DNA from: an uncultured Cytophagales bacterium
GTDB taxonomy: Bacteria; Bacteroidota; Bacteroidia; Cytophagales; Thermonemataceae
Assembly: GCA_937911505.1 (NCBI GenBank)
Contig: CALEMF010000049.1
Location: forward strand, 1-64,000
DNA length: 64,000 nucleotides
Direction of reading: 5' to 3'
The notes under the pieces were generated by a model that was not told where the DNA came from, ran no database searches, and worked only from the letters and a program-made list of their open reading frames with translations. The translations under genes and the position numbers were made by a program. Within the stretch, counting starts at the first letter, position 1, and every line of letters starts with the position of its first letter. Positions 1 to 64,000 of the stretch are shown piece by piece.

Positions 1-2
1 GT

Positions 3-854
3 AGCGCTGAGGTCAATCAGTATACACTCTCTACTGCCTTTGATATTACCACCGCTTCTTTCACGCCAACTACTAACAATCCATTTTCGGTTGTGGCACA
101 AAATGGCATTGCTTTTTCAAGTGATGGGCGCAGAATGTTTATGCTAGGGGAAGATTTAGTTCATCAATACACTATCGCTGCTCCAGAAATCAATGTACAA
201 GGTAATGGCGTAGATATAGCTAGTGAAGATACCACCCCCAGTGCAACTGACCATACAAGTTTTAGCGACCTCACAACCACTACTCGTACTTTTACCATCC
301 AAAATACAGGTACGGCTGCACTCAATCTTACAGGTACGCCTATTGTATCGATCGCTGGTTCTAGTGACTTTACTATTACCACACAACCCAGTGCTAATAC
401 CATAGTAGGCGGAGGAAGTCTTACCTTTGAGATGACTTACACCCCCAACTCAACAGGTGTTCAAACGGCTACTATCTCCATTGAAAGCAATGACAACGAC
501 GAGCGTGCTTATACATTTGTGGTAGGTAATGAGCAAGACACCCAAGCGTCTGTTACTGCTCTTGAAGAAGAGCAAAAAAGTAGCTTGTACATACCTACTC
601 TTTTCTCCTCTAATACCACTACACCATTTGTAAGAGGAAAGGTAGAAGACATCAAGCAAATTAAGGTAAAAGTTTACACTACAAAGGGACAGCTAGTATT
701 TGAAAGCGCTAATAAAACGCAGCTTACACAAACAGGATGGACAAGCGGAGGATTGCAGGTGGGTATTTACCTATGGACTGTAGAGGGTAGCTTTACAGAT
801 GATACGCCATTAAACATTCAAGGAAAAGTAAGAGGAAAACTCCTTCTATATTAA
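3..854 (+). CDS. C-terminal part of a large secreted protein with a T9SS-like sorting domain (truncated by window edge)
   Basis: The reading frame is open from base 3, so the true start lies outside the window; the GTG at 93 is only an internal codon. The visible part begins with a propeller-like strand repeat (SAEVNQYTLSTAF..., then GIAFSSDGRRMFMLG). It continues with an Ig-like domain of the 'choice-of-anchor D' / ASPM-SPD-2-Hydin type, containing FTIQNTGTAALNLTGTPIV and FEMTYTPNSTGVQTATISI. The last ~85 residues (VKVYTTKGQLVFES, W, VGIYLWTVEGSF, GKVRGKLLLY) resemble the type B gliding-motility-associated sorting domain that sends proteins through the type IX secretion system. Function beyond a surface or secreted protein cannot be told. 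A porT-like gene at 40.5 kb is consistent with this export route. A bidirectional terminator follows. Confidence 0.75.
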   Translation, partial: SAEVNQYTLSTAFDITTASFTPTTNNPFSVVAQNGIAFSSDGRRMFMLGEDLVHQYTIAAPEINVQGNGVDIASEDTTPSATDHTSFSDLTTTTRTFTIQNTGTAALNLTGTPIVSIAGSSDFTITTQPSANTIVGGGSLTFEMTYTPNSTGVQTATISIESNDNDERAYTFVVGNEQDTQASVTALEEEQKSSLYIPTLFSSNTTTPFVRGKVEDIKQIKVKVYTTKGQLVFESANKTQLTQTGWTSGGLQVGIYLWTVEGSFTDDTPLNIQGKVRGKLLLY

Positions 855-898
855 TAGCAGAGAGTAGCTCATACTACTATGTATTTTGTAAGATAGAG

Positions 899-935
899 AA
901 AAGGTTACCTCCATAAATTAAGAGGTAACCTTTTT
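899..935 (+). terminator. Rho-independent terminator between convergent genes
   Basis: A 12-13 bp stem (arms 899-911 and 922-934, AAAGGTTACCTC / GAGGTAACCTTT) with a ~10-base loop ends in a T run. A-rich sequence on the other side would let it also work for the reverse-strand sppA transcript. Confidence 0.8.
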
Positions 936-954
936 ATACGAATGGGGTGCTGTT

Positions 955-1032
955 GTACTAAGGAAGCCGTGCGTATTACCCTAAGCTTAGTACATGATCT
1001 TATTTAATCACAATATCATAAGGAAGCCGTGC
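955..1032. repeat. Short inverted repeat plus echo of the sppA 3' end
   Basis: GTACTAAG (955-962) and CTTAGTAC (986-993) form an 8-bp inverted repeat just beyond the sppA stop. Between the arms lies TAAGGAAGCCGTGC (959-972), which is repeated exactly at 1019-1032 inside the last codons of sppA. Both copies are followed within a few bases by TACCCT. It looks like a small duplication of the gene's 3' end. Confidence 0.55.
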
Positions 1033-2739
1033 TTGAATACCCTTTAGTTCTCTCAGTTGCTTGGCAGTTAAATAATAATCATAAAACTCTCCCAGCTCTT
1101 CTTGCAAAGTAATAGCTCTTGCTTCGTTCATACTCTCGAGAAGTTTTGTAAAAAAGTCTTTTTTAACAGGATAGTATTTCAGCATGTACTCCTCGTCTTT
1201 TAGATCAGCTTCTTTCACAGCTATTTCTACGGCTTTTTCTATCCCTCCTAGTTCATCTACCAAGCCGTTACTTTTGGCTTGCTCTCCTGACCATACCCGT
1301 CCCGATGCGATCTTTTTTAGTGCTGCCACTTTCATGTTTCTTCCTTTGGCGGCTTTGGAAGTAAAGGTCTCATAGCCTCTGTTTACGTTCGATTGAATAA
1401 TCTGTTTTTCAGCTTCAGTCAACTCTCTGGTAGGATTTCCTAAGTCAGAAAAACCTCCCGTATTCACGCGGTCTGCGGTAACGCCAATCTTCTCATTTAA
1501 GAGTTCTTGCGCATTAAATAGTACCCCAAAAATACCAATAGAACCTGTAATCGTATTGGGCTGTGCTACGATGCTATTACAACCCATCGCCATGTAGTAG
1601 CCTCCTGAAGCAGCTACATCTGACATAGAAGCAATGACTGGTTTTTCTTTCTTTAGTAATTGTATTTCTCGCCACATTACATCAGAAGCGAGTGCGCTTC
1701 CACCAGGAGAGTTGATGCGAAGGACTACCGCCTTCACTTTATCGTTCTTACGTACTTTTCGTAGTTCTTTCACAAAAGTAGCAGACCCTATCATTCCATC
1801 ACTTCCTTTACCATCCACAATCTGACCTTCTGCTACAAGGATCGCAATTTTATTTTTGGCATATTCCTTTTCTGCTTTCACTACTTTCTTGTAAGTACCA
1901 ATGCTTACAAAGTTAAGCTTTTCATCATTTTCTACCTTCAGTTGCTTACGAAGTGCCGCACGTGCCTCGTCTTCATATCCTACATCGGTAACAAGCTTAT
2001 ATCTGAGGGCATCTTGTGCTTTTCTTACCAACATCGAATCGGAAATAATGGTAAGTTTATGTAAAGGAATGTTACGAGAGGTAGCTACTTTATTAAGGTA
2101 ATGATCATAGATAGAGTTGAGGTAAGAAGTAGTTTGCTCTCTACTTGCCTCACTCATATCCTCACGCATTAGGGGTTCTACCGCACTTTTGTAATCACCT
2201 ACTCTAAATATAATAGGCTTTACTCCCAGTTTTTCTAATGTTCCCTTTATAAAAGGTACTTCTACTGAAAGGCCATTGAGTTCTACCAATCCAATAGGAT
2301 TCACAAATATCTGATCGGCTACAGAAGCGATATAGTAAGCCCCTTCAGAATAATACTCTGCATAAGCAACGATAAACTTTCCTGATTCTTTAAAGTCTAG
2401 TAAAGCATCACGAATTTCTTCTAGGCTAGCAAAACCAGCCAAAGCTACTTCTGTATCTATGTAAATTCCTTTAATGTTGTCGTCGTCTTTTGCTTTCTCT
2501 ATGACTTGTAGTAAGTCTAACAAGCCTATGGGTGTTACATTACCAGTAAGCTCTGAAAAAGGATCCTCTTGGCTTCGCTCTTCAATGGGGGCGTTGAGGC
2601 TTAAGCGTAATACTGAATTTTCTTCGATATCTGGCGCATCATCTTTAGGCGTAAATATCCAAACTAGGAAAAACCCCAGCAGTAAAAAAATAAAAATACC
2701 TAAGACGGTGGCAAAAGTAGACCTAATAAAAGCTACCAT
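1000..2739 (-). CDS. sppA: Signal peptide peptidase SppA, long (67K) form
   Basis: A membrane-anchored serine protease that degrades cleaved signal peptides. The 579-residue length matches the long two-domain form. Residues ~9-29 form an N-terminal membrane anchor (VLGIFIFLLLGFFLVWIF). The N-terminal half carries the catalytic lysine in VGDYKSAVEP (K184). The C-terminal half carries the nucleophile in AASGGYYMA (S378), preceded by LRINSPGGSALASD. Lys and Ser come from different halves, as in E. coli SppA (Lys209/Ser409). The ATG at 2739 is 116 bp from the divergent folK start, so the two genes share a promoter region. No missing residues were seen. Confidence 0.95.
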   Translation of the reverse strand: MVAFIRSTFATVLGIFIFLLLGFFLVWIFTPKDDAPDIEENSVLRLSLNAPIEERSQEDPFSELTGNVTPIGLLDLLQVIEKAKDDDNIKGIYIDTEVALAGFASLEEIRDALLDFKESGKFIVAYAEYYSEGAYYIASVADQIFVNPIGLVELNGLSVEVPFIKGTLEKLGVKPIIFRVGDYKSAVEPLMREDMSEASREQTTSYLNSIYDHYLNKVATSRNIPLHKLTIISDSMLVRKAQDALRYKLVTDVGYEDEARAALRKQLKVENDEKLNFVSIGTYKKVVKAEKEYAKNKIAILVAEGQIVDGKGSDGMIGSATFVKELRKVRKNDKVKAVVLRINSPGGSALASDVMWREIQLLKKEKPVIASMSDVAASGGYYMAMGCNSIVAQPNTITGSIGIFGVLFNAQELLNEKIGVTADRVNTGGFSDLGNPTRELTEAEKQIIQSNVNRGYETFTSKAAKGRNMKVAALKKIASGRVWSGEQAKSNGLVDELGGIEKAVEIAVKEADLKDEEYMLKYYPVKKDFFTKLLESMNEARAITLQEELGEFYDYYLTAKQLRELKGIQARLPYDIVIK

Positions 2740-2855
2740 AGAATTGACTTTATGAATAAAACGTTTTTTAAATTACAGTTTACAACTGTATTCTTTTATA
2801 GACATTATATGAGTCGGATTGTTACACAAGATGTTACAAAACTTATAAAATACTT

Positions 2856-3341
2856 ATGAATCATGTATTCTTGTTGCTAGGAAGTAACCTTGGTGATCGT
2901 AGCGCTTACCTAACCCGAGCGAAAACGTTATTACAAGAAAAAGTAGGACGTATTGCCGAACAATCTCTCATATACCAAACAGCCGCTTGGGGTCGCACAG
3001 CACAGCCTGATTACTTTAACCAAATCGTTATCGTCGATACAAGTTTATCACCTATACAGTTGCTTACTACCACACAGCAGATAGAAACTACCCTAGAGCG
3101 ACAACGCCTTGAAAAATGGGGCGCTAGAACCATAGATATAGATATTTTATACTATAATCAAGATATCGTTGAAGAGCCAAACTTGATCGTCCCTCATCCT
3201 CGTATTGCTACAAGGCGCTTTACGCTTGTACCTCTGGTAGAGCTCGCTCCTGACTTCATCCATCCGATCTTACACAAGACACAAAAAAAATTATTAGAGA
3301 ACTGCGAAGATCCGCTGCAGGTAAAAGTTTTAGAAAAATAA
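2856..3341 (+). CDS. folK: 2-amino-4-hydroxy-6-hydroxymethyldihydropteridine diphosphokinase
   Basis: HPPK transfers pyrophosphate from ATP to 6-hydroxymethyl-dihydropterin in folate synthesis. At 161 residues it has the usual single-domain size. It opens with the family start VFLLLGSNLGDR, has the substrate and metal-binding segment WGARTIDIDILYYN (the two conserved aspartates of D-x-D), and ends with VPHPRIATRRFTLVPLVEL. It is transcribed divergently from sppA. No other folate gene is adjacent. The identification is firm. Confidence 0.95.
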   Translation: MNHVFLLLGSNLGDRSAYLTRAKTLLQEKVGRIAEQSLIYQTAAWGRTAQPDYFNQIVIVDTSLSPIQLLTTTQQIETTLERQRLEKWGARTIDIDILYYNQDIVEEPNLIVPHPRIATRRFTLVPLVELAPDFIHPILHKTQKKLLENCEDPLQVKVLEK

Positions 3342-3435
3342 ATTACTGATAAACAACTACTTAATTTGATACGTAAGCTAAATACTAGGTAGTTTTTATA
3401 GGCTTTTCCTAACTTTATAGCTGGGTTATCCGTAA

Positions 3436-3520
3436 ATTCATTCAACTTTTCGGAAAGCTAGTTTGTTACCTAGTTGTTATTTTATAAACGTTGAAAAGTG
3501 AATGAATTATTAGTTTTTTA
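3436..3520 (+). other. Long stem with T run, possible folK terminator or small RNA
   Basis: ATTCATTCAACTTTTC (3436-3451) pairs with GAAAAGTGAATGAAT (3493-3507) with one bulged base. About 41 bases lie between the arms, including two CTAG tetramers that could pair inside. A TTTTTT run follows near 3514. It could end the folK transcript or be the body of a small RNA. Confidence 0.4.
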
Positions 3521-3640
3521 AATTATATTTAATAACTTAGTAACCCATAGAATCGTACTTTTCTTCTTCGATAGGTAAGATGGGGTACGGATTTATAATA
3601 TACAATATCATACAATCAATTAAGACTAATAAAAGTAAAC

Positions 3641-3669
3641 AGCTTATTTGATGCGCTATCAAATAAGCT
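3641..3669. promoter_or_regulatory. Perfect 12-bp inverted repeat upstream of nrdA
   Basis: AGCTTATTTGAT (3641-3652), a 5-base loop GCGCT, and ATCAAATAAGCT (3658-3669). The right arm ends 50 bases before the nrdA start codon and no T run follows, so it is unlikely to be a terminator. It fits either an operator for a dimeric regulator or a leader hairpin controlling ribonucleotide reductase; which one is inference. Confidence 0.55.
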
Positions 3670-3719
3670 CAATAGAATATTTTGTTTCAAATCTTTAAAC
3701 CTTAAAACGTTTTAAAGCT

Positions 3720-6089
3720 GTGCTTGTAGTAAAAAGAGATGGTCGCCTAGAATCAGTAAAGTTCGATAAAATTACCGCAAGAATCGAAAAACTTTGCTAT
3801 GGCTTAGAAATGCGCTATGTAGAGCCCATTGAGATAGCCAAAAAAGTAATTGCTGGAATTTATGATAAAATTCCTACCACAGAGTTAGATGAGTTGGCTG
3901 CCAAAACAGCCGCTTCGATGACTACCGTTCACCCAGATTATGCTGTATTAGCCGCAAGAATTGCGATTTCTAATTTGCATAAGGTAACGAGTAAATCTTT
4001 CTCTAATACCGCCAAGCGGCTTTATGAATACATAGACCCTATTACTGAAGAAAAAGCAGGGCTAATCTCTAAGGAAGTGTACGATGTAATCCGTAAGAAT
4101 GCGGCTTTACTCGACTCTACGATTATCTACGACAGAGACTATCACTACGATTACTTTGGTTTTAAGACATTACAGCGCTCTTACTTATTGAAGATGAACA
4201 ATAAGATTGTAGAGCGTCCTCAACATATGCTCATGCGTGTGGCTGTAGGGATTCACGGAGAAGATATTGACTCAGTAATTGAGACCTACAATCTCATGTC
4301 AGAACGTTGGTTTACACACGCTACACCAACGCTCTTTAACGCAGGTACACCTAAGCCACAATTGTCTTCTTGCTTCTTACTCACGATGAAAGAAGATAGC
4401 ATTGATGGCATTTATGATACACTTAAGCAATGTGCGAAAATATCGCAGTCTGCAGGTGGTATCGGTCTGAGCCTCCATAATATACGCGCTACAGGTTCTT
4501 ACATTAAAGGAACGAATGGCCATTCTAATGGTATCATTCCTATGATTCGCGTCTTTAACGATACGGCACGCTACATAGATCAAGGTGGTGGAAAACGTAA
4601 AGGAGCCTTTGCCATGTATTTAGAGCCTTGGCACGCAGACATCTTCGATTTCTTGCAACTTCGTAAGAATCACGGTAAGGAAGAAATGAGGGCCAGAGAC
4701 CTTTTCTATGCGTTATGGATTTCTGATTTGTTTATGAAGCGCGTAGAGGAAAATGGTACTTGGTCATTATTCTGCCCTAACGAAGCACCCGGACTAGCAG
4801 ACTGCTGGGGAAAAGAATTTGAAACCCTTTACGAAAAATACGAGACAGAAGGACGCGCTAGAAAAGTAGTAAAAGCGCAAGATTTATGGTTTGAAATACT
4901 AGAAGCACAGATAGAAACAGGTACACCTTATATGTTGTATAAAGATGCTTGTAACAGCAAATCTAATCAGCAGAACTTGGGTACGATCAAGTCTAGTAAC
5001 TTGTGTACAGAAATTGTAGAGTACACCTCTCCTGATGAGGTAGCGGTTTGTAACTTAGCTTCTTTATCGTTGCCACGTTTTGTAAGAGAAGGAAAGTTCG
5101 ATCATCAAAAACTCTATGAGGTGACAAAGGTGATTACACGTAACCTCAATAAGATCATCGATATCAATTATTATCCTATTAAGGAAGCGGAGAACTCCAA
5201 CTTACGTCACCGTCCTATTGGTATTGGTGTACAAGGATTAGCAGATGCCTTCATTATGTTACGGATGCCTTTCGACTCTGAAGAGGCCAAAGGCTTAAAC
5301 AAAGATATTTTTGAGACCATCTACTACGGCGCACTAGAAGCCTCTATGGAGCTAGCTGAGCAGTATGGTCCCTATGAAACCTTCGAAGGTTCGCCCATTT
5401 CGCAGGGTCAATTCCAGTTTGATCTCTGGGGGGTAACGCCGGATTCGAAGCGTTGGAATTGGGAAGCTTTACGTACCAAGGTAAAAGAAAAAGGGGTAAG
5501 GAATTCATTACTACTTGCACCCATGCCTACGGCCTCTACTTCTCAGATATTGGGTAATAACGAGTGCTTTGAGCCTTACACTTCTAACCTGTATACACGT
5601 CGTGTGCTTTCTGGAGAGTTTGTGATTGTGAACAAGCACTTATTGAAAGACCTGATTGCTCTTGGCTTGTGGAATGATACTATGAAGAATAAATTGATGG
5701 CGGCCAATGGTTCTGTACAGGAAATCAAGGAGATTCCGCAACACATCAAAGATTTGTACAAGACAGGCTGGGAGATCAAGCAGAAAACTATTCTTGACTT
5801 AGCGGCTGATCGTGGTGCTTTCATTTGCCAGAGCCAAAGCTTGAATGTATTTATGCAAGACCCTAACTTCGGTAAGATGACCTCCCTGCACTTCTACGCT
5901 TGGAAGAAAGGGTTGAAAACAGGCATGTATTATCTGAGAACGAAAGCTGCTTCTGATGCGATTAAGTTTACGGTAGATACCAGTAAAGTAAAAGAGCAAG
6001 AAGTAGTAACGGTAGATGCAGAGCAGAAATACAATGATATTAACTGCTCGCTAGACGATCCTGATTCTTGTGAAGCTTGCTCTGGATAG
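3720..6089 (+). CDS. nrdA: Ribonucleoside-diphosphate reductase, class I alpha (large) subunit
   Basis: Makes deoxyribonucleotides from ribonucleoside diphosphates together with a radical-generating beta subunit. It starts with GTG ([18 protein letters not shown]), which begins the N-terminal ATP-cone (residues ~1-90); no nearer ATG suits. Catalytic residues are present: C218 (LSSCFL), N427/C429/E431 (NLCTEI) and C444 ([10 protein letters not shown]). The radical-transfer tyrosine pair is in GMYYLRT. The C-terminal shuttle cysteines are in DSCEACSG. Length (789 aa) is normal. The beta subunit gene nrdB is not adjacent and must be elsewhere. A perfect inverted repeat lies 50 bp upstream of the start, and a terminator follows at 6113. 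Confidence 0.95.
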
Positions 6090-6112
6090 GTTTACTTAGA
6101 AATTAATAGTAG

Positions 6113-6149
6113 CGCTCTTGCTTTTGAAATAGAAAGTAAGAGCGTTTTT
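6113..6149 (+). terminator. Terminator of nrdA
   Basis: CGCTCTTGCTTT (6113-6124) pairs with AAAGTAAGAGCG (6133-6144), with one G-U pair, and runs into TTTTT. Confidence 0.8.
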
Positions 6150-6253
6150 GTTTCTTAGATTGCTAACATTAGTACTATATTATATAGAAGAGTCTTTTAA
6201 AAAGCTAACGAACACCCAAAAACTTATGATAACAAGTAAACTTTATTCAACAC

Positions 6254-7531
6254 TTACTTCATTAACAAAAACATCTCTTCAAGATTGATAACCAACGTGT
6301 CGAACTTAGTAATCAGGTCTTGTCCTATATTACCATAAATATGGTCGCGTTCCACTAAGTTTTCTTTAAGTAGCTGTACAGAATCTAGTACCACCTCTTT
6401 ATTTCCAACAGTTAAAGGAAGTTGAATATAGTATCCCTCTGCTTTTATTTTTCCTCCTGCTCCACCCATACTCATTTGAGCTAAGGTATAATTAGCTTCA
6501 ATTTCCTCTCTGTATTTTTTGAAGTAGTCTTCATAGAGTGTAGTAGCATCCGCGCCTGTATCAAATGTAAATACGAGCGTATCTCTCTGGCTTGTGAGTT
6601 GCACCAAAGGTGTCAAGAACATCATAGCCATATTCTGTGACTGATGTACTGAAGTACTTTTTGGCACAATCATCTGTCCAGATTGGGTCATTTGTATTTC
6701 TTTTAGGGCGGCGATGATAGGGTAACCTATGATCCCATTAATCTGGTAATCTATGGGTTGAAAGAATAAAGCTGAATCTGGAAAAACAAGAAATACGGCA
6801 TTTTCTATCTCGATGCTTGCTATAGAAAACTTTGGTGCGATGGCTAGTCCTGACTGTACTTTAATCCCACTAATGGCGTTAACGTCGAAGGTAACATCAA
6901 GCATTTTCATATTCATTGCGGCTGCAGTAGAAGCATTTACCGTAGAGATATTAGCACCTGTATCAAAGATAAAATTGATTGGGTCTTTATCATAAGTAAC
7001 GGGAAGATTGTTAAGCCCTGCTTTATCTTTCTTTAGGGTAATGGCCTGCCTTGAGGGTATAACAACTTTTTGTTTCTGTTGGCCAATAAGCGCCTTCCAG
7101 ATGAGACTAGAATTTTGGAGGGCAGCCAACTCTTCTGTAAAGTACTTAGCGTACTCCTTAAGCTGTAAGGTTGAAGTCTGATAAGCCTCTTCGTAGTTTT
7201 GTAACTTGATATGATTCTGTGATTGAATCTCCAGTAGATCGGCTCGTAGGGAATCCGTCAGTTGATCTTTAAAAGTGGTGAAGAGTGCTTCAATGGCCTT
7301 ATTAGAAGCTTCCAGTCTATTAAAGGCGTTATCTACATAAGCCGCCAGTCTCGTTTTATCGTATGTTTCGAGCTGGTCTTTGTGCTTTTGTAGTAGATCT
7401 CGTGCTTTAAAGAAATCTTTTTGTACGATCAAAGCGTCTATTTGCGCTAAATATGGTGTGTCATCAGCTTGCTTGTCGGGTGAAGTACAAGCAGCGGTTA
7501 TGACTATTAAGGTGTATAGTAGGTATCTCAT
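6254..7531 (-). CDS. Lipoprotein with two retropepsin-like aspartyl protease domains
   Basis: The signal peptide ends in a lipobox (VITAAC, Cys15), so it is a lipid-anchored envelope protein. Residues ~25-150 are helical and TPR-like (KARDLLQKHK, YEEAYQTS). Two tandem protease-like domains follow. The first has FIFDTGANIST (D190) and the flap-like GIIGYPII; the second has FTFDTGADATT (D324) and GNIGQDLI. Each domain carries the D-T-G motif of retropepsin-fold aspartyl proteases, which normally act as dimers, so one chain may supply both halves. Many bacterial members are uncharacterised; the substrate is unknown. The gene is monocistronic, converging on nrdA. Confidence 0.8.
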   Translation of the reverse strand: MRYLLYTLIVITAACTSPDKQADDTPYLAQIDALIVQKDFFKARDLLQKHKDQLETYDKTRLAAYVDNAFNRLEASNKAIEALFTTFKDQLTDSLRADLLEIQSQNHIKLQNYEEAYQTSTLQLKEYAKYFTEELAALQNSSLIWKALIGQQKQKVVIPSRQAITLKKDKAGLNNLPVTYDKDPINFIFDTGANISTVNASTAAAMNMKMLDVTFDVNAISGIKVQSGLAIAPKFSIASIEIENAVFLVFPDSALFFQPIDYQINGIIGYPIIAALKEIQMTQSGQMIVPKSTSVHQSQNMAMMFLTPLVQLTSQRDTLVFTFDTGADATTLYEDYFKKYREEIEANYTLAQMSMGGAGGKIKAEGYYIQLPLTVGNKEVVLDSVQLLKENLVERDHIYGNIGQDLITKFDTLVINLEEMFLLMK

Positions 7532-7616
7532 TGGTAGGGTAATTTAGTGGTTATGAGCAATGAGCCTTATGGGCACCGCTTACTTCAGGACTAACGACAA
7601 ACAATTCTATAAATTG

Positions 7617-7631
7617 CTAGCCGCTGGCTAG
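7617..7631. other. Small GC-rich hairpin
   Basis: CTAGCC-GCT-GGCTAG forms a 6-bp stem with a 3-base loop in the gap upstream of the aspartyl-protease lipoprotein. No T run follows; role unknown. Confidence 0.4.
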
Positions 7632-7718
7632 GTATGCTATTCGTTGTGTATAAGTATTTTTACTTGAGTAGCAAGTTGGTTGATAGTAAGCAAATCTAGT
7701 AAAAGAAGGAAGCAGGAT

Positions 7719-7757
7719 AAAAAGAAAAAGCTGTAAAGAATAAATTTCTTTACAGCT
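7719..7757 (-). terminator. Terminator of the collagen-like lipoprotein gene
   Basis: AGCTGTAAAGAA (7729-7740) and TTCTTTACAGCT (7746-7757) form a perfect 12-bp stem. Read on the reverse strand the stem is followed by a long T-rich run. Confidence 0.85.
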
Positions 7758-7778
7758 TCTATATGAAAGTAAATGTAT

Positions 7779-8435
7779 TTATTCTTTTATCTCTACAATG
7801 GCTATCTCTCCAGAAATTCTAACATTAGCTGAGTTTTCAAAACCAGAGAATAAATCACGGATCTCAATATCTAAGGAAAGCGTGCCTGCCTCTTCATTAT
7901 AAGTAAGTTCATCAATATCTATAAGATCGCTAGGAGTATCTGATGCAAACTCATTTACTGTCCAGATTTGTAATTGATTACCTACTAGAACAGCACAACG
8001 AAGATCCGTAATTTCAATAAAGTTTACCAAATCGGGATCATCAATATCTGAAAGTGAGGAGATTTCTTCAAAGCCAGAGTTTAAACCAATATTTATTTCC
8101 AAGACTGACTGGGCTAAAGTATCACTAGTACTGATCTCAATCCTTCCTCCACCATCTCTAAGAGTTGCAGTAGCGTATGGAAGGAGTTCAGGGCCTCTAT
8201 CGACTTCAAAGACATCAACTTCTGGAGAACCTCCCAAGTCTGTACCATCAGAAAGTTGTGCGCCTTCTATTTCAAGAGTAAGCGTACCTAAATCAGGTAG
8301 GATAGAGCCGCCGTCCGCATCCATACCCGGAGGGCCTTGTGGACCAGGATCGCCCTCTTCGCCTCGCCTACAATTGGTGAATAATACAATAAGGGTTAAT
8401 AGGCATAGTGTAAACAGCCCTTTGAATTTTTGCAT
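7779..8435 (-). CDS. Putative lipoprotein with a short collagen-like segment
   Basis: The signal peptide ends at a lipobox (VLFTNC, Cys22). Directly after it comes a short Gly-X-Y run (GDPGPQGPPGMDADGG), the pattern used by collagen-like tethers on bacterial surface proteins. The remaining ~175 residues are acidic and beta-rich with no recognised family or catalytic motif. It is probably a surface-exposed or periplasmic-face lipoprotein; function not assigned. It has its own terminator. Confidence 0.65.
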   Translation of the reverse strand: MQKFKGLFTLCLLTLIVLFTNCRRGEEGDPGPQGPPGMDADGGSILPDLGTLTLEIEGAQLSDGTDLGGSPEVDVFEVDRGPELLPYATATLRDGGGRIEISTSDTLAQSVLEINIGLNSGFEEISSLSDIDDPDLVNFIEITDLRCAVLVGNQLQIWTVNEFASDTPSDLIDIDELTYNEEAGTLSLDIEIRDLFSGFENSANVRISGEIAIVEIKE

Positions 8436-8527
8436 AAATATAAGCGTTTAAAGCGTACTAATACGCTATAATATGAATAAAACAAACTATGAAATAACCT
8501 TAGCAATTATTGTACTATTGAAGTCGT

Positions 8528-8564
8528 CTTGATTTTTTCTATTTCTTAGAAATAAAAGATCAAG
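8528..8564. other. A/T-rich hairpin downstream of the DUF697 gene
   Basis: Outer stem CTTGAT / ATCAAG (8528-8533, 8559-8564) and inner stem TATTTC / GAAATA (8540-8545, 8549-8554) form an interrupted hairpin. It could end the reverse-strand transcript from 8671 onward. The only other feature in this 235-bp gap is the small palindrome GATTCC-AAA-GGAATC near 8645. Confidence 0.35.
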
Positions 8565-8670
8565 ATAAATTCATTGTACAAGGTAGATTTGTAGTGAACG
8601 CTTTTTGATCGTTATATGTAAATATGTTGTTTTTTTCTGACGATTCCAAAGGAATCCTAAAGAGGTAGCC

Positions 8671-9351
8671 TTAGAGTTGTTCTAAGAGTTTTTTCTTTTG
8701 TATTTCAAACTCTTCTTCTGTTACAATGCCCTTATCGCGTAGCTCGCCTAGTTGGCGTAGTTTTTCAAAAACTACGTCCGACTTATCTGACTTCTTGGGT
8801 GTTTCTTCTTGTTCTTTATTTTTACGGAGATTCTCAGCAAACTCTTTTCCCTTCTCAAATTCTTTCTTGAACATTACTTTGGCTTCAGAAATATCAAAGT
8901 CGGCGAGTGTTCCGCCTTTATTGAGGTGATTGATAAATACTTTCCCTAAAGCATAGGTAGAAGCGCCCGACACAACGATCATGGGGATGCCTCCTATCAA
9001 GTAACCTAAGCCAGGAATTGTTTTCACTAAGCTTGCCCCTATCTTAATAAGACTAGTCCCAGCAATTTCATCAATAAGCATTTTACCTGAAATCTCTGAG
9101 AAGTCTGCCTCGTAGTCTTCGCATAGCTCTTTGAGCATATTGAGCTGTACGGCAGTAAGGGCAGCAATGTCTACTAGAGGAACAGGAACAGCGCCTGCAC
9201 CCATAGAGATCAATACATATTTGGTAACGGTTTTATTCGCTTTCTCTTCCATTTTGGTAACTTTATCAAATTCAGGGTCTAATTTACGGGCAATTTTCTT
9301 AGCAATATATTCAAGCATAATAGGATACAATTTAAAATAAGCGGATGACAT
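8671..9351 (-). CDS. DUF697-like membrane protein with C-terminal SHOCT domain
   Basis: Residues ~30-160 resemble the DUF697 / YcjF-type membrane region, with hydrophobic segments rich in Gly and Pro (ISMGAGAVPVPLVDIAALTAVQ, then IPGLGYLIGGIPMIVVSGAS). A charged linker follows. The last ~35 residues (LRQLGELRDKGIVTEEEFEIQ) match the short C-terminal SHOCT motif, which is often found at the ends of membrane-associated proteins. Translation could start at 9351 or at an internal ATG (9318, MLEYIAKK), which begins the conserved part. The biochemical role of this family is not established. Confidence 0.7.
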   Translation of the reverse strand: MSSAYFKLYPIMLEYIAKKIARKLDPEFDKVTKMEEKANKTVTKYVLISMGAGAVPVPLVDIAALTAVQLNMLKELCEDYEADFSEISGKMLIDEIAGTSLIKIGASLVKTIPGLGYLIGGIPMIVVSGASTYALGKVFINHLNKGGTLADFDISEAKVMFKKEFEKGKEFAENLRKNKEQEETPKKSDKSDVVFEKLRQLGELRDKGIVTEEEFEIQKKKLLEQL

Positions 9352-9406
9352 AACCTGCTTACCTACTCAATTACAAATACTTATCCAATGTATAGAATAA
9401 TTACTA

Positions 9407-9850
9407 TTATATTGTGAGTTGCTCCCATTCAGCTATCTTTTTCTTCAGGTCGGGAGGCGTATGTGCTTTTTGCTTCGTACGATAATCATAGCTTACAATG
9501 CGTGCTTCGGCGGTTGTTGTAATTTTTTGCCACTGCTCACTTACAATGACCGTCTCCATAAATAGATTATAGTCGTCCATCTTGGTTACCCTTGTACCTA
9601 CTGACAGGGTGTCAGGAAACGTAACTGGCAGTTTGTACTTTACGTGTATTTCTGCCAAAATAGGCCCTATACCCTCAAAGGTGCTCATATTAGGGAAGCC
9701 TACTTCTTGTAAGTAGGCAACTCTACCTGTCTCTAGGTAACGTAAGTATACTACATTGTTTACATGATGACCAATATCCATGTCGCCCCATTGTACGGGT
9801 AACTGTACAATACCACGGTAGGCATTGAGCAGCGTTTTTTTAGCACTCAT
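9407..9850 (-). CDS. Acyl-CoA thioesterase, hotdog fold (4HBT / YbgC-like)
   Basis: Hydrolyses acyl-CoA thioesters. The signature WGDMDIGHHVNNVVYLRYLE, near residue 21, matches the D-x-D-x-x-G-H-x-N-N-x-x-Y motif of the 4-hydroxybenzoyl-CoA thioesterase family, including the catalytic Asp. Length 147 aa is typical. It lies downstream of the suc operon but is separated from it by a strong terminator, so it is probably expressed independently. The exact acyl substrate cannot be told. Confidence 0.88.
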   Translation of the reverse strand: MSAKKTLLNAYRGIVQLPVQWGDMDIGHHVNNVVYLRYLETGRVAYLQEVGFPNMSTFEGIGPILAEIHVKYKLPVTFPDTLSVGTRVTKMDDYNLFMETVIVSEQWQKITTTAEARIVSYDYRTKQKAHTPPDLKKKIAEWEQLTI

Positions 9851-9874
9851 TTTTTTCTAATCTATAGGGTTAGT

Positions 9875-9912
9875 AAATAAAAAAAGGCTACAAATTGTAT
9901 TTTGTAGCCTTT
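9875..9912 (-). terminator. Terminator of the sucA-odhB operon
   Basis: AAAGGCTACAAA (9883-9894) and TTTGTAGCCTTT (9901-9912) form a perfect 12-bp stem. On the reverse strand a T-rich run follows. Confidence 0.88.
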
Positions 9913-9926
9913 AGTAATATCAATCT

Positions 9927-11522
9927 TTAAACGCCTAGTAGCAAGCGCTCTGGTGCTTCAAGAAGCTGTTTCACACGTACCAAGAAGCTTACAGAGTCTT
10001 TTCCGTGGATGAGGCGGTGGTCGTAAGTGAGTGCTAGGTATATCATAGGTAGTATTTTCGTTTCACCGTCTACTGCCATTGGGCGTTGTACAATGTTGTG
10101 CATCCCTAGAATGGCTGACTGTGGTGCATTGATAATCGGTGTACTCATCATAGAGCCGAAAATACCGCCGTTGGTAATGGTAAAGGTACCACCTGTCATT
10201 TCAGGAATCGTTAGTTTACCGTCTCTAGCGCGTGTAGCCAAGCGAATGATTTCTTTCTCAATTCCGGCAAAGCTTCGCTCTTCTACATTGCGAATCACAG
10301 GCACTACCAAACCACGTTCAGTAGACACCGCAATGGAAATATCTACGAAGTCATTGTAAAGAATATGGTCTTCTTCTATTTGTGCATTGACAATGGGAAA
10401 ATCTAATAGCGCTTGAGAACAAGCCTTAGCAAAGAAAGACATAAACCCTAAACCTACCTCGTGCTTCTCTTTAAACTGCTCTTTGTAAGCCTTGCGCATG
10501 TCCATGATGGGTTTCATATTCACCTCGTTGAAGGTGGTGAGCATTGCCGTATCATTCTTAACGGCTACCAAGCGCCGTGCGATTGTTTTCCGTAAAGAAG
10601 ACATACGTTCTTTACGTTGGTTGCGATTACCTGTAGATTCACTGCTTACCTCTTCTTGTTGAGAAGTTTCTTGCTGCTTGGTCTTTGTTTGTTTTTGCGT
10701 TGTCTTCTCTGCCTTCATTGCATCTTCCTTGGTGATTCTTCCACCTACGCCTGTACCTTTTACTTCTTTGGGGTCAATGCCTTTTTCTTCTAGAATTTTT
10801 AGAGCAGCCGGCGAAGGGTGCTGACTAGCATAGCTCTCTTCGGTTTCACCATTCTGCGAAGTTTTTGTAGAAGATGTTTCTTGTTCTTTGGAAGTTTCTT
10901 TTTGATTAGAAGTATCGCTACTGCTTCCCCCCTCTGTTACTTCGATTTTACAAATAAGGTCATTAACTTCCATCGTATCGCCCTCTTCGGCTACGATGTG
11001 CAATACTCCTTGCGCTTCTGCTGGTAGCTCAAAAGTAGCTTTGTCTGACTCAATTTCTGCAATGATCTCATCTAACTCTACCGTATCCCCATCACTCTTC
11101 AACCAAGTTCCTAATACCACTTCTGTGAGTGATTCACCCAGCGGCTGTACACGCATTTCTATCGTTTCACCTGTAGACTTTGCTTCTGTAGTAGTTTCAG
11201 TTGCTTTTGGCTCTTCCTTTTTGGCTGTCTTCTCTTCTTTCTTATCGGCAGTTTTCTCTGATTGCTGCGCGCCATTACCGTTTCCACTTGTATCTATCTT
11301 AAACATTACTGCACCCACTTCTATGGTATCGCCCTCTTCAGCTACTAACTCTAGTACACCTCCTTCTTCGGCGGTAATATCAAAAGAAGCCTTATCTGAT
11401 TCCATCACTCCAATTATCTCATCTACCTCTACCTCGTCGCCTGTTTGCTTGTCCCAAGAACCGATGGTAATTTCTGTAATGGATTCACCCAAATTGGGTA
11501 CTTTTTGTTCGATGATGCTCAT
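9927..11522 (-). CDS. odhB: Dihydrolipoyl succinyltransferase (E2 of 2-oxoglutarate dehydrogenase) with two lipoyl domains
   Basis: The E2 core of the 2-oxoglutarate dehydrogenase complex; it passes the succinyl group from lipoyl-lysine to CoA. It has a lipoyl domain at residues ~1-77 (Lys44 in MESDKASF), a second at ~120-195 (Lys161 in ESDKATF), a peripheral-subunit-binding domain at ~233-270 ([15 protein letters not shown]), and a catalytic domain from ~300 ending in [11 protein letters not shown] (H502, D509). Linkers are rich in Lys, Glu and Thr. Two lipoyl domains is more than the single one of E. coli SucB. It is last in the operon after sucA and the solo lipoyl protein. The E1 partner just upstream supports 2-oxoglutarate over pyruvate. 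Confidence 0.93.
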
Positions 11523-11589
11523 GGTTATCTGTCTGTTTGGAAGTGAATGTTTTTTTGAAAGTCTTAAGAAAATTAAACGATGTTTTTAA

Positions 11590-11853
11590 TTAAAAAATTT
11601 GTGTACCATAGTAACGCTCGTGAATGTTAGCAATCACCTCGCCTTGGCATACATTAGCCTCTTTTTCTGCCAATACTTCTAATATACCTGTTGTCTCTGC
11701 CCTTACCTCACAAACAGCTTTATCAGTTTCAAGTTCCACTAAACGTTCTCCTTGCCAGACCAATTCACCCGTCTGTTTATGCCAGACATCTATCATTATC
11801 TTTATCTTTTTAACTGAACTACTTATATGGGGTACAACTACCTCATTGGTCAT
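11590..11853 (-). CDS. Free-standing lipoyl-domain protein between E1 and E2 genes
   Basis: An ~87-residue protein made of a single biotinyl/lipoyl-type domain. It begins MTNEVVVPHISSSVKKIKI, has LVELETDKAVCEV with the lysine (K45) at the modified position, and ends GEVIANIHERYYG. The longer in-frame start at 11883 adds ten residues outside the domain, so the ATG at 11853 is preferred. It sits 45 bp after sucA and ~67 bp before odhB, on the same strand. It could carry a lipoyl group for the complex, or be a leftover domain from an E2 duplication. The conserved D-K makes loss of function less likely. Its role is inference. Confidence 0.75.
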   Translation of the reverse strand: MTNEVVVPHISSSVKKIKIMIDVWHKQTGELVWQGERLVELETDKAVCEVRAETTGILEVLAEKEANVCQGEVIANIHERYYGTQIF

Positions 11854-11898
11854 ATTCGCTTGATCATTTGATAAGAAACACAACAGCTACCGCTTATA

Positions 11899-12678
11899 CT
11901 ATACATCAAACGCTTCATTTACAATCCGCTCCTGCTCTTCTACATGTACTTTATAGTAACCAGTAGCCGGTGAAGCACTTGCCTTACGAGAGATACAAGG
12001 TATACTTCCATAATGCATCAGCATAAAGCCATACGCGCCCATATTTTTAGGCTCTTCTTGTACCCATATTACTTCGGCGTCTTTGTATTTTTTCAATACT
12101 TTCTCTAGCTGCTTTTCCGGATAAGGATACAACTGTTCTAATCGCACCACGGCTACATCTTTGCGTTTATCTTTGGCTTGTTTTTCTTGTAGGTCGAGCG
12201 CTACTTTTCCTGAACACAGGACTACCCTCTTTACTTTTTTAGCGTCTACGTAGCTGTCATCTAGCACCTCTTGGAAGCCTCCTTTGGTGAAGTCTTTCAT
12301 AGGCGAAACTACTTCCTTTTTACGTAGTAGCGACTTGGGTGACATTACAATTAAAGGCTTGCGGAATTCCCAAGCAAGTTGCCTACGTAATACGTGGAAG
12401 AAGTTAGCAGATTTCGTAATGTTTACGACTATCATATTTTCTTCTGCGCATAACTGTAAGAAACGTCCTAACCGTGCAGAAGAGTGCTCAGGTCCTTGTC
12501 CTTCATAGCCGTGAGGCAGTAATAATACTAGTCCGTTCATTTGATGCCACTTACTTTCTGAAGAAGCTAAGAACTGATCGATCATTACTTGTGCGCCATT
12601 GGCAAAATCACCAAACTGTGCCTCCCAAATGACAAGCGCATTAGGATTGGCCATCGAATAGCCAAATTCAAAACCCAT
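11899..12678 (-). CDS. sucA: 2-oxoglutarate dehydrogenase E1, C-terminal fragment (downstream of frameshift)
   Basis: This frame begins inside the pyrimidine-binding domain of E1 at MGFEFGYSMANPNALVIWEAQ and runs through the conserved QFGDFANGAQVMIDQF and LLPHGYEGQGPEHSSARL to the normal C-terminus. It is the natural continuation of the N-terminal fragment at 12678-14627. The two are in different frames because one base appears to be missing at 12716-12718. Its ATG overlaps the upstream stop by one base (TAATG), an arrangement that can allow reinitiation, so two separate polypeptides are conceivable. A sequence error in a short A run is the simpler explanation. Read together, the two fragments give the usual E1 length of ~920 residues. 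Confidence 0.85.
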   Translation of the reverse strand: MGFEFGYSMANPNALVIWEAQFGDFANGAQVMIDQFLASSESKWHQMNGLVLLLPHGYEGQGPEHSSARLGRFLQLCAEENMIVVNITKSANFFHVLRRQLAWEFRKPLIVMSPKSLLRKKEVVSPMKDFTKGGFQEVLDDSYVDAKKVKRVVLCSGKVALDLQEKQAKDKRKDVAVVRLEQLYPYPEKQLEKVLKKYKDAEVIWVQEEPKNMGAYGFMLMHYGSIPCISRKASASPATGYYKVHVEEQERIVNEAFDV

Positions 12679-12720
12679 TACGCCGTACTCTGAAAGCAGT
12701 GAGTTGAAGATACGGAAAGG
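12676..12720 (-). other. Frameshift site in sucA with TAATG stop/start overlap
   Basis: On the coding strand the sequence reads AACCTTTCCGTATC. The family needs L-F-R-I-F-N here, which is restored if the T run (AAA at 12716-12718 on the plus strand) had four bases instead of three. The shifted frame meets TAA at 12678-12680, overlapping ATG at 12676-12678. No classical slippery heptamer precedes the site. Confidence 0.8.
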
Positions 12721-14627
12721 TTGCTTTGGTTAGGCTCTATATGATTGAGACTAAAATAGGCTTCATTCGTTTCGGCATCTCTCAAGACAGATTGCCGATG
12801 CGAGAAGGTTCCTCTACGTACATCTTGCCCTGTAAGGCGTACCATTTTCTCTTCTAATAGCAAGGAACCATACGCGAGAAGTTCTGCACTGGCCCAGTCA
12901 AGCTTTTCTTCTTCAAAGAAACCTCTTTTTCTATCTTCGATCAGCTTCTGAATTTGTTTAAGTGCTTTAAAGCCCTCTGGAAGCCTTGTCAGTGCTTCTC
13001 CCACTTTTTGAATAACTTCTTTGGAAACAGCCGTAGTAGGCGACTTTTCAAAATCTTTTTTCTCTGATCTATGGAGCTTTTGCCAGTCTTTCTCTAGTTG
13101 TGAGAAATGATAAGGTAAAGGCTTTTGCTTTACTTCATTGAGACGGTCTTGGAGCATTTTTTTGAACTCCTTCTCCATTTCTTTCACCAACTCCTTATTG
13201 ACTTCTCCCTGTTCTATGAGTTGTTTTGTGTATACTTCCCTTGGATTGGGATGTTTGGCAATAATATTATAAAGCTTGGGTTGTGTAAAGCGTGGTTCGT
13301 CTGTTTCGTTGTGCCCGTGGCGACGGTAGCAAACCATATCTATGAATATGTCACGATTGAATTTCTGACGAAACTCAGCCGCCAATTGACAACAAAAAAC
13401 GACCGCTTCTGGATTGTCGCCGTTTACATGTAATACAGGTGCATCTATAATTTTAGCAAGATCAGTACAGTAGATACTAGAGCGAGCATCTTCGAAGTCA
13501 GTGGTAAATCCTACTTGGTTGTTAATCACAAAGTGAATGGTTCCACCTGTTTTGTAGCCTTCCAAATTGGCCATCTGTGTTACTTCGTATACTAATCCTT
13601 GCCCAGCAACCGCGGCGTCCCCATGAATGAGGATAGGCAGTACTAAATCGTGATCGAAGTACTCTTCATCTATCTGTGCCCTCACATACCCTTGTACTAC
13701 GGCATCTACTGCCTCTAAGTGGGAAGGGTTAGGGGCTAGGCGAATGTGTACTTTTTCACCAGAAGGTGTGTCTACTTCACTAGCAAAACCCATATGGTAT
13801 TTCACATCGCCATCACCCATGGTCAGGTCTGGTTTGGCAGTTCCCTCAAACTCGCTAAATACCTGCTCGTAGGTTTTACGCATTGTATTTACCAATACGT
13901 TTAAGCGCCCTCTGTGTGCCATCCCAATGACAATCTCTTTTACACCTAATTCAGCAGACCTATTAATAATGGCATCTAAGGCTGGGATAGTCGTTTCTCC
14001 TCCTTCTAAAGAGAAGCGCTTCTGCCCTAAGAATTTTGTTTGCAGAAAATTCTCAAAGACTACCGCCTCATTGAGCTTAGAAAGAATTCTTTTTTTGTAT
14101 TCAATATCAGGATTAAAAGCCAGTGAGTCTTTTTCTATTTTTTTCTGTAGCCAGCTTTTCATTTCTGGCTCTCTAATGTAGGCATACTCAAAGCCTACCG
14201 AACCCTCGTAGATATGCTTGAGCGACTCTATAATTTTACTTAGCTTGGAGGCACCAATACCAATCTCTTCACCCGCTTGAAAGACTATGTCTAGATCAGC
14301 TTCATTGAGCCCGAAATATTCTAAGTCTAAAATAGGCTGACGATCTTTTCGCTCTCTTACCGGGTTTGTTTTCGCTCTCAGGTGCGCACGAGTTCTGTAG
14401 GCGTCAATGAGTTGATAGACTTTGGCTTCTTTCAGGATATGGTCAGCATCTACTCCTTCTAAAGAGGTAGTTGTATGACCGTTACCATTGTATTGTGATG
14501 AAAACTCAAAGCCTTCAAAAAACTTTTGCCAACTTTCATCTACCGCAGAAGGATCTTCTTGGTAAGTTTTATAAAGGTCCTCAATATAATTGGTGTGTGC
14601 ATTAGCAATATAAGAATACTTGTCCAT
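12678..14627 (-). CDS. sucA: 2-oxoglutarate dehydrogenase E1, N-terminal fragment (upstream of frameshift)
   Basis: Thiamine-diphosphate-dependent E1 decarboxylates 2-oxoglutarate and loads the succinyl group on E2. The N-terminus (DKYSYIANAHTNYIEDLYKTY) is the E2-binding region. The ThDP region includes GMAHRGRLNVLVN, LIHGDAAVAGQGLVYE, HFVINNQVGFTT and CYRRHGHNETDEP. The pyrimidine domain starts with LDWASAELLAYGSLL and VRLTGQDVRRGTFSHRQSV. After NHIEPNQSNL the frame breaks into a 13-residue unrelated tail (SVSSTHCFQSTA) and stops. The adjacent frame restores the expected RIFNSLLSEYGVMGFE. First gene of the suc operon. Confidence 0.88.
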   Translation of the reverse strand: MDKYSYIANAHTNYIEDLYKTYQEDPSAVDESWQKFFEGFEFSSQYNGNGHTTTSLEGVDADHILKEAKVYQLIDAYRTRAHLRAKTNPVRERKDRQPILDLEYFGLNEADLDIVFQAGEEIGIGASKLSKIIESLKHIYEGSVGFEYAYIREPEMKSWLQKKIEKDSLAFNPDIEYKKRILSKLNEAVVFENFLQTKFLGQKRFSLEGGETTIPALDAIINRSAELGVKEIVIGMAHRGRLNVLVNTMRKTYEQVFSEFEGTAKPDLTMGDGDVKYHMGFASEVDTPSGEKVHIRLAPNPSHLEAVDAVVQGYVRAQIDEEYFDHDLVLPILIHGDAAVAGQGLVYEVTQMANLEGYKTGGTIHFVINNQVGFTTDFEDARSSIYCTDLAKIIDAPVLHVNGDNPEAVVFCCQLAAEFRQKFNRDIFIDMVCYRRHGHNETDEPRFTQPKLYNIIAKHPNPREVYTKQLIEQGEVNKELVKEMEKEFKKMLQDRLNEVKQKPLPYHFSQLEKDWQKLHRSEKKDFEKSPTTAVSKEVIQKVGEALTRLPEGFKALKQIQKLIEDRKRGFFEEEKLDWASAELLAYGSLLLEEKMVRLTGQDVRRGTFSHRQSVLRDAETNEAYFSLNHIEPNQSNLSVSSTHCFQSTA

Positions 14628-14724
14628 AGGATGTCGGCTGTTTTATGATCGTACTCATTGTTTTATACAAAGTTATTAATCTGTTTCAATATGCAAAACT
14701 GTATAAACGGGTATTCAAATATAG

Positions 14725-15201
14725 TTAAAAAATGGATAATTGTTGTACAGTTGCTTCGTGTGATAATAATTGTCTTTTGAGTGTTATTCCTCCAGCGTAG
14801 CCAATCAGATCACCATTCTCTCCAATTACACGATGGCAGGGTATGATAATCCAAATCTTATTCTTACCATTTGCACTTCCTACGGCTCTGATTTTTTTCA
14901 CATCTCCTAAATTTTTAGCGATTTGCTTATAGCTAGTGGTAGTTCCATAAGGAATGCCTAGTAGTTGCTCCCATACTTGTTGTTGAAAAGGCGTTCCTTG
15001 ATAATCCAAGGCTACTTTAAACTGTTGGAGTTCTTTTCGAAAATAGGCTTTCAGTTCCTCAATGGCCTGTGTTGTATGTGTATTGGGTTGTATGTCACGT
15101 TCCTCAATATGGCTTACTCGTTTGACAGCAGTAACTCCCTGATTACTAGCGCTTACTTGTACTATACCAAAAGGTGATTGGAAGAAATTCATAAATGCCA
15201 T
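14725..15201 (-). CDS. ogt: Methylated-DNA--protein-cysteine methyltransferase
   Basis: Repairs O6-alkylguanine by moving the alkyl group to its own cysteine, in a single-use reaction. The active-site motif is IIPCHRVIGENG (C122). The DNA-binding segment PFQQQVWEQLLGIPYGTTTSY, with YKQIAK and AVGSANGKN, is present, as is the C-terminal YAGGITLKRQLL. The 158 residues match Ogt-type proteins without an Ada regulatory domain. It is divergent from aat and monocistronic. Confidence 0.93.
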   Translation of the reverse strand: MAFMNFFQSPFGIVQVSASNQGVTAVKRVSHIEERDIQPNTHTTQAIEELKAYFRKELQQFKVALDYQGTPFQQQVWEQLLGIPYGTTTSYKQIAKNLGDVKKIRAVGSANGKNKIWIIIPCHRVIGENGDLIGYAGGITLKRQLLSHEATVQQLSIF

Positions 15202-15326
15202 TGCCTACTACTATTTCATTATTATTTCTCTTTATTTACGACTTTTTTTTCTTATATTCAATACTATAAAAAGATTAATCAGCAGCCATGTGTAAAAGAA
15301 TCCTAAAAGCTGATTATCTACGACTT

Positions 15327-16013
15327 ATGAGTTATTATTTTTTAAATGAAGAGTTACATTTCCCTCCTGTTCATCAAGCCAACAGAGATGGTGTCTTAGC
15401 CATCGGTGGCGACTTATCAATCGATCGGCTGTTATTGGCCTATCGTTTAGGTATTTTTCCTTGGTTTTCTGAAGACGAGCCCATTATCTGGTGGTCACCA
15501 GACCCACGCTTTGTATTACTTCCAGAGCATTTAAAAGTCTCTAAAAGCATGAAGCAAGTGCTGAAAAAAGATGAATTTACTATCACCTATGATCAGTCCT
15601 TTTTAGAGGTTATCTCTAGCTGCCAGTCTATTAAAAGGGAAGGACAGTATGGCACTTGGATTACTAGTGATATTATAGAAGCTTACTATCAACTTCATCA
15701 GATGGGCTATGCACACTCTGTAGAGGTTTGGAAAGAAGAGAAACTGGTGGGTGGCCTGTATGGTGTGGCCATTGGAACCTGTTTTTACGGAGAATCTATG
15801 TTTACCAAAGTGAGCAATGCCTCTAAGGCTGGTTTTATTACCTTAGTCAAACAACTGGCAACAAAAGGCTTTACGCTTATTGACTGCCAAGTATATACGC
15901 AACATTTAGAAAGCTTGGGGGCACATTATATGCCTAGACAACAATTTGTTAAAAAGCTAGAAGGTTGTCTTACCAATACTACATTGAAAGGTAACTGGGG
16001 TGAGCTCCTCTAA
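15327..16013 (+). CDS. aat: Leucyl/phenylalanyl-tRNA--protein transferase
   Basis: Adds Leu or Phe from tRNA to proteins with N-terminal Arg or Lys, marking them for ClpAP degradation (N-end rule). Family features are LHFPPVHQANRDGVLAIGG, YRLGIFPWFSEDEPIIWWSPDPR, and VGGLYGVAIGTCFYGESMF. An upstream in-frame ATG (15288) would add 13 residues. The start at 15327 (MSYYFLNEELHFPP) matches where family members begin. Its end overlaps the convergent LemA-like gene by four bases. Confidence 0.93.
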   Translation: MSYYFLNEELHFPPVHQANRDGVLAIGGDLSIDRLLLAYRLGIFPWFSEDEPIIWWSPDPRFVLLPEHLKVSKSMKQVLKKDEFTITYDQSFLEVISSCQSIKREGQYGTWITSDIIEAYYQLHQMGYAHSVEVWKEEKLVGGLYGVAIGTCFYGESMFTKVSNASKAGFITLVKQLATKGFTLIDCQVYTQHLESLGAHYMPRQQFVKKLEGCLTNTTLKGNWGELL

Positions 16014-16435
16014 CCTACTTTCTTATAGCCTGCCAAGTTAGCGACTACTTTGGAAGGCATTTGCTCTACAAAACTATTGTAGCTCCTTTGCGCATGCAGA
16101 TGCTTTTTCAGCATCATTTTCAGTGCGGCTGTATCAATAGTCGTATTCTTGAGGGTTTGTTGTATGCGTGGAATCGCATACACGACGATTTTGTAGCTAT
16201 CTCGATCAATGAGAGATTGTTGCTCAATAATCTCTTTTTCGATGACAGCCTTCTCTTCGCTATCTTTTATATCGATACTTCCTCTGAGTTGCTCTAAAGC
16301 ACTTACTAGTGCCTCTTTTAGCTGCTTCTTAGTGGCGCTGTATTCCCAGTAGGCTTTACGAATCGTGTTATAACTTAGTACAGCTAGTAGGAATAGGAAA
16401 CCTAAGGAAAAGAGAATGATAGGTACACCTCCCAT
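16010..16435 (-). CDS. LemA-like membrane protein
   Basis: One N-terminal membrane helix (residues ~3-22, VPIILFSLGFLFLLAVLSY) is followed by a helical, partly coiled-coil domain. The end (AQRSYNSFVEQMPSKVVANLAGYKKV) resembles the closing segment of LemA proteins (YN...VE..PSNLIA...), though the fit elsewhere is weak and the protein is shorter than usual (141 aa). The gene is convergent with aat. LemA function is not well defined. Confidence 0.5.
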   Translation of the reverse strand: MGGVPIILFSLGFLFLLAVLSYNTIRKAYWEYSATKKQLKEALVSALEQLRGSIDIKDSEEKAVIEKEIIEQQSLIDRDSYKIVVYAIPRIQQTLKNTTIDTAALKMMLKKHLHAQRSYNSFVEQMPSKVVANLAGYKKVG

Positions 16436-16503
16436 AAAAATATGAATGTTTTAATTACTGAAGGTTTATTTACCTATATAACCATCCTATTTTTAGGATT
16501 GTT

Positions 16504-17343
16504 TTACAGCCAATCTTTTAGTTGCTGGGCAAAATCGTCTATCATTTTTTTCTGCTCTATAGGATTGGTCTGTGAGCGTAAGTCATCTGATAGAAAAAGT
16601 TCTACTTCCCATATCTTAAAGATTTGATCGCTATGGAGCGCAAAAGGCTCAAATAGTGGATTGTCTGAATAACAAATAATGCTGTCAAACTTTTTCAGGT
16701 AGCGCTTATCTATCCTTTTGAGCATTACTCCGTCACTTTTTGTGGCAATTAGGTAGAGATTACCGCTGGTTACTTCCGTGTCTTCTTGTAGCAAGCGACA
16801 GATGACCCAGTTACCATGCTGTATTACATCTTGCATAGAGTTTCCTGCAATGCGATAGCAAGCGTACAAGCCCGTTTTACGGAGCATGGGTAAGCGAAAT
16901 TTATCTATCTCTTTAAGGTTTTCTTCTGTGAAATACACTTCTGGATACCCTGCGATGGCAATGTCTGGTGCTAAAAAAACATACTCTTTGTTCTCTTCAA
17001 TTTCGTTGATAGGTACGTATACCACCTCTGTTGATTGAAATAGCCCTGTTTCTTGGGAAATATTTTCCACTTGCTTGGGAAGTGATTGGAGTGTATGGAG
17101 CGTTCCTTCGCCTGTAAAAAGGTAAGCTACATTGACATAAGGAAATTTAGCTACTATAATACCTATTAAATCTGTATTGGCTTGTAGCTTACCCGTTCTG
17201 ATATCAGAAAGCTTTTGTGGGTGTATATCTATATCTTTGGCAAACTGTGCATCACTCTGATAGTCTTCCTTTGCTACTATGTAATCAATGGCCTCTACTA
17301 CCCGCTTACTTATGGCTACTTTTCTTTCTTTCCGCGTTTTCAT
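16504..17343 (-). CDS. LexA/CI-like transcriptional regulator with S24 peptidase domain
   Basis: The N-terminal helix-turn-helix domain (residues ~10-80, SDAQFAKDIDIHPQKLSDIRTGK) is followed by a linker and a C-terminal S24 domain. The S24 dyad is present: Ser169 in RIAGNSMQDVI and Lys209 in VMLKRIDKR. An Ala-Gly pair (A130-G131 in IAIAGYPEV) sits ~39 residues before the serine, where self-cleaving repressors are cut. The start is set at ATG 17343 (MKTRKERK). The longer frame from 17373 would run through a repeat that looks like an operator. It is divergent from a LytTR gene, and likely autoregulated through that repeat. Whether it responds to DNA damage is unknown. Confidence 0.85.
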   Translation of the reverse strand: MKTRKERKVAISKRVVEAIDYIVAKEDYQSDAQFAKDIDIHPQKLSDIRTGKLQANTDLIGIIVAKFPYVNVAYLFTGEGTLHTLQSLPKQVENISQETGLFQSTEVVYVPINEIEENKEYVFLAPDIAIAGYPEVYFTEENLKEIDKFRLPMLRKTGLYACYRIAGNSMQDVIQHGNWVICRLLQEDTEVTSGNLYLIATKSDGVMLKRIDKRYLKKFDSIICYSDNPLFEPFALHSDQIFKIWEVELFLSDDLRSQTNPIEQKKMIDDFAQQLKDWL

Positions 17344-17394
17344 AATTAAAATAATTATAAACTTCACTTGCAATATAATTAAAATAATTATAAA
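17342..17394. promoter_or_regulatory. Two direct 20-bp repeats, each an internal palindrome: candidate operator
   Basis: ATAATTAAAATAATTATAAA occurs at 17342-17361 and again at 17375-17394, 33 bp apart (about three helical turns). Within each copy TAATTA-AAA-TAATTA is an inverted repeat. The first copy overlaps the start codon of the S24 regulator and both lie in the divergent gap before the LytTR gene. This is the layout of an autoregulatory operator. The low sequence complexity calls for caution. Confidence 0.6.
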
Positions 17395-17450
17395 TTGCTT
17401 TATAATATAGTTTATTTCTTCTTAATTACCTTAATCAAAAGAAAATCGTT

Positions 17451-17924
17451 ATGGCAAATCAGCTAATTCATTTTACCAATTTACAAGCGGATACTTCGCG
17501 CGCAGCACCACGTTCTTATTATGGGGTGCGTAACACTACTTTTCTTAAAGCACTTCATCAACGAGAAGAAGTAGCCCAAGAAGCCTTGAACAGCAGCATA
17601 ATTCCTTTGAGGGATTGCCTCTTCATAAAAAAGAGGACACGTTTCCAGCGGGTCAAATTTGAAGATATTCTCTGGGTACAAGCACAAGGCAACTATGCGC
17701 TGATACAAACTTCTTCGGAGAGTTTTGTAAACTGTTTAAAACTTTGGCAGGTTGCTCGAATGCTTTGTAAAGAGATGTTCGTTCGTGTACATCGTTCGTA
17801 CATCGTTAACTTAGCGTATATCACAGCACTGGAAGGCAACATGCTCTATATAGATACGCATCGTATTCCTATAGGAAAAACCTACCGAGAAGCGGTACTG
17901 AAACACTTCCATATGGTGCATTAA
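17451..17924 (+). CDS. LytTR-family DNA-binding protein without receiver domain
   Basis: Residues ~55-155 form a LytTR domain: LFIKKRTRFQRVKFEDILWVQAQGNYALI, then EMFVRVHRSYIVNLAYITALEGNMLYI and IPIGKTYRE. The ~50 N-terminal residues are not a response-regulator receiver, so the input signal is not phosphorylation on this chain. It is divergent from the S24 regulator, with a repeated palindrome between them, suggesting that the S24 protein controls both. The target genes are unknown. Confidence 0.85.
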   Translation: MANQLIHFTNLQADTSRAAPRSYYGVRNTTFLKALHQREEVAQEALNSSIIPLRDCLFIKKRTRFQRVKFEDILWVQAQGNYALIQTSSESFVNCLKLWQVARMLCKEMFVRVHRSYIVNLAYITALEGNMLYIDTHRIPIGKTYREAVLKHFHMVH

Positions 17925-17927
17925 AAA

Positions 17928-17956
17928 AAACGACCTCTACACGGTAGAGATCGTTT
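17928..17956. terminator. Bidirectional terminator
   Basis: AAACGACCTCTAC (17928-17940) and GTAGAGATCGTTT (17944-17956) form a 13-bp stem with one mismatch. The long A run before it gives a T run on the reverse strand, so it can end lptD transcripts, and it also closes the LytTR gene. Confidence 0.65.
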
Positions 17957-18209
17957 CTAGTTGACCCAACAGGAGAGAAAGCTTGATGACTTTTGGGTCT
18001 TTATTGCGACTTTCTAGTCGTTGTTGAAGTGACAGTTGTTCTTCAGTCTATTGATGTCGACTGTTTTTTTATGCCCTTTTCGTTTTTGATTACATTACAA
18101 ATCAACACATAAAAGAAGCCTTTCCCTACTCAATTGTATGAGAGGTAAGGAATAGTTTGCCAAACAATAAAAGCGCCTGACTAATGAAATTACTTATAAG
18201 TGAATATTA
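17957..18209. other. Intergenic region with several hairpins, possible small RNA
   Basis: No gene. On the plus strand GACCCAA/TTGGGTC (near 17964 and 17992), CGAC-TTTCTA-GTCG (near 18007-18020) and CAGTC/GACTG (18044-18048, 18059-18063) occur in order. The last is followed by seven T bases (18064-18070), as at the end of a small RNA. The remaining ~140 bp show only weak A/T-rich dyads. Confidence 0.35.
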
Positions 18210-20987
18210 CTATCGATCGTACCAAGTACGTTTTCTATCTAACTTGAGGTCACGCAGCGTACCTGCTCTTACATTGATGGTGAAGGTATACGACTGAAAC
18301 TGCCCGAAAGGCTGCCAGAAAAAGCGCATCTCCCAACAGTGTAAATCTCTAAACAAATTAATCTGCGTAGCAGTAAGTTGTTGATTTTCAAAATCGTAAC
18401 TTGAATTAAAGCCTACTCTCCACTTAGGTGTTAAGCTCACATCTCCTGAAAAAGAAAGGGTATGTTGTAAACGCCTACTAGGAAAGCGGTTATAACTAGC
18501 CGAATAATTGACACTCAGTGTCCAAGGAATATCAAAATCTACATAGAGATCTGGGTTTTCTTGGGTAGTTCGTGTAGCCCTTACTTCATCTATTGGGTTA
18601 GCGGTAGGGTCTAGTAAGTTGGGATTGGTATTTAGTAAGTTTTGTTGTTGAATATCTGTGTTGTCAGACTCGTCCTGCTTTCCTTTCAAGATATCAGGGC
18701 TCAAGCTAGTACTGAGAGTTAAGGTTCCAGTCGTCAACGTACCGATACTTCGTCCACTTTGCCAAGCAAAAAGATTAACTCTTCTGAAATTTCCTGTTTC
18801 AAGATCTTGCTCATAGGTATAAGGGTCTAGTGTACCACGTACATTGATATCCAAGAAAGGTTGTATACGAGTACGGGCAGTAAGGGCAATATTGGCCAAG
18901 TTGAAAGAATCAGCCAAAATGTTGTAACTACTATTAGCAGAAAACTCATCGAGTATCATCACCTTTTTATCCTGCGAAGCAGTATCACTTTTGGGATTTA
19001 GCTTTGCTTCCAGCGTGTTCCTTACACCAAAAGTAATATTCCCAGAAGGGCCACCCCCTACAACCCCTCTATAGCGTGGTAAGTCTCTCGTTAAAGGACG
19101 AAATACCGCGCTTTCGTTACCATTAGTATCCACGCCTACTACCTCTCTTCTGACGCCTACTTGTACATCTTGTTGGTAAAAGTTATAGCGGGCTTGGGTA
19201 AAGTCTGGCGAGTAAGAAAACCCTACACTAGGCTGAATAAGGTGCCTGATAGCCTTTAAGCGGCCTTTCCCTCTAAACTGAAAAATACCAAAAATATTGG
19301 TAGAAAGGTTTGTACCAAAGCTGTAGCGATAGCTAGTGCCTAGTTGCCTGACTGTGTCTATATTTACCGCCCCTGGATTTGGATCATTTACACTTCCAGA
19401 AGGTACCCACTCATAGTCATATCGTTCTGTATGAAAAGCTTGGTTAAAGTTAAAATTAAGCGTTCCGTTTAAATACCTTAATAATTTATAAGGAGCAGAG
19501 ATAGGAATACTATGATTAAGGTTATACTCTGCATTCGCTATAAAAAGGGCAAGATTGTCGGTATTGAAGGCATAAATACTATCTTCTGCAAACTCGGTAG
19601 TAGCAAAGCCAGCCCCTCTGGTTCCCTGTACAAGATTAGAGATATTTACCGAGGCATTGGCATTGTAAGCAACACTAATGTTAGGAATGAATCCAGTAGT
19701 ATTCCCTCCTCTTCTACGGAAGGGAAATATACGGTTCATACTAAAATTAAAGTCTGGCAGGGTAATATTGACAAGATTGGTTCTCGTCTCTTGGTTATGA
19801 TTACCACTTAAAGTCATACTAAAAGGCGTACCCTTGAAAGTTTTTGCATAAGATACGGTAGATCGAAATGTACTGCTCAACTGATTTTGTAACTCAAAAG
19901 AACTAGTACGATTAAATGAGTTGGCTCCCGCACTTACACTCGCAGAAAAGCGCCCTGTACCTCTTGCTCTAGGTGTATGCGACCAGTTGATCCAAAATTG
20001 GCGTATTCTGGTACGTTCTAGCTCGCCTTCCTGCTCTGGGTCGAAGCGGGTATTGTAAGAGAGATTAGCAAAACCTGTGTAATAATAACGTTTGGCATAA
20101 TTAGAGGCTAGATTGATTCCCCAATTACCATATGTATATACTTCCCCCAATGCCTTCAGATCAACGTGGTCGTTAATGGCCCAATAGTACCCGCCATTGC
20201 GTAAGAAGAAGCCTTCATTTCTAGACTCTCCATAGACAGGAACGATGATCCCAGAAGCTTTTCGGTTAGGTTTTGGAAATATACCGAACGCAAATCCGAG
20301 CGGAGTAGGTGTATCAGCAATCTCTAGGTTGAAGGGCCCTGCAATGACATTTTGATTTTTAGTTAGCTTAATTTTTCTAGCTCTAATCCGAAAGTGTGGG
20401 TGCTCAAGGTTACAAGTAGTATAGTAGCCATCATCTAGGTAGAATTCGTTTTCCGGGCTTTTCTTCACCCTATTGCCACCAATATACCCTTCTCCCTGTT
20501 GGGTGACAATGCCACTCATAATCCCTCGCTGGCTGTTCATATTATAGTCGATAGAATCCGCCAGTATTTTGTCACCGTCTTCCGTGAGTAAGGGCTTCCC
20601 CACTACTTGGCCAGCCGTGTCTAGCTTAGGGCGCGCCTTTACAATGTTATTGTCCATGTCCATATTAATCTCGGCTGCCTCCAAGCGTGTCTGCCCATAA
20701 TCTACTTGCGCTTCCTCATATAGAAACCCCCGCTTATTTTTCATATCAAGAATAACAGAGTCTTTGGCATGGAAAATGATAGTTGTCTTAATATCACTTT
20801 TATTAACATCTTTGGTGTTAACTACAGTGTCTGTACGAATAGTGTCTTGGGATATTTTCAAACTATCTACTTGACCATAGCTCGCAAAAGATATACATAA
20901 GAAACTCACCCAAAGCTTTATAAAGTTGAAAATAGCCGGTGTTTTCTTCTGATTTATCAAAATAATTTTCAATTTTGTGTAGTACAA
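18210..20987 (-). CDS. lptD: LPS-assembly outer-membrane protein LptD (Bacteroidota form)
   Basis: Inserts lipopolysaccharide into the outer leaflet of the outer membrane. An N-terminal signal segment (VSFLCISFASYGQ) is followed by a beta-jellyroll OstA-like domain (IILDMKNKRGFLYEEAQVDYG-type strands, residues ~75-200). The characteristic DDGYYTTCNLEHPHFRIRARKIKL, where LptD places its conserved cysteine and plug edge, comes next. The rest is a long beta-barrel of alternating aromatic strands ending WYDR. The 925 residues suit the Bacteroidota version. It is divergent from an amidase gene and shares the short promoter gap. The N-terminus may start later than the first ATG. Confidence 0.88.
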   Translation of the reverse strand: MYYTKLKIILINQKKTPAIFNFIKLWVSFLCISFASYGQVDSLKISQDTIRTDTVVNTKDVNKSDIKTTIIFHAKDSVILDMKNKRGFLYEEAQVDYGQTRLEAAEINMDMDNNIVKARPKLDTAGQVVGKPLLTEDGDKILADSIDYNMNSQRGIMSGIVTQQGEGYIGGNRVKKSPENEFYLDDGYYTTCNLEHPHFRIRARKIKLTKNQNVIAGPFNLEIADTPTPLGFAFGIFPKPNRKASGIIVPVYGESRNEGFFLRNGGYYWAINDHVDLKALGEVYTYGNWGINLASNYAKRYYYTGFANLSYNTRFDPEQEGELERTRIRQFWINWSHTPRARGTGRFSASVSAGANSFNRTSSFELQNQLSSTFRSTVSYAKTFKGTPFSMTLSGNHNQETRTNLVNITLPDFNFSMNRIFPFRRRGGNTTGFIPNISVAYNANASVNISNLVQGTRGAGFATTEFAEDSIYAFNTDNLALFIANAEYNLNHSIPISAPYKLLRYLNGTLNFNFNQAFHTERYDYEWVPSGSVNDPNPGAVNIDTVRQLGTSYRYSFGTNLSTNIFGIFQFRGKGRLKAIRHLIQPSVGFSYSPDFTQARYNFYQQDVQVGVRREVVGVDTNGNESAVFRPLTRDLPRYRGVVGGGPSGNITFGVRNTLEAKLNPKSDTASQDKKVMILDEFSANSSYNILADSFNLANIALTARTRIQPFLDINVRGTLDPYTYEQDLETGNFRRVNLFAWQSGRSIGTLTTGTLTLSTSLSPDILKGKQDESDNTDIQQQNLLNTNPNLLDPTANPIDEVRATRTTQENPDLYVDFDIPWTLSVNYSASYNRFPSRRLQHTLSFSGDVSLTPKWRVGFNSSYDFENQQLTATQINLFRDLHCWEMRFFWQPFGQFQSYTFTINVRAGTLRDLKLDRKRTWYDR

Positions 20988-21028
20988 AACACAAAGGTTA
21001 ACAGTATGAAGTCAATTTGATAGTGCTA

Positions 21029-21847
21029 ATGAAAAGAAATTTGTTCAAAACAACACTTCTTTTAACAGTTTTTATGATAACTAGCTCTTTCCTAGGAGGC
21101 GAAGTTAACAAAAATTACCAATACAAGGTGAAAACTATCGTGATTGATGCAGGCCACGGAGGGAAAGATCCTGGAACACTAGGAAGTAACACCAAAGAAA
21201 AAGATATTGCTTTGGCAGTAGCCTTAGAGCTTGGTAAAACCATTAATAAATATTTACCAGACGTAAAAGTTGTTTATACACGTACTACAGATGAATTTGT
21301 GGAGCTGTACAAACGTGCTGAGTTAGCTAACAGAAGTAAAGCAGATATATTTATTTCTATCCATTGTAATTCTGTCAACGCCAGCCCTGCTAAGAAGCAG
21401 ACTATCTACGGTACAGAAGTTTATGTAATGGGCCAACACGTTTCTGAAGAGAACTTATCAGTAGCACGAAGAGAAAATAAAGCAATTCTTTTAGAGGAAG
21501 GTTATCAACAGAACTACCAAGGCTTTGATCCTAATTCTACAGAAGGATACATTATGCTTGCCTTGATGCAAAGCGCTTATTTAGAAAATAGCTTAAAACT
21601 AGCCGAAAAAATAGACCAGCAATTTAGTACACGCGCCAAACGTAAAAGCCGAGGTATCAAACAAGCCGGTTTTGTAGTACTTAAACAATCAACATCCGCC
21701 AGCGTATTAGTAGAGATAGGTTTTATTTCTAATTTAGCAGAAGAGAAGTACCTCAACGATGGTTGGGGACAAACCGTGATCGCTTCTGCACTTTTCAGAG
21801 CTATTCGCGACTACAAAAAAGAAATAGAATCTATCGGTAACGATTAA
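21029..21847 (+). CDS. N-acetylmuramoyl-L-alanine amidase (Amidase_3)
   Basis: Zinc enzyme that cuts the amide bond between MurNAc and the stem peptide, used in wall remodelling and daughter-cell separation. A signal anchor lies at residues ~1-22 (MKRNLFKTTLLLTVFMITSS). The catalytic domain holds VIDAGHGGKDPG (zinc His), the Glu in the next helix (KEKDIALAVALELG), DIFISIHCNSV (second zinc His) and ASVLVEIGFISN (catalytic Glu). The ATG at 21029 is preferred over the one at 21017. An MlaD-like gene follows five bases after the stop, so the two are co-transcribed. Confidence 0.93.
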   Translation: MKRNLFKTTLLLTVFMITSSFLGGEVNKNYQYKVKTIVIDAGHGGKDPGTLGSNTKEKDIALAVALELGKTINKYLPDVKVVYTRTTDEFVELYKRAELANRSKADIFISIHCNSVNASPAKKQTIYGTEVYVMGQHVSEENLSVARRENKAILLEEGYQQNYQGFDPNSTEGYIMLALMQSAYLENSLKLAEKIDQQFSTRAKRKSRGIKQAGFVVLKQSTSASVLVEIGFISNLAEEKYLNDGWGQTVIASALFRAIRDYKKEIESIGND

Positions 21848-21852
21848 ACAAT

Positions 21853-22764
21853 ATGAAAATATCTAAAGAATTTAGAGTAGGTGTAATAGCACTCGGTTCC
21901 ATGGTAATCCTTTATTTTGGATTTAACTTTTTGAAAGGTTCCGATTTTCTCAGTTCCACCAATTATTATTATGCCACTTATCCTGACATTGGTGGCTTGA
22001 CCATCTCCAATCCTGTCAAAATCAACGGCTATGTAGTGGGGCGTGTTAAAGAAATTGACTTGATGGCAGAAAAGGCCAATCAGATTAGAATAAAAATGGA
22101 GATCGACGATGAACTAGCTGTTACAGAAGGTACCAAAGCACTACTAAAAGACGATGGGCTTTTGGGAAGTAAAATGGTTGAATTGCAGATAGGTAAATCT
22201 AACAAAACCCTAGAAAGTGGTGCAGAACTGGCTTCTGCCCTAGAAGAAAATATGGTAGCTGAGCTTCAAAGTTATATCCCAGAGCTTAAAGAGCAGCTTG
22301 ACACCACCCTTTTTCAACTCAATGCGTTGTTGAAAGACTTTAATGGTGTAGGAGGTAAAGTGGGCAACTTACTCGATACTTACAATAGCGTAGGGGTGGG
22401 TTTGAAAGGTACCTTAGATGATAATCGCCAAGGTCTAACGGCAACAGTTGGTAATCTCAGATCGCTCTCTGCCTCTTTGAGTAAAATGGGCAAAGAGTTT
22501 GAGCCTGTTGTAGGAAAGATGAATGCTTTTGCTGATTCACTCAGTACTTTAGAGCTAAAACAAACGGTAGCCAATGCGAATCAGTCGATTGCACAACTTC
22601 AAGGTGTACTTAAGAAAGTTGATGATGGAGAGGGGACCTTAGGAGCCCTCGTCAATGACGACTCTCTGTACAATAACCTCAACGCTCTTTCCATTGACTT
22701 AGATAAGTTACTGATAGATTTACGTAAGAATCCGAAGCGTTATGTGAAAATATCAGTGTTTTAA
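21853..22764 (+). CDS. MlaD/MCE-domain lipid-transport protein
   Basis: Substrate-binding component of an MCE-type phospholipid transport system, anchored to the inner membrane by an N-terminal helix (residues ~8-27, VGVIALGSMVILYFGFNFL). The MCE domain follows (YYATYPDIGGLTISNPVKINGYVVGRVKEI, residues ~35-115). A long helical region predicted to be coiled-coil (repeated hydrophobic heptads around LLKDFNGVG, LSKMGKEFEPVVGK) continues to the end. MlaE/MlaF partners are not in the window. Together with lptD and the amidase it makes this a cell-envelope cluster. Confidence 0.9.
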   Translation: MKISKEFRVGVIALGSMVILYFGFNFLKGSDFLSSTNYYYATYPDIGGLTISNPVKINGYVVGRVKEIDLMAEKANQIRIKMEIDDELAVTEGTKALLKDDGLLGSKMVELQIGKSNKTLESGAELASALEENMVAELQSYIPELKEQLDTTLFQLNALLKDFNGVGGKVGNLLDTYNSVGVGLKGTLDDNRQGLTATVGNLRSLSASLSKMGKEFEPVVGKMNAFADSLSTLELKQTVANANQSIAQLQGVLKKVDDGEGTLGALVNDDSLYNNLNALSIDLDKLLIDLRKNPKRYVKISVF

Positions 22765-22802
22765 TAGACTTACTTAAAAATAATTCGTACATATAGTTGA
22801 CT

Positions 22803-22833
22803 CCTTGCAACTTTTGGATAAGTTGCAGGGTCC
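22803..22833 (+). promoter_or_regulatory. Hairpin overlapping a candidate ECF-type promoter
   Basis: CCTTGCAACTT (22803-22813) and AAGTTGCAGGG (22820-22830) make an 11-bp stem with one G-U pair and a 6-base loop. The same stretch contains TGCAACTTTT and, 18 bases after AAC, GGTCC. This resembles the -35 AAC and -10 GTC elements of ECF-sigma promoters and lies ~45 bp before the ECF sigma gene, suggesting autoregulation. The alternative is a terminator of the upstream operon, but no T run follows. Confidence 0.45.
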
Positions 22834-22876
22834 AATAAGTAGTGTGGCCATCAAATAAAAATATTTCAGACACACC

Positions 22877-23437
22877 ATGGTTTACAACGAAGAACGCGTA
22901 TTAAAAGGATGTTGCAAGGGCAAAAGTACCGCTCAGCGACAGCTCTATGAGCATTTTGCTCCTAAAATGCTTGTGGTATCATTACGCTATACTTCTGGTA
23001 GACTAGAGGCGGAAGATGTGTTACAAGAAGCTTTTATTAAGGTGTTCGATAAGATTCCACAGTTCAGAAAGGAGTGTCCTTTAGAGGCTTGGATTAAAAG
23101 AATCGTTATCAATACCGCACTCAAACAGAACCGTAGCAAATTGTATCTTTACCCTGCTATTGATATTGATGATCTACAAGAGCAAAAAGCCAGCGAATGG
23201 AGTGTTAACCAGTATAGCTGGGAAGAGCTGCTAGCCATGATACAGCAGCTAGCACCTCGCTACCGAGCCGTCTTTAACCTCTATGCCATTGAAGGATATC
23301 AACACAAGGAAATAGCAGAGATGCTTAATATTACGGAGGGTACTTCTAAGTCCCAGTATGCTAGGGCTAAAATACTACTTCGTGAGATGCTACAGAAAGA
23401 GGAGGATTCAGCTTATGGACGAGCATTACAAAACTAA
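22877..23437 (+). CDS. ECF-type RNA polymerase sigma factor
   Basis: An extracytoplasmic-function sigma factor, 186 residues. Region 2 contains LYEHFAPKMLVVSLRYTSGRLEAEDVLQEAFIKVFDKI (residues ~24-60) and the following CPLEAWIKRIVINTALKQNR. Region 4 is LLAMIQQLAPRYRAVFNLYAIEGYQHKEIAEMLNITEGTSKSQYARAKILLREML with its helix-turn-helix. The next gene starts 23 bp inside its 3' end, so the two are translationally coupled, as sigma/anti-sigma pairs often are. Confidence 0.95.
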   Translation: MVYNEERVLKGCCKGKSTAQRQLYEHFAPKMLVVSLRYTSGRLEAEDVLQEAFIKVFDKIPQFRKECPLEAWIKRIVINTALKQNRSKLYLYPAIDIDDLQEQKASEWSVNQYSWEELLAMIQQLAPRYRAVFNLYAIEGYQHKEIAEMLNITEGTSKSQYARAKILLREMLQKEEDSAYGRALQN

Positions 23438-24800
23438 TTTTGAATCGGCGTGGCAAAAAGCTTTCGAGAAAGCAGAAGAGCCACCTGCCGATACCCTTTG
23501 GGATAAGCTAGACGCTCACCTGACCCAAGAAAGAGAGAGTGCTGCTTATCGTCGTAAGCTACTATTGTATAAGTATATAGCAATAGCTTCCAGCTTCTTA
23601 GTGTTGGTATGTGTTTCCATTATTTTCTCTATTTATCCCCACCAAGAACAGCCTATTGACCTTGCTCAAGTAGAAGCACTTGAAGACAATAATGAGGTTA
23701 TCGAGCTTCCTACTACCGTAGAGCCTACCGCTCGCGAAGCTATACAGCTTGAGCTTGATCAGGAAAACACTAATATTGTTGCGGTAATCAACTATCGTCC
23801 TACTGATATAAGAAAATATATTGAGGCAAAGCCGATTGCTATCCCTACGAAAAATGACGCTTCTCTTCCTCCTGATTTTACCGAACTATCTAAAAAAGAG
23901 GCACAATTCGCTCATACACCACTACAATCGCTTTATCGTAGTCATTTGGATAGTAGCCTGTTAGGTATTGAAGATGTACTTGCACAATCAGCGCCAACCG
24001 AAAATAATAACAAAAATAGTAGAGGTATTCAGGTAGGTGTAAATTTTGCACCTATGGCATTCAACCCTAACTTTCAAGTAAGTACAAGTAATATTTCTAC
24101 TCCAGTATTATCTAATCAAGGTACTAGAGTAGTAGACGCTAGTACTGAAATCAATAACGAGTTAGAAAATAATGTCACGCCTGCTTTTTCTTATCAAACA
24201 GGATTACAGATAGGAACAAAAATATCAAATAGAGTATTATTGCAAACTGGCTTTACGTATGGTCAGTATACGTCGGCCATTGAAACGAATAACTTTATTT
24301 ACACCTCGGGTAATGAAAGAACGCCTAGTTTCTTCAGCCTTATTGATGAAAACCATAACCGTTCTATTCAGTTATCTCAGACCAGTAGTAACTTTACTGC
24401 TAGAGAAAGTGACTATACTTCTCCGTCAGCCGTAGTGTATAATACCTATTCTTATCTAGGAATTCCTATTAAGATAGGTTATCAACTTCAACATAATCGC
24501 TGGGGTTACACATTATCTACAGGTATATCACCTCACTTCCTATTACGGAATATATTAAGTAGTTCAGAAGCAAATATTAGTACGCTGGACATCGGTACTG
24601 ATGACGCAAGTATATATCGTAACGTTTATGTGAATGGACTATTGGCGTTCGAGATAAACTATCAACTCTTAGAAAAGTGTGGGATCGCTATAGAACCCAT
24701 CTACCAACAAGCGTTGATGTCAAGTACAAGAAATAATATGGCAGTTCAAAGTACACCACAAGCTTTTGGTGTAAACTTGGGTGCTCGTTATATTTTCTAG
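23415..24800 (+). CDS. Putative sigma regulator: cytoplasmic segment, single TM and outer-membrane-like beta-barrel domain
   Basis: Starts at ATG 23415 (MDEHYKTNFESAWQKAFEKAEEPPADTLWDKLDAHL), inside the upstream sigma gene. The first ~45 residues are a short acidic cytoplasmic part of the anti-sigma kind. One transmembrane helix follows at ~50-72 (YIAIASSFLVLVCVSIIFSIY), then a variable linker. The C-terminal ~250 residues alternate hydrophobic and polar (QVGVNFAPMAFNPN, YQTGLQIGTKI, VLLQTGFTYGQY, ending GVNLGARYIF) and resemble PorT-like eight-strand outer-membrane beta-barrels. Adjacency to the sigma factor suggests it controls it, but no known anti-sigma domain is recognised. It may begin further upstream in the same frame, but the codon used here fits the coupling. 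Confidence 0.7.
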   Translation: MDEHYKTNFESAWQKAFEKAEEPPADTLWDKLDAHLTQERESAAYRRKLLLYKYIAIASSFLVLVCVSIIFSIYPHQEQPIDLAQVEALEDNNEVIELPTTVEPTAREAIQLELDQENTNIVAVINYRPTDIRKYIEAKPIAIPTKNDASLPPDFTELSKKEAQFAHTPLQSLYRSHLDSSLLGIEDVLAQSAPTENNNKNSRGIQVGVNFAPMAFNPNFQVSTSNISTPVLSNQGTRVVDASTEINNELENNVTPAFSYQTGLQIGTKISNRVLLQTGFTYGQYTSAIETNNFIYTSGNERTPSFFSLIDENHNRSIQLSQTSSNFTARESDYTSPSAVVYNTYSYLGIPIKIGYQLQHNRWGYTLSTGISPHFLLRNILSSSEANISTLDIGTDDASIYRNVYVNGLLAFEINYQLLEKCGIAIEPIYQQALMSSTRNNMAVQSTPQAFGVNLGARYIF

Positions 24801-24828
24801 TACTTTCCTTCTCCTCTATATATTATAT

Positions 24829-26598
24829 TTACTCTTTATTAGGTAGCAACTTAATGCCTAACTCTTGTATCTGCGAAGGGTCGATGGTAGCGGGTGATTC
24901 GATCATTACATCTCTTCCGCTATTGTTTTTAGGAAAAGCGATAAAGTCACGGATAGAATCGACCCCACTCAATACAGCACACAGCCTGTCAAAACCAAAA
25001 GCAATACCTCCATGTGGTGGCGCGCCATACTTAAACGCATTCATTAGAAAACCAAACTGCGCTTCGGCTTCTTCTTGAGAAAAACCAAGTAATTCGAACA
25101 AACGCGCTTGTAATGTCTCATCAGCAATACGAATAGACCCCCCTCCTATTTCCACTCCATTGATTACCATATCGTAGGCATTTGCTTTTACCTTGGCGGG
25201 TTCGCTTGCTAGCAAACCAATATCTTCTGGTTTAGGTGAAGTAAAAGGATGGTGCATGGCATGCCAGCGCTGAGTCTCCTCATCAAACTCTAGCAAAGGG
25301 AAGTCTACTACCCACAAACAAGAAAATTGCTGCTTATCCCTAAGTCCTAACTGACTGCCTACCTCTAGGCGAAGTTCATTCAACTGCTTACGTACTTGTT
25401 GGGTTTTTCCAGAAAGTATTAGTAATAAATCTCCAGGTTGTGCATCCATCGCATCTGCCCATTGTTTTAGGTCTTCTGGTGCATAAAATTTATCTACAGA
25501 CGACTTAAAGGTGCTGTCTGTGTTATATTTTACGTAAATCAACCCTTTTGCTCCAATTTGAGGTCGCTTTACAAAATCTGTTAGTGTATCCAATTGCTTT
25601 CTGGAGTAACTAGCCGCTCCTTTTGCACAAATTCCTACTACTAGTTCGGCTTCATCCAATACTTTAAAGCCTTTTGCTGAGGTAAGGTCTCTTTCTGTAT
25701 TTTTTAGCTCTACAAACTTCATATCAAAACGCGTATCAGGCTTGTCTGAGCCGTAGTACTTCATTGCTTCTGCATAATGCATCCGTGGGAAATCGGCTAC
25801 TTCTATACCTTTTATTTCTTTAAAAAGGTATTTTACAAGCCCTTCAAAAGTCTGTAATACATCTTCTTGTTCTACAAAAGACATCTCACAGTCTATTTGT
25901 GTGAACTCTGGCTGACGATCTGCTCGTAAGTCTTCATCTCTGAAGCATTTTACAATTTGGTAGTAGCGGTCGAAGCCTGCTACCATCAATAATTGCTTAA
26001 AGGTTTGTGGTGATTGAGGCAGCGCATAGAACTGTCCCAGATTCATTCTAGAGGGAACCAAAAAATCTCTAGCCCCCTCTGGCGTAGATTTAATGAGTAC
26101 TGGCGTCTCTACTTCTATAAAAGCCAACTGATCCAGGTAGTCGCGTGTAGCTTTTGCCAATCGATGGCGAAGGATGAGGTTTTGCCGTATAAGATTTCGT
26201 CTTAAATCGAGGTAGCGAAATTTCATGCGTAAATCATCGCCTCCGTCTGTTTCGTCTTCTATTTTAAAGGGTGGTAAGGCTGCTTTATTGAGTACCTGTA
26301 AATTGGTAACGCTTACCTCTATGTTTCCGGTAGGTATTTTATCATTTTTAGCAGCTCTTTCATTCACCGTGCCGACTGCTTGTATGACAAACTCTCTTCC
26401 TAAAGTACGTGCTAAATCGATAAGTGTAGTAGGCGTTTTTCCCTCTTCCATTACCAATTGTGTGATACCATAGCGATCACGTAAATCTATCCAGATAATC
26501 TTTCCTTTATCTCTAACCGTTTGTACCCAGCCTGATAAGGTGACTTTTTCGTTAAGATGATCGAGGCGTAATTCGCCACAGGTATGCGTTCTGAGCAT
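24829..26598 (-). CDS. aspS: Aspartyl-tRNA synthetase
   Basis: Charges tRNA-Asp in protein synthesis. An N-terminal OB anticodon-binding domain ([23 protein letters not shown]) is followed by the class II core. Motif 2 contains [25 protein letters not shown], motif 3 contains [16 protein letters not shown], and a GAD insertion lies between. Length (589 aa) is the bacterial norm. Tyr/Gly-rich ATP-binding residues are all present. Monocistronic; transcribed toward the divergent end of the sigma-regulator gene. Confidence 0.97.
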
Positions 26599-26712
26599 TT
26601 GCTATATGGTATTTTAGTTGAAAAACAGGATTGTAAAGTTAGGGGCAAGTAGGGGGATTTAAAAGAAGTTTTTCAGTTTTTACTGTTTATTTCTCTAGGG
26701 TAGAGTGTGGTA

Positions 26713-27843
26713 TTAAATAATAGGTGTATTATCTGTGTAGGTCATTTCTACTCCTAATGAACGCAAGTAAGTATCTGTGATACCTAGGTGATGATGCCTG
26801 CACTGCCGCTGTATGTATTGCAAGCTACAGCCATTTTGGTAATGCATCAAGACGCCTGTATGTCTGATCAAATACATATAATAGCGACTCGGTAGGCCAA
26901 TTTCTTTCACAATATCTTTAAATGTTTTTCGAAAAGTAGCACGCCGTCGTGAGAAAATAGCTTTTTCAGGATTTTTTTCTAATAAAGCTGTTTCTTTAAA
27001 TATTGTTATCAGTCGATCGGGTATTGTTATGTGGGTAAGTTTTTTCTTCGTATCATACAGATGAAGTTGCTGCTCTGTAATATCTATTTGTTTTACTTTT
27101 AGCTGATCCAGCTCGATAGGTTTTACAAATAAATAGAACAAGCAGACATAGTATACATAAGCTTCTTGGTCTAATTGTTTAGCCTGATCCAAGATACGGG
27201 TTAAATCTTCAGCAGGTATAACTTCAGTTGCTTTAGTATCAGTCGCTAATAAAGCAATTCCTTTACAAGGATTTTTCTCCAGCCAGCCACTTGCTCTCAT
27301 ATCCTCAAAGCGTGCTCTCAGGTATTTAAGGTGATTGTTTCGGGTAATGTTCTTTACCCCCTTTTTTTGGCTTAGGTAGTCAAGATAAGCCATCAAAAAA
27401 GATTTATCAATTGATTGTACACTTATATCACTGAGTGCTTTCTGGCTAATGTAAGAGAGAAAGCTATTGAGAATGCCATTAGCAAAATGTTGTGTTGTAT
27501 ATTTTGTATGAGACTGGTGTGACGTTACTACTTCTATCAAAGCCTCTTGAATGGAACGTCTTTTGGTTTTTAAAGCGTCTTGCTGATTACGCTTTTGTAT
27601 GTAATAACCAGCCGTTAGCAACTCATTAATGTAAGCGATTCTTTGTGCTATCCATTTTGTCTGCTCTTCTTTTGCCAAGGTGGCAGGTACTTCACGTCTT
27701 ATGCGCTGTGTCTTTCCTGTTGTCTCATTATATACATAGAACTTAATGTATATACGCTTGCCTGCTACTAACTTAGCAAGTTGGTAAGGTACGTTCTTGT
27801 GGTTGTCTTCGTTTCCTCTGTTAGATAGCTTAATCTTTCCCAT
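26713..27843 (-). CDS. Tyrosine recombinase (integrase) next to tmRNA
   Basis: A phage-integrase-type tyrosine recombinase. An N-terminal arm-binding-like region (residues ~15-100, YIKFYVYNETTGKTQRIRR) and a SAM-like core-binding domain (~100-195) precede the catalytic domain. There the second Arg is in YLIRHTGV (R327), a His in QCRHHHLGITDTYL (H350) and the nucleophile Tyr in TDTYLRSLG (Y359). The first catalytic position, usually RPxEL, reads VKPIELDQL, so Arg is replaced by Lys (K241). The start is placed at ATG 27843; the longer frame to 27900 would run through the tmRNA terminator. No island or second attachment site is visible, so it may be a remnant or a domesticated recombinase. Confidence 0.85.
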   Translation of the reverse strand: MGKIKLSNRGNEDNHKNVPYQLAKLVAGKRIYIKFYVYNETTGKTQRIRREVPATLAKEEQTKWIAQRIAYINELLTAGYYIQKRNQQDALKTKRRSIQEALIEVVTSHQSHTKYTTQHFANGILNSFLSYISQKALSDISVQSIDKSFLMAYLDYLSQKKGVKNITRNNHLKYLRARFEDMRASGWLEKNPCKGIALLATDTKATEVIPAEDLTRILDQAKQLDQEAYVYYVCLFYLFVKPIELDQLKVKQIDITEQQLHLYDTKKKLTHITIPDRLITIFKETALLEKNPEKAIFSRRRATFRKTFKDIVKEIGLPSRYYMYLIRHTGVLMHYQNGCSLQYIQRQCRHHHLGITDTYLRSLGVEMTYTDNTPII

Positions 27844-27875
27844 GATAGTAGGTTGACGCAGATAGTGACACAAAA

Positions 27876-27914
27876 TAAAAAAAGCAGCTTTATTATGCAA
27901 ATAAAGCTGCTTTT
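27876..27914 (-). terminator. Terminator of the tmRNA gene
   Basis: AAAGCAGCTTTATT (27881-27894) and AATAAAGCTGCTTT (27899-27912) form a perfect 14-bp stem followed by T bases on the reverse strand. Confidence 0.9.
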
Positions 27915-27915
27915 G

Positions 27916-28280
27916 TGGAGTCGGAGAGATTCGAACTCTCGTCCAGGCAAGGCTGACAAATACCCACTACACGTTTAGTTTCGTTTCTATTTTCGAGCGT
28001 ACACAAGCTACGAAACGAAGCTCATTGCACACCTTAGTTACTTAGTTTCGCCATTGAGTCGCAACCTTCTCTTTGGCTAGCTCCGAGAGTTGATACTCAT
28101 ATTGCTTACTACGACAGAGCAGGGGCAGTAAGCAGAGTACTAGCTAGTTAATCCTTGATTAAGCGGCTAGGGCGTAGTTAGTTTCGCCAATTATTATTGT
28201 GAAACGAGATTTACGGGATAGTTTCATTACCCGACGTGCAAGCATGTGCCTAACGCGTGCTGTCAAAACCAGTCGACCCC
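27916..28280 (-). ncRNA. ssrA: tmRNA (transfer-messenger RNA)
   Basis: Rescues stalled ribosomes by tagging the peptide for degradation. The 5' end reads GGGGTCGACTGGTTTTGACA and its first seven bases pair with CGACTCC near the 3' end to form the acceptor stem. The T arm contains GAGAGTTCGAATCTCTC. The open reading frame at 28188-28159 encodes the tag GETNYALAA followed by TAA. CCA is not encoded after the discriminator base. The tag ending -YALAA is typical of Bacteroidota. Total length ~365 nt. It ends in a strong terminator and is followed by a recombinase gene, since tmRNA 3' ends are common integration targets. Confidence 0.95.
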
Positions 28281-28325
28281 AATATCAAAGAACGTAAAAC
28301 TACTATGTACAAAAATAGTGCTAAT

Positions 28326-28784
28326 CTACTCAATTAACATTAATACACTATCACCCCCTACTTGTAAACTTATACTCAACAAAAATGCCCAAAAGGCAGA
28401 GGCCACTAGCATTACTAACCAAAGTTTCTTTTTATCCCGCTCAAAAGACACTGCCAAGATAGAACCTACTATAGGACTGAATAATACAGGAGTAAGAAAG
28501 CAAATACCATAGATTCCAAAGCCCTTCCATACACGTACAATAAAGCGATTTCTTCTCGTAAAAACTCGCCTGCGCCTACCTGAACCACGCCTTTTATGTA
28601 CCAGATAGTCTCTGATTTGCTCTCCTATATAAGAGATCGTTATCAGTGTGGTCATCATACCTGCTACCGTTAGTAAAGCGTTTTCTAGCCACCCTAAACC
28701 TGCTAAATAACCCGTGATAGGCGCTACGACGAACTTAGTAGTAGCCCACAGATAAACAAGTATATATTTCCACCATAGCCCCAT
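28326..28784 (-). CDS. Small multi-span membrane protein of unknown function
   Basis: A membrane protein with about three or four hydrophobic helices (YILVYLWATTKFVVAPITGYLAGL, NALLTVAGMMTTLITISYIG, GIYGICFLTPVLFSPIVGSILA, LWLVMLVASAFWAFLLSISL). A basic cytoplasmic loop (HKRRGSGRRRRVFTRRNR) sits between helices two and three. The end resembles the small multidrug-export/DedA-like fold only loosely, so no family is assigned. ATG 28784 (MGLWWKYIL) is preferred over 28850 because the upstream residues are not conserved in character. Confidence 0.6.
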   Translation of the reverse strand: MGLWWKYILVYLWATTKFVVAPITGYLAGLGWLENALLTVAGMMTTLITISYIGEQIRDYLVHKRRGSGRRRRVFTRRNRFIVRVWKGFGIYGICFLTPVLFSPIVGSILAVSFERDKKKLWLVMLVASAFWAFLLSISLQVGGDSVLMLIE

Positions 28785-28887
28785 GTAGATTGCTTTTAAG
28801 TTGTGCAACAATATGAAATAGTAAGAGGAATACCTAGTAGAATTTAACAATCAATCTTACAAGGAGGTTTTCTGAAAAAATATAGGC

Positions 28888-29523
28888 ATGAAATTTACAC
28901 AAGCACAAATTCTAGACTTTGAGTCGCTTTATAGGCGTAATTTTATGAATAGTATTACGGGGGTGAAAAGTGCAGGGCTTATTGGTACTGTCAGCACAAA
29001 GCAGCAAACCAACTTGGCTATTTTTAACTCTTTTGTACACATAGGTGCAACGCCTCCACACATTGGCTTTGTAATGCGTCCCACTACAGTAGACAGACAT
29101 AACATTGACACTATTCAGTCGCAAGGATTTTATACCATTAATCACGTTCACACCGCCATCATTGAGCAAGCCCACCAAACCTCGGCTAAATACGATAGCG
29201 CTACTTCTGAATTTGAGGCTTGCGGCTTCACACCTGCCTTCAAAACGCCTTTTACTGCTCCTTATGTGAAAGAAGCCACCATTCAATTAGGACTCTCCTT
29301 TGTAGAAAGCATTCATATCAAGTCCAATGATGTACACTTAGTTATAGGTGAGGTAAAAGAAGTCTATGTGGAAGAAAAATACATCCAAGCAGATGGCTTC
29401 ATAGATTTAGCCCAGGCAGCAACGGTGGGAATAGGAGGCTTAGATGCCTATTATAAAATTACACCACTGGCTCGATTTGCATATGCACGCCCTGATCAAC
29501 CTGTAAAACCTTTAGAAAATTAA
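28888..29523 (+). CDS. Flavin reductase-like (FMN-binding split barrel) protein
   Basis: Resembles the flavin reductase-like domain family that binds FMN and often uses NAD(P)H. The segments GVKSAGLIGTVSTKQQTNLAIFNSFVHIGATPPHIGFVMRP (residues ~24-64) and TVDRHNIDTIQSQGFYTINHV match its FMN-binding part. A short aromatic C-terminal part (LDAYYKITPLARFAYARP) resembles homologues annotated as NADH-FMN oxidoreductases. 211 residues is normal. Its partner, if any, is not clear; the physiological acceptor is unknown. Convergent with the DUF1684 gene, overlapping four bases. Confidence 0.85.
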   Translation: MKFTQAQILDFESLYRRNFMNSITGVKSAGLIGTVSTKQQTNLAIFNSFVHIGATPPHIGFVMRPTTVDRHNIDTIQSQGFYTINHVHTAIIEQAHQTSAKYDSATSEFEACGFTPAFKTPFTAPYVKEATIQLGLSFVESIHIKSNDVHLVIGEVKEVYVEEKYIQADGFIDLAQAATVGIGGLDAYYKITPLARFAYARPDQPVKPLEN

Positions 29524-30137
29524 TTTTCACCGATTGGTAGTTTTTCACCTGCTTTCACCGCAAAATCTAGGTGATTCTCTCTAGGGGGAATGGGACATAC
29601 ATAATTAATATTGTAGACACAAGAAGGATTGAAGGCGAGATTGAAATCTACCACCATTTCTGTTTCTTCTTTTTTTTCTAAGTTAAGATAGCGCCCTCCT
29701 TCATAAGTGCCTTGCCCATTGGTAGCATCGGTAAAGGGAATAAAGAGTGTATTGGGGTCTTCAGCCGTGTTAAAAGCCAGTAGTTTATACGTTTCATTAT
29801 TCCACTTAAAAGATAAATAAGCGTAGGCCGTAAATTTCACAGTGCTGCTGTCCGTTCTATTGATTGTATAGAGTTGTTTGGAGGTGGTCTTCTCTACTGT
29901 TGCTTTTAATCGAAAATTAGGATCAGGCTTGTAGTAGCTTAGTCCTTCAAACTCCTCTAAATTTTCGATGGGTGACTGGTCAGAAAGCTTCATTTCTTTT
30001 TCACGTTCTTCTCTAGCTTTTAATAAGTTTTCTGAATAGTTCTGCTCCGTTTTTTTATCAGTAAGCGCATAAAAAAAGATAATTACGACAGTAGCTGTAA
30101 TGCCTAAAAAGAAAATATGCTGTGGTTTCATACACAC
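29520..30137 (-). CDS. DUF1684-family protein with N-terminal membrane anchor
   Basis: One N-terminal hydrophobic helix (residues ~5-23, IFFLGITATVVIIFFYALT), then a DUF1684 domain: FTDATNGQGTYEGGRYLNL, VVDFNLAFNPSCVYNINYVCPIPPRENHLDFAVKAGE. The conserved D-F-N-x-A-x-N-P and C-P-x-P-P segments are intact. The family has no established biochemical activity. The gene follows the bifunctional nnr gene after only six bases and likely shares its transcript. Confidence 0.8.
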   Translation of the reverse strand: MCMKPQHIFFLGITATVVIIFFYALTDKKTEQNYSENLLKAREEREKEMKLSDQSPIENLEEFEGLSYYKPDPNFRLKATVEKTTSKQLYTINRTDSSTVKFTAYAYLSFKWNNETYKLLAFNTAEDPNTLFIPFTDATNGQGTYEGGRYLNLEKKEETEMVVDFNLAFNPSCVYNINYVCPIPPRENHLDFAVKAGEKLPIGEN

Positions 30138-30143
30138 ATAACT

Positions 30144-31652
30144 TCAAAATGACTGAATCCGTTTATAAGCACTTCCTACATTTTGTATAATATCTGAGGC
30201 GATGAGTGCTTCCTCACCATAAGAATGAGCAGCAATGTCTCCTGCCAGTCCGTGTAGGTACACCCCCAGTCGGCTTGCCTCCAACGGTGCGTAGCCTTGC
30301 GCCAGTAAACCTGTAAGCATACCTGTAAGTACATCACCACTGCCTGCGGTGGCCATTCCAGCGTTACCTGTTGTATTAAAGTAAATTTGTCCTTCAGGAT
30401 GGGCAATGGCCGTATGGTGCCCTTTTAACACTACGATTACTTGATAGCTTTTACAGAAAGCCCTTAACAAATGGAACCGCTCCCAATCGTCAGAAGAGGT
30501 TTGTACTAATCGCTCAAACTCTTTAGGATGAGGGGTAAGAATACTGTAAGGCGGTACTTTATCCATCAAATAAGGATGGCGTGCTAGTAGGTTGAGCGCA
30601 TCGGCATCAATTACCAAAGGGGATCGATAAACCGTCAGTAACGCTTCTAAAGCCTCTAAGCTCTTCTCATGTGTTCCTAGTCCAGAACCTACCCCAATGG
30701 TTTTATAGCCGTTCACAGAAGGAATTTCTGAAAATACTTTTTCATGACGATCTACGTGTACCATCGCTTCAATAACAGTACTTTGTAAAATAGTATAAGC
30801 ACACTGAGGGACATGAACAGTTAGCAACCCTACCCCTACTCGTAAACAAGCCTGTGCATTGAGTATCACAGCGCCTACCTTACCATAACTCCCTCCAATA
30901 AGGAGTGCGTGACCAAAGGTGCCTTTATGCGTATGTTGTTTTCTGGGTTGATAAATGCGTTTGATATCCTCTATAGTAGTATAGAAATAGGTGGTTGTGG
31001 CCTTTTCTAGAAAAGAGGTGTGCAAACCAATCTCTACGAGGTATAGTTTTCCTGTAAAAAGCGCATTGTTCGGTTGTAAATGTGCCAATTTAGGCATTTG
31101 GAAACTAACCGTGCTGTTTGGTTTCACCACTATGGGAGAGAGAGTAGCCTGATCAGCTTGCAAGCCAGAAGCAATATCTACAGCTACCACCATTGCCTTA
31201 CTTTCGTTGATTTGCTGCACTACTTCCTTAGCAATGCCTGTTATTTCACGCGATAGCCCTGTACCGAATAGTGCATCAATCACACAGTCTTCTTCCTCTA
31301 TAGAGGGAATGTCGGTATCTTGCCTTACATCATTTATCTGGGCTATGCGTGCAAGTCTTTCGTAGTTGACGTCAAAGTCTTTCGATGTTTTATCAGTATA
31401 ACGCACCACAAACACCTCTACTTCATATCCTTGGTTAGATAGTAAACGGGCAATCGCTAGGCCATCTCCTCCATTGTTTCCTGTACCACAAAATACTTTT
31501 ATGAGCCTTTTAGTGTCTATCTGTATCTCTTCTATAAAGCAAGTAACAAAAGCGTTTGAAGCTCTTTCCATCAAATCGATGGAAGCAATAGGCTCATGGG
31601 TAATCGTATACTGATCAAGTTCTCTAATTTGTGTGGCCAACAGAATTTTCAT
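30144..31652 (-). CDS. nnr: Bifunctional NAD(P)H-hydrate epimerase / ADP-dependent dehydratase
   Basis: Repairs hydrated NAD(P)H, a damaged cofactor. The N-terminal half (YjeF_N, ~1-215) is the epimerase, with FCGTGNNGGDGLAIARLL near residue 52. The C-terminal half (~220-502) is the ribokinase-fold dehydratase, with GIGVGSGLGTHEKS, DADALNLLA, LTPHPKEF and NAGMATAGSGDVLTGMLTGLLAQG. Fusion of the two is common in bacteria. Its start overlaps the end of nth by four bases, so it is in the same operon. Confidence 0.95.
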   Translation of the reverse strand: MKILLATQIRELDQYTITHEPIASIDLMERASNAFVTCFIEEIQIDTKRLIKVFCGTGNNGGDGLAIARLLSNQGYEVEVFVVRYTDKTSKDFDVNYERLARIAQINDVRQDTDIPSIEEEDCVIDALFGTGLSREITGIAKEVVQQINESKAMVVAVDIASGLQADQATLSPIVVKPNSTVSFQMPKLAHLQPNNALFTGKLYLVEIGLHTSFLEKATTTYFYTTIEDIKRIYQPRKQHTHKGTFGHALLIGGSYGKVGAVILNAQACLRVGVGLLTVHVPQCAYTILQSTVIEAMVHVDRHEKVFSEIPSVNGYKTIGVGSGLGTHEKSLEALEALLTVYRSPLVIDADALNLLARHPYLMDKVPPYSILTPHPKEFERLVQTSSDDWERFHLLRAFCKSYQVIVVLKGHHTAIAHPEGQIYFNTTGNAGMATAGSGDVLTGMLTGLLAQGYAPLEASRLGVYLHGLAGDIAAHSYGEEALIASDIIQNVGSAYKRIQSF

Positions 31653-32299
31653 GAGGTTTTTTGTTGTTTCTCTTGGTATCTACAAAATGTACGTAACTTA
31701 CATTTTGTGCAAGCGGGACTACGCGCTGTACAGGTGTAGCGTCCGTGAAGAATAAGCCAGTGATGTGCTTTCGCTACTAAATCTTCAGGTAGGTATTTCA
31801 AGAGCTGCTTTTCTACTTCAAGGGGTGTTTTTGCATTTTGGTTTACCAATCCTATCCTTTTGGATACCCGAAAAACGTGTGTGTCTACCGCCATAGTGGG
31901 CTGATCATAAAGAACCGATAAGATTACGTTCGCTGTCTTTCGACCGACACCAGGGAGTTCAATCAGTTGTTCTCTAGTATCAGGCACTTTCCCATTATGC
32001 TTTTCTACTAACAACTGCGCCATGCCTATTAGATGCTTTGTCTTGTTGTTTGGATAAGAAATACTCTTAATATAAGGATGTAACTCATCAAAAGTAGCTT
32101 TTGCCATGGCTGCTGGTGTGGGAAAAGCCTCAAAGAGAACTGGCGTTACTTGATTTACACGTTTGTCGGTACATTGTGCACTTAAGATGACGGCCACTAA
32201 AAGCTGAAAATCATTTTCATAGGTAAGCTCCGTTTCTGCTACAGGCAAATGCACAGTAAAGTACCGAATAAGATTTTGGTAACGCTCCTTACGAGTCAT
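31649..32299 (-). CDS. nth: Endonuclease III
   Basis: A DNA glycosylase/AP lyase that removes oxidised pyrimidines. The helix-hairpin-helix motif is ELPGVGRKTANVI with catalytic Lys121; catalytic Asp139 is in AVDTHVFRVSKRIG. The [4Fe-4S] cluster cysteines are C190-x6-C197-x2-C200-x5-C206, exactly the family spacing. Length 216 aa is typical. It leads the nth-nnr-DUF1684 operon and is separated from the upstream sigma gene by a terminator. Confidence 0.97.
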   Translation of the reverse strand: MTRKERYQNLIRYFTVHLPVAETELTYENDFQLLVAVILSAQCTDKRVNQVTPVLFEAFPTPAAMAKATFDELHPYIKSISYPNNKTKHLIGMAQLLVEKHNGKVPDTREQLIELPGVGRKTANVILSVLYDQPTMAVDTHVFRVSKRIGLVNQNAKTPLEVEKQLLKYLPEDLVAKAHHWLILHGRYTCTARSPACTKCKLRTFCRYQEKQQKTS

Positions 32300-32350
32300 A
32301 CAGGTTCTTTTGAGTAATGGTGTTAAAATACACTTAAAAGGCTAATTATT

Positions 32351-32383
32351 AAAAAATACCTTACAGAAAAGTTCTGCAAGGTA
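32351..32383 (-). terminator. Terminator of the ECF sigma gene
   Basis: TACCTTACAGAA (32357-32368) pairs with TTCTGCAAGGTA (32372-32383), one mismatch. On the reverse strand six T bases follow. Confidence 0.85.
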
Positions 32384-32412
32384 TATGATACCTAAAATTT
32401 ACATCTCTTCAA

Positions 32413-33021
32413 TTATGATGATTGGCAAGTTTGTAAGTACTCCCCTAACTGTAAATGATGTCTTTCAGCTTCTTTACGTAGATTGATGAGTGCGTATCGC
32501 ATTCGTCCCAAGGCCGTATTGATGCTCACATTCGTAGCTTGTGCGATCTCTTGAAAACTCATTGAGTAATAATGGCGCATCATAAGCACCTCCTTCTGTT
32601 TTTCAGGTAAAGTTTGGATAAGGTTTCTTAGCTTTTGGTGTACTTCCTTTCTAATCTGAGCAGCTTCTATAGAAGCTTCAGAGAAGTCTAGGCTATTCGT
32701 AACCTGCTTATTATCTTCCAGCTCGGTAGTAGGATACCTTCTATCTTTTCGAAAACAATCTATTGCCAGATTATGAGCAATACGGGCAATCCAAGGGAAA
32801 AACTTTCCTTCCTCATTGTAGCGACCTTGTTTTATTTTGGTAATGGCTTTAATAAGTGTCTCTTGTAGAATATCTTTCGCCTCATCTTCGTCTTTCACAA
32901 TTTGGTTGATAATCCCTAAAATTTTCCCTCTATGCTTCTCTATCAGCTCTTCCAGCGCTCTTTCATTGCCCGAAGCATACATAGCTACCAATGCGCTGTC
33001 ATTTAAAATGGGGTTGACCAT
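32413..33021 (-). CDS. ECF-type RNA polymerase sigma factor
   Basis: A 202-residue sigma factor with region 2 (LEELIEKHRGKILGIINQIVKDEDEAKDILQETLIKAITKI, then FFPWIARIAHNLAIDCFRK) and region 4 (LIQTLPEKQKEVLMMRHYYSMSFQEIAQATNVSINTALGRMRYALINLRKE). The helix-turn-helix of region 4 is intact. No anti-sigma gene is adjacent: downstream is a terminator and then nth, upstream is the tRNA gene. So it may be regulated another way. A candidate ECF promoter lies at 33044-33069. Confidence 0.95.
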   Translation of the reverse strand: MVNPILNDSALVAMYASGNERALEELIEKHRGKILGIINQIVKDEDEAKDILQETLIKAITKIKQGRYNEEGKFFPWIARIAHNLAIDCFRKDRRYPTTELEDNKQVTNSLDFSEASIEAAQIRKEVHQKLRNLIQTLPEKQKEVLMMRHYYSMSFQEIAQATNVSINTALGRMRYALINLRKEAERHHLQLGEYLQTCQSS

Positions 33022-33043
33022 ATTTTATACTTAATTAAATACT

Positions 33044-33069
33044 GGACTAAGAAATAACAAAATCGTTCC
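33044..33069 (-). promoter_or_regulatory. Candidate ECF-type promoter upstream of the sigma gene
   Basis: On the reverse strand GGAACGATTTT precedes AGTCC, with 17 bases between AAC and GTC. The elements resemble the -35 AAC and -10 GTC of ECF-sigma promoters and lie shortly before the ECF gene, suggesting autoregulation. This is pattern recognition only. Confidence 0.4.
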
Positions 33070-33167
33070 AAAGACCAAATACCATTAGGTATAGTAGCCA
33101 TATACCCTTATTTTCTATTTGAGATGTATGAAATAGTTTTTTTGTAAGAATAGAAGTTTACTAGTAA

Positions 33168-33206
33168 GTGTTCGCAATCGTTCATAAAACGAACGGTTAT
33201 GAACAC
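33168..33206. repeat. Nested inverted repeat in the sigma/tRNA gap
   Basis: GTGTTC (33168-33173) pairs with GAACAC (33201-33206), enclosing CGTTC (33179-33183) and GAACG (33191-33195). Could be an operator or an RNA stem-loop; it has no T run. Confidence 0.4.
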
Positions 33207-33267
33207 CTATCACTAATTCAATATAAAATATGACTATACCTATAAAATATAGATTTCTGACCCATTG

Positions 33268-33299
33268 TTTGTATAATCCAATTTATTGTACTACCTTTG
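33268..33299 (+). promoter_or_regulatory. Bacteroidota-type promoter of tRNA-fMet
   Basis: TTTG at 33268-33271 (the -33 element) and TACCTTTG at 33292-33299 (matching TAnnTTTG at -7), 20 bases apart. The tRNA begins 14 bases later. This is a clean match to the primary-sigma promoter known from Bacteroidota. Confidence 0.75.
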
Positions 33300-33312
33300 T
33301 AATCCTTCATAT

Positions 33313-33385
<73 letters not shown>

Positions 33386-33396
33386 CTACAGTTAAC

Positions 33397-33434
33397 AAAA
33401 GCCATTTAGTATCGTATACTAAATGGCTTTTTCT
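33397..33434 (+). terminator. Terminator of tRNA-fMet
   Basis: AAAAGCCATTTAGTAT (33397-33412) and ATACTAAATGGCTTTT (33416-33431), a perfect stem with a 3-base loop, followed by further T bases. Confidence 0.9.
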
Positions 33435-33523
33435 TTCCTATTCCCCCTTGATACACTGTTTGATTTTTTTATAACTTGCGACAGAAAAAGTTGTACTGAA
33501 TCAATTTAAACACGTAACATAAT

Positions 33524-35149
33524 ATGTCGATATTTCAAATCCCTACACCCAAAAATGAACCGGTGTATAGTTATGCGCCCCATACAAAAGAGCGAAAGGC
33601 TTTGGAGGAAGCACTTACACTACTTAAAAAACAAGCGTTAGATATTCCTATGTATATTGGTGGTGAAGAAGTACGTACCGAACAAAAAGTACGTATTGCT
33701 CCTCCCCACGAGTTAGATCATACCTTGGGGCACTATCATTTGGGAGGAAAAGAAGAAATAGAACAAGCAATTACTGCTGCCCTCAATGCCAAAGCTATGT
33801 GGGAGCAGATGCCTTGGGAGCAACGCGCTTCCATTTTCTTGAAAGCGGCTGACCTCATTGCTTATAAGTATCGCTACCTGCTCAATGCAGCTACTATGCT
33901 AGGACAGTCTAAGAGCGCCTATCAAGCAGAAATTGACGCTGCCTGCGAAATGATAGACTTTTTACGTTTTAACGTAAAGTACATGGAAGAAATTTATCAC
34001 CAACAGCCACAATCTTCTCCAGCTTTGTGGAATCGCATGGAATATCGTCCTTTAGAAGGTTTTGTATTGGCTATTACGCCCTTTAATTTTACGGCCATCG
34101 CAGGTAATTTACCTACCTCTGCGGCGATGATGGGGAATGTTATTATTTGGAAGCCTGCCGAAACACAAATCTATTCTGCCCATTTTCTTATGCAGGCTTT
34201 TAGGGAAGCAGGCGTACCCGATGGTGTCATTAATTTGGTGTATGCAGATGGCCCTTTGCTGGGTAATATCGTTTTTAACCACGCTGACTTTGCTGGAATC
34301 CATTTTACAGGTGGAACCAAAACCTTTCAAACTATCTGGCAACTCATTGGAGAGAACATTCATAAATATAAATCTTATCCACGCATTGTAGGAGAAACAG
34401 GTGGTAAAGACTTTGTAGTTGCCCATAACTCTGCTCATAAAAAAGCACTTGCTACAGCGCTTGTACGGGGTGCTTTCGAATACCAAGGACAGAAATGTTC
34501 TGCGGCTTCTCGGGCGTATATTCCTGCTGATATCTGGGAAGAGGTAAAAGGTTACGTGTTGGAAGACCTTAAAAATATCAAGATGGGTTCTGTAGAGGAT
34601 TTCAGTAATTTTGTCAATGCAGTGATTGATGAGAAATCCTACAATAAGATTACCCAATACATTGAAACAGCGAAGCAAGATACAAACGTAGAGATTATTG
34701 CGGGCGGTAATTTCGATAAATCAAAAGGTTACTTTATAGAACCTACCATTCTTCTGGTGAAAGACCCTATGTACGTGACGATGCAAGAAGAAATATTCGG
34801 GCCCGTATTAACTGTCTATGTTTATCAACCTGAGAATTTTGAAGAGACACTCACCCTAGTGAACCGCACCTCGCCCTATGCGCTCACAGGAGCTATTTTT
34901 GCCCAAGATCGTTATGCAATTACTTTAGCTTCTGAAAAACTAAAGCATGCAGCAGGTAACTTCTATATTAATGATAAACCTACAGGGGCAGTAGTAGGGC
35001 AGCAACCCTTTGGAGGTAGTCGTGCTTCTGGTACAAACGATAAGGCAGGTTCTTTCCTCAACTTAGTCCGCTGGACTTCTCCTAGAGCAATCAAGGAAAA
35101 CTTAGTTCCTCCAGTAGACTTCCGCTATCCTTTTATGGACCTATCATAA
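33524..35149 (+). CDS. pruA: L-glutamate gamma-semialdehyde dehydrogenase (delta-1-pyrroline-5-carboxylate dehydrogenase)
   Basis: Oxidises glutamate semialdehyde to glutamate, the last step of proline breakdown. Aldehyde-dehydrogenase fold with the NAD-binding region, catalytic Glu in VGETGGKDFVVA (E291) and catalytic Cys in YQGQKCSAASR (C325). PFGGSRASGTNDKAG near the C-terminus and the 541-residue length point to the P5C-specific branch rather than a general dehydrogenase. No proline dehydrogenase (putA) lies next to it. A perfect terminator follows at 35167. Confidence 0.93.
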   Translation: MSIFQIPTPKNEPVYSYAPHTKERKALEEALTLLKKQALDIPMYIGGEEVRTEQKVRIAPPHELDHTLGHYHLGGKEEIEQAITAALNAKAMWEQMPWEQRASIFLKAADLIAYKYRYLLNAATMLGQSKSAYQAEIDAACEMIDFLRFNVKYMEEIYHQQPQSSPALWNRMEYRPLEGFVLAITPFNFTAIAGNLPTSAAMMGNVIIWKPAETQIYSAHFLMQAFREAGVPDGVINLVYADGPLLGNIVFNHADFAGIHFTGGTKTFQTIWQLIGENIHKYKSYPRIVGETGGKDFVVAHNSAHKKALATALVRGAFEYQGQKCSAASRAYIPADIWEEVKGYVLEDLKNIKMGSVEDFSNFVNAVIDEKSYNKITQYIETAKQDTNVEIIAGGNFDKSKGYFIEPTILLVKDPMYVTMQEEIFGPVLTVYVYQPENFEETLTLVNRTSPYALTGAIFAQDRYAITLASEKLKHAAGNFYINDKPTGAVVGQQPFGGSRASGTNDKAGSFLNLVRWTSPRAIKENLVPPVDFRYPFMDLS

Positions 35150-35166
35150 CACAACAAATGCTCTGC

Positions 35167-35211
35167 AAAAAAGAAGTACCTATATATTACCCATAACGGT
35201 ACTTCTTTTTT
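35167..35211 (+). terminator. Terminator of pruA
   Basis: AAAAAAGAAGTACC (35167-35180) and GGTACTTCTTTTTT (35198-35211), perfect 14-bp stem ending in T bases. Confidence 0.85.
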
Positions 35212-35308
35212 ACTTATATTTGGATATAATAACCTCGCACATTATATTTCTTATATAGAAAATATGCAGAATAAGCTGTGTAGATTTCTTCGATAAAGTA
35301 ACTTTTGT

Positions 35309-37804
35309 ATGCAAAGCATAAATACTTCTAAAAAGAAGAAAAACTTTTCTTTTAGTACAAGATCTATTAAAGCACGTATTATTGTTGGGATTACAATGGT
35401 TGGCTTGATCCTTCTACTTTCTGTATTGTTACTTACTTGGCGCCTCTCCAACATCTTAGAACATAATACCAGTATTTCTAATAATTACCAACCAGTTAAA
35501 ATTTATGCTTTTGCTACTTCCCAATCACTCAATCAACTGGTAGCGGCACTACACGACAACGTCTACACAGAAGAGCAGAAAGTACCCTTTACGATTAACC
35601 AACGATTAGAGGCACTCTGGGAAGAACGCACCCTTATTTACTTCGATTCGCTTAGTACCGTAATAGAAAATAGAAATGAGCCCGAGTTACAGGTACTGTA
35701 TGAAGCGATCAATGATCGTATAGAACGTTTGCGTACGCTTATTCCAGAAGCAATCGCCTACAATATAGAGGACAATAAGCAGTTTCTTAACCGATTTTAT
35801 GTAGATAGCGTGCAGGTTGACAAAGCGTTAATTTCCTATAACGAAGAACTGGCCTATATTGTCTCCAATGACATCAGTAGGATACAAAAGGAAGTAAATG
35901 ATTATACAGATGAGCTAGTGGCCTTCAATAATACAGCTATGGCTACGACAAAGCAACAACTAGCACAGGAGTATAGGGAGTTTGGTATATTAGAACTTTT
36001 CACGTTACTAGCTACTGGTTTACTCCTTGCGCTTGTAGCCTATAGGCTTATCCAGTTCGTTTTAAAAGATATTAAGAAGATTAGAGATTATACAAGAGAA
36101 CTTGCTGCAGGTAACATTCCTTCTGCTACCTACACCCGTAGTCGAGAGTTGAATATAATTGCACGCCATCTCAATGAGGTAAGTAAAAACCTCAATCTTC
36201 TTAGTAAGTTTGCTGATAATGTAGGAAGAGGGGATTTTTCAGAAGAGCTTCATATTTTTAAAGGAGAAGGAAATTTCGGGGAAGCAATTCAAAATATGCG
36301 AGAAGGTTTGCTAAAAGTATCCAAAGAGGATGACATACGCTCTTGGAAAAACGAAGGCTTCGCGCAGTTCAACGACATTTTACGTAGAGGAAGTGGTAAC
36401 TTAGAAAAGCTCTCTGATGAGTTAATTGCTAATCTCGTCAAGTATGTAGAGGCCAACCAAGGAGGTGTATTCCTGATTAATGATGAAACACCCAGTGATG
36501 AGCCTTTTCTAGAGCTTATTTCAAGTTATGCCTATAATAAGAAAAAATTTATAGAAAGACGTGTCGAAAAAGGACAAAGCCTTGTGGGAAGAGCTTGGCG
36601 CGAGGGAAAGACCATCTATATGACTGAGATTCCTAATGATTATATAGAGATTCGTACAGGGCTAGGTGGCGCTAACCCACGCTATTTGTTAATTGTACCT
36701 CTCAAGATTAACGAAGAAGTACAAGGCGTTATGGAGATTGCTTCTTTTAAAGCTTTTCTTCCCCATCAAAAAGAGTTCATAGAGCAAATTGCCGAAAATA
36801 TCGCTTCTACGTTCCAAGGAACTAAAGTGAATCGCAAAACGCAGACATTATTGGAAGAGTCACAACGCATTACAATTCAAATGCGGGAGCAAGAGGAAGA
36901 GCTACGCCAAAACTTAGAAGAGCTACAAGCTACCCAAGAGGAGATGCAACGTACCCAAAGGGAAATCTCTGAGAAAGAGGGAAATATGCGGGCATTATTA
37001 GACAATGCATCAGATGCCATCTTGGCGTTTGATCATCAGTATAAAGTTATTGTGATTAACCAATCCATGAAACGTCTGTACGAGTCGATGGGGGTATACT
37101 TAGACTTAGGAAGAGTAATGGAAGACCCTTACCCTGGTCGTACCTACGAAGAGATGCAAAAAGAATTCAATAAGGCACTCTCAGGCGAGCGTTTTACTAC
37201 GTACTCAGAAGTGATGCTAAAAGGAGAAATTCACTATTACGAAATCCTCTATAACCCTATGTATAACGAACGCCAACGCGTAATTGGCGCGTCACTTTTT
37301 ATTACAGATGTTACACAACAGAAAACCATTGAAAATAGCCTTAAGATAAAGCAAGCTAATCTAGATTCACTCATCAATAATACAGAAGACTCTATTGTAG
37401 CCGCTGATAAGCACTATCGTATTTTAGTGTACAATGAAGTATATAAAAAGCGTCGTAAAGATTTTGAGGTGGAAGAAGGAAGTAATATTCTAGAGTTTAT
37501 TCCTGAGCACATTAAAGATGAATGGAAAAAATACTATGACCGTACTTTGGAAGGAGAACGCTTCGATAAAGTAATCAAAAGAAAAGAGGGTAAAAAAACT
37601 ACTTACCGACAGTATTCCTTCAATCCCATTCTAGATGAAAAAGAAGATATTATTGGCTTCTCCGTTTTCTCTAAAGATATTACCGAATCGAAGCTAGCGG
37701 AAGCTGAAAATCAAAAAATCATTCAGAACCTCTTTACAAAAGTAAGAGAATCACAGGAGCGTATTCTAGAGCTGGAAGAATCGCTTTCTACCAAATCAAG
37801 CTAA
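35309..37804 (+). CDS. Membrane sensor: HAMP, GAF and two PAS domains, no kinase domain
   Basis: An N-terminal transmembrane helix (~24-44, IIVGITMVGLILLLSVLLLTW), a periplasmic sensor region, a second helix (~228-250) and a HAMP-like segment lead to a second linker, then a GAF domain (~365-520, FLELISSYAYNKKKF...GVMEIASFKAF). A coiled coil (~525-565) is followed by two PAS domains (~565-685 ILAFDHQYKVIVINQSM; ~690-800 IVAADKHYRILVYNEVY) and a coiled-coil tail. No histidine-kinase, GGDEF, EAL or methyl-accepting signature follows, although the architecture resembles signalling kinases. It may pass signals by protein contact. Genes for a lipoprotein hydrolase, a LolE-like permease and a zinc-ribbon protein follow closely. 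Confidence 0.8.
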   Translation: MQSINTSKKKKNFSFSTRSIKARIIVGITMVGLILLLSVLLLTWRLSNILEHNTSISNNYQPVKIYAFATSQSLNQLVAALHDNVYTEEQKVPFTINQRLEALWEERTLIYFDSLSTVIENRNEPELQVLYEAINDRIERLRTLIPEAIAYNIEDNKQFLNRFYVDSVQVDKALISYNEELAYIVSNDISRIQKEVNDYTDELVAFNNTAMATTKQQLAQEYREFGILELFTLLATGLLLALVAYRLIQFVLKDIKKIRDYTRELAAGNIPSATYTRSRELNIIARHLNEVSKNLNLLSKFADNVGRGDFSEELHIFKGEGNFGEAIQNMREGLLKVSKEDDIRSWKNEGFAQFNDILRRGSGNLEKLSDELIANLVKYVEANQGGVFLINDETPSDEPFLELISSYAYNKKKFIERRVEKGQSLVGRAWREGKTIYMTEIPNDYIEIRTGLGGANPRYLLIVPLKINEEVQGVMEIASFKAFLPHQKEFIEQIAENIASTFQGTKVNRKTQTLLEESQRITIQMREQEEELRQNLEELQATQEEMQRTQREISEKEGNMRALLDNASDAILAFDHQYKVIVINQSMKRLYESMGVYLDLGRVMEDPYPGRTYEEMQKEFNKALSGERFTTYSEVMLKGEIHYYEILYNPMYNERQRVIGASLFITDVTQQKTIENSLKIKQANLDSLINNTEDSIVAADKHYRILVYNEVYKKRRKDFEVEEGSNILEFIPEHIKDEWKKYYDRTLEGERFDKVIKRKEGKKTTYRQYSFNPILDEKEDIIGFSVFSKDITESKLAEAENQKIIQNLFTKVRESQERILELEESLSTKSS

Positions 37805-37807
37805 GCT

Positions 37808-38710
37808 ATGAGATCAGGCGCATCTTTTTTTTGTGTGGTAGTGAGTAGTGTTTGCTTTTTGCTAGTTCAATGCCAAGCCACTTCAACACAAGAGAAGCAG
37901 CCCACATCCTTAGTAGATACCCTACCCGCCCAAGCAGCGCCTACTGTTATGTATGACTCTCTACAATCCTTTCAAACGCTCCAAATAGGAAAGCATTTGG
38001 TAGATATCGCCCTCCCCGAAGATAGCATTACTATCAAAGGGAATCTACTCATTTTACAAGGCTTTAATTTTCCCAAAGATGATTGGTGCAAGAAGTCTTC
38101 GCTGTGTAAAAAAGCACTGGCAAAGGGTTATGTACTCATTATGCCTGAAATGGGAAAAAGTGTTTATGCAACAAAACTATACCCAGAAACACGTGAAGAT
38201 TGGCGCCATTACCCTACCAAAACTTGGCTGGTAGATACAGTATTTAGCCATTTACAAGAAAAGTACGGTTTACTTCTTTCTAGCCAGCAAAACTATATGA
38301 TTGGCCTTTCTACAGGAGCAAGAGGCGTAGCCCTTGTGGCGTTAGATCACCCAACGCTTTTTACAGCTTGCGCAGCACTATCTGGTGATTATGATCCAAT
38401 GCGTGTACCGAACGATCGCCTTATTACAGCTTACTATGGTACTTACGAGGCATTTCCAACGCGCTGGGCTCAAGTAGATAACGTAGTAGCAGAAATCGAG
38501 GAATGGCGCACTCCCATTTACTTAGGACACGGAAAGCGCGATAAGGTAGTCGCTTGGGAAGAAACCCAGTGGTTCTACGACCAACTTATCCAGCAAAATC
38601 CTACATTCCCCGTTAAACTTAGTTTACTAGAAGCGTATGGCCACGATTACACCTATTGGGACTTTGAGGTAAACCGTGTATTAGATTTTTTCGACACCAT
38701 AAAGCCGTGA
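37808..38710 (+). CDS. Lipoprotein of the alpha/beta-hydrolase fold
   Basis: Starts four bases after the sensor's stop. The signal peptide has a lipobox (LLVQC, Cys22), so it is membrane-anchored. The nucleophile elbow is GLSTGARG (S168). A possible catalytic His is in LLEAYGHDYTYW. The shape is that of an esterase D-like or serine esterase, but no close family was recognised and the substrate is unknown. It may be under control of, or work with, the sensor. Confidence 0.7.
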   Translation: MRSGASFFCVVVSSVCFLLVQCQATSTQEKQPTSLVDTLPAQAAPTVMYDSLQSFQTLQIGKHLVDIALPEDSITIKGNLLILQGFNFPKDDWCKKSSLCKKALAKGYVLIMPEMGKSVYATKLYPETREDWRHYPTKTWLVDTVFSHLQEKYGLLLSSQQNYMIGLSTGARGVALVALDHPTLFTACAALSGDYDPMRVPNDRLITAYYGTYEAFPTRWAQVDNVVAEIEEWRTPIYLGHGKRDKVVAWEETQWFYDQLIQQNPTFPVKLSLLEAYGHDYTYWDFEVNRVLDFFDTIKP

Positions 38711-38741
38711 ATTGATCATTGAACTGTAAAATTATCATACT

Positions 38742-39959
38742 TTGAACCTGTCTTCTTTCATTGCCAGAAAATATTTCTTCTCACGTAACGTCAAGCGTTT
38801 TATTAATTTCATCTCCATTATTTCTATGGTAGGCGTTGGTGTCGGAACGGCTGCACTCATCATTATTCTTTCAGTATTTAATGGTTTGAACGACCTTATT
38901 AGGCAACAATACAACCTTTATAATCCAGAAATAAAGATTATTCCTAGCAAAGGGAAAGTCTTTAAGATAAATACCACACTCCTAGATAAAATTCAGGCAG
39001 TAGAGGGTGTACAGATCATTACTGAAGTAATTGAAGATGACGCAGTGCTCAAGTATAGGAATGCACAGATGATCGGGAAGATTAAAGGTGTCTCAGACAG
39101 CTTTTTAGCGCAAAGTGGTATTCCTTCTGCCCTACTGGGTGGAGAATTTCAACTTCGCACGCGTAGTGCAGAAAGTGCTGTCGTAGGGATAGGAGTTGCT
39201 AGTATCCTCTCCCTTAATTTAGCAGATGTTTTTCCCTTAGAGGTTTGGTATCCGGAGCGTAAGCGTAAAGTCTCTATCTCCGAGCGTGATATTCGTAAAG
39301 AAAGTATTCGTATTGTAGGTGCTTACAGCATTGAATATGAACACGACCAAAAGTACGTTATCACACCGCTCTCTTTTGCCCAGCGCCTGATGGACTATGA
39401 TAATGAACGCAGCGCTTTAGAGATAAAGGTGAGCGCTTCTTCACAAATCAATCGCGTTAAAAATGGCTTAATAGCAACACTGGGAGATCAATTCATTGTA
39501 CAAAACCAAGAAGAACAACAAGCGGGTGTCTTCCGTGCTTTAAAGATAGAGAAGCTATTCGCTTATCTTATTCTTTCTTTTGTACTAGCCATGGCTTCTT
39601 TAAATACATTTTTTTCTCTTTCTATGCTCGCTTTAGAAAAAAAGAAAGACATTGCCATTCTGCTTTCTATGGGAGCAAGTCGTCAATTTATAAGACAAAT
39701 ATTCTTAAAAGAGGGTGCGCTTGTTACCTTTGTAGGGGCTAGCATTGGCTTATTACTAGGGGGAGGTATTGTTTGGATACAGCAAACCTTTGGCTTGGTA
39801 CAGATGGGTATGCAGACCTCCATTGTAGAAGCTTATCCCGTAAAGCTTATCTGGACTGACTTCTTGTTTACAGGGCTCATTATTATAGGTATTACTTTAG
39901 CTATTGCCTATCTGCCTGCACAGCGTGCCACACAAAATGATATTAAGAAACATCTTTGA
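38742..39959 (+). CDS. FtsX-like ABC transporter permease (LolC/LolE-type)
   Basis: Inner-membrane permease of an ABC system. One N-terminal helix (IISMVGVGVGTAALIIILSVF, residues ~25-45), a large periplasmic domain, and a C-terminal FtsX block of three helices (LFAYLILSFVLAMASLNTFFSL, LVTFVGASIGLLLGGGIVW, FLFTGLIIIGITLAIAYLP) match the LolC/E family, which extracts lipoproteins from the inner membrane. The start codon is TTG; no nearer ATG fits. The ATPase and partner are not adjacent, so a lipoprotein role is inference from the family. Confidence 0.85.
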   Translation: MNLSSFIARKYFFSRNVKRFINFISIISMVGVGVGTAALIIILSVFNGLNDLIRQQYNLYNPEIKIIPSKGKVFKINTTLLDKIQAVEGVQIITEVIEDDAVLKYRNAQMIGKIKGVSDSFLAQSGIPSALLGGEFQLRTRSAESAVVGIGVASILSLNLADVFPLEVWYPERKRKVSISERDIRKESIRIVGAYSIEYEHDQKYVITPLSFAQRLMDYDNERSALEIKVSASSQINRVKNGLIATLGDQFIVQNQEEQQAGVFRALKIEKLFAYLILSFVLAMASLNTFFSLSMLALEKKKDIAILLSMGASRQFIRQIFLKEGALVTFVGASIGLLLGGGIVWIQQTFGLVQMGMQTSIVEAYPVKLIWTDFLFTGLIIIGITLAIAYLPAQRATQNDIKKHL

Positions 39960-39981
39960 AAAAGTTATTGTTGACTAGTAT

Positions 39982-40521
39982 ATGCGTAAAAAGCGATTTC
40001 TACATAAAGTAGTATGCACTCATTGCGGAGAGCGTGTCCCTTGGCAGCACTCTTCTTATCGACATCCACTCATCCAACTATTTTTAGAAAAATACCCAAC
40101 AGCTACCATACCTTTTTGGTGCGACACCTGTATGGAAGAGGAAGGCGTAATAGTAGCTGATTGGCAACGGCAGAAAGTGGATGGTGGTTTCAGTAGTGAT
40201 GCTTTTTGTATTTTATATTATGTAGATGAGGTAAAAACCTGTGTTAGTTGTAAAGAAGAGTTCGTTTTTACAGCCAGTGAAAAGCAATTCTGGTATGAAG
40301 AAGCACAAATATTTATAGAGGTAAGCCCTAAAATGTGCCTTTCTTGCAGAAGGGAAGCAAAGAAAACAGGGCCTATCAGTCAGCAAATTGCGCTCTTACT
40401 TCAAGAGGTAGCTGAGCAGCCTTCTCGTGAAAAGTACTTACAGCTAGCCAGTCTTTACGAGGAACTAGGTAATAAAACCAAAGCAGGCCAATGTAAAGCA
40501 GACGCGAAACGCTACCCGTAA
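39982..40521 (+). CDS. Zinc-ribbon protein with four CxxC motifs
   Basis: Four CxxC pairs (CTHC at ~12, CDTC at ~48, CVSC at ~87, CLSC at ~119) suggest two zinc ribbons. The third region (VKTCVSCKEEFVFTASEKQFWYEE) matches the small zinc-ribbon domain found in proteins of unknown function. The end of the protein has a TPR-like helical pair (REKYLQLASLYEELGNKTKAGQC). It is last in the sensor operon, just before the convergent porT-like gene. Biochemical role unknown. Confidence 0.65.
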   Translation: MRKKRFLHKVVCTHCGERVPWQHSSYRHPLIQLFLEKYPTATIPFWCDTCMEEEGVIVADWQRQKVDGGFSSDAFCILYYVDEVKTCVSCKEEFVFTASEKQFWYEEAQIFIEVSPKMCLSCRREAKKTGPISQQIALLLQEVAEQPSREKYLQLASLYEELGNKTKAGQCKADAKRYP

Positions 40522-40526
40522 TATGC

Positions 40527-41249
40527 CTATTCAAAAAATAGAAAGATGGAGATAGAATGATTATACAGGCCATTGATCTGACCAGAGAAATCATTTTCAT
40601 CATTGATAAATACGTTCATAAGTCCGTGAGAGAAGCGTACCTCTGGTGCAAACTTGAACATAGGGAAAAAGTGTTCTAAGCCCAAGCCATACTCTAAAGC
40701 TACATCAAAACCGTCCGCTCGAATAAGGTTTTCTTCTTCTGCTTGGCGCGTAGCCAACGCCAAGGAAGGCTTTAGGCCAGCTACTAAGTAAACACGGCTA
40801 TTCTTTCTACGTTGCGACTTAAATTTCAACATTAGTGGTAAGTCGATGATAGTAGACTCTATCAGTCTATCTTCTGCCTCACCAGTACTTACTTGTTTGA
40901 ACTCAATAAGGCGTTCGTTAAAGCTTGCTGTGGGAGAAAAGCGTAGGTCAAAGTGGTTGGAGAGATTTAGGGTTGCTACCAAGCCTACTGAAAAACCTGC
41001 CGAAGTTTTAGGATTAATCACCACATCTGATTGTGCCGCATAAAAATCAGTCGTTTGTATACGGTAGTCGGTAAAGTTGAGCGCCATTAAAAAACCATAA
41101 TGGATCAGGCGATCATCGTAATCAGGTAAGTTCATCATTCCTCTGCTTTGTGCAGAAAGGGTAGAAAGTGTGGTGATGTAAAGGAGAAACGCTATGCTAA
41201 TTTTTCGCCCATGTAAATAGAACTGATGCCAAAAGTAAGAGGTAACCAT
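40527..41249 (-). CDS. porT: PorT-like outer-membrane beta-barrel protein (type IX secretion/gliding)
   Basis: An N-terminal secretion signal (ISIAFLLYITTLSTLSAQS) is followed by the PorT-type pattern: NLPDYDDRLIHYGFLMALNF, then DLRFSPTASFNERLIEFKQV, then IESTIIDLPLMLKFKSQRRKN. PorT is a beta-barrel needed for type IX secretion and gliding motility. The gene follows ubiE in the same direction and overlaps its 3' end by ~58 bp because no internal start codon precedes the signal peptide. A porT next to ubiE is, as far as I recall, seen in other Bacteroidota. The T9SS-like C-terminus at the left edge of the window fits. Confidence 0.8.
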   Translation of the reverse strand: MVTSYFWHQFYLHGRKISIAFLLYITTLSTLSAQSRGMMNLPDYDDRLIHYGFLMALNFTDYRIQTTDFYAAQSDVVINPKTSAGFSVGLVATLNLSNHFDLRFSPTASFNERLIEFKQVSTGEAEDRLIESTIIDLPLMLKFKSQRRKNSRVYLVAGLKPSLALATRQAEEENLIRADGFDVALEYGLGLEHFFPMFKFAPEVRFSHGLMNVFINDENDFSGQINGLYNHSISIFLFFE

Positions 41250-41926
41250 TTTGTTTTGTCGAATCCGATTTTCGTGAGAATATCCGTAAATTGTTTACCG
41301 TCAGGAAACGCTTGTACAGACGCAGGCAAGTATGTATATGCACTGGTGTCTTTAGAAATAAGCTTTCCAATATTCGGTAAAATATTCTTAAAATAAAAGT
41401 TGTAAAGGTTTTTAAATGGAAATCTCGTTGGTTTGGAAAACTCTAGGACAACTACCGTACCATTAGGCCTTAATACACGATATATTTCGGCTAAGCCTTT
41501 CTCTAGGTTTTCGAAGTTTCTTACACCAAAAGCTACAATAACGGCATCAAAAGTGGCGGTTTCAAAAGGGAGATTTTCTGAGTCGCCGGTGTGTAATTCT
41601 ACTTTATCCTCAAGCCGCTTCTCTTTGATCTTTTTACGCCCATAAGAGAGCATTCCTTCAGAAATATCTACCCCTATTACCTTATCAGGATTGAGCGCTA
41701 GCGCTTCTAAAGCAAAGTCACCTGTACCGGTTGCTACATCTAAGATTTGCTTGGGCTGCTTAGGTTTGAGGAGTCGAATGGCTTTTTTTCGCCAACTAAT
41801 GTCAATCCCTAAGCTCAATAGATGATTGAGGAAATCGTATTTAGGCGAGATGTTGTCAAACATCTCTGCTACTTGCTCTTTTTTACTATTCGACTGGTTC
41901 TTGTAAGGCACTACTTCCATCGGCAC
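41192..41926 (-). CDS. ubiE: Demethylmenaquinone methyltransferase
   Basis: SAM-dependent methyltransferase of the last step in menaquinone synthesis (in ubiquinone producers also of ubiquinone). The motif I is QILDVATGTGDFALEAL, followed by VIGVDISEGMLSYGRKKI and the family signature VKYDFLNHLLSLGIDISWRKKA. GVRNFENLEKGLAEIYRVLRPNGTVVVLEFSKP is also characteristic. As Bacteroidota use menaquinone, the menaquinone role (menG) is likely. Followed by porT. Confidence 0.93.
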   Translation of the reverse strand: MPMEVVPYKNQSNSKKEQVAEMFDNISPKYDFLNHLLSLGIDISWRKKAIRLLKPKQPKQILDVATGTGDFALEALALNPDKVIGVDISEGMLSYGRKKIKEKRLEDKVELHTGDSENLPFETATFDAVIVAFGVRNFENLEKGLAEIYRVLRPNGTVVVLEFSKPTRFPFKNLYNFYFKNILPNIGKLISKDTSAYTYLPASVQAFPDGKQFTDILTKIGFDKTKWLPLTFGISSIYMGEKLA

Positions 41927-41991
41927 TATTATAATTATTTTTTAATAAACTTAAGTGAAAATTATGAGTACTCAACACTTTGTATTTTATT

Positions 41992-42022
41992 TTTGTTAGG
42001 TAGGGAGTATTTTGTATCTTTA
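41992..42022 (+). promoter_or_regulatory. Candidate promoter of the nfeD-floA operon
   Basis: TTTG at 41992-41995 and TATCTTTA at 42015-42022, 19 bases apart, close to the Bacteroidota pattern; the last position differs (A for G). It lies 35 bases before the nfeD start. Confidence 0.5.
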
Positions 42023-42057
42023 GTAAGCACTATTAATTGGTTCTTGACACATAACTT

Positions 42058-42540
42058 ATGGATGAATATATCAGTATTGGATTACTTGTGGTAATAGGTC
42101 TTGTGCTTATCATTGTCGAGGTTCTCTTTGTACCAGGTACAACTTTCGTGGGTATTATCGGATTTATTTTAGGAAGTATAGGCATTTATCTAGGATTTCA
42201 GGAGAGCGTAGAAATAGGCTGGACAGTACTGGGCACCTCGGCAACTATATCTGGCTTGGCTTTCTATTTTAGCTTCAAGCGAGGGTTGTGGCGAAGATTC
42301 GCCCTCAATACGCAGCAAACAGGTAATGTGAGCCATCCTGAGATGCCTCTTTTGCAAGTGGGTGAAGTAGGTAAAACTGTTTCTGCCTTACGTCCTAGTG
42401 GTACAGCAGAGTTTAAGAATACGTTTGTACAAGTAAGAACGCTAGGAAATTTTGTCGATAATAATTCTCTTATTAAAATTATACAGATAGAAAAAAATAA
42501 AATATGGGTAGCCCCCATTTCAGAGGAAATAGAACCATAA
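42058..42540 (+). CDS. NfeD-like membrane protein
   Basis: Two or three hydrophobic helices at residues ~5-70 (YISIGLLVVIGLVLIIVEVLFVPG, TTFVGIIGFILGSIGIYLGF, IGWTVLGTSATISGLAFYF) are followed by a small beta-barrel OB-like domain (VGEVGKTVSALRPSGTAEF, VQVRTLGNFVDNNSLIKII). This matches the short NfeD form, which partners with flotillin or stomatin proteins. The next gene, 53 bp on, is flotillin-like, supporting a shared membrane-domain role. Confidence 0.88.
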   Translation: MDEYISIGLLVVIGLVLIIVEVLFVPGTTFVGIIGFILGSIGIYLGFQESVEIGWTVLGTSATISGLAFYFSFKRGLWRRFALNTQQTGNVSHPEMPLLQVGEVGKTVSALRPSGTAEFKNTFVQVRTLGNFVDNNSLIKIIQIEKNKIWVAPISEEIEP

Positions 42541-42593
42541 ACTTACCAAATCCTATAGACACTTTAACATTTTTAAATTTGTAACGTAACCCT

Positions 42594-43616
42594 ATGAATA
42601 ATATAGCTACACTTTCTTCTATACTTTTACAGATAGAAGGCATCGGAAGTTCAGTAGTAATACTTGTGATAGCAGGTATCATCGGCTTCTTTATCTTTCT
42701 TTATTTTGTACCTGTTAACCTATGGGTTACCGCCCTATTTTCGGGGGTTAGTATTGGGCTCTTCAATCTCGTGTTTATGCGTATTCGGCGAGTTCCTCCA
42801 AGGGTGATTGTCAATGAGCTAATTACTGCTAGTAAAGCAGGACTTAAAATTAGCTCCAACGACCTGGAAACGCACTATTTAGCCGGTGGTAACATCAGCT
42901 CTGTGATCAAAGCACTTATTTCTGCCGATAAAGCAGGTATTGAGCTTTCTTTTAAACAAGCAACGGCCATTGACTTAGCAGGCCGAGATGTGTTTGAAGC
43001 GGTACAGGTATCTGTAAACCCACGGGTGATCAACACACCCAATGTATCGGCTGTAGCGCAAGATGGTATTCAACTGATTGCTATTGCTCGCGTTACTGTA
43101 AAAGCAAACATTGCCCGTCTGGTAGGAGGGGCAGGTGAAGAAACCATTTTGGCACGTGTAGGAGAAGGTATTGTTACCTCAATTGGCTCTTCAAAAAACC
43201 ACCAAGAAGTATTAGAAAATCCAGATAAAATCTCTAGGCTCGTTTTAAGTAAAGGGTTGGATGCAGGTACTGCTTTTGAAATTCTCTCTATCGACATTGC
43301 TGACATCGACGTAGGCGCTAATATTGGTGCAAAGCTCCAAACGGATAAAGCAGCGGCTGATTTAAAGGTAGCAGAAGCAAGGGCAGAAGAGCGACGAGCC
43401 ATGGCGGTAGCACTTGAACAAGAGATGAAAGCCAAGACGCAAGAAGCACGTGCTAAAGTGATTGAAGCAGAAGCAGAAGTACCTAAAGCCATCTCAGAAG
43501 CCTTCAAATCGGGGAATCTAGGCATTATGGATTATTACAAGATGCAAAACATTATGGCTGATACCAAAATGCGAGATGCAATCGCCGATGATGATGAAAT
43601 AGACCCTGAAGGTTAA
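42594..43616 (+). CDS. floA: Flotillin-like protein FloA
   Basis: A membrane-associated SPFH-type protein that organises membrane microdomains. One or two N-terminal helices ([39 protein letters not shown]) precede the family blocks [76 protein letters not shown], and the long helical stretch [27 protein letters not shown]. The 340-residue length matches FloA. It forms an operon with the upstream NfeD-like gene, the usual pairing. Confidence 0.93.
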
Positions 43617-43808
43617 AAAAAGTAGAAAACCTTACAGATCAAAACACCTAAAAAATAGTGTGCTTTTTAATTATGTATTTACTATCTTTACTACAACTTG
43701 CAGTAAGCAAAGGTGTAAATATTTAAACAGGAATTCCATTATTATCAAATAAGTAGCTCAAAACTTACAAGCTTTTATTCTGGTATCTAAATCTTCTTTT
43801 TAGTAAAT

Positions 43809-46181
43809 ATGGCTCAAAGCTCAGTTAGCGAAGCTATGACTAAAGGACAGTTAACAGTTGCTATCGCTGAAGAAAACACAAGTGTTTTACAGCAAATCAA
43901 GAAGCAATTTCTTGAGCAGGTAAAGCTATTGTTTTTTTCTAATTCCGACCTAACGGATATTAGTACACACCAAGTAGATTTCCTGTTTGTTTCTTACTCC
44001 CTACTAGAAAAATATCATAGTTACTTCTGGCAAATAAAAAAGGTAACACGCTGCCCAGTAATTGCTTATAGCTATGAAGACAGTAGCCAGAAGGCTGTAA
44101 AAGCGCTTAAATGGGGCGCTGATGACTACTGGCTTACAGAGGTAATTACATTTCGCCACTTGTCCGATCACTTAAGAAGTATTGATACTTACCAGAGCGA
44201 CTTGCAACGTGTACAAGAAGAGAACTATACTTTACACGATACCATCGAAAGGTTTGCTGATCATATTCGCAAGCGCACCGAATATTTTATAGAAACTAAC
44301 GAAGCACTTCAGAAAGAAATAGAGCTCCGCTCTATGCAGGAAAATACCCTAGAGCAAGTCATCCAACGCCTTACTTCTCATTTGGATAACTCTCCTTTAG
44401 CTGTAGTTGAGTGGGACAAGGAGTCTAACATTCTTCGGTGGTCGAAGCAGGCCGAACATATATTTGGTTGGCAAGCCGCTGAGGTACTTGGTAGAAAAAT
44501 GCCCGTACAGCACTTTGCCCATCCTGATGACAAGGAATTAGTTAGAGAGCGTATAGAAAGGCTGTTTCAAAAAGAGGAAAAAAACAATGTTTCCTTTAAC
44601 AGAAATATTACCAAAAGTGGTGAAGTAGTGTATTGTGAATGGTACAATACGGCGCTTTATAACGATAAAAGTGAAATAGATGTTGTACTTTCTATCGTCC
44701 ATAACGTTACTTCTTTTAAGCTCTACGAGCAAGAATTACTCGCTTCTCAAGAACGCTTTGAGAAGCTCTCGCAAGCTTCTTTTGACGCGATCATTATTCA
44801 CGACAATGGAATCTTTATAGATTGTAACCAGAAGTATTTAACGCTCTTTCAAAGAGACCTTGAGGAATGTATGGGCATTGATACATTCCAGTTCTTTACA
44901 AGAGCCTCTCGCGCTGTCATTAAGCAACACATGAGAGACGACTTCCAGCAACCTTATGAAGTAGTTGGTATCCGTAAAGACGGAACGCTTTTTCCAGTAG
45001 AGGCTGTTTCTAAGTCTATACACCATGATAATAAGAAGGTGTATCTGTGTGCCTTGAGAGATATTTCGCAGCGTAAAAAAGAAGAGCAAAAACTGATTGA
45101 GAGTGAGGCAAGATTTCGCTCTACTTTCGAGCAAGCAGCCGTAGGACTCGCGCACGTTTCTTTACAAGGGAAAATTCTACGTGTCAATGAGAAGTTCTGC
45201 GACATTACCGCTTATGCCAAAGAAGCCTTGGCAATGCTTCCTGTAGAGGATTTACTTAACCAAAGTGAGGCAAAAGAAATCGAAAAAGACAGAAAGCAGA
45301 TTCATAAGTTGATGCGTGGCGACCTGAAATACTATATTGCAGAACGAGAAATCCTTACTGGTAATCGTGAGCGTATTTGGGTCAACTTGACACTTTCTTG
45401 TGTAAGAGATAAACAAGCTGTAAAGTACTTTATGGTTGTTATTCAAAATATTACACAACGCAAACAGACTGCCTTTAAACTCAAGGAAGCGCACCAAGAG
45501 CTAGACGAATTCGTTTACAATACCTCTCACGACTTACGAGGGCCTATTGCTTCTATGATCGGCTTATGTGAAGTAGCCTTGATGGAAGTGACCGATACTA
45601 CCTCTTTACATTATCTCAAGATGTTGGAAGAGACGTCTCAACGGATGAATAAAATTCTTTCTTCCCTGTTGTTCGTCAATGAAATCAAAAAGCGTAAAGT
45701 CAAAAAAGAGGAAATTCACTTTCCTTCTCTACTCAACAAAATACGGGTTCACTTTGAAAAAAATGGGAAGCTAAAACAAGCCCAATTTATCGTAAAGAAT
45801 CATCAGGAGATGCCCATTTATTCCGACAAGAATCTCCTGAAGAGCATGTTTCAATACCTTATCGATAACTCACTCATGTATGTACGTACCATCAGTAATG
45901 AAGCTTCTTATGTGAGAGTAGTTGTAAGCAATGAGGCGGGCAACCTTATCAAAATCATCGTAGAAGATAATGGTATTGGTATTCCAAGATATATGGCTGA
46001 TAAGGTTTTCGAGATGTTTTTTAGAGGTACAGAGCGCTCTAAGGGCTTAGGGCTTGGGCTGTACATTACCAAACATATTATACAAAAGTTGGGTGGTAAT
46101 ATTATGATCGAGAATGTTGCCCCTCACGGGACAAGGGTCATCATTACACTCCCTAACGCTAAAGTTTCTGCTTCACTTTGA
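43809..46181 (+). CDS. Multi-PAS sensor histidine kinase with receiver-like N-terminus
   Basis: A soluble histidine kinase without a membrane helix. The N-terminal ~120 residues resemble a response-regulator fold (LTVAIAEENTSVLQQIKKQF, VAYSYED, ALKWGADDYWLTEV) but lack clear phosphoacceptor residues. A coiled coil then leads to three PAS domains (~190-310, ~315-430, ~440-560). The kinase core is HisKA with YNTSHDLRGPI (phospho-acceptor His574) and an HATPase domain with N-box DNSLMYVR, G1-box VEDNGIGIPRYMADKVFEMFF and GLGLGLYITKHIIQKLGG. The cognate regulator is not adjacent. Confidence 0.93.
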   Translation: MAQSSVSEAMTKGQLTVAIAEENTSVLQQIKKQFLEQVKLLFFSNSDLTDISTHQVDFLFVSYSLLEKYHSYFWQIKKVTRCPVIAYSYEDSSQKAVKALKWGADDYWLTEVITFRHLSDHLRSIDTYQSDLQRVQEENYTLHDTIERFADHIRKRTEYFIETNEALQKEIELRSMQENTLEQVIQRLTSHLDNSPLAVVEWDKESNILRWSKQAEHIFGWQAAEVLGRKMPVQHFAHPDDKELVRERIERLFQKEEKNNVSFNRNITKSGEVVYCEWYNTALYNDKSEIDVVLSIVHNVTSFKLYEQELLASQERFEKLSQASFDAIIIHDNGIFIDCNQKYLTLFQRDLEECMGIDTFQFFTRASRAVIKQHMRDDFQQPYEVVGIRKDGTLFPVEAVSKSIHHDNKKVYLCALRDISQRKKEEQKLIESEARFRSTFEQAAVGLAHVSLQGKILRVNEKFCDITAYAKEALAMLPVEDLLNQSEAKEIEKDRKQIHKLMRGDLKYYIAEREILTGNRERIWVNLTLSCVRDKQAVKYFMVVIQNITQRKQTAFKLKEAHQELDEFVYNTSHDLRGPIASMIGLCEVALMEVTDTTSLHYLKMLEETSQRMNKILSSLLFVNEIKKRKVKKEEIHFPSLLNKIRVHFEKNGKLKQAQFIVKNHQEMPIYSDKNLLKSMFQYLIDNSLMYVRTISNEASYVRVVVSNEAGNLIKIIVEDNGIGIPRYMADKVFEMFFRGTERSKGLGLGLYITKHIIQKLGGNIMIENVAPHGTRVIITLPNAKVSASL

Positions 46182-46749
46182 TGTAAACTGGCGACTTGAT
46201 AAGCTTATTTTTCTTACCGACTCGGAAAGAAGGCTTCATTTTTAACACAAAAGTAGTTTCATCAGCTTCGTTACCACTTACCAGCTTTATTAGATTTCCC
46301 AACACCTCTTGACTATCTTTCTGATTGAAAACCCCCACTAAATCGGTTTCAATGCGTAAAGGCATTTCAGCTTTACCCAAGGGAGGCACCTCTACATAAT
46401 CAGCAATTACCCCTTCTGCTAGCTTTACCTTATCGAGCTGAGCGATCCACTCTAGTCTGCTTAAAGAAGCTTTTTGTGCATTAGGATTTTTCACATCTAC
46501 CACAAAATCAAGTGTAAGAAGCAGTTTCTTTTCCGAAAAAGCCTTGAGTAACAAGGCACCATCTAATGGATTAAGATCACGTAGGTTGGCAATGCCCAGC
46601 AAGTTAACACCTGCAAGGCGTGCACTTTTAAAATGGCTGTAAGAGAAATCACAGGCTGCAAACTTACTGGTTTCTTTCACACTCTTACAACTTAGTAAAA
46701 ATACTAGCGAGCAGAAAGATAGCGCAACAGACTTTTTGAGTAGTTTCAC
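46159..46749 (-). CDS. Lipoprotein, LEA14-like
   Basis: The signal peptide ends at a lipobox (FLLSC, Cys21). The domain beyond (FEVDVKNPN-like strand LDFVVDVKNPNAQKASLSRLEWIAQLD, then LPLRIETDLVGVF) resembles the LEA14/type-2 LEA (WHy-like) beta-sandwich fold found in desiccation-related and other small lipoproteins, with VKNPN as the marker. It follows the dsbD-like gene after seven bases and converges on the histidine kinase gene, overlapping its end by 23 bp. Role unknown. Confidence 0.65.
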   Translation of the reverse strand: MKLLKKSVALSFCSLVFLLSCKSVKETSKFAACDFSYSHFKSARLAGVNLLGIANLRDLNPLDGALLLKAFSEKKLLLTLDFVVDVKNPNAQKASLSRLEWIAQLDKVKLAEGVIADYVEVPPLGKAEMPLRIETDLVGVFNQKDSQEVLGNLIKLVSGNEADETTFVLKMKPSFRVGKKNKLIKSPVYIKVKQKL

Positions 46750-46756
46750 AATGAGG

Positions 46757-48973
46757 TTATTTTTGATTGGCAGCTAGCTGACCAGGTAGGTTATATTTTT
46801 GCTTGTATACTGCCACGCCTTTCTCTAAATAAGCTAAAAACTTATCCTTATCAGCGTCATATCCCTTTTCAGTAGCTACTAGTTTTTGCTCATTGGGCGC
46901 CATCAATACATAGTAAGGCTGCGCAATTGCGTTGAATTTATCTGCTTGTAAATGCAGGTTTTTCTTACCCATAGTTTTCTTTACCTCTCCGTCTGTTTTA
47001 GAAGTATACCACTCTTCTTCTGGCAGTAGCGTTTTATCGTCTACATATAACGAGATAATCACATACTGCTCTCGTAGCACTTCCAATATACGTGGATCAC
47101 TCCATACATACTCTTCCATCTTACGACAGTTGGCACAACCGTGTCCTGTAAAATCTAAGAAAATGGGTTTATTCACCTTTTTGGCATAAGCCAAGCCTTG
47201 TTCATAGTCAAAAAAGCCTTCTAGGTCGTGTGGTAAATGCAGAAAGCTAGCGTACTTTACCTGCACATCTATACCATCTTCTTCATCACCAAAACTATTT
47301 CCATCAAGTCTTTGCGCCACCATTTGTACTACATCAAAATTGTGGGTAGTTTGTGGGGGTACAATGCCTGCTAGTAGCTTCAAGTTAGCACCAAATAAGC
47401 CTGGTACAAGGTACACAACAAAGCTGAATACGAGTGTGGCCAGCAATAGACGAGGCACAGGTATTTTTTCTAGCTTAGTATCGTGTGGCAGTTGGATCTT
47501 TCCTAAAAGATAGAAGCCTAGTAAAGCGAATATAACCACCCAAATTGCTACAAAGATGTCTCTGTCTAATATACCCCAGTGGTAAGCCAGATCAGCCGTA
47601 CTTAGAAATTTAAAAGCCAAGGCTAGCTCTAAGAAACCGAGAAATACCTTTACACAATAGAGCCATACACCTGACTTAGGGAGGGTTTTCAATAAGGTAG
47701 GAAACATCGAAAATATCACAAAAGGACGCGCGAAAGCACTTGAAAAGGCAATCATTCCTAATACAGGGCGTATTACTTCTCCGTTGATAGAAGCCAAGAT
47801 TAAACTACCTGCAATGGGCGCTGTACAAGAGAAAGAAACCAGTACAAGTGTAAAAGCCATAAAAAAGACGCCTCCATAACCTCCTCTGTCCGCCTTCTTA
47901 TCTATCTTATTTACCCAAGAATTAGGCAGTACTAGATCAAACATACCTAAAAAAGAAGCACCAAAGAATAAAAAGATAAAGAAGAATAAAACATTGGGGA
48001 GCCAATGGGTACTTAAAAAGTTGGATGCTTCTATACCAAATGAGAGTGATACTACCAAGCCTAATAATCCATAGATAGCAACAATAGAAACCCCATACAC
48101 CATCGCTTTCACAAAGCCTCTTCTTCTATTGGCTTGTTCTCTCTTGCGTGCCTGTTCTGGTGTCTCCTCTTCAGCAGGCTTTGTATCACCTTTCATAAAG
48201 AGCGTTACCGTCATGGGAATCATAGGGTATACACAAGGGGTAAGCAAAGCTAAAAGACCACCACCAAACGCTAGTAGTAAGAAGCCCCAAAGGTCACTAG
48301 AAGCATTGTTTGGAGCAGTTTTATCTAAGTTTACATTTTTGGCAGAGGCATCCTCCTCTTCTACAGGTGTATCAGTAGTACCCTTATCTGCGTCAGCAAT
48401 TGCCGTAGAATCCTCCTTGGCAACCATTGTTTCTTCAGTAGCAGTACTGTCCTCTGTTACATCATTGGTATCGTTTGAGGCAGTCTCTTCTGTATTTACC
48501 TCACCTACCACTGAAAGGTCGCTAAAGTTGAATTTGTACTCTCCTTGTATACACAAGCCTGTTTCGTCAGAACATACTTGATATTCTGCCAATCCTTGCA
48601 CCTTAAAATCCTTCGCGAGTACTTCTACTGTTTGCTTAAAGGTTCCTTCCTTTTTGAAATAAGTATAGTCTCCCTCAAAAATATCATCATACTTTTTCTC
48701 AGCTCCTACGGCCTTGATACCGCCCAATAGCTTATAGGTATTGTTGGGTGTAAAGGTAAAGGTGGTTACTTGTGGACCTAGTTCAGGATCGAAGTCTGAG
48801 GAGTAAAGATACCAAGCGGGATCTATGGTAGCTGTAAAAATAATGTCTACTTTATCGCCTATCTTCACTTCTTTTTGAGAAGCGGTTACTTGCCACTGTG
48901 TTTTTCCATCAGACTGTGCCAACGCTTGCCAGCTAAAAAGTGCGAGAAGGGCAGCTACCAATAATTTTTTCAT
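46757..48973 (-). CDS. Thiol:disulfide interchange protein DsbD-like
   Basis: Carries reducing power from the cytosol to the periplasm. A signal peptide is followed by a periplasmic alpha domain with Cys134 and Cys141 (YQVCSDETGLC). The transmembrane domain (about eight helices, residues ~225-520) holds Cys247 in LTPCVYPMIP and Cys383 in SFSCTAPIAG. A C-terminal thioredoxin-fold domain has CANC (C613/C616) in GHGCANCRKM. All three pairs expected for DsbD are present. A long Thr/Glu-rich linker sits between the first two domains. A LEA14-like lipoprotein gene follows in the operon. Confidence 0.93.
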   Translation of the reverse strand: MKKLLVAALLALFSWQALAQSDGKTQWQVTASQKEVKIGDKVDIIFTATIDPAWYLYSSDFDPELGPQVTTFTFTPNNTYKLLGGIKAVGAEKKYDDIFEGDYTYFKKEGTFKQTVEVLAKDFKVQGLAEYQVCSDETGLCIQGEYKFNFSDLSVVGEVNTEETASNDTNDVTEDSTATEETMVAKEDSTAIADADKGTTDTPVEEEDASAKNVNLDKTAPNNASSDLWGFLLLAFGGGLLALLTPCVYPMIPMTVTLFMKGDTKPAEEETPEQARKREQANRRRGFVKAMVYGVSIVAIYGLLGLVVSLSFGIEASNFLSTHWLPNVLFFFIFLFFGASFLGMFDLVLPNSWVNKIDKKADRGGYGGVFFMAFTLVLVSFSCTAPIAGSLILASINGEVIRPVLGMIAFSSAFARPFVIFSMFPTLLKTLPKSGVWLYCVKVFLGFLELALAFKFLSTADLAYHWGILDRDIFVAIWVVIFALLGFYLLGKIQLPHDTKLEKIPVPRLLLATLVFSFVVYLVPGLFGANLKLLAGIVPPQTTHNFDVVQMVAQRLDGNSFGDEEDGIDVQVKYASFLHLPHDLEGFFDYEQGLAYAKKVNKPIFLDFTGHGCANCRKMEEYVWSDPRILEVLREQYVIISLYVDDKTLLPEEEWYTSKTDGEVKKTMGKKNLHLQADKFNAIAQPYYVLMAPNEQKLVATEKGYDADKDKFLAYLEKGVAVYKQKYNLPGQLAANQK

Positions 48974-49060
48974 GGATATGACTTTTATTTAGTTATAAAA
49001 TGAGTGAGCAAGCTTTGTATATACAACGAACACCCAAGTAAGTTGTTACTAAACTCACTT

Positions 49061-49648
49061 CTAATTACTTTGTACCAAACCACTCTTGGCATAATTCAGA
49101 ATATTATCCAAAGGAAGGTGGTCGTTAATATAAGCACCGTAATAAGCCTGCACAACTTTTTGTTGTTCTTTAATTAAAAAATCCGCTGGGATGATCTTAG
49201 AGACTTTCCCTCCATCTTCTACCTTATCTAGCCCTAATTCCTTCGCCTCTTTTAGCTGGCTTTTAAAGCCTTTTTTGAAGAGTGAGTTGATCGACTTCAT
49301 CACAGACGTCTCCACACCGTATAGTTTGTAAATTTCTTTATCAGGATCTCCTACAATGGGAATGGGCGAAAGATCATTGTGAAAAGTACTTCGTAGTATG
49401 TGCCGCGTTGGTGTCTCAAAAAAGAAAACCATTTCGAGCCCTTGGTCTCTTAACTGTACTGCCAACTTCGTGAGCTGATGCACACGCAAATTACAAAAGG
49501 GACAAGCTACATTTCTATAGAAAGAAAGCAAAAGCTTTTTTCCTTCATATTGCGATAATGATATTTCCTGTTTGTGAATATCTTTCACTTTAAACTCTTT
49601 TGCCTGTTCTCCTTGAAATAGTTTCATGACCTTTGCGTTTATATTCAT
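49061..49648 (-). CDS. Peroxiredoxin-like (AhpC/TSA fold) protein
   Basis: Thioredoxin-fold peroxiredoxin relative. SFYRNVACPFCNLRVHQLTKL carries a CPFC pair at residues ~50-53; classical peroxiredoxins have T-x-x-C-x-x-E-x here, so this looks like the CxxC-bearing 'redoxin' branch. The downstream VGDPDKEIYKLYGVETS is the family's D-P-x-x-x-x-x-x-Y-G-V motif. Length 195 aa is normal. Likely reduces peroxides or thiols, but the reductant is unknown. Monocistronic. Confidence 0.8.
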   Translation of the reverse strand: MNINAKVMKLFQGEQAKEFKVKDIHKQEISLSQYEGKKLLLSFYRNVACPFCNLRVHQLTKLAVQLRDQGLEMVFFFETPTRHILRSTFHNDLSPIPIVGDPDKEIYKLYGVETSVMKSINSLFKKGFKSQLKEAKELGLDKVEDGGKVSKIIPADFLIKEQQKVVQAYYGAYINDHLPLDNILNYAKSGLVQSN

Positions 49649-49742
49649 ATAAAATTTATGTCTACTAAACGTTACTCAAAGTTGAGAAAGTTTCCCATAA
49701 GGATTTGTCGGCTTACAGACATAAGTGTCCAATACTAGCACA

Positions 49743-49777
49743 TAAAAAAAGCTGGATATTCCAAGGAATATCCAGCT
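49743..49777 (-). terminator. Terminator of the YfaP-like lipoprotein gene
   Basis: AGCTGGATATTC (49750-49761) and GAATATCCAGCT (49766-49777), a perfect 12-bp stem with a CAAG loop. The reverse strand continues in seven T bases. Confidence 0.9.
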
Positions 49778-49799
49778 AAAAGAAAGTAAGTATATTCAG

Positions 49800-50663
49800 T
49801 TAAAACACGATATTATTTCCGTTTTTGGTGAAGGTTACTACCTCTACCGTATTACCATTGATGGTAGTGCCCTCAAAGTTTCTACTTTCATTGGGTGTAC
49901 TTACCGTAATGTAGAATCTATTGGGAGTAGAAGTGCCCTCAAAGTCGTTGACCTCTACCTTGTAAGTACCATCAGGCGCATTTTCGCTCCAGAAGATATT
50001 CTCAGGCCCAAAACCATCTATGTCATCTCGATCAAGTTGTCCTCCTGAAGAATCCGAAGTGTTAAAATAAGTGATGGTTTCGCCAGAAGGGCCCGTTACG
50101 TACAAGTCTTGGTCTGTCTCGTTATCCCACGATAAACTGACTTGTACAGAACCTGTTCCCAATCGAAGGACAGCGATGTTGGTAGTTACTACGTTACTCA
50201 CCAAGCCGTTGTTATCATACACACAAAAGTTAACGTTGAATGCTCCTTCGTTTACATTAGCAGGAATCCCGATAGGTAGTTGTAAGTCACCAGAAGTATT
50301 GGAAGTTGCATTGTAAGGCACTGTAAAATAACTGTCAGCTCCCTCTATTTGTACATAGCAGCCGCCTAGGTTGTCGCCTACATTATCATAACTAAACGTA
50401 AGTGGCGCCGTAGAGCCGTTGGAACTTGTTACTGATACATTCCCATTGGCGACAGTGGGTGCTTCAGCCTCTCCAGAAGGAGCAGGCGCTGCGCCCCTGT
50501 TTGATTCTGTACCTGCGGGCATTATTAACACTTCGCTTAATGCATTAGCATCGCTCGGATCAACCAACTGCGGTGTAGGCTCATCGTCATCATCGTTTCT
50601 ATTACAAGCAGTAGAAAGCATCAAAAGTAGACAAACTAAGGTAAAACATTGTGTAATTTTCAT
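49800..50663 (-). CDS. Lipoprotein with YfaP/DUF2135-like domain
   Basis: The lipobox is LSTAC (residues ~15-19 of the form starting MKITQ). The cysteine is followed by NRNDDDDE, an acidic run like the lipoprotein export signal that sends Bacteroidota lipoproteins to the cell surface. The C-terminal part (VQVSLSWDNETDQDLYVTGPSGETI ... GGQLDRDDIDGFGPENIFW ... YKVEVNDFEG) matches the YfaP/DUF2135 beta-sandwich domain, with the Asp-rich turn typical of the family. Function unknown. It follows a second acidic-start lipoprotein in the same operon. Confidence 0.78.
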   Translation of the reverse strand: MKITQCFTLVCLLLMLSTACNRNDDDDEPTPQLVDPSDANALSEVLIMPAGTESNRGAAPAPSGEAEAPTVANGNVSVTSSNGSTAPLTFSYDNVGDNLGGCYVQIEGADSYFTVPYNATSNTSGDLQLPIGIPANVNEGAFNVNFCVYDNNGLVSNVVTTNIAVLRLGTGSVQVSLSWDNETDQDLYVTGPSGETITYFNTSDSSGGQLDRDDIDGFGPENIFWSENAPDGTYKVEVNDFEGTSTPNRFYITVSTPNESRNFEGTTINGNTVEVVTFTKNGNNIVF

Positions 50664-50730
50664 TGTCATAGTATTTTAAGGATAAAATAATGGCCAAAGA
50701 ATATCCCCTGGCCATTGGTGGGTGGTTAAA

Positions 50731-51444
50731 TTAATTGGTAGTACTACTACAGTTCCAAGTACCAGCATCTCCAGCTTCGTAATCATTGTAAGTTCCTGAG
50801 CAGGTTTGGTTGTTCCAAGTAGAACCATACGTAAGTACACCGTTCTCTATATATTCTAGGCTCCCCATTTGCGTACTTTCATTGTATTTGATTTCTAATT
50901 TGTCGTTATCTACCGACCAAGTCCAAGTAACTTCTGCACCTGCTACCTGCCAAGAAAGATTGGCCACGAGACTTCCTGTTTCAAAATCGTAGTAGTCAAT
51001 GTTTCCTGAAGAGCCATCTTTCTTCTCAGTTCCTTCATACACTTTTTGGAAAGCACCTCCTGAGAATCTTATTTCTGCAGAAAAGTTGTAATCAGTCGCT
51101 GTCTCAGTAAAGCAATAGCGTACGGCATTACCTTGCCCATCACCCCAAGACCAACATCCCTGATCAAATTCAGCATCCTCACTGATATTCATATAAGCTT
51201 TGTTGGACTGATAAATACCATTAATGAGGCTACCGTAGATTACCGTTTGTATAGCATAAGGATTGCTCGAACTTCTCATACCCTCAGAAAAGGTAACGAG
51301 CTCTTCTTGATCGGCAAAGCTTACTTCCGCCCTTTCGGGCTCAGGTTGAGGATCATCATTGTCGTCGTCGTTATTACAGCTTGTTAAACTAACGGATACG
51401 AGGATCAAGAGAAGAAAGAAATATCTCATTCTATTTTTCATCAT
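50731..51444 (-). CDS. Lipoprotein of unknown function with acidic surface-export-like signal
   Basis: The signal peptide ends at a lipobox (SLTSC) followed by NNDDDNDDPQPEPE, an acidic stretch of the kind that marks surface-exported lipoproteins. The remainder (about 200 residues) is rich in aromatic and acidic residues, with two internal cysteines in QGCWSWG and VRYCFTE and a Cys-containing C-terminus (NQTCSGTY, WNCSST), so disulfides are likely. No family was recognised. Co-oriented with the YfaP-like lipoprotein 61 bp downstream. Confidence 0.65.
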   Translation of the reverse strand: MMKNRMRYFFLLLILVSVSLTSCNNDDDNDDPQPEPERAEVSFADQEELVTFSEGMRSSSNPYAIQTVIYGSLINGIYQSNKAYMNISEDAEFDQGCWSWGDGQGNAVRYCFTETATDYNFSAEIRFSGGAFQKVYEGTEKKDGSSGNIDYYDFETGSLVANLSWQVAGAEVTWTWSVDNDKLEIKYNESTQMGSLEYIENGVLTYGSTWNNQTCSGTYNDYEAGDAGTWNCSSTTN

Positions 51445-51950
51445 AATTATAATTTAGGGTTTCGTTTTCATGAAGTTTATACAACAAGATAGAAGGAAAG
51501 AGCTCAAAAAGTTTGAAATACTTCTTTGAGGTTAAGTGCTGCAAGTAACTTGTAGTGAAGTAAAAACACTTTAGTGCAGCATAGAAATTTAGGAATTAAC
51601 TTCTATTTTCAAAGTTATTTTAAAGCATAAAACATACTCAGCTCATACGAGCCTACTTTATACAAAGAAAGCTGGCTTAGAATGATCGCTTCGTACCATC
51701 TTCCTGCATTCTTTGAGCAGGAAATACTTGAGCAGGTAAGAGATGCTTTGATTTGAGGACTAATTAATTTACTTGTGAAGATCACTAAAAGAGTGTTTTA
51801 CCGAGTTGTTAAGATTGTATTATGCCAATGAAAACTGCATGCTTTATTCGATAATTTTATACTATATTTGCGACTGTAATCTGGTAGTTATCTAGCTTTT
51901 GACACAACACTTAATAAACCGAATACCAAACACTATTGAGAAAGACTTCC
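51445..51950. other. Intergenic region with a structured segment and a possible ORF remnant
   Basis: About 500 bp between divergent genes. A cloverleaf-like RNA fold is possible at 51536-51582: TGCTGCA (51537-51543) with TGCAGCA (51575-51581), enclosing AAGT-A-ACTT and AGTG...CACT. A short frame (51631-51756, containing MIASYHLPAFFEQEILEQ at 51682 onward, with two TTGAGCAGG repeats) has a coding look but ends quickly and resembles no family I know; it may be a gene fragment. The yfiR promoter lies near the right end. Confidence 0.4.
51863..51870 (+). promoter_or_regulatory. -7 element of the yfiR promoter
   Basis: TATATTTG fits TAnnTTTG exactly. The expected upstream TTTG is imperfect (a TTTA lies roughly where it would be). 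The yfiR ATG is 80 bases downstream. Confidence 0.5.
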
Positions 51951-52475
51951 ATGAAAAGCCTCAAACTTCTTCTACTCTTTATTATTTTTACTTCTTTATG
52001 GGCTTCCAAAACACAGGCACAAGTAGGCGACTACAGAATCCAAACGATCTACATTTGGAACTTTACTAAATACATCCAATGGCCTCCTAATTATCAAAGT
52101 GGAGACTTTGTGATTGGTGTTTTGGGGAGCTCGCCAATCGTAACACAACTACGTGCTTTAGCAAGAACTAAAAAGACAGTAGGAGCACAACGTATGGTGA
52201 TCAAACAATTCAAAACACCCGCAGAAATTAAAAATTGCCATATTATTTTTATCCCTAACGCGGAAAGTCGCTACATCTCAGCCGTACAAAAGGCTGTCAA
52301 CAACTTTGCTACGCTTATTGTGAGCGAGAAAAGTGGCTTGGCTTACAAGGGCAGTACCATCAATTTTATTCTGCTAGGTGGTAAATGGCGCTTCGAACTC
52401 AACCTTACCCAAGCCGCCAAGAAAGGACTAAAGGTATCCAATCAGCTTACCCGTGTGGCGGTAGTGGTGAATTAG
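51951..52475 (+). CDS. YfiR-family periplasmic protein
   Basis: The signal peptide (MKSLKLLLLFIIFTSLWASKTQAQ) is followed by the YfiR domain: DYRIQTIYIWNFTKYIQWP, then FVIGVLGSSPIVTQLRALA and IIFIPNAESRYISAVQKAV. Known YfiR proteins are periplasmic inhibitors of the diguanylate cyclase YfiN. The ATG at 51951 is chosen over the TTG at 51936. No cyclase gene is adjacent, so its partner is unknown. It overlaps the end of bioF by 29 bp on the opposite strand. Confidence 0.85.
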   Translation: MKSLKLLLLFIIFTSLWASKTQAQVGDYRIQTIYIWNFTKYIQWPPNYQSGDFVIGVLGSSPIVTQLRALARTKKTVGAQRMVIKQFKTPAEIKNCHIIFIPNAESRYISAVQKAVNNFATLIVSEKSGLAYKGSTINFILLGGKWRFELNLTQAAKKGLKVSNQLTRVAVVVN

Positions 52476-53610
52476 TCACCTCTAGTTTTTCTGTGTTAAT
52501 GGTTTGTATGAGCTGGTATATTTCTTCATTACTATTGAAGGTATGCAAGCAAATCCTAATGATTTCTTCACCTTCTCTTACTGTAGGTGCAAGGATCGCT
52601 TTTATGGCAAAGCATTGTTTTTGTAGTACTTGAGCGAGTTGCTTAGTAGTTTGATTACCCCCTACTTTCAAAATTTGAATCGGTGTATGGCTTTCCTTTA
52701 AGGAAAATAGGGGATGGTTAAAGTGGGCTTTGAAATAACTAATTTTTTCTCGTAGTATTTCTATCAAACTAGGATGCTGTGTAATGAAGTCAAAAGCCGC
52801 TTCGATATTGACTAAACTATGCAACGGAAGAGCAGTGGTGTAAATAAATGCCCTAGCAAAATTAACCAGATAATCTTTTAACAACGTACTTCCTACAATA
52901 CAAGCGCCGTGTGTACCAATGGCTTTACCGAAAGTATACACCGTAGCCCAAGCAGTGTATTTTAATGATAAGCTATTCAAGTAGCCATTACCGTTATCGC
53001 CGAAAATACCCGTGCTATGTGCTTCATCTACAATCAGTTTCGCTTGGTATTGCTCACATAGCTTCGATATGGCAGCTATCTCTCCAAAATCTCCATCCAT
53101 AGAATAGACCGCTTCTATCACTACAAACACTTCCCCTTGAGCCTGCGCTAGTTTCTGCGCTAGATCAGAGAGATCATTATGCTTAAAGTAGTATTTACGA
53201 GCAAAGCTCAACCTTGCTCCTTCGCGCCAACTTGCGTGGATTAGCTCATCACAAAGAATAGTATCCCCTTTTTGTGGTACGGTAGCCAACAAGGCAGTAT
53301 TAGCTTGATAGCCACTATTAAAGAGTAAGGCTGCCTCTCCTCTGAATAAACTGGCTAGCTTCCTTTCCAAATCAAGGGTATAAGGGTGCGTCCCAGAGAT
53401 AAGTCGTGAGCCAGTAGCTCCTAGTTGATACCCTTGTATTTGGCTTACCCTTTTTTCAACCAAACGTTGGAGCTCTTGATTCCTTGCCAGCCCTAAGTAG
53501 TCATTGGAGGCGAAATCAATGTGCCCTTCCACTACCTGTAGCGTGCGTAAATTACCCACTTTTTCTCTTTCGTCGAGGCGGCGTTGCATACGTGCAGTGA
53601 GGGTATCCAT
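52447..53610 (-). CDS. bioF: 8-amino-7-oxononanoate synthase
   Basis: PLP-dependent condensation of pimeloyl-ACP/CoA with alanine in biotin synthesis. Features are FASNDYLGLARN, GATGSRLISGTHPYTLDLERKLA, LIVDEAHSTGIFG (D195, H198) and the Schiff-base lysine in TFGKAIGTHGA (K229). The 2-amino-3-ketobutyrate CoA ligase has the same fold; the close match to AONS-type segments favours bioF. No other bio genes are adjacent. It follows the globin gene after 16 bp and is probably co-transcribed with it. Confidence 0.85.
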   Translation of the reverse strand: MDTLTARMQRRLDEREKVGNLRTLQVVEGHIDFASNDYLGLARNQELQRLVEKRVSQIQGYQLGATGSRLISGTHPYTLDLERKLASLFRGEAALLFNSGYQANTALLATVPQKGDTILCDELIHASWREGARLSFARKYYFKHNDLSDLAQKLAQAQGEVFVVIEAVYSMDGDFGEIAAISKLCEQYQAKLIVDEAHSTGIFGDNGNGYLNSLSLKYTAWATVYTFGKAIGTHGACIVGSTLLKDYLVNFARAFIYTTALPLHSLVNIEAAFDFITQHPSLIEILREKISYFKAHFNHPLFSLKESHTPIQILKVGGNQTTKQLAQVLQKQCFAIKAILAPTVREGEEIIRICLHTFNSNEEIYQLIQTINTEKLEVTNSPLPPHG

Positions 53611-53626
53611 TGTACTGCTTTATATT

Positions 53627-54037
53627 TTAATAAGCATCATAACCACTTGATATAAAAGCAATTCCTACATCAAGTACTTGGCTCCAGTCGTTACGCAGGT
53701 TTTCATCAAATTCATCATCGAATTCTGCTACAGTTTGAATCAAGCTAGCCTTCCAATAACTGTAGTATTTGGGATGAATATTAAGCTCGTTAATACTGTG
53801 AGATTTTCTCAAACGTTCCAACCCTACCTTGGCTACAAACTCCTCGTTGGCATACATAATCATAAGGTTTACACCGTGTCGAATAAGCTTTTTTTGTTGT
53901 TCAAAGTCTGTTTTTGAAAAGCGCTCTTTTACGTATGGGTCGGCGTTCATAAAAATTTCATAGAAGTAATCAAAGAAATTGTCTTTCATCAAGCATCTCG
54001 CATAGCTACCCTTTACCCGATCTTTTTCATTATCCAT
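53627..54037 (-). CDS. Single-domain globin
   Basis: About 136 residues of globin-like helices. The heme-pocket pattern is present: Phe40 (CD1) in YVKERFSKTD, and a proximal His80 (F8) in RLRKSHSINELNI, 40 residues on, followed by PKYYSYWKASLIQTVAEFDDEF as in bacterial haemoglobins (H-x-x-x-x-x-x-x-P/Y pattern). It resembles single-domain globins of the Vitreoscilla/flavohaemoglobin N-terminal class, without the reductase. A role in oxygen or NO handling is inferred. First gene of a two-gene operon with bioF; divergent from glyA. Confidence 0.8.
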   Translation of the reverse strand: MDNEKDRVKGSYARCLMKDNFFDYFYEIFMNADPYVKERFSKTDFEQQKKLIRHGVNLMIMYANEEFVAKVGLERLRKSHSINELNIHPKYYSYWKASLIQTVAEFDDEFDENLRNDWSQVLDVGIAFISSGYDAY

Positions 54038-54201
54038 GAGCTGAATGTGGTTTTTATCTATAAATGTTAGATTTACAAAAAAATAAAACTTTTTTATAAA
54101 ACCTATGATTTTATGAGTCTAGGATGACTTATTTATATTTCTAATGGATTAACCAACAATTTGTCGTAATTTTAAGATACTAAGATTTAACTCCGACACA
54201 T

Positions 54202-55491
54202 ATGGCAACGACCACACTTATAGAAGATGCACAAATTTTTGATCTAATTGAACAAGAAAAGCAACGCCAGCAGCAAGGGATAGAACTTATTGCTTCCGAA
54301 AACTTTGCTTCTCCACAAGTCATGAAGGCAATGGGGAGCGTGCTTACCAATAAGTATGCAGAAGGTTTACCCAATAAGCGGTACTATGGAGGTTGTGAGG
54401 TGGTAGACCAAGTAGAGCAACTTGCTATTGACCGTGTGAAAGAGCTCTTTGGCGCTTCTTGGGCAAATGTACAACCCCATTCTGGTGCACAAGCCAATGC
54501 TGCGGTAATGTTAGCCATACTCAATGCTGGCGATAAAATACTAGGGTTTGACTTGGCTCACGGAGGGCACCTTACCCACGGTTCACCTGTTAATTTTTCG
54601 GGTAAACTCTACCAACCCTTCTTTTATGGAGTTGAAAAAGAGACTGGACTCATCGACTGGGATAAAGTAGCGCAAACAGCGCTTAAAGAAAAACCAAAGT
54701 TGATTATTTGTGGCGCGTCTGCTTACGCTAGAGACTGGGACTATGCGCGCTTACGAGATATCGCTGATCAAATTAGCGCCTTGTTGCTTGCTGATATTTC
54801 TCACCCTTCTGGACTCATCGCTAAAGGACTACTGAATGATCCACTAGAGCATTGCCATATCGTTACTACTACTACCCACAAAACACTACGAGGCCCTAGA
54901 GGAGGACTTATTATGCTGCGCCATGACTTTGAGAATCCTTTCGGTATCACTACCCCAAAAGGGCGCATCCGCATGATGTCTGAATTACTCGACTCGGGTG
55001 TTTTTCCAGGTACACAGGGCGGGCCTTTAGAACATGTCATTGCCGCTAAGGCAGTAGCCTTTCACGAGGCGCTTTCAGAAGACTTCAGGCATTATGTTGA
55101 AAAAGTACGTGCTAATGCTGAGATAATGGCACAAGCATTTGTCGAGAAAGGCTATGAAGTTATTTCAGGTGGTACAGACAATCACCTGATGCTGATCGAT
55201 CTTCGCTCTAAAAACCTGACGGGTAAGCTGGCACAGGAGGTTTTAGGGCAGGCGGATATTACCCTCAATAAAAACGCTGTCCCTTTTGATGATAAGTCGC
55301 CTTTTGTTACCTCAGGAATACGTGTAGGAACGGCAGCCGTTACTACGAGAGGATTGGGTGAAGAAGATATGAAGCAGATTGTATCCTACATTGACGAGGT
55401 GCTTCGTAACCCTGAAGACGAGCAAAACATTCAAGCAATCAAGCAGAAGATCAATGAATGGATGCGCCAGTATCCCCTGTTTCAATATTAA
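54202..55491 (+). CDS. glyA: Serine hydroxymethyltransferase
   Basis: Interconverts serine and glycine, loading one-carbon units on tetrahydrofolate. PLP site lysine K227 is in [29 protein letters not shown] and [20 protein letters not shown] are the family's start motifs, and [15 protein letters not shown] precedes the PLP region. 429 residues is standard. It heads an operon with tatC, rpiB, nuoA and nuoB, spaced 13-19 bp. Confidence 0.97.
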
Positions 55492-55504
55492 GTAAAGACG
55501 CGCT

Positions 55505-56359
55505 ATGGCTGAAAAGGAAATGTCATTTTTGGATCACCTTGAAGAGCTAAGATGGCACATCATTCGCGCTTTAGGAGGTGTTCTAGTGTGCTCTTTAGTA
55601 GCTTTTATTTTTGGGAGCTACATCTTTGAGAATGTTGTATTAGCCCCTATGAAGGCTGACTTCTGGACCTACCGCACGCTGTGTGAATTAGGGCAAAACT
55701 TAGGCACAAAGGGGTTCTGTGTAGACGGCTTTAGTTTTATCCTGATCAGTCGCCGGCTAACAGGGCAATTTATGATGCACCTCGTTTTTTCAATAGTTAT
55801 GGGGGTTGTGATTGCCTTTCCTTATGTGTTTTGGGAAATATGGCGCTTTGTAAGACCTGCCCTGTACACCGAAGAGGCAAAAGTCTCCAAAGGAGCTGTT
55901 TTTTTCGTTTCTTTACTCTTCACCATTGGTGCTTTGTTTGGTTACTTTCTCTTGTTTCCTGTTTCGCTCAATTTTTTAGCTAACTACCAAATTGCTGAAA
56001 CAATTAATAACGAGTTTGATATTACCAATTACGTATCTACTCTGGTGATGCTCATACTAGGAAGCGCCTTGCTTTTCCAATTGCCTATGCTAGTGTATTT
56101 TTTAGCCAAAGTAGGCTTAGTTACGCCTGTGATGATGCAGCAGTTTAGGCGACATAGCATTGTGGTCATTTTGATCGTTTCAGCCATCATTACGCCTGCC
56201 GATGTATTCACACAATTTCTGATTGGGCTACCACTGATGTTCTTATACGAGCTTAGTATCTTTATAGCAGCCTATGTAGAGAAAAAGAGAATTAAGGAAG
56301 AAAAGAGATTACGTGCCATCGAGGAAAAAAATGAGCGATTAGATCAATTAGTTAATTAG
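55505..56359 (+). CDS. tatC: Sec-independent protein translocase subunit TatC
   Basis: Receptor for twin-arginine signal peptides in the Tat export pathway. The conserved start FLDHLEELRWHIIRAL is present, with about six transmembrane helices (VLVCSLVAFIFGSYI, MMHLVFSIVMGVVIAFPYVFWEIW, VFFVSLLFTIGALFGYFLLFPV and others), and an ending of charged helix. Length 284 is normal. TatA/B is not adjacent. Second gene of the glyA operon. Confidence 0.95.
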   Translation: MAEKEMSFLDHLEELRWHIIRALGGVLVCSLVAFIFGSYIFENVVLAPMKADFWTYRTLCELGQNLGTKGFCVDGFSFILISRRLTGQFMMHLVFSIVMGVVIAFPYVFWEIWRFVRPALYTEEAKVSKGAVFFVSLLFTIGALFGYFLLFPVSLNFLANYQIAETINNEFDITNYVSTLVMLILGSALLFQLPMLVYFLAKVGLVTPVMMQQFRRHSIVVILIVSAIITPADVFTQFLIGLPLMFLYELSIFIAAYVEKKRIKEEKRLRAIEEKNERLDQLVN

Positions 56360-56378
56360 TTATAATCAAAGTAGTGTC

Positions 56379-56807
56379 ATGAAAATAGCCATTGGTTGCG
56401 ATCATGCAGGTTTCGCGTATAAAACAGCCATTATAGCGCAATTGCAACAAAAATCCATAGAAATAGCAGATTTAGGTACACACAGTGAGACTTCTGTGGA
56501 CTATCCAGATTTTGCCCATCCAGTAGCCGAGCAGGTAGAAAACCATACTGCTGACTATGGGATTCTCATCTGTGGTAGTGGTAACGGGGTAGCGATGACG
56601 GCCAACAAGCACGCCACTATAAGAGCTGCCCTATGTTGGAATACAGAGCTAGCTGCCTTGGCAAGACAGCATAATAACGCAAATATCTTGTGTATACCTG
56701 CCCGTTTTGTCGATCTTACCCTTGCACAGGAGATGGTCAATCGCTTTCTATCTACTGAATTTGAAGGAGGCAGGCACGAGCGAAGGGTTAGTAAAGTAAG
56801 TTGTTAA
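56379..56807 (+). CDS. rpiB: Ribose-5-phosphate isomerase B
   Basis: Isomerises ribose 5-phosphate and ribulose 5-phosphate. IAIGCDHAGFAYKTAI is the phosphate-binding start, and GILICGSGNGVAMTANKHATIRAALCWN contains the catalytic Cys (C65). LARQHNNANILCIPARF follows. Length 142 aa is typical for RpiB. In the glyA-tatC-rpiB-nuoAB operon. Confidence 0.95.
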   Translation: MKIAIGCDHAGFAYKTAIIAQLQQKSIEIADLGTHSETSVDYPDFAHPVAEQVENHTADYGILICGSGNGVAMTANKHATIRAALCWNTELAALARQHNNANILCIPARFVDLTLAQEMVNRFLSTEFEGGRHERRVSKVSC

Positions 56808-56823
56808 CAATAAATTTTCAGCG

Positions 56824-57312
56824 ATGGAGCATACAGAAATATCTGAATTTGGGGCAATCTTACTGTTCATTATTGGTGGTTTTTTGTTCATAGGAGTTTC
56901 ATTATTGGCCTCTTGGCTTCTCCGCCCCCGCCGTCCTAATCCAGAAAAGTTAGCCGCCTATGAGTGTGGCGAAGAAGCAATTGGCAATGCTTGGGGAAAC
57001 TTTAACATCAAGTTTTACTTAGTAGCGCTGGTCTTTATTCTTTTTGATGTAGAGATTATTTTTCTATTTCCTTGGGCCACTGTTTTTGGGCAGGCAGCAC
57101 TCATAGAAGCCTCCAATGGACTCTGGGGTTGGTTTGCACTTATAGAAATGTTTATCTTTATAGGTATGTTGGCCATAGGCTTGGCGTACGTATGGGCAAA
57201 GGGACATCTCAACTGGACAAAATCCTTTGTACAAACTACCCCATTTACTTCTAAAGTACCTGAGCAACTTTATCAACAAATCAATCAAAAGTATGAGCGA
57301 AAAGCTTCCTAA
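56824..57312 (+). CDS. nuoA: NADH-quinone oxidoreductase subunit A
   Basis: Small membrane subunit of complex I. Three helices are visible ([63 protein letters not shown]) with the conserved loop [17 protein letters not shown], which carries the redox-sensitive Cys, before the second helix. The C-terminal tail is longer than in E. coli. nuoB begins inside its last codons, so translation is coupled. Confidence 0.93.
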
Positions 57313-57805
57313 TGGCGGTATCATTATTACCAAGGTAGACGACCTACTCAATTGGGCGAGGCTCTCTTCTCTTTTCCCGATGGGTTTTGGACTCGCTTGC
57401 TGTGCCATCGAGATGATGGGAGCGTATGCCTCTGCCTTCGATATGGATCGTTTTGGCCTCATTCCACGCCCCTCTCCTCGGCAATCTGACGTAATGATTG
57501 TAGCAGGTACCGTTACTTTTAAAATGGCCGATCGCATTCGACGCCTTTATGAACAAATGCCTGAGCCACGTTACGTCATCTCTATGGGTTCTTGTTCGAA
57601 CTGTGGAGGGCCTTACTGGCAACACGGTTATCATGTGGTAAAAGGGGTGGATAAAATCATTCCTGTCGACATCTACGTACCAGGTTGTCCTCCTCGTCCA
57701 GAAGCGCTGATTGGTGGATTTTTGAAACTTCAAGAGAAAATCCAGCAAGAGAGCATCATAGCGCCCAAGGCGATTGAGCGGCTTCTATTAAAGCAAAAAG
57801 CGTAA
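57293..57805 (+). CDS. nuoB: NADH-quinone oxidoreductase subunit B
   Basis: Complex I subunit carrying the terminal Fe-S cluster N2. From ATG 57293 ([12 protein letters not shown]) the N2 ligands are Cys36/Cys37 ([11 protein letters not shown]), Cys101 ([11 protein letters not shown]) and Cys132 ([11 protein letters not shown]). The longer frame from 57227 is antisense-like to nuoA's reading and is rejected. Length 170 is normal. nuoC and the rest of complex I are not here: a reverse-strand lipoprotein gene follows, so the operon is truncated to AB. Confidence 0.95.
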
Positions 57806-57813
57806 GTCTTTAT

Positions 57814-59184
57814 TTAATGTCCTGTTTCACACCTAAATGGTAAGCTCAGCCTTCCCTCGTTGCGCTGCGTAATTTCCCTAAGCCGTTCACAAGATAGCTC
57901 ATCCTCTAAAAAATTGTACAGCATCCGCTTAGCTCGCAGGTTAAGTGTTTTCTGAAAGACAAGTCGTTCGGCTCGTTGTATTACGAAAGCCTTCTCCTCT
58001 TTTGTGAATTTTCTCTTATAAAAGAAAACCCCGAAGTTGATTGCTGAAGTAAATTTTTCAACATTTTCTGCGGTCAGTACACTATTTAGTACCTCTCTCC
58101 TTAGGGTATAGTCTTTTGTATTGAAAGCATAGCTAAGCGCTTTTTTCTTCACTCGTTCTTCTACTTCTAGTTTTGCAGCAATCCCGATCACTTCTTTGCG
58201 TATGCGCTTTTGTATGGAAGCCGCTATGGGTACTTGTATGCGTTTTCTTGTTTCGTAATAGTTGTTGCTTGTCTCATCGTATGGAAATGTTTTTAACACT
58301 AGCTGATCCAATTTTGCTAATGGCGCTTTGTCGTTAAGTAGCTGAATGAGATCAAGTATGTTTCTTTCTTGGCTATTCGGAAAATAGTTTTTATTAATAA
58401 GTCTCGGACTGGCACTGGCAGAAAAAATATCATCGCTTAAAGTATCCTTCAATTTTTGTGTATAAAAGCCAAGTATTTTCTGATCAAACCTACGTTGCCA
58501 CCCTTTTTCTTTTAATAATTTCTTTAAGCGGCTATTTTCACTCATCACCTTTATCAGCAAACGGTTTTGGGGAAACGCTGCTAACATCTCCTGATCAAAA
58601 GCAGAAGGGACTTTTTGAGTGGCCAAGGCTTGTACAATAGATTCGTTGTACCTAATCAGCACTGTATCCTGGTTGATGAACCTTCTTATAATTCTTTCAG
58701 GCGTAGGCAATTGCTCTTTTAAAAAAGCTTCTTTTAAATCTAAGCCTGTGTTGTTAGTGGTAAAAGGGCTTCCTTCGGTCAGAAGATGGTATACCGATAG
58801 CGGTTCCTCTTTTTCAAAAGCAGTAAAATGTCTTTTATCATTGGAAAATCTAAAGCGAATCACCTCAAGCATGCCCTCTAGCTCAGTTTCTTTGTCGATA
58901 GGAAGTGCTAGTACACCTTCGGCCCAAGGTCTTTCTGCTACTTTTAGATTATAAGAAACTGAATAGCTGAAGTACGTCTTTCGTGGAACGCGGGCAAAAA
59001 TACGCATGTGTTTGGCTCGTATTTTCTCTGCTTTAATCTCTAGGTTTACTCCTTGTACTACTTTATTGGTAGTAGCCGTCTCAATTACTTTGGTGGTAGT
59101 GCAGGAACAGCCTCTCTGGCAACCAGCTACCACAAAGAGTACCCACCAACCTAGGCGAAAAAGTTTACTAGTTGTTATTTTCAT
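57814..59184 (-). CDS. Lipoprotein of unknown function
   Basis: The signal peptide ends at a lipobox (FVVAGC), and the first residues are Cys-rich (CQRGCSC). The body is ~430 residues, mostly charged and helical, with repeated K/R/E segments in the C-terminal half (RIRKEVIGIAAKLEVEERVKKKALSYAF; EEKAFVIQRAERLVFQKTLNLRAKRMLYNF). The N-terminal part (MRIFARVPRKTYFSYSVSYNLKVAERPWAEGVLALP) may be a beta domain. No family recognised and no catalytic motif seen. Monocistronic. Confidence 0.6.
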   Translation of the reverse strand: MKITTSKLFRLGWWVLFVVAGCQRGCSCTTTKVIETATTNKVVQGVNLEIKAEKIRAKHMRIFARVPRKTYFSYSVSYNLKVAERPWAEGVLALPIDKETELEGMLEVIRFRFSNDKRHFTAFEKEEPLSVYHLLTEGSPFTTNNTGLDLKEAFLKEQLPTPERIIRRFINQDTVLIRYNESIVQALATQKVPSAFDQEMLAAFPQNRLLIKVMSENSRLKKLLKEKGWQRRFDQKILGFYTQKLKDTLSDDIFSASASPRLINKNYFPNSQERNILDLIQLLNDKAPLAKLDQLVLKTFPYDETSNNYYETRKRIQVPIAASIQKRIRKEVIGIAAKLEVEERVKKKALSYAFNTKDYTLRREVLNSVLTAENVEKFTSAINFGVFFYKRKFTKEEKAFVIQRAERLVFQKTLNLRAKRMLYNFLEDELSCERLREITQRNEGRLSLPFRCETGH

Positions 59185-59385
59185 AGTGCTTTTTGTTAAA
59201 GAAGTTGTTTAAAGTTTTTCTATTTTAGTTACACTTCATTTCTAAAAACTTAAAGCAACTTTAAGATAGTAATTTACAAGATCGACTTAGAAATTCCTAC
59301 CGTCTTAGGAAAAAAGCCTTAAAAGTTTGCCCTAGTATCAACTTATCTCTATATTTTAAACACTTACACTAAAACTTCATTTGCC

Positions 59386-60522
59386 TTGAAAATAGCCGTA
59401 TTAAAAGAAACACAAGCCCACGAGCGTAGAGTTGCGCTTACTCCCGATGTTGTTAAAAGCTTACTAAAAGCAGGCTTTTCTTGCCAAATAGAAGAAGGGG
59501 CTGGTATAAATGCCTACCTGCCTGATGAGAGGTACCAAGAAGCAGGCGCAACCATAGTGTCTGATAGAAATAAGCTCTACAGCGAAGCAGATATTGTATT
59601 GAAAGTCAACGCACCCACCCCTGAAGAAGTACAGCACATGAAAGAGGGCGCCGTACTGATTTCATTTATGTATGCCTATACCAATGCCGCACTTGTAGAG
59701 GCTTGCCTTGCCAAGAAGATTTCTAGCTTTGCGATGGACGCCGTACCGCGTATCTCGAGGGCGCAAAGTATGGATGCCCTTAGTTCTCAAGCCAACCTTG
59801 CAGGCTACAAGGCAGTGATTATGGGCGCTGATGCACTAGGAAAGATATTTCCCCTAATGATGACGGCTGCGGGTACGGTGACGCCCGCCAAAGTACTTAT
59901 TTTTGGCGCTGGTGTGGCGGGACTCCAAGCGATTGCCACTGCAAAGCGATTGGGTGCAGTAGTGGAAGTGACCGATGTGCGCCCTGAGACGAAAGAGCAA
60001 GTAGAATCACTGGGTGGACGTTTTCTGGAAGTAGATGCCGAAGGCGCACAAGTAGAAGGCGGCTATGCCAAAGAGGTTTCCGCCGATTTCTTGGCCAAAC
60101 AAAAGGAACTAGTAGCCACACGCATCAAAGAAGCGGACTTAGTCATTACCACTGCGCTAGTGATGGGTAAAAAAGCCCCTGTATTAGTTACAGAAGAGAT
60201 GGTAAAATCTATGAAAATGGGTGCTGTCATTGTAGATATGGCGGTGATTTCAGGAGGTAATTGTGCCCTTAGTGAAGCCAATAATACTGTTACACAACAC
60301 GGTGTTACCATTATTGGTGAGAGCAATATTCCTTCCCTCCTCCCTGTAAATGCTAGTGAGCTATATGCCCGTAATATCAAGACTTTACTGCTTCATTTAG
60401 CAGATAAAGAAGGCTTCAAGTGGGAGATGGAAGAAGAAATCACCCAAGGAGCACTTATCACTCATCAAGGAGAATTGCTGAATCAGCTTACAAAAGATAT
60501 TCTGGGAAAAAGTACATCCTAA
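59386..60522 (+). CDS. pntAA: NAD(P) transhydrogenase subunit alpha, part 1
   Basis: Proton-translocating transhydrogenase links NADH and NADPH across the membrane; this is the soluble NAD-binding part. It begins at a TTG codon (MKIAVLKETQAHERRVALTPDVVK). MDALSSQANLAGYKAVIMGADALGKIFP, LIFGAGVAGLQAIATAKRLGAVVEVTDVRPE and VIVDMAVISGGNCALSEAN belong to the AlaDH/PNT family. The 378-residue length matches the split PntAA form, so the membrane parts PntAB and PntB should be separate genes, but they are not adjacent: the next gene is a sodium:solute symporter. Confidence 0.85.
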   Translation: MKIAVLKETQAHERRVALTPDVVKSLLKAGFSCQIEEGAGINAYLPDERYQEAGATIVSDRNKLYSEADIVLKVNAPTPEEVQHMKEGAVLISFMYAYTNAALVEACLAKKISSFAMDAVPRISRAQSMDALSSQANLAGYKAVIMGADALGKIFPLMMTAAGTVTPAKVLIFGAGVAGLQAIATAKRLGAVVEVTDVRPETKEQVESLGGRFLEVDAEGAQVEGGYAKEVSADFLAKQKELVATRIKEADLVITTALVMGKKAPVLVTEEMVKSMKMGAVIVDMAVISGGNCALSEANNTVTQHGVTIIGESNIPSLLPVNASELYARNIKTLLLHLADKEGFKWEMEEEITQGALITHQGELLNQLTKDILGKSTS

Positions 60523-60813
60523 GTAGCTATAATTGCTATCTGCTAACCCTCTAAGCTTACCAAGCATAGTACTTATCAAATTTGGATTTAAGCGTCTTTT
60601 TGTTATCTAGTACGCATACTGAAGTCGTTTAAACTTTTTCTATTTCCTAAAAAATGATTAAAATTCGCCCATATTTCGTTACTTTTCTCAGCCGTAGCGC
60701 TGCTATGGCCTTCAAAAAGTGCCTCATCTGGTCAAATTTTTCTCCATTTTCGGTTAAAAACAAAAAGTCTAAATGACTTCACTTTAACTCTTTAACCTTT
60801 TCAAGACTTACCC
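60523..60813. other. Intergenic region with an unusual ~120-bp block
   Basis: Between ~60655 and 60780 the sequence is less A/T-rich than its surroundings and contains the hairpin GCCGTAGC-GCT-GCTATGGC (60691-60709). The reverse strand has a 42-codon open frame there (...DQMRHFLKAIAALRLRKV...), with no plausible promoter or neighbour. It looks like a fragment or recurring element rather than a promoter. Confidence 0.4.
60691..60709. other. Hairpin in the pntAA-symporter gap
   Basis: GCCGTAGC (60691-60698), loop GCT, GCTATGGC (60702-60709): 8-bp stem with one G-U pair and no T run. Part of the unusual block described above. Confidence 0.45.
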
Positions 60814-62271
60814 ATGCACTTCATTGATTACGCTATTTTTGCCGTCTATCTTTTCATTATGTTAGGGATCGGCGTATACTTTATGTACAGAAACAAAGGC
60901 GTAGAAGACTACTATGTGGGAGGTAGAAATATAGGCAGTTGGCATATTGGTCTGTCTGTAGTAGCGACGGATGTAGGCGGAGGTTTTTCCATTGGCTTGG
61001 GAGGTTTAGGTTTTACTATGGGCTTGGCCGGGTCTTGGCTCCTGTTTACAGGGCTCGTAGGGGCTTGGCTGGCAGCCGTCTTACTTATCCCACGTGTAAA
61101 AGCACTAGAAAGTCAACAAAAGTTCTATACTTTTCCACAGATATTTGGTCATTTCTATAACAAGAATGTAGCCCTATTGGCAGGGATTATCTCAGGAATC
61201 GGCTACATTGGTTTTACCAGTTCACAAATTCTGGCAGGCGCTAAGTTAGCCTCCGCTACTATTACCCCACTCGATCTCTCCACGGCACTTATTATTATGG
61301 GCGTCGTAGTCATTGTCTATACTTTTATGGGCGGTATACAGGCAGTTATCTACAGTGATACTATTCAGTGGATCATTCTCATGGTAGGATTGATCTTTAT
61401 TGGTATTCCTTTAGCAGTTTACAAGTTAGGCGGGGTAACCGCTATTGTTGCCGCGCTTCCTGAGCGTTTTTTACGCCTCGATAATATCTCTTTCATCCAA
61501 ATCCTTAACTGGGCGATTAGTATTATTCCTATTTGGTTTGTAGGAATGACCCTCTACCAACGTATCTACGCTTGTCGTAATGAAAAAGAGGCAAAAAAAG
61601 CTTGGTTTATCGCAGGCTTATTTGAATACCCTGTGATGGCCTTTATGGGGGTACTGCTTGGATTGTTGGCACGTGTGGCATTGACACAAGGACTGTTCGC
61701 AGAGCTGGGATATGTCAATAGCCAAGACCTAGACGAAGAGATGGGACTACCCATCCTACTGCGTACCGTGCTTCCTGTGGGGCTCTTAGGACTCATGCTT
61801 TCTGCCTATTTCTCAGCCATTATGTCTACTGCTGATAGTTGCTTAATGGCGGCTTCTGGTAACCTAGTTACAGATATTTTAGGTAGATTTTTTAATTACT
61901 CTGAAAAGAAGTTATTGAGAATTTCTCAGATAGCCACCTTAGTATTGGGTATAGTAGCACTTACCTTGGCCATTTTTATGGAAAATGTGCTAACGTTGAT
62001 GCTTCACTCTTATGCATTTATGGTGTCAGGTTTACTTGTACCACTGGTAGGTGCGCTCTTTTGGCGTGTACAACACGCACAAGCAGCCCTCTGGGCTATG
62101 TTGGTAGGCGGTAGTGTTACTTTAAGCCTCATTATTTCAGAAATACCCCTTTGGGGTGGCTTAGACGCTAATATTTTCGGTATTACTGCCTCGCTTCTCA
62201 TTTACCTTATCATCATACAATTTAGTCAACCTTCCAAAACACATGCACATACACATTCTACGACCCACTGA
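60814..62271 (+). CDS. Sodium:solute symporter family transporter
   Basis: SSS-family secondary transporter with about 13 hydrophobic helices. Start region HFIDYAIFAVYLFIMLGIGVYFMYRNKGVEDYYVGGRNIGSWHIGLSVVATDVGGGFSIGLGG, middle LIIMGVVVIVYTFMGGIQAVIYSDTIQWIILM and MSAYFSAIMSTADSCLMAASG are typical. The Na+-binding residues of the last motif (STADS) are intact. The substrate cannot be told from sequence. It leads an operon: GNAT gene overlapping by 29 bp, then an M20 hydrolase, then alr. Confidence 0.9.
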   Translation: MHFIDYAIFAVYLFIMLGIGVYFMYRNKGVEDYYVGGRNIGSWHIGLSVVATDVGGGFSIGLGGLGFTMGLAGSWLLFTGLVGAWLAAVLLIPRVKALESQQKFYTFPQIFGHFYNKNVALLAGIISGIGYIGFTSSQILAGAKLASATITPLDLSTALIIMGVVVIVYTFMGGIQAVIYSDTIQWIILMVGLIFIGIPLAVYKLGGVTAIVAALPERFLRLDNISFIQILNWAISIIPIWFVGMTLYQRIYACRNEKEAKKAWFIAGLFEYPVMAFMGVLLGLLARVALTQGLFAELGYVNSQDLDEEMGLPILLRTVLPVGLLGLMLSAYFSAIMSTADSCLMAASGNLVTDILGRFFNYSEKKLLRISQIATLVLGIVALTLAIFMENVLTLMLHSYAFMVSGLLVPLVGALFWRVQHAQAALWAMLVGGSVTLSLIISEIPLWGGLDANIFGITASLLIYLIIIQFSQPSKTHAHTHSTTH

Positions 62272-62698
62272 AAGCACGGATGAGGCACATCTAGAACGTG
62301 TCAATCAATTTCTTTATAAGCACCTAGAGCAATACGGGGATCCAAAAGAAGATATTAGAAAAGCTATGAACTATGCCCTTAGTACTGAGACAGGCAAAGG
62401 AGGGCTTATTTTGTATACAACTGACGAAGAAAAGCAGCAGCTAATAGGTGCGGTGGTCATCAACGATACGGGTATGCGCGACTACATTCCTGAAAATATT
62501 TTGGTCTACATCGCAGTTGATAAAACTTACCGAGGGCAAGGTATTGGTAAGCAATTGATGCAAGAAGCGATGAGGCAAGTCAACGGCTCGATCGCCTTGC
62601 ACGTAGAACCAGACAACCCTGCCAAAAAGCTCTACGAAGCGTTAGGTTTTACTAATAAATACCTAGAAATGCGCTGGCAAAACCCTAAAAACACTTAA
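62243..62698 (+). CDS. GNAT-family N-acetyltransferase
   Basis: Acetyl-CoA-dependent acetyltransferase. The acetyl-CoA-binding motif is YRGQGIGKQLMQEAM, then ALHVEPDNPAKKLYEALGFTNKYLEMRW, typical of the GNAT C-terminal half. Substrate unknown. Its start lies in the end of the symporter gene, overlapping it by 29 bp, and the M20 hydrolase follows after seven bases. Confidence 0.9.
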   Translation: MHIHILRPTESTDEAHLERVNQFLYKHLEQYGDPKEDIRKAMNYALSTETGKGGLILYTTDEEKQQLIGAVVINDTGMRDYIPENILVYIAVDKTYRGQGIGKQLMQEAMRQVNGSIALHVEPDNPAKKLYEALGFTNKYLEMRWQNPKNT

Positions 62699-62705
62699 TG
62701 CGCCT

Positions 62706-63857
62706 ATGAAGACGTCTACGCTCGATACGTTAAAGAATTTCAGACAAACGCTACATCAGCATCCGGAGCTCTCTAACCAAGAAAAACAGACCGCCGAGCA
62801 GCTTGTTCGTTGGCTACAAGACTTTTCACCTAGCGAGATTATTACAGATATAGGTGGTAACGGTCTTATTGCCCTCTGGGAAGGGCCACAAGAAGGGCCT
62901 ACCATTTGTCTACGCGCTGAGTTAGATGCATTACCCATCGAAGAAGAAAATACTTTCTCTTATCGTTCACAAGTACCTAATGTTTCTCATAAATGTGGAC
63001 ACGATGGTCATATGACTATTTTATTAGGCGTAGCGCAAGCACTTCATCAAAATCCTCCCGAGCGTGGAAAGGTGCTCTTACTATTCCAAACGGCTGAAGA
63101 AACGGGAGAAGGTGCACAAAGAATGCTCTTGGATGACGTTTTCAAAAAGCTACCGATCGATCAGGTCTTTGCCTTGCATAATCTACCTGGCTATGCCAAG
63201 CACACCATTGTTTGCAGAGCCGATACTTTTGCAGCGGCTTCCATAGGAATGACCACTACCTTTGAAGGCGCTACCGCCCACGCAGGTGAGCCAGAGAATG
63301 GCCGTAGTCCTGCTTTGGCTTTAGCAGAGAGCATTACTTTACTTCAAACCTTACCACAACAACTTATTACAGAAAGTTTTGCACTGGTGACCGTGGTACA
63401 GGCACTCTTAGGAGAGGTTTCCTTTGGTGTAGCGCCCGGTTATGCGGAAGTGCGGGCTACGTTGAGAAGTTATCTTGACGAAGACCTTGACTTACTTCTA
63501 CAAACAGCAAAAGAGCAAATACAAGCCATTGCAGATCGGTACCAGCTCGCTTGTAAAATCACTTATACTGAACATTTTACCTCTACAAATAATCATGTAG
63601 ATAGTGTACGTTTAATTAAACAAATAGCTAAACTTAATGGATTAGCCTATGAAGAAAAGGCTACTCCTTTTCGTTGGTCTGAAGATTTTGGACAGTTTAC
63701 GCAACGTTATCAAGGTGCTATGTTTGGCTTAGGTGCTGGCATTGGGACGCCGCAGTTGCACAATGCCGACTACGACTTTCCAGACGATCTCCTTGCCAGT
63801 GGTGTGGCTATGTTTGATGGCTTGATACGCCACCTTTTGGATAAGGATTTTACATAA
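62706..63857 (+). CDS. M20-family metallohydrolase (amidohydrolase)
   Basis: Zinc/dinuclear metal peptidase of the M20D type that cleaves N-acyl amino acids (hippurate hydrolase/IAA-amino-acid hydrolase-like). HPELSNQEKQTAEQLVRWL is the start motif. Metal ligands: Asp in LRAELDAL, CGHDGHM, and the catalytic Glu in QTAEETGEGAQRML. The dimerisation domain contains GATAHAGEPENGRSPALAL. Operon partner of the GNAT gene and alr. Exact acyl substrate unknown. Confidence 0.92.
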   Translation: MKTSTLDTLKNFRQTLHQHPELSNQEKQTAEQLVRWLQDFSPSEIITDIGGNGLIALWEGPQEGPTICLRAELDALPIEEENTFSYRSQVPNVSHKCGHDGHMTILLGVAQALHQNPPERGKVLLLFQTAEETGEGAQRMLLDDVFKKLPIDQVFALHNLPGYAKHTIVCRADTFAAASIGMTTTFEGATAHAGEPENGRSPALALAESITLLQTLPQQLITESFALVTVVQALLGEVSFGVAPGYAEVRATLRSYLDEDLDLLLQTAKEQIQAIADRYQLACKITYTEHFTSTNNHVDSVRLIKQIAKLNGLAYEEKATPFRWSEDFGQFTQRYQGAMFGLGAGIGTPQLHNADYDFPDDLLASGVAMFDGLIRHLLDKDFT

Positions 63858-63895
63858 TTTTAGGCTAAATTAAATCCGTACACTACGCAAAAACC

Positions 63896-64000
63896 ATGTT
63901 TGAAACCTCCTACATAGAATTAGATAAAACTGCGCTACAACACAATTACCAGTTTTTGAGAAACCTTATAGGCAACGACGTACAGCTCTCTTCTGTAGTG
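63896..64000 (+). CDS. alr: Alanine racemase, N-terminal start (cut by window edge)
   Basis: The last 35 codons visible begin MFETSYIELDKTALQHNYQFLRNL, the conserved beginning of alanine racemase-type PLP barrels, just before the expected K-A-N-A-Y-G lysine motif, which falls outside. It makes D-alanine for peptidoglycan. The gene follows the M20 hydrolase by 38 bp. Confidence 0.85.
   Translation, partial: MFETSYIELDKTALQHNYQFLRNLIGNDVQLSSVV

Follow-up and report, generated by a model that had tools for sequence, protein, structure and literature searches.

Paired dyads between divergent S24 repressor and LytTR genes of an uncultured Cytophagales bacterium, probable operators of a phage-type repressor

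The divergent gap and its repeated dyads

The window, a 64-kb stretch of DNA from an uncultured Cytophagales bacterium, contains an S24 (CI/LexA-like) repressor gene (16504..17343, minus strand, 279 aa) and a receiver-less LytTR gene (17451..17924, plus strand, 157 aa). The two genes are divergent and are separated by a gap of 107 bp (17344-17450) with an A+T content of 85%. Two copies of the 20-mer ATAATTAAAATAATTATAAA are present, beginning at 17342 and 17375 (a spacing of 33 bp), and no other copy occurs on either strand of the window. The two copies are exact and lie about three helical turns apart, as the preliminary description had stated. Copy 1 (17342..17361, no strand) contains the dyad O1, TAATTAAAATAATTA, at 17343-17357, and copy 2 (17375..17394, no strand) contains the same dyad, O2, at 17376-17390, 33 bp from O1. 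The symmetry described earlier as TAATTA-AAA-TAATTA is real and can also be written as the 15-bp dyad TAATT-N5-AATTA. The start codon of the S24 gene is ATG on the minus strand (17343-17341), and copy 1 extends into its first bases, which agrees with the earlier placement of one copy over this codon. The distance from the end of O2 to the LytTR start codon is 60 bp.

The repeat in the gap is far above chance expectation. The longest exact repeat lying wholly within the gap is 18 bp. In 2000 dinucleotide shuffles of the gap, the repeat never exceeded 14 bp, a length that was reached in 2 of them. Among 3195 tiles of 107 bp in the window, the top three all hold the ATAATTAAAATAATTATAAA repeat (20 bp), and the others reached at most 14 bp. 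The exact 15-mer TAATTAAAATAATTA is found only at O1 and O2 in the whole assembly (5.0 Mb, 123 contigs), and versions with one mismatch occur at 7 further places, against 3 for the backward control.

The element TTGCAA (17368..17373, no strand) lies between O1 and O2. It may be a promoter element of the -33 type, readable in both directions, under the -33/-7 consensus that we take to hold for Bacteroidota promoters. A weak third candidate dyad, TAATT-ACCTT-AATCA (17423..17437, no strand), was recognised from sequence only near the LytTR start; it has one mismatch in an arm and may have arisen by chance, with about 0.2 such dyads expected in a gap of this kind by rough estimate. The published half-site arrangements CTAA-N5-TTAG and GGA-N5-TCC were not found in the 107-bp gap.

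The S24 repressor, the LytTR protein and their relatives

The 279-aa protein matched the Pfam family Peptidase_S24 (E = 5.8e-9) and a PHROG transcriptional repressor family (5.4e-13), and HTH families were matched in PHROG too. The alignments bore out the intact Ser/Lys dyad and the plausible Ala-Gly site of the preliminary description. The dyad is S169/K209, both residues being invariant across the alignments made, and the candidate scissile bond is A131-G132, located before the serine. The alignment showed A-N or A-S at this position in the nearest HTH relatives. With Ala-Asn at the cleavage position in close relatives, not every member of the group need be cleaved. Pfam called no HTH domain in the protein. 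Five N-terminal helices forming an HTH region were predicted by AlphaFold with good confidence (pLDDT about 68-89), and the model is poor outside this part (mean pLDDT 48), so that the N-terminal part alone is usable. The fold of the HTH region matched repressors of phage 186, P22 and the lambda type as well as XRE HTH domains, with weak scores (best E = 6e-3). The gene downstream of the S24 gene (16010-16435, minus strand) encodes a protein of 141 aa whose N-terminus is hydrophobic and for which no Pfam family passed the cut-off.

The LytTR domain covers residues 66-152 of the 157-aa protein (Pfam, 9.1e-16). It is the sole Pfam domain found, so the term "receiver-less" used earlier is correct.

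No close ortholog of the S24 protein or of the pair was found in protein searches of 39, 390 and 395 genomes, or in protein scans of genome contigs and viral contigs. The best relatives were those in G005, with 33% identity over most of the S24 protein, and in G078, where the match (47%) was confined to the catalytic part. Among plasmids there was one partial match, and among phages there were two matches. A held-out HTH profile searched against 335 genomes of the phylum found only 5 matches beside the window (L214-L218), and four of them (L214-L217) all failed the dyad-pair test described below.

Dyad pairs and gene partners at other S24 loci

The layout was compared with that of distant S24 relatives of the same HTH type, both chromosomal and phage-like. 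When the regions upstream of S24 genes were searched for paired dyads without constraint, p<=0.05 was reached in 4 of 14 loci of this HTH type, with spacings of 33 (the window), 32, 31 and 31 bp. Other S24 loci reached p<=0.05 in 15 of 99 cases with scattered spacings, just one of the 15 at 31-33 bp. A test with a fixed 5-N5-5 dyad pair was applied to 21 hand-chosen loci, of which 8 had p<=0.05 and 13 failed. The maximum score (20/20, p=0.002) was obtained by the window at 33 bp and by the viral contigs L174, L177 and L175 at 30, 30 and 31 bp. The best pairs of the other four passing loci were at 41, 39, 23 and 23 bp, the last two being L070 and L081. By eye, two dyads 31-33 bp apart were seen in eight loci.

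The Cytophagales loci L070, L080, L081 and L082 have three sites of the form TWCTT-N5-AAGWA, and the two nearest the gene are 31-32 bp apart. Counted from S24, these upstream dyads lie at about -82, -59 and -28. The TWCTT consensus was taken from these four loci themselves, so their p-values are not independent, and the p-value for a spacing of 30-34 bp from the consensus scan was not used where the best pair of a locus has another spacing. The half-site of the window is TAATT, as against TWCTT in its nearest relatives by HTH, and the window pair was not significant under the TWCTT consensus (p=0.226). Local alignment of the gap with those of 112 relatives gave p<=0.05 in 6 of the 112 and was not significant overall (L070 0.18, L080 0.016). 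The stretch TATTGCAAG adjoining O2 was also seen by eye in L070; with the gap-to-gap alignment not significant, it carries little weight alone. Given the half-site mismatch and this alignment result, the case rests on architecture and not on sequence identity.

The near divergent gene in relatives is mostly small (54-108 aa), often HTH-like, and 63-145 bp from S24. Such a gene was found in L070, L080, L081, L082, L088, L091, L121, L151, L028, L174-L177 and the Elizabethkingia phage TCUEAP3, in which MuA and MuB transposase genes follow further on. Its product is 54-57 aa in L070, L080, L081 and L082, the gene of L082 being the same gene read from an inner start. In L174, L175 and L177 the small divergent gene encodes 67-71 aa, and the dyad pairs, perfect and spaced by 30-31 bp, have the half-sites TATGA, TGGAA and TATGA, respectively. 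The small HTH gene that stands opposite the repressor in switches of the CI/Cro or Mu c/Ner type is missing opposite the S24 gene of the window, and its slot is taken by the LytTR gene.

A LytTR profile scan of 146 S24 locus records, which include near-duplicates, found no orthologous divergent S24-LytTR pair outside the window. A LytTR neighbour was present in 6 of the 146 records: the window (two records), G525, G717 (twice) and G461. In G525, G717 and G461, which represent three genera of another family (f54), the LytTR gene is downstream of S24 on the same strand. A survey of f54 covered 46 genomes with 17 S24 loci at E<=1e-55. LytTR adjoins S24 in 3 of the 17 loci, and CTAA-N5-TTAG sites lie upstream in 7 of the 17, those three included. 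The same-strand linkage of f54 differs from the divergent linkage of the window and may be of independent origin. Fourteen LytTR matches were counted in the genome studied here. LytTR genes are common in the phylum, so the two S24-LytTR linkages alone are no proof of a functional bond.

Several features of the f54 loci were also noted. L152/L196 (G717), L158/L197 (G525) and L155/L199 (G461) have S24 with CTAA-N5-TTAG upstream, followed by the same-strand LytTR gene. The LytTR proteins of G717 and G461 are 285-286 aa long with a hydrophobic N-terminal half, and the gaps before their genes are 24 and 27 bp. The first ATG of the G525 LytTR gene is further on and its start is unsure. A protein with a similar N-terminus begins about 960 bp downstream in G609 (L154) and is cut by the end of the locus. 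Three sites of the CTAA-N5-TTAG type, some with one mismatch, are present in L196, L197, L199, L203, L204, L206 and L209, at nearly fixed positions of about -75, -35 and -17 relative to the start of S24.

Probable operator function, alternatives and significance

S24 repressors of Bacteroidetes with a CI-like HTH, termed non-canonical LexA, recognise dyad-N5-dyad palindromes in the promoters of their own genes, and binding is abolished when the spacer is changed (PMC8565304). The same source reports that mitomycin C induces these genes and that Cytophagaceae homologs were too divergent for assignment (PMC8565304). The window protein shares with this group an S24 domain, to which a putative CI-like HTH is joined, the Ala-Gly and Ser/Lys residues, and a dyad-N5-dyad arrangement with two or more sites in its own promoter (PMC8565304). 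Its half-site is TAATT, unlike those of the CTAA-N5-TTAG and GGA-N5-TCC groups given there (PMC8565304). The window protein also differs in HTH subtype (27-33% identity to the nearest relatives found, over most of the protein), in the wider regulon, of which none was seen, and in its divergent LytTR partner.

Other systems resemble parts of the locus. Francisella FddR controls itself and a divergent gene, and the S24-LytTR pair would likewise be a self-contained divergent unit; however, the FddR site is GTG-N11-CAC, and FddR is paired with dinB or with a gene of unknown function, not with LytTR (PMC13148647). The Mu-like phages of Bacteroidota (TCUEAP3, L174, L175, L177) have, like the window, an S24 repressor with an HTH and a divergent neighbour, across 63-96 bp in their case. 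The perfect dyad pairs of L174, L175 and L177 resemble the window pair in spacing, whereas TCUEAP3 failed the dyad-pair test. The partner in these phages is a small protein of 67-72 aa, and their half-sites are unlike that of the window. The closest printed parallel for a LytTR protein tied to the SOS response is Caulobacter HigX, a membrane LytTR factor (PMC13384398). For HigX, as in the present reading, DNA-damage control is linked with a LytTR regulator, but HigX has four transmembrane helices and lies beside higBA (PMC13384398), whereas no membrane part was assigned to the window LytTR, whose gene adjoins S24.

We consider it likely that the paired dyads are operators of the adjacent S24 repressor, a co-opted CI-like protein of phage type that represses itself and probably the divergent LytTR gene. 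One S24 dimer would bind each TAATT-N5-AATTA site. O1 and O2 are about three helical turns apart on one face of the DNA, so binding could be cooperative, as we presume. O1 covers the putative -7 region and the S24 start codon, a position from which the S24 protein would repress itself. Autoregulation, which the preliminary description had proposed, is well supported by analogy with the N5 operator form in PMC8565304 and with the dyad pairs 30-33 bp apart at distant relatives. O2 and TTGCAA lie in the putative LytTR promoter region, and their position suggests that the S24 protein probably holds LytTR low. Both genes would be released on loss of the repressor, for which cleavage at A131-G132 stimulated by RecA is the most likely route; we infer that such cleavage is induced by damage. 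The unit may be a co-opted immunity switch from a temperate or Mu-like phage, in which the LytTR gene replaces a small Cro/Ner-like gene.

It is unlikely, but worth weighing first, that S24 binds O1 and O2 to control itself only, with LytTR a mere neighbour under its own promoter and control. The position of O1 at the S24 start, the 60 bp between O2 and LytTR, and the restriction of the divergent pair to the window among the 146 records are compatible with this. So is the genome-wide count of the TAATT-N5-AATTA dyad, which shows no excess (14 sites, where the backward control gave 25). However, the equivalent gap of the relatives separates S24 from a divergent regulator, the usual layout of a two-promoter switch, and FddR acts on itself and on its divergent gene (PMC13148647).

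We give little credence to S24 being the SOS master repressor of the organism (a non-canonical LexA), with the dyads belonging to a wider regulon. Dyad-N5-dyad operators and autoregulation are compatible with such a role, and of the two S24 proteins found in the assembly one is UmuD-like, the gap-adjoining protein being the sole HTH-S24 protein. Against it, the dyad is not in excess genome-wide, and no SOS gene was recognised downstream of the 12 other exact sites, their neighbours being judged by eye without family search. The region upstream of umuD and umuC contained no dyad with up to 2 arm mismatches and no CTAA-N5-TTAG. A genome-wide S24 regulon was rejected on these three grounds.

Binding of the repeats by the LytTR protein in place of S24, with regulation of both genes, is very improbable. 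LytTR proteins do bind repeated sites. However, the known sites are direct repeats whose half-sites contain GTT and lie about a dozen bases apart, unlike the window dyad, and paired dyads also lie upstream of S24 relatives without a LytTR neighbour. If A+T-rich sequence had been duplicated in tandem not long ago, with no role in regulation, this would account for the match of both copies over 20 bp, spacer included, in a gap of 85% A+T. Such an origin is hardly credible, as the identity ends after 20 bp instead of extending over the whole 33-bp unit, and both copies form complete dyads of the N5 type in print, with a spacing as in relatives.

The circuit had been called possibly undescribed. 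This holds for its LytTR partner: no description of a LytTR gene as the divergent partner of an S24 repressor was found in the open-access literature. It does not hold for the co-option of a phage repressor that controls its own gene and a divergent one, which is already known from PMC13148647 and PMC8565304. The new element is the LytTR partner.

Going beyond the operator reading, we tentatively speculate that a stand-alone LytTR gene has taken the place of the Cro/Ner partner of a damage-cleavable, phage-derived repressor, forming a compact relay from DNA damage to LytTR. In this doubtful but possible extension, S24-LytTR coupling would recur in Bacteroidota, having arisen again as the same-strand pair of S24 and a membrane LytTR under CTAA-N5-TTAG in three genera of another family. 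If the proposed reading is true, the locus is a small case of a phage switch that now relays stress in its host through an output gene of a new kind. A spacing of 30-33 bp between paired dyads would then also look like an arrangement common to those S24 repressors of phages and hosts that have this HTH type, and this shared layout would aid the prediction of operators and targets for Cytophagales S24 proteins that are otherwise unassignable.
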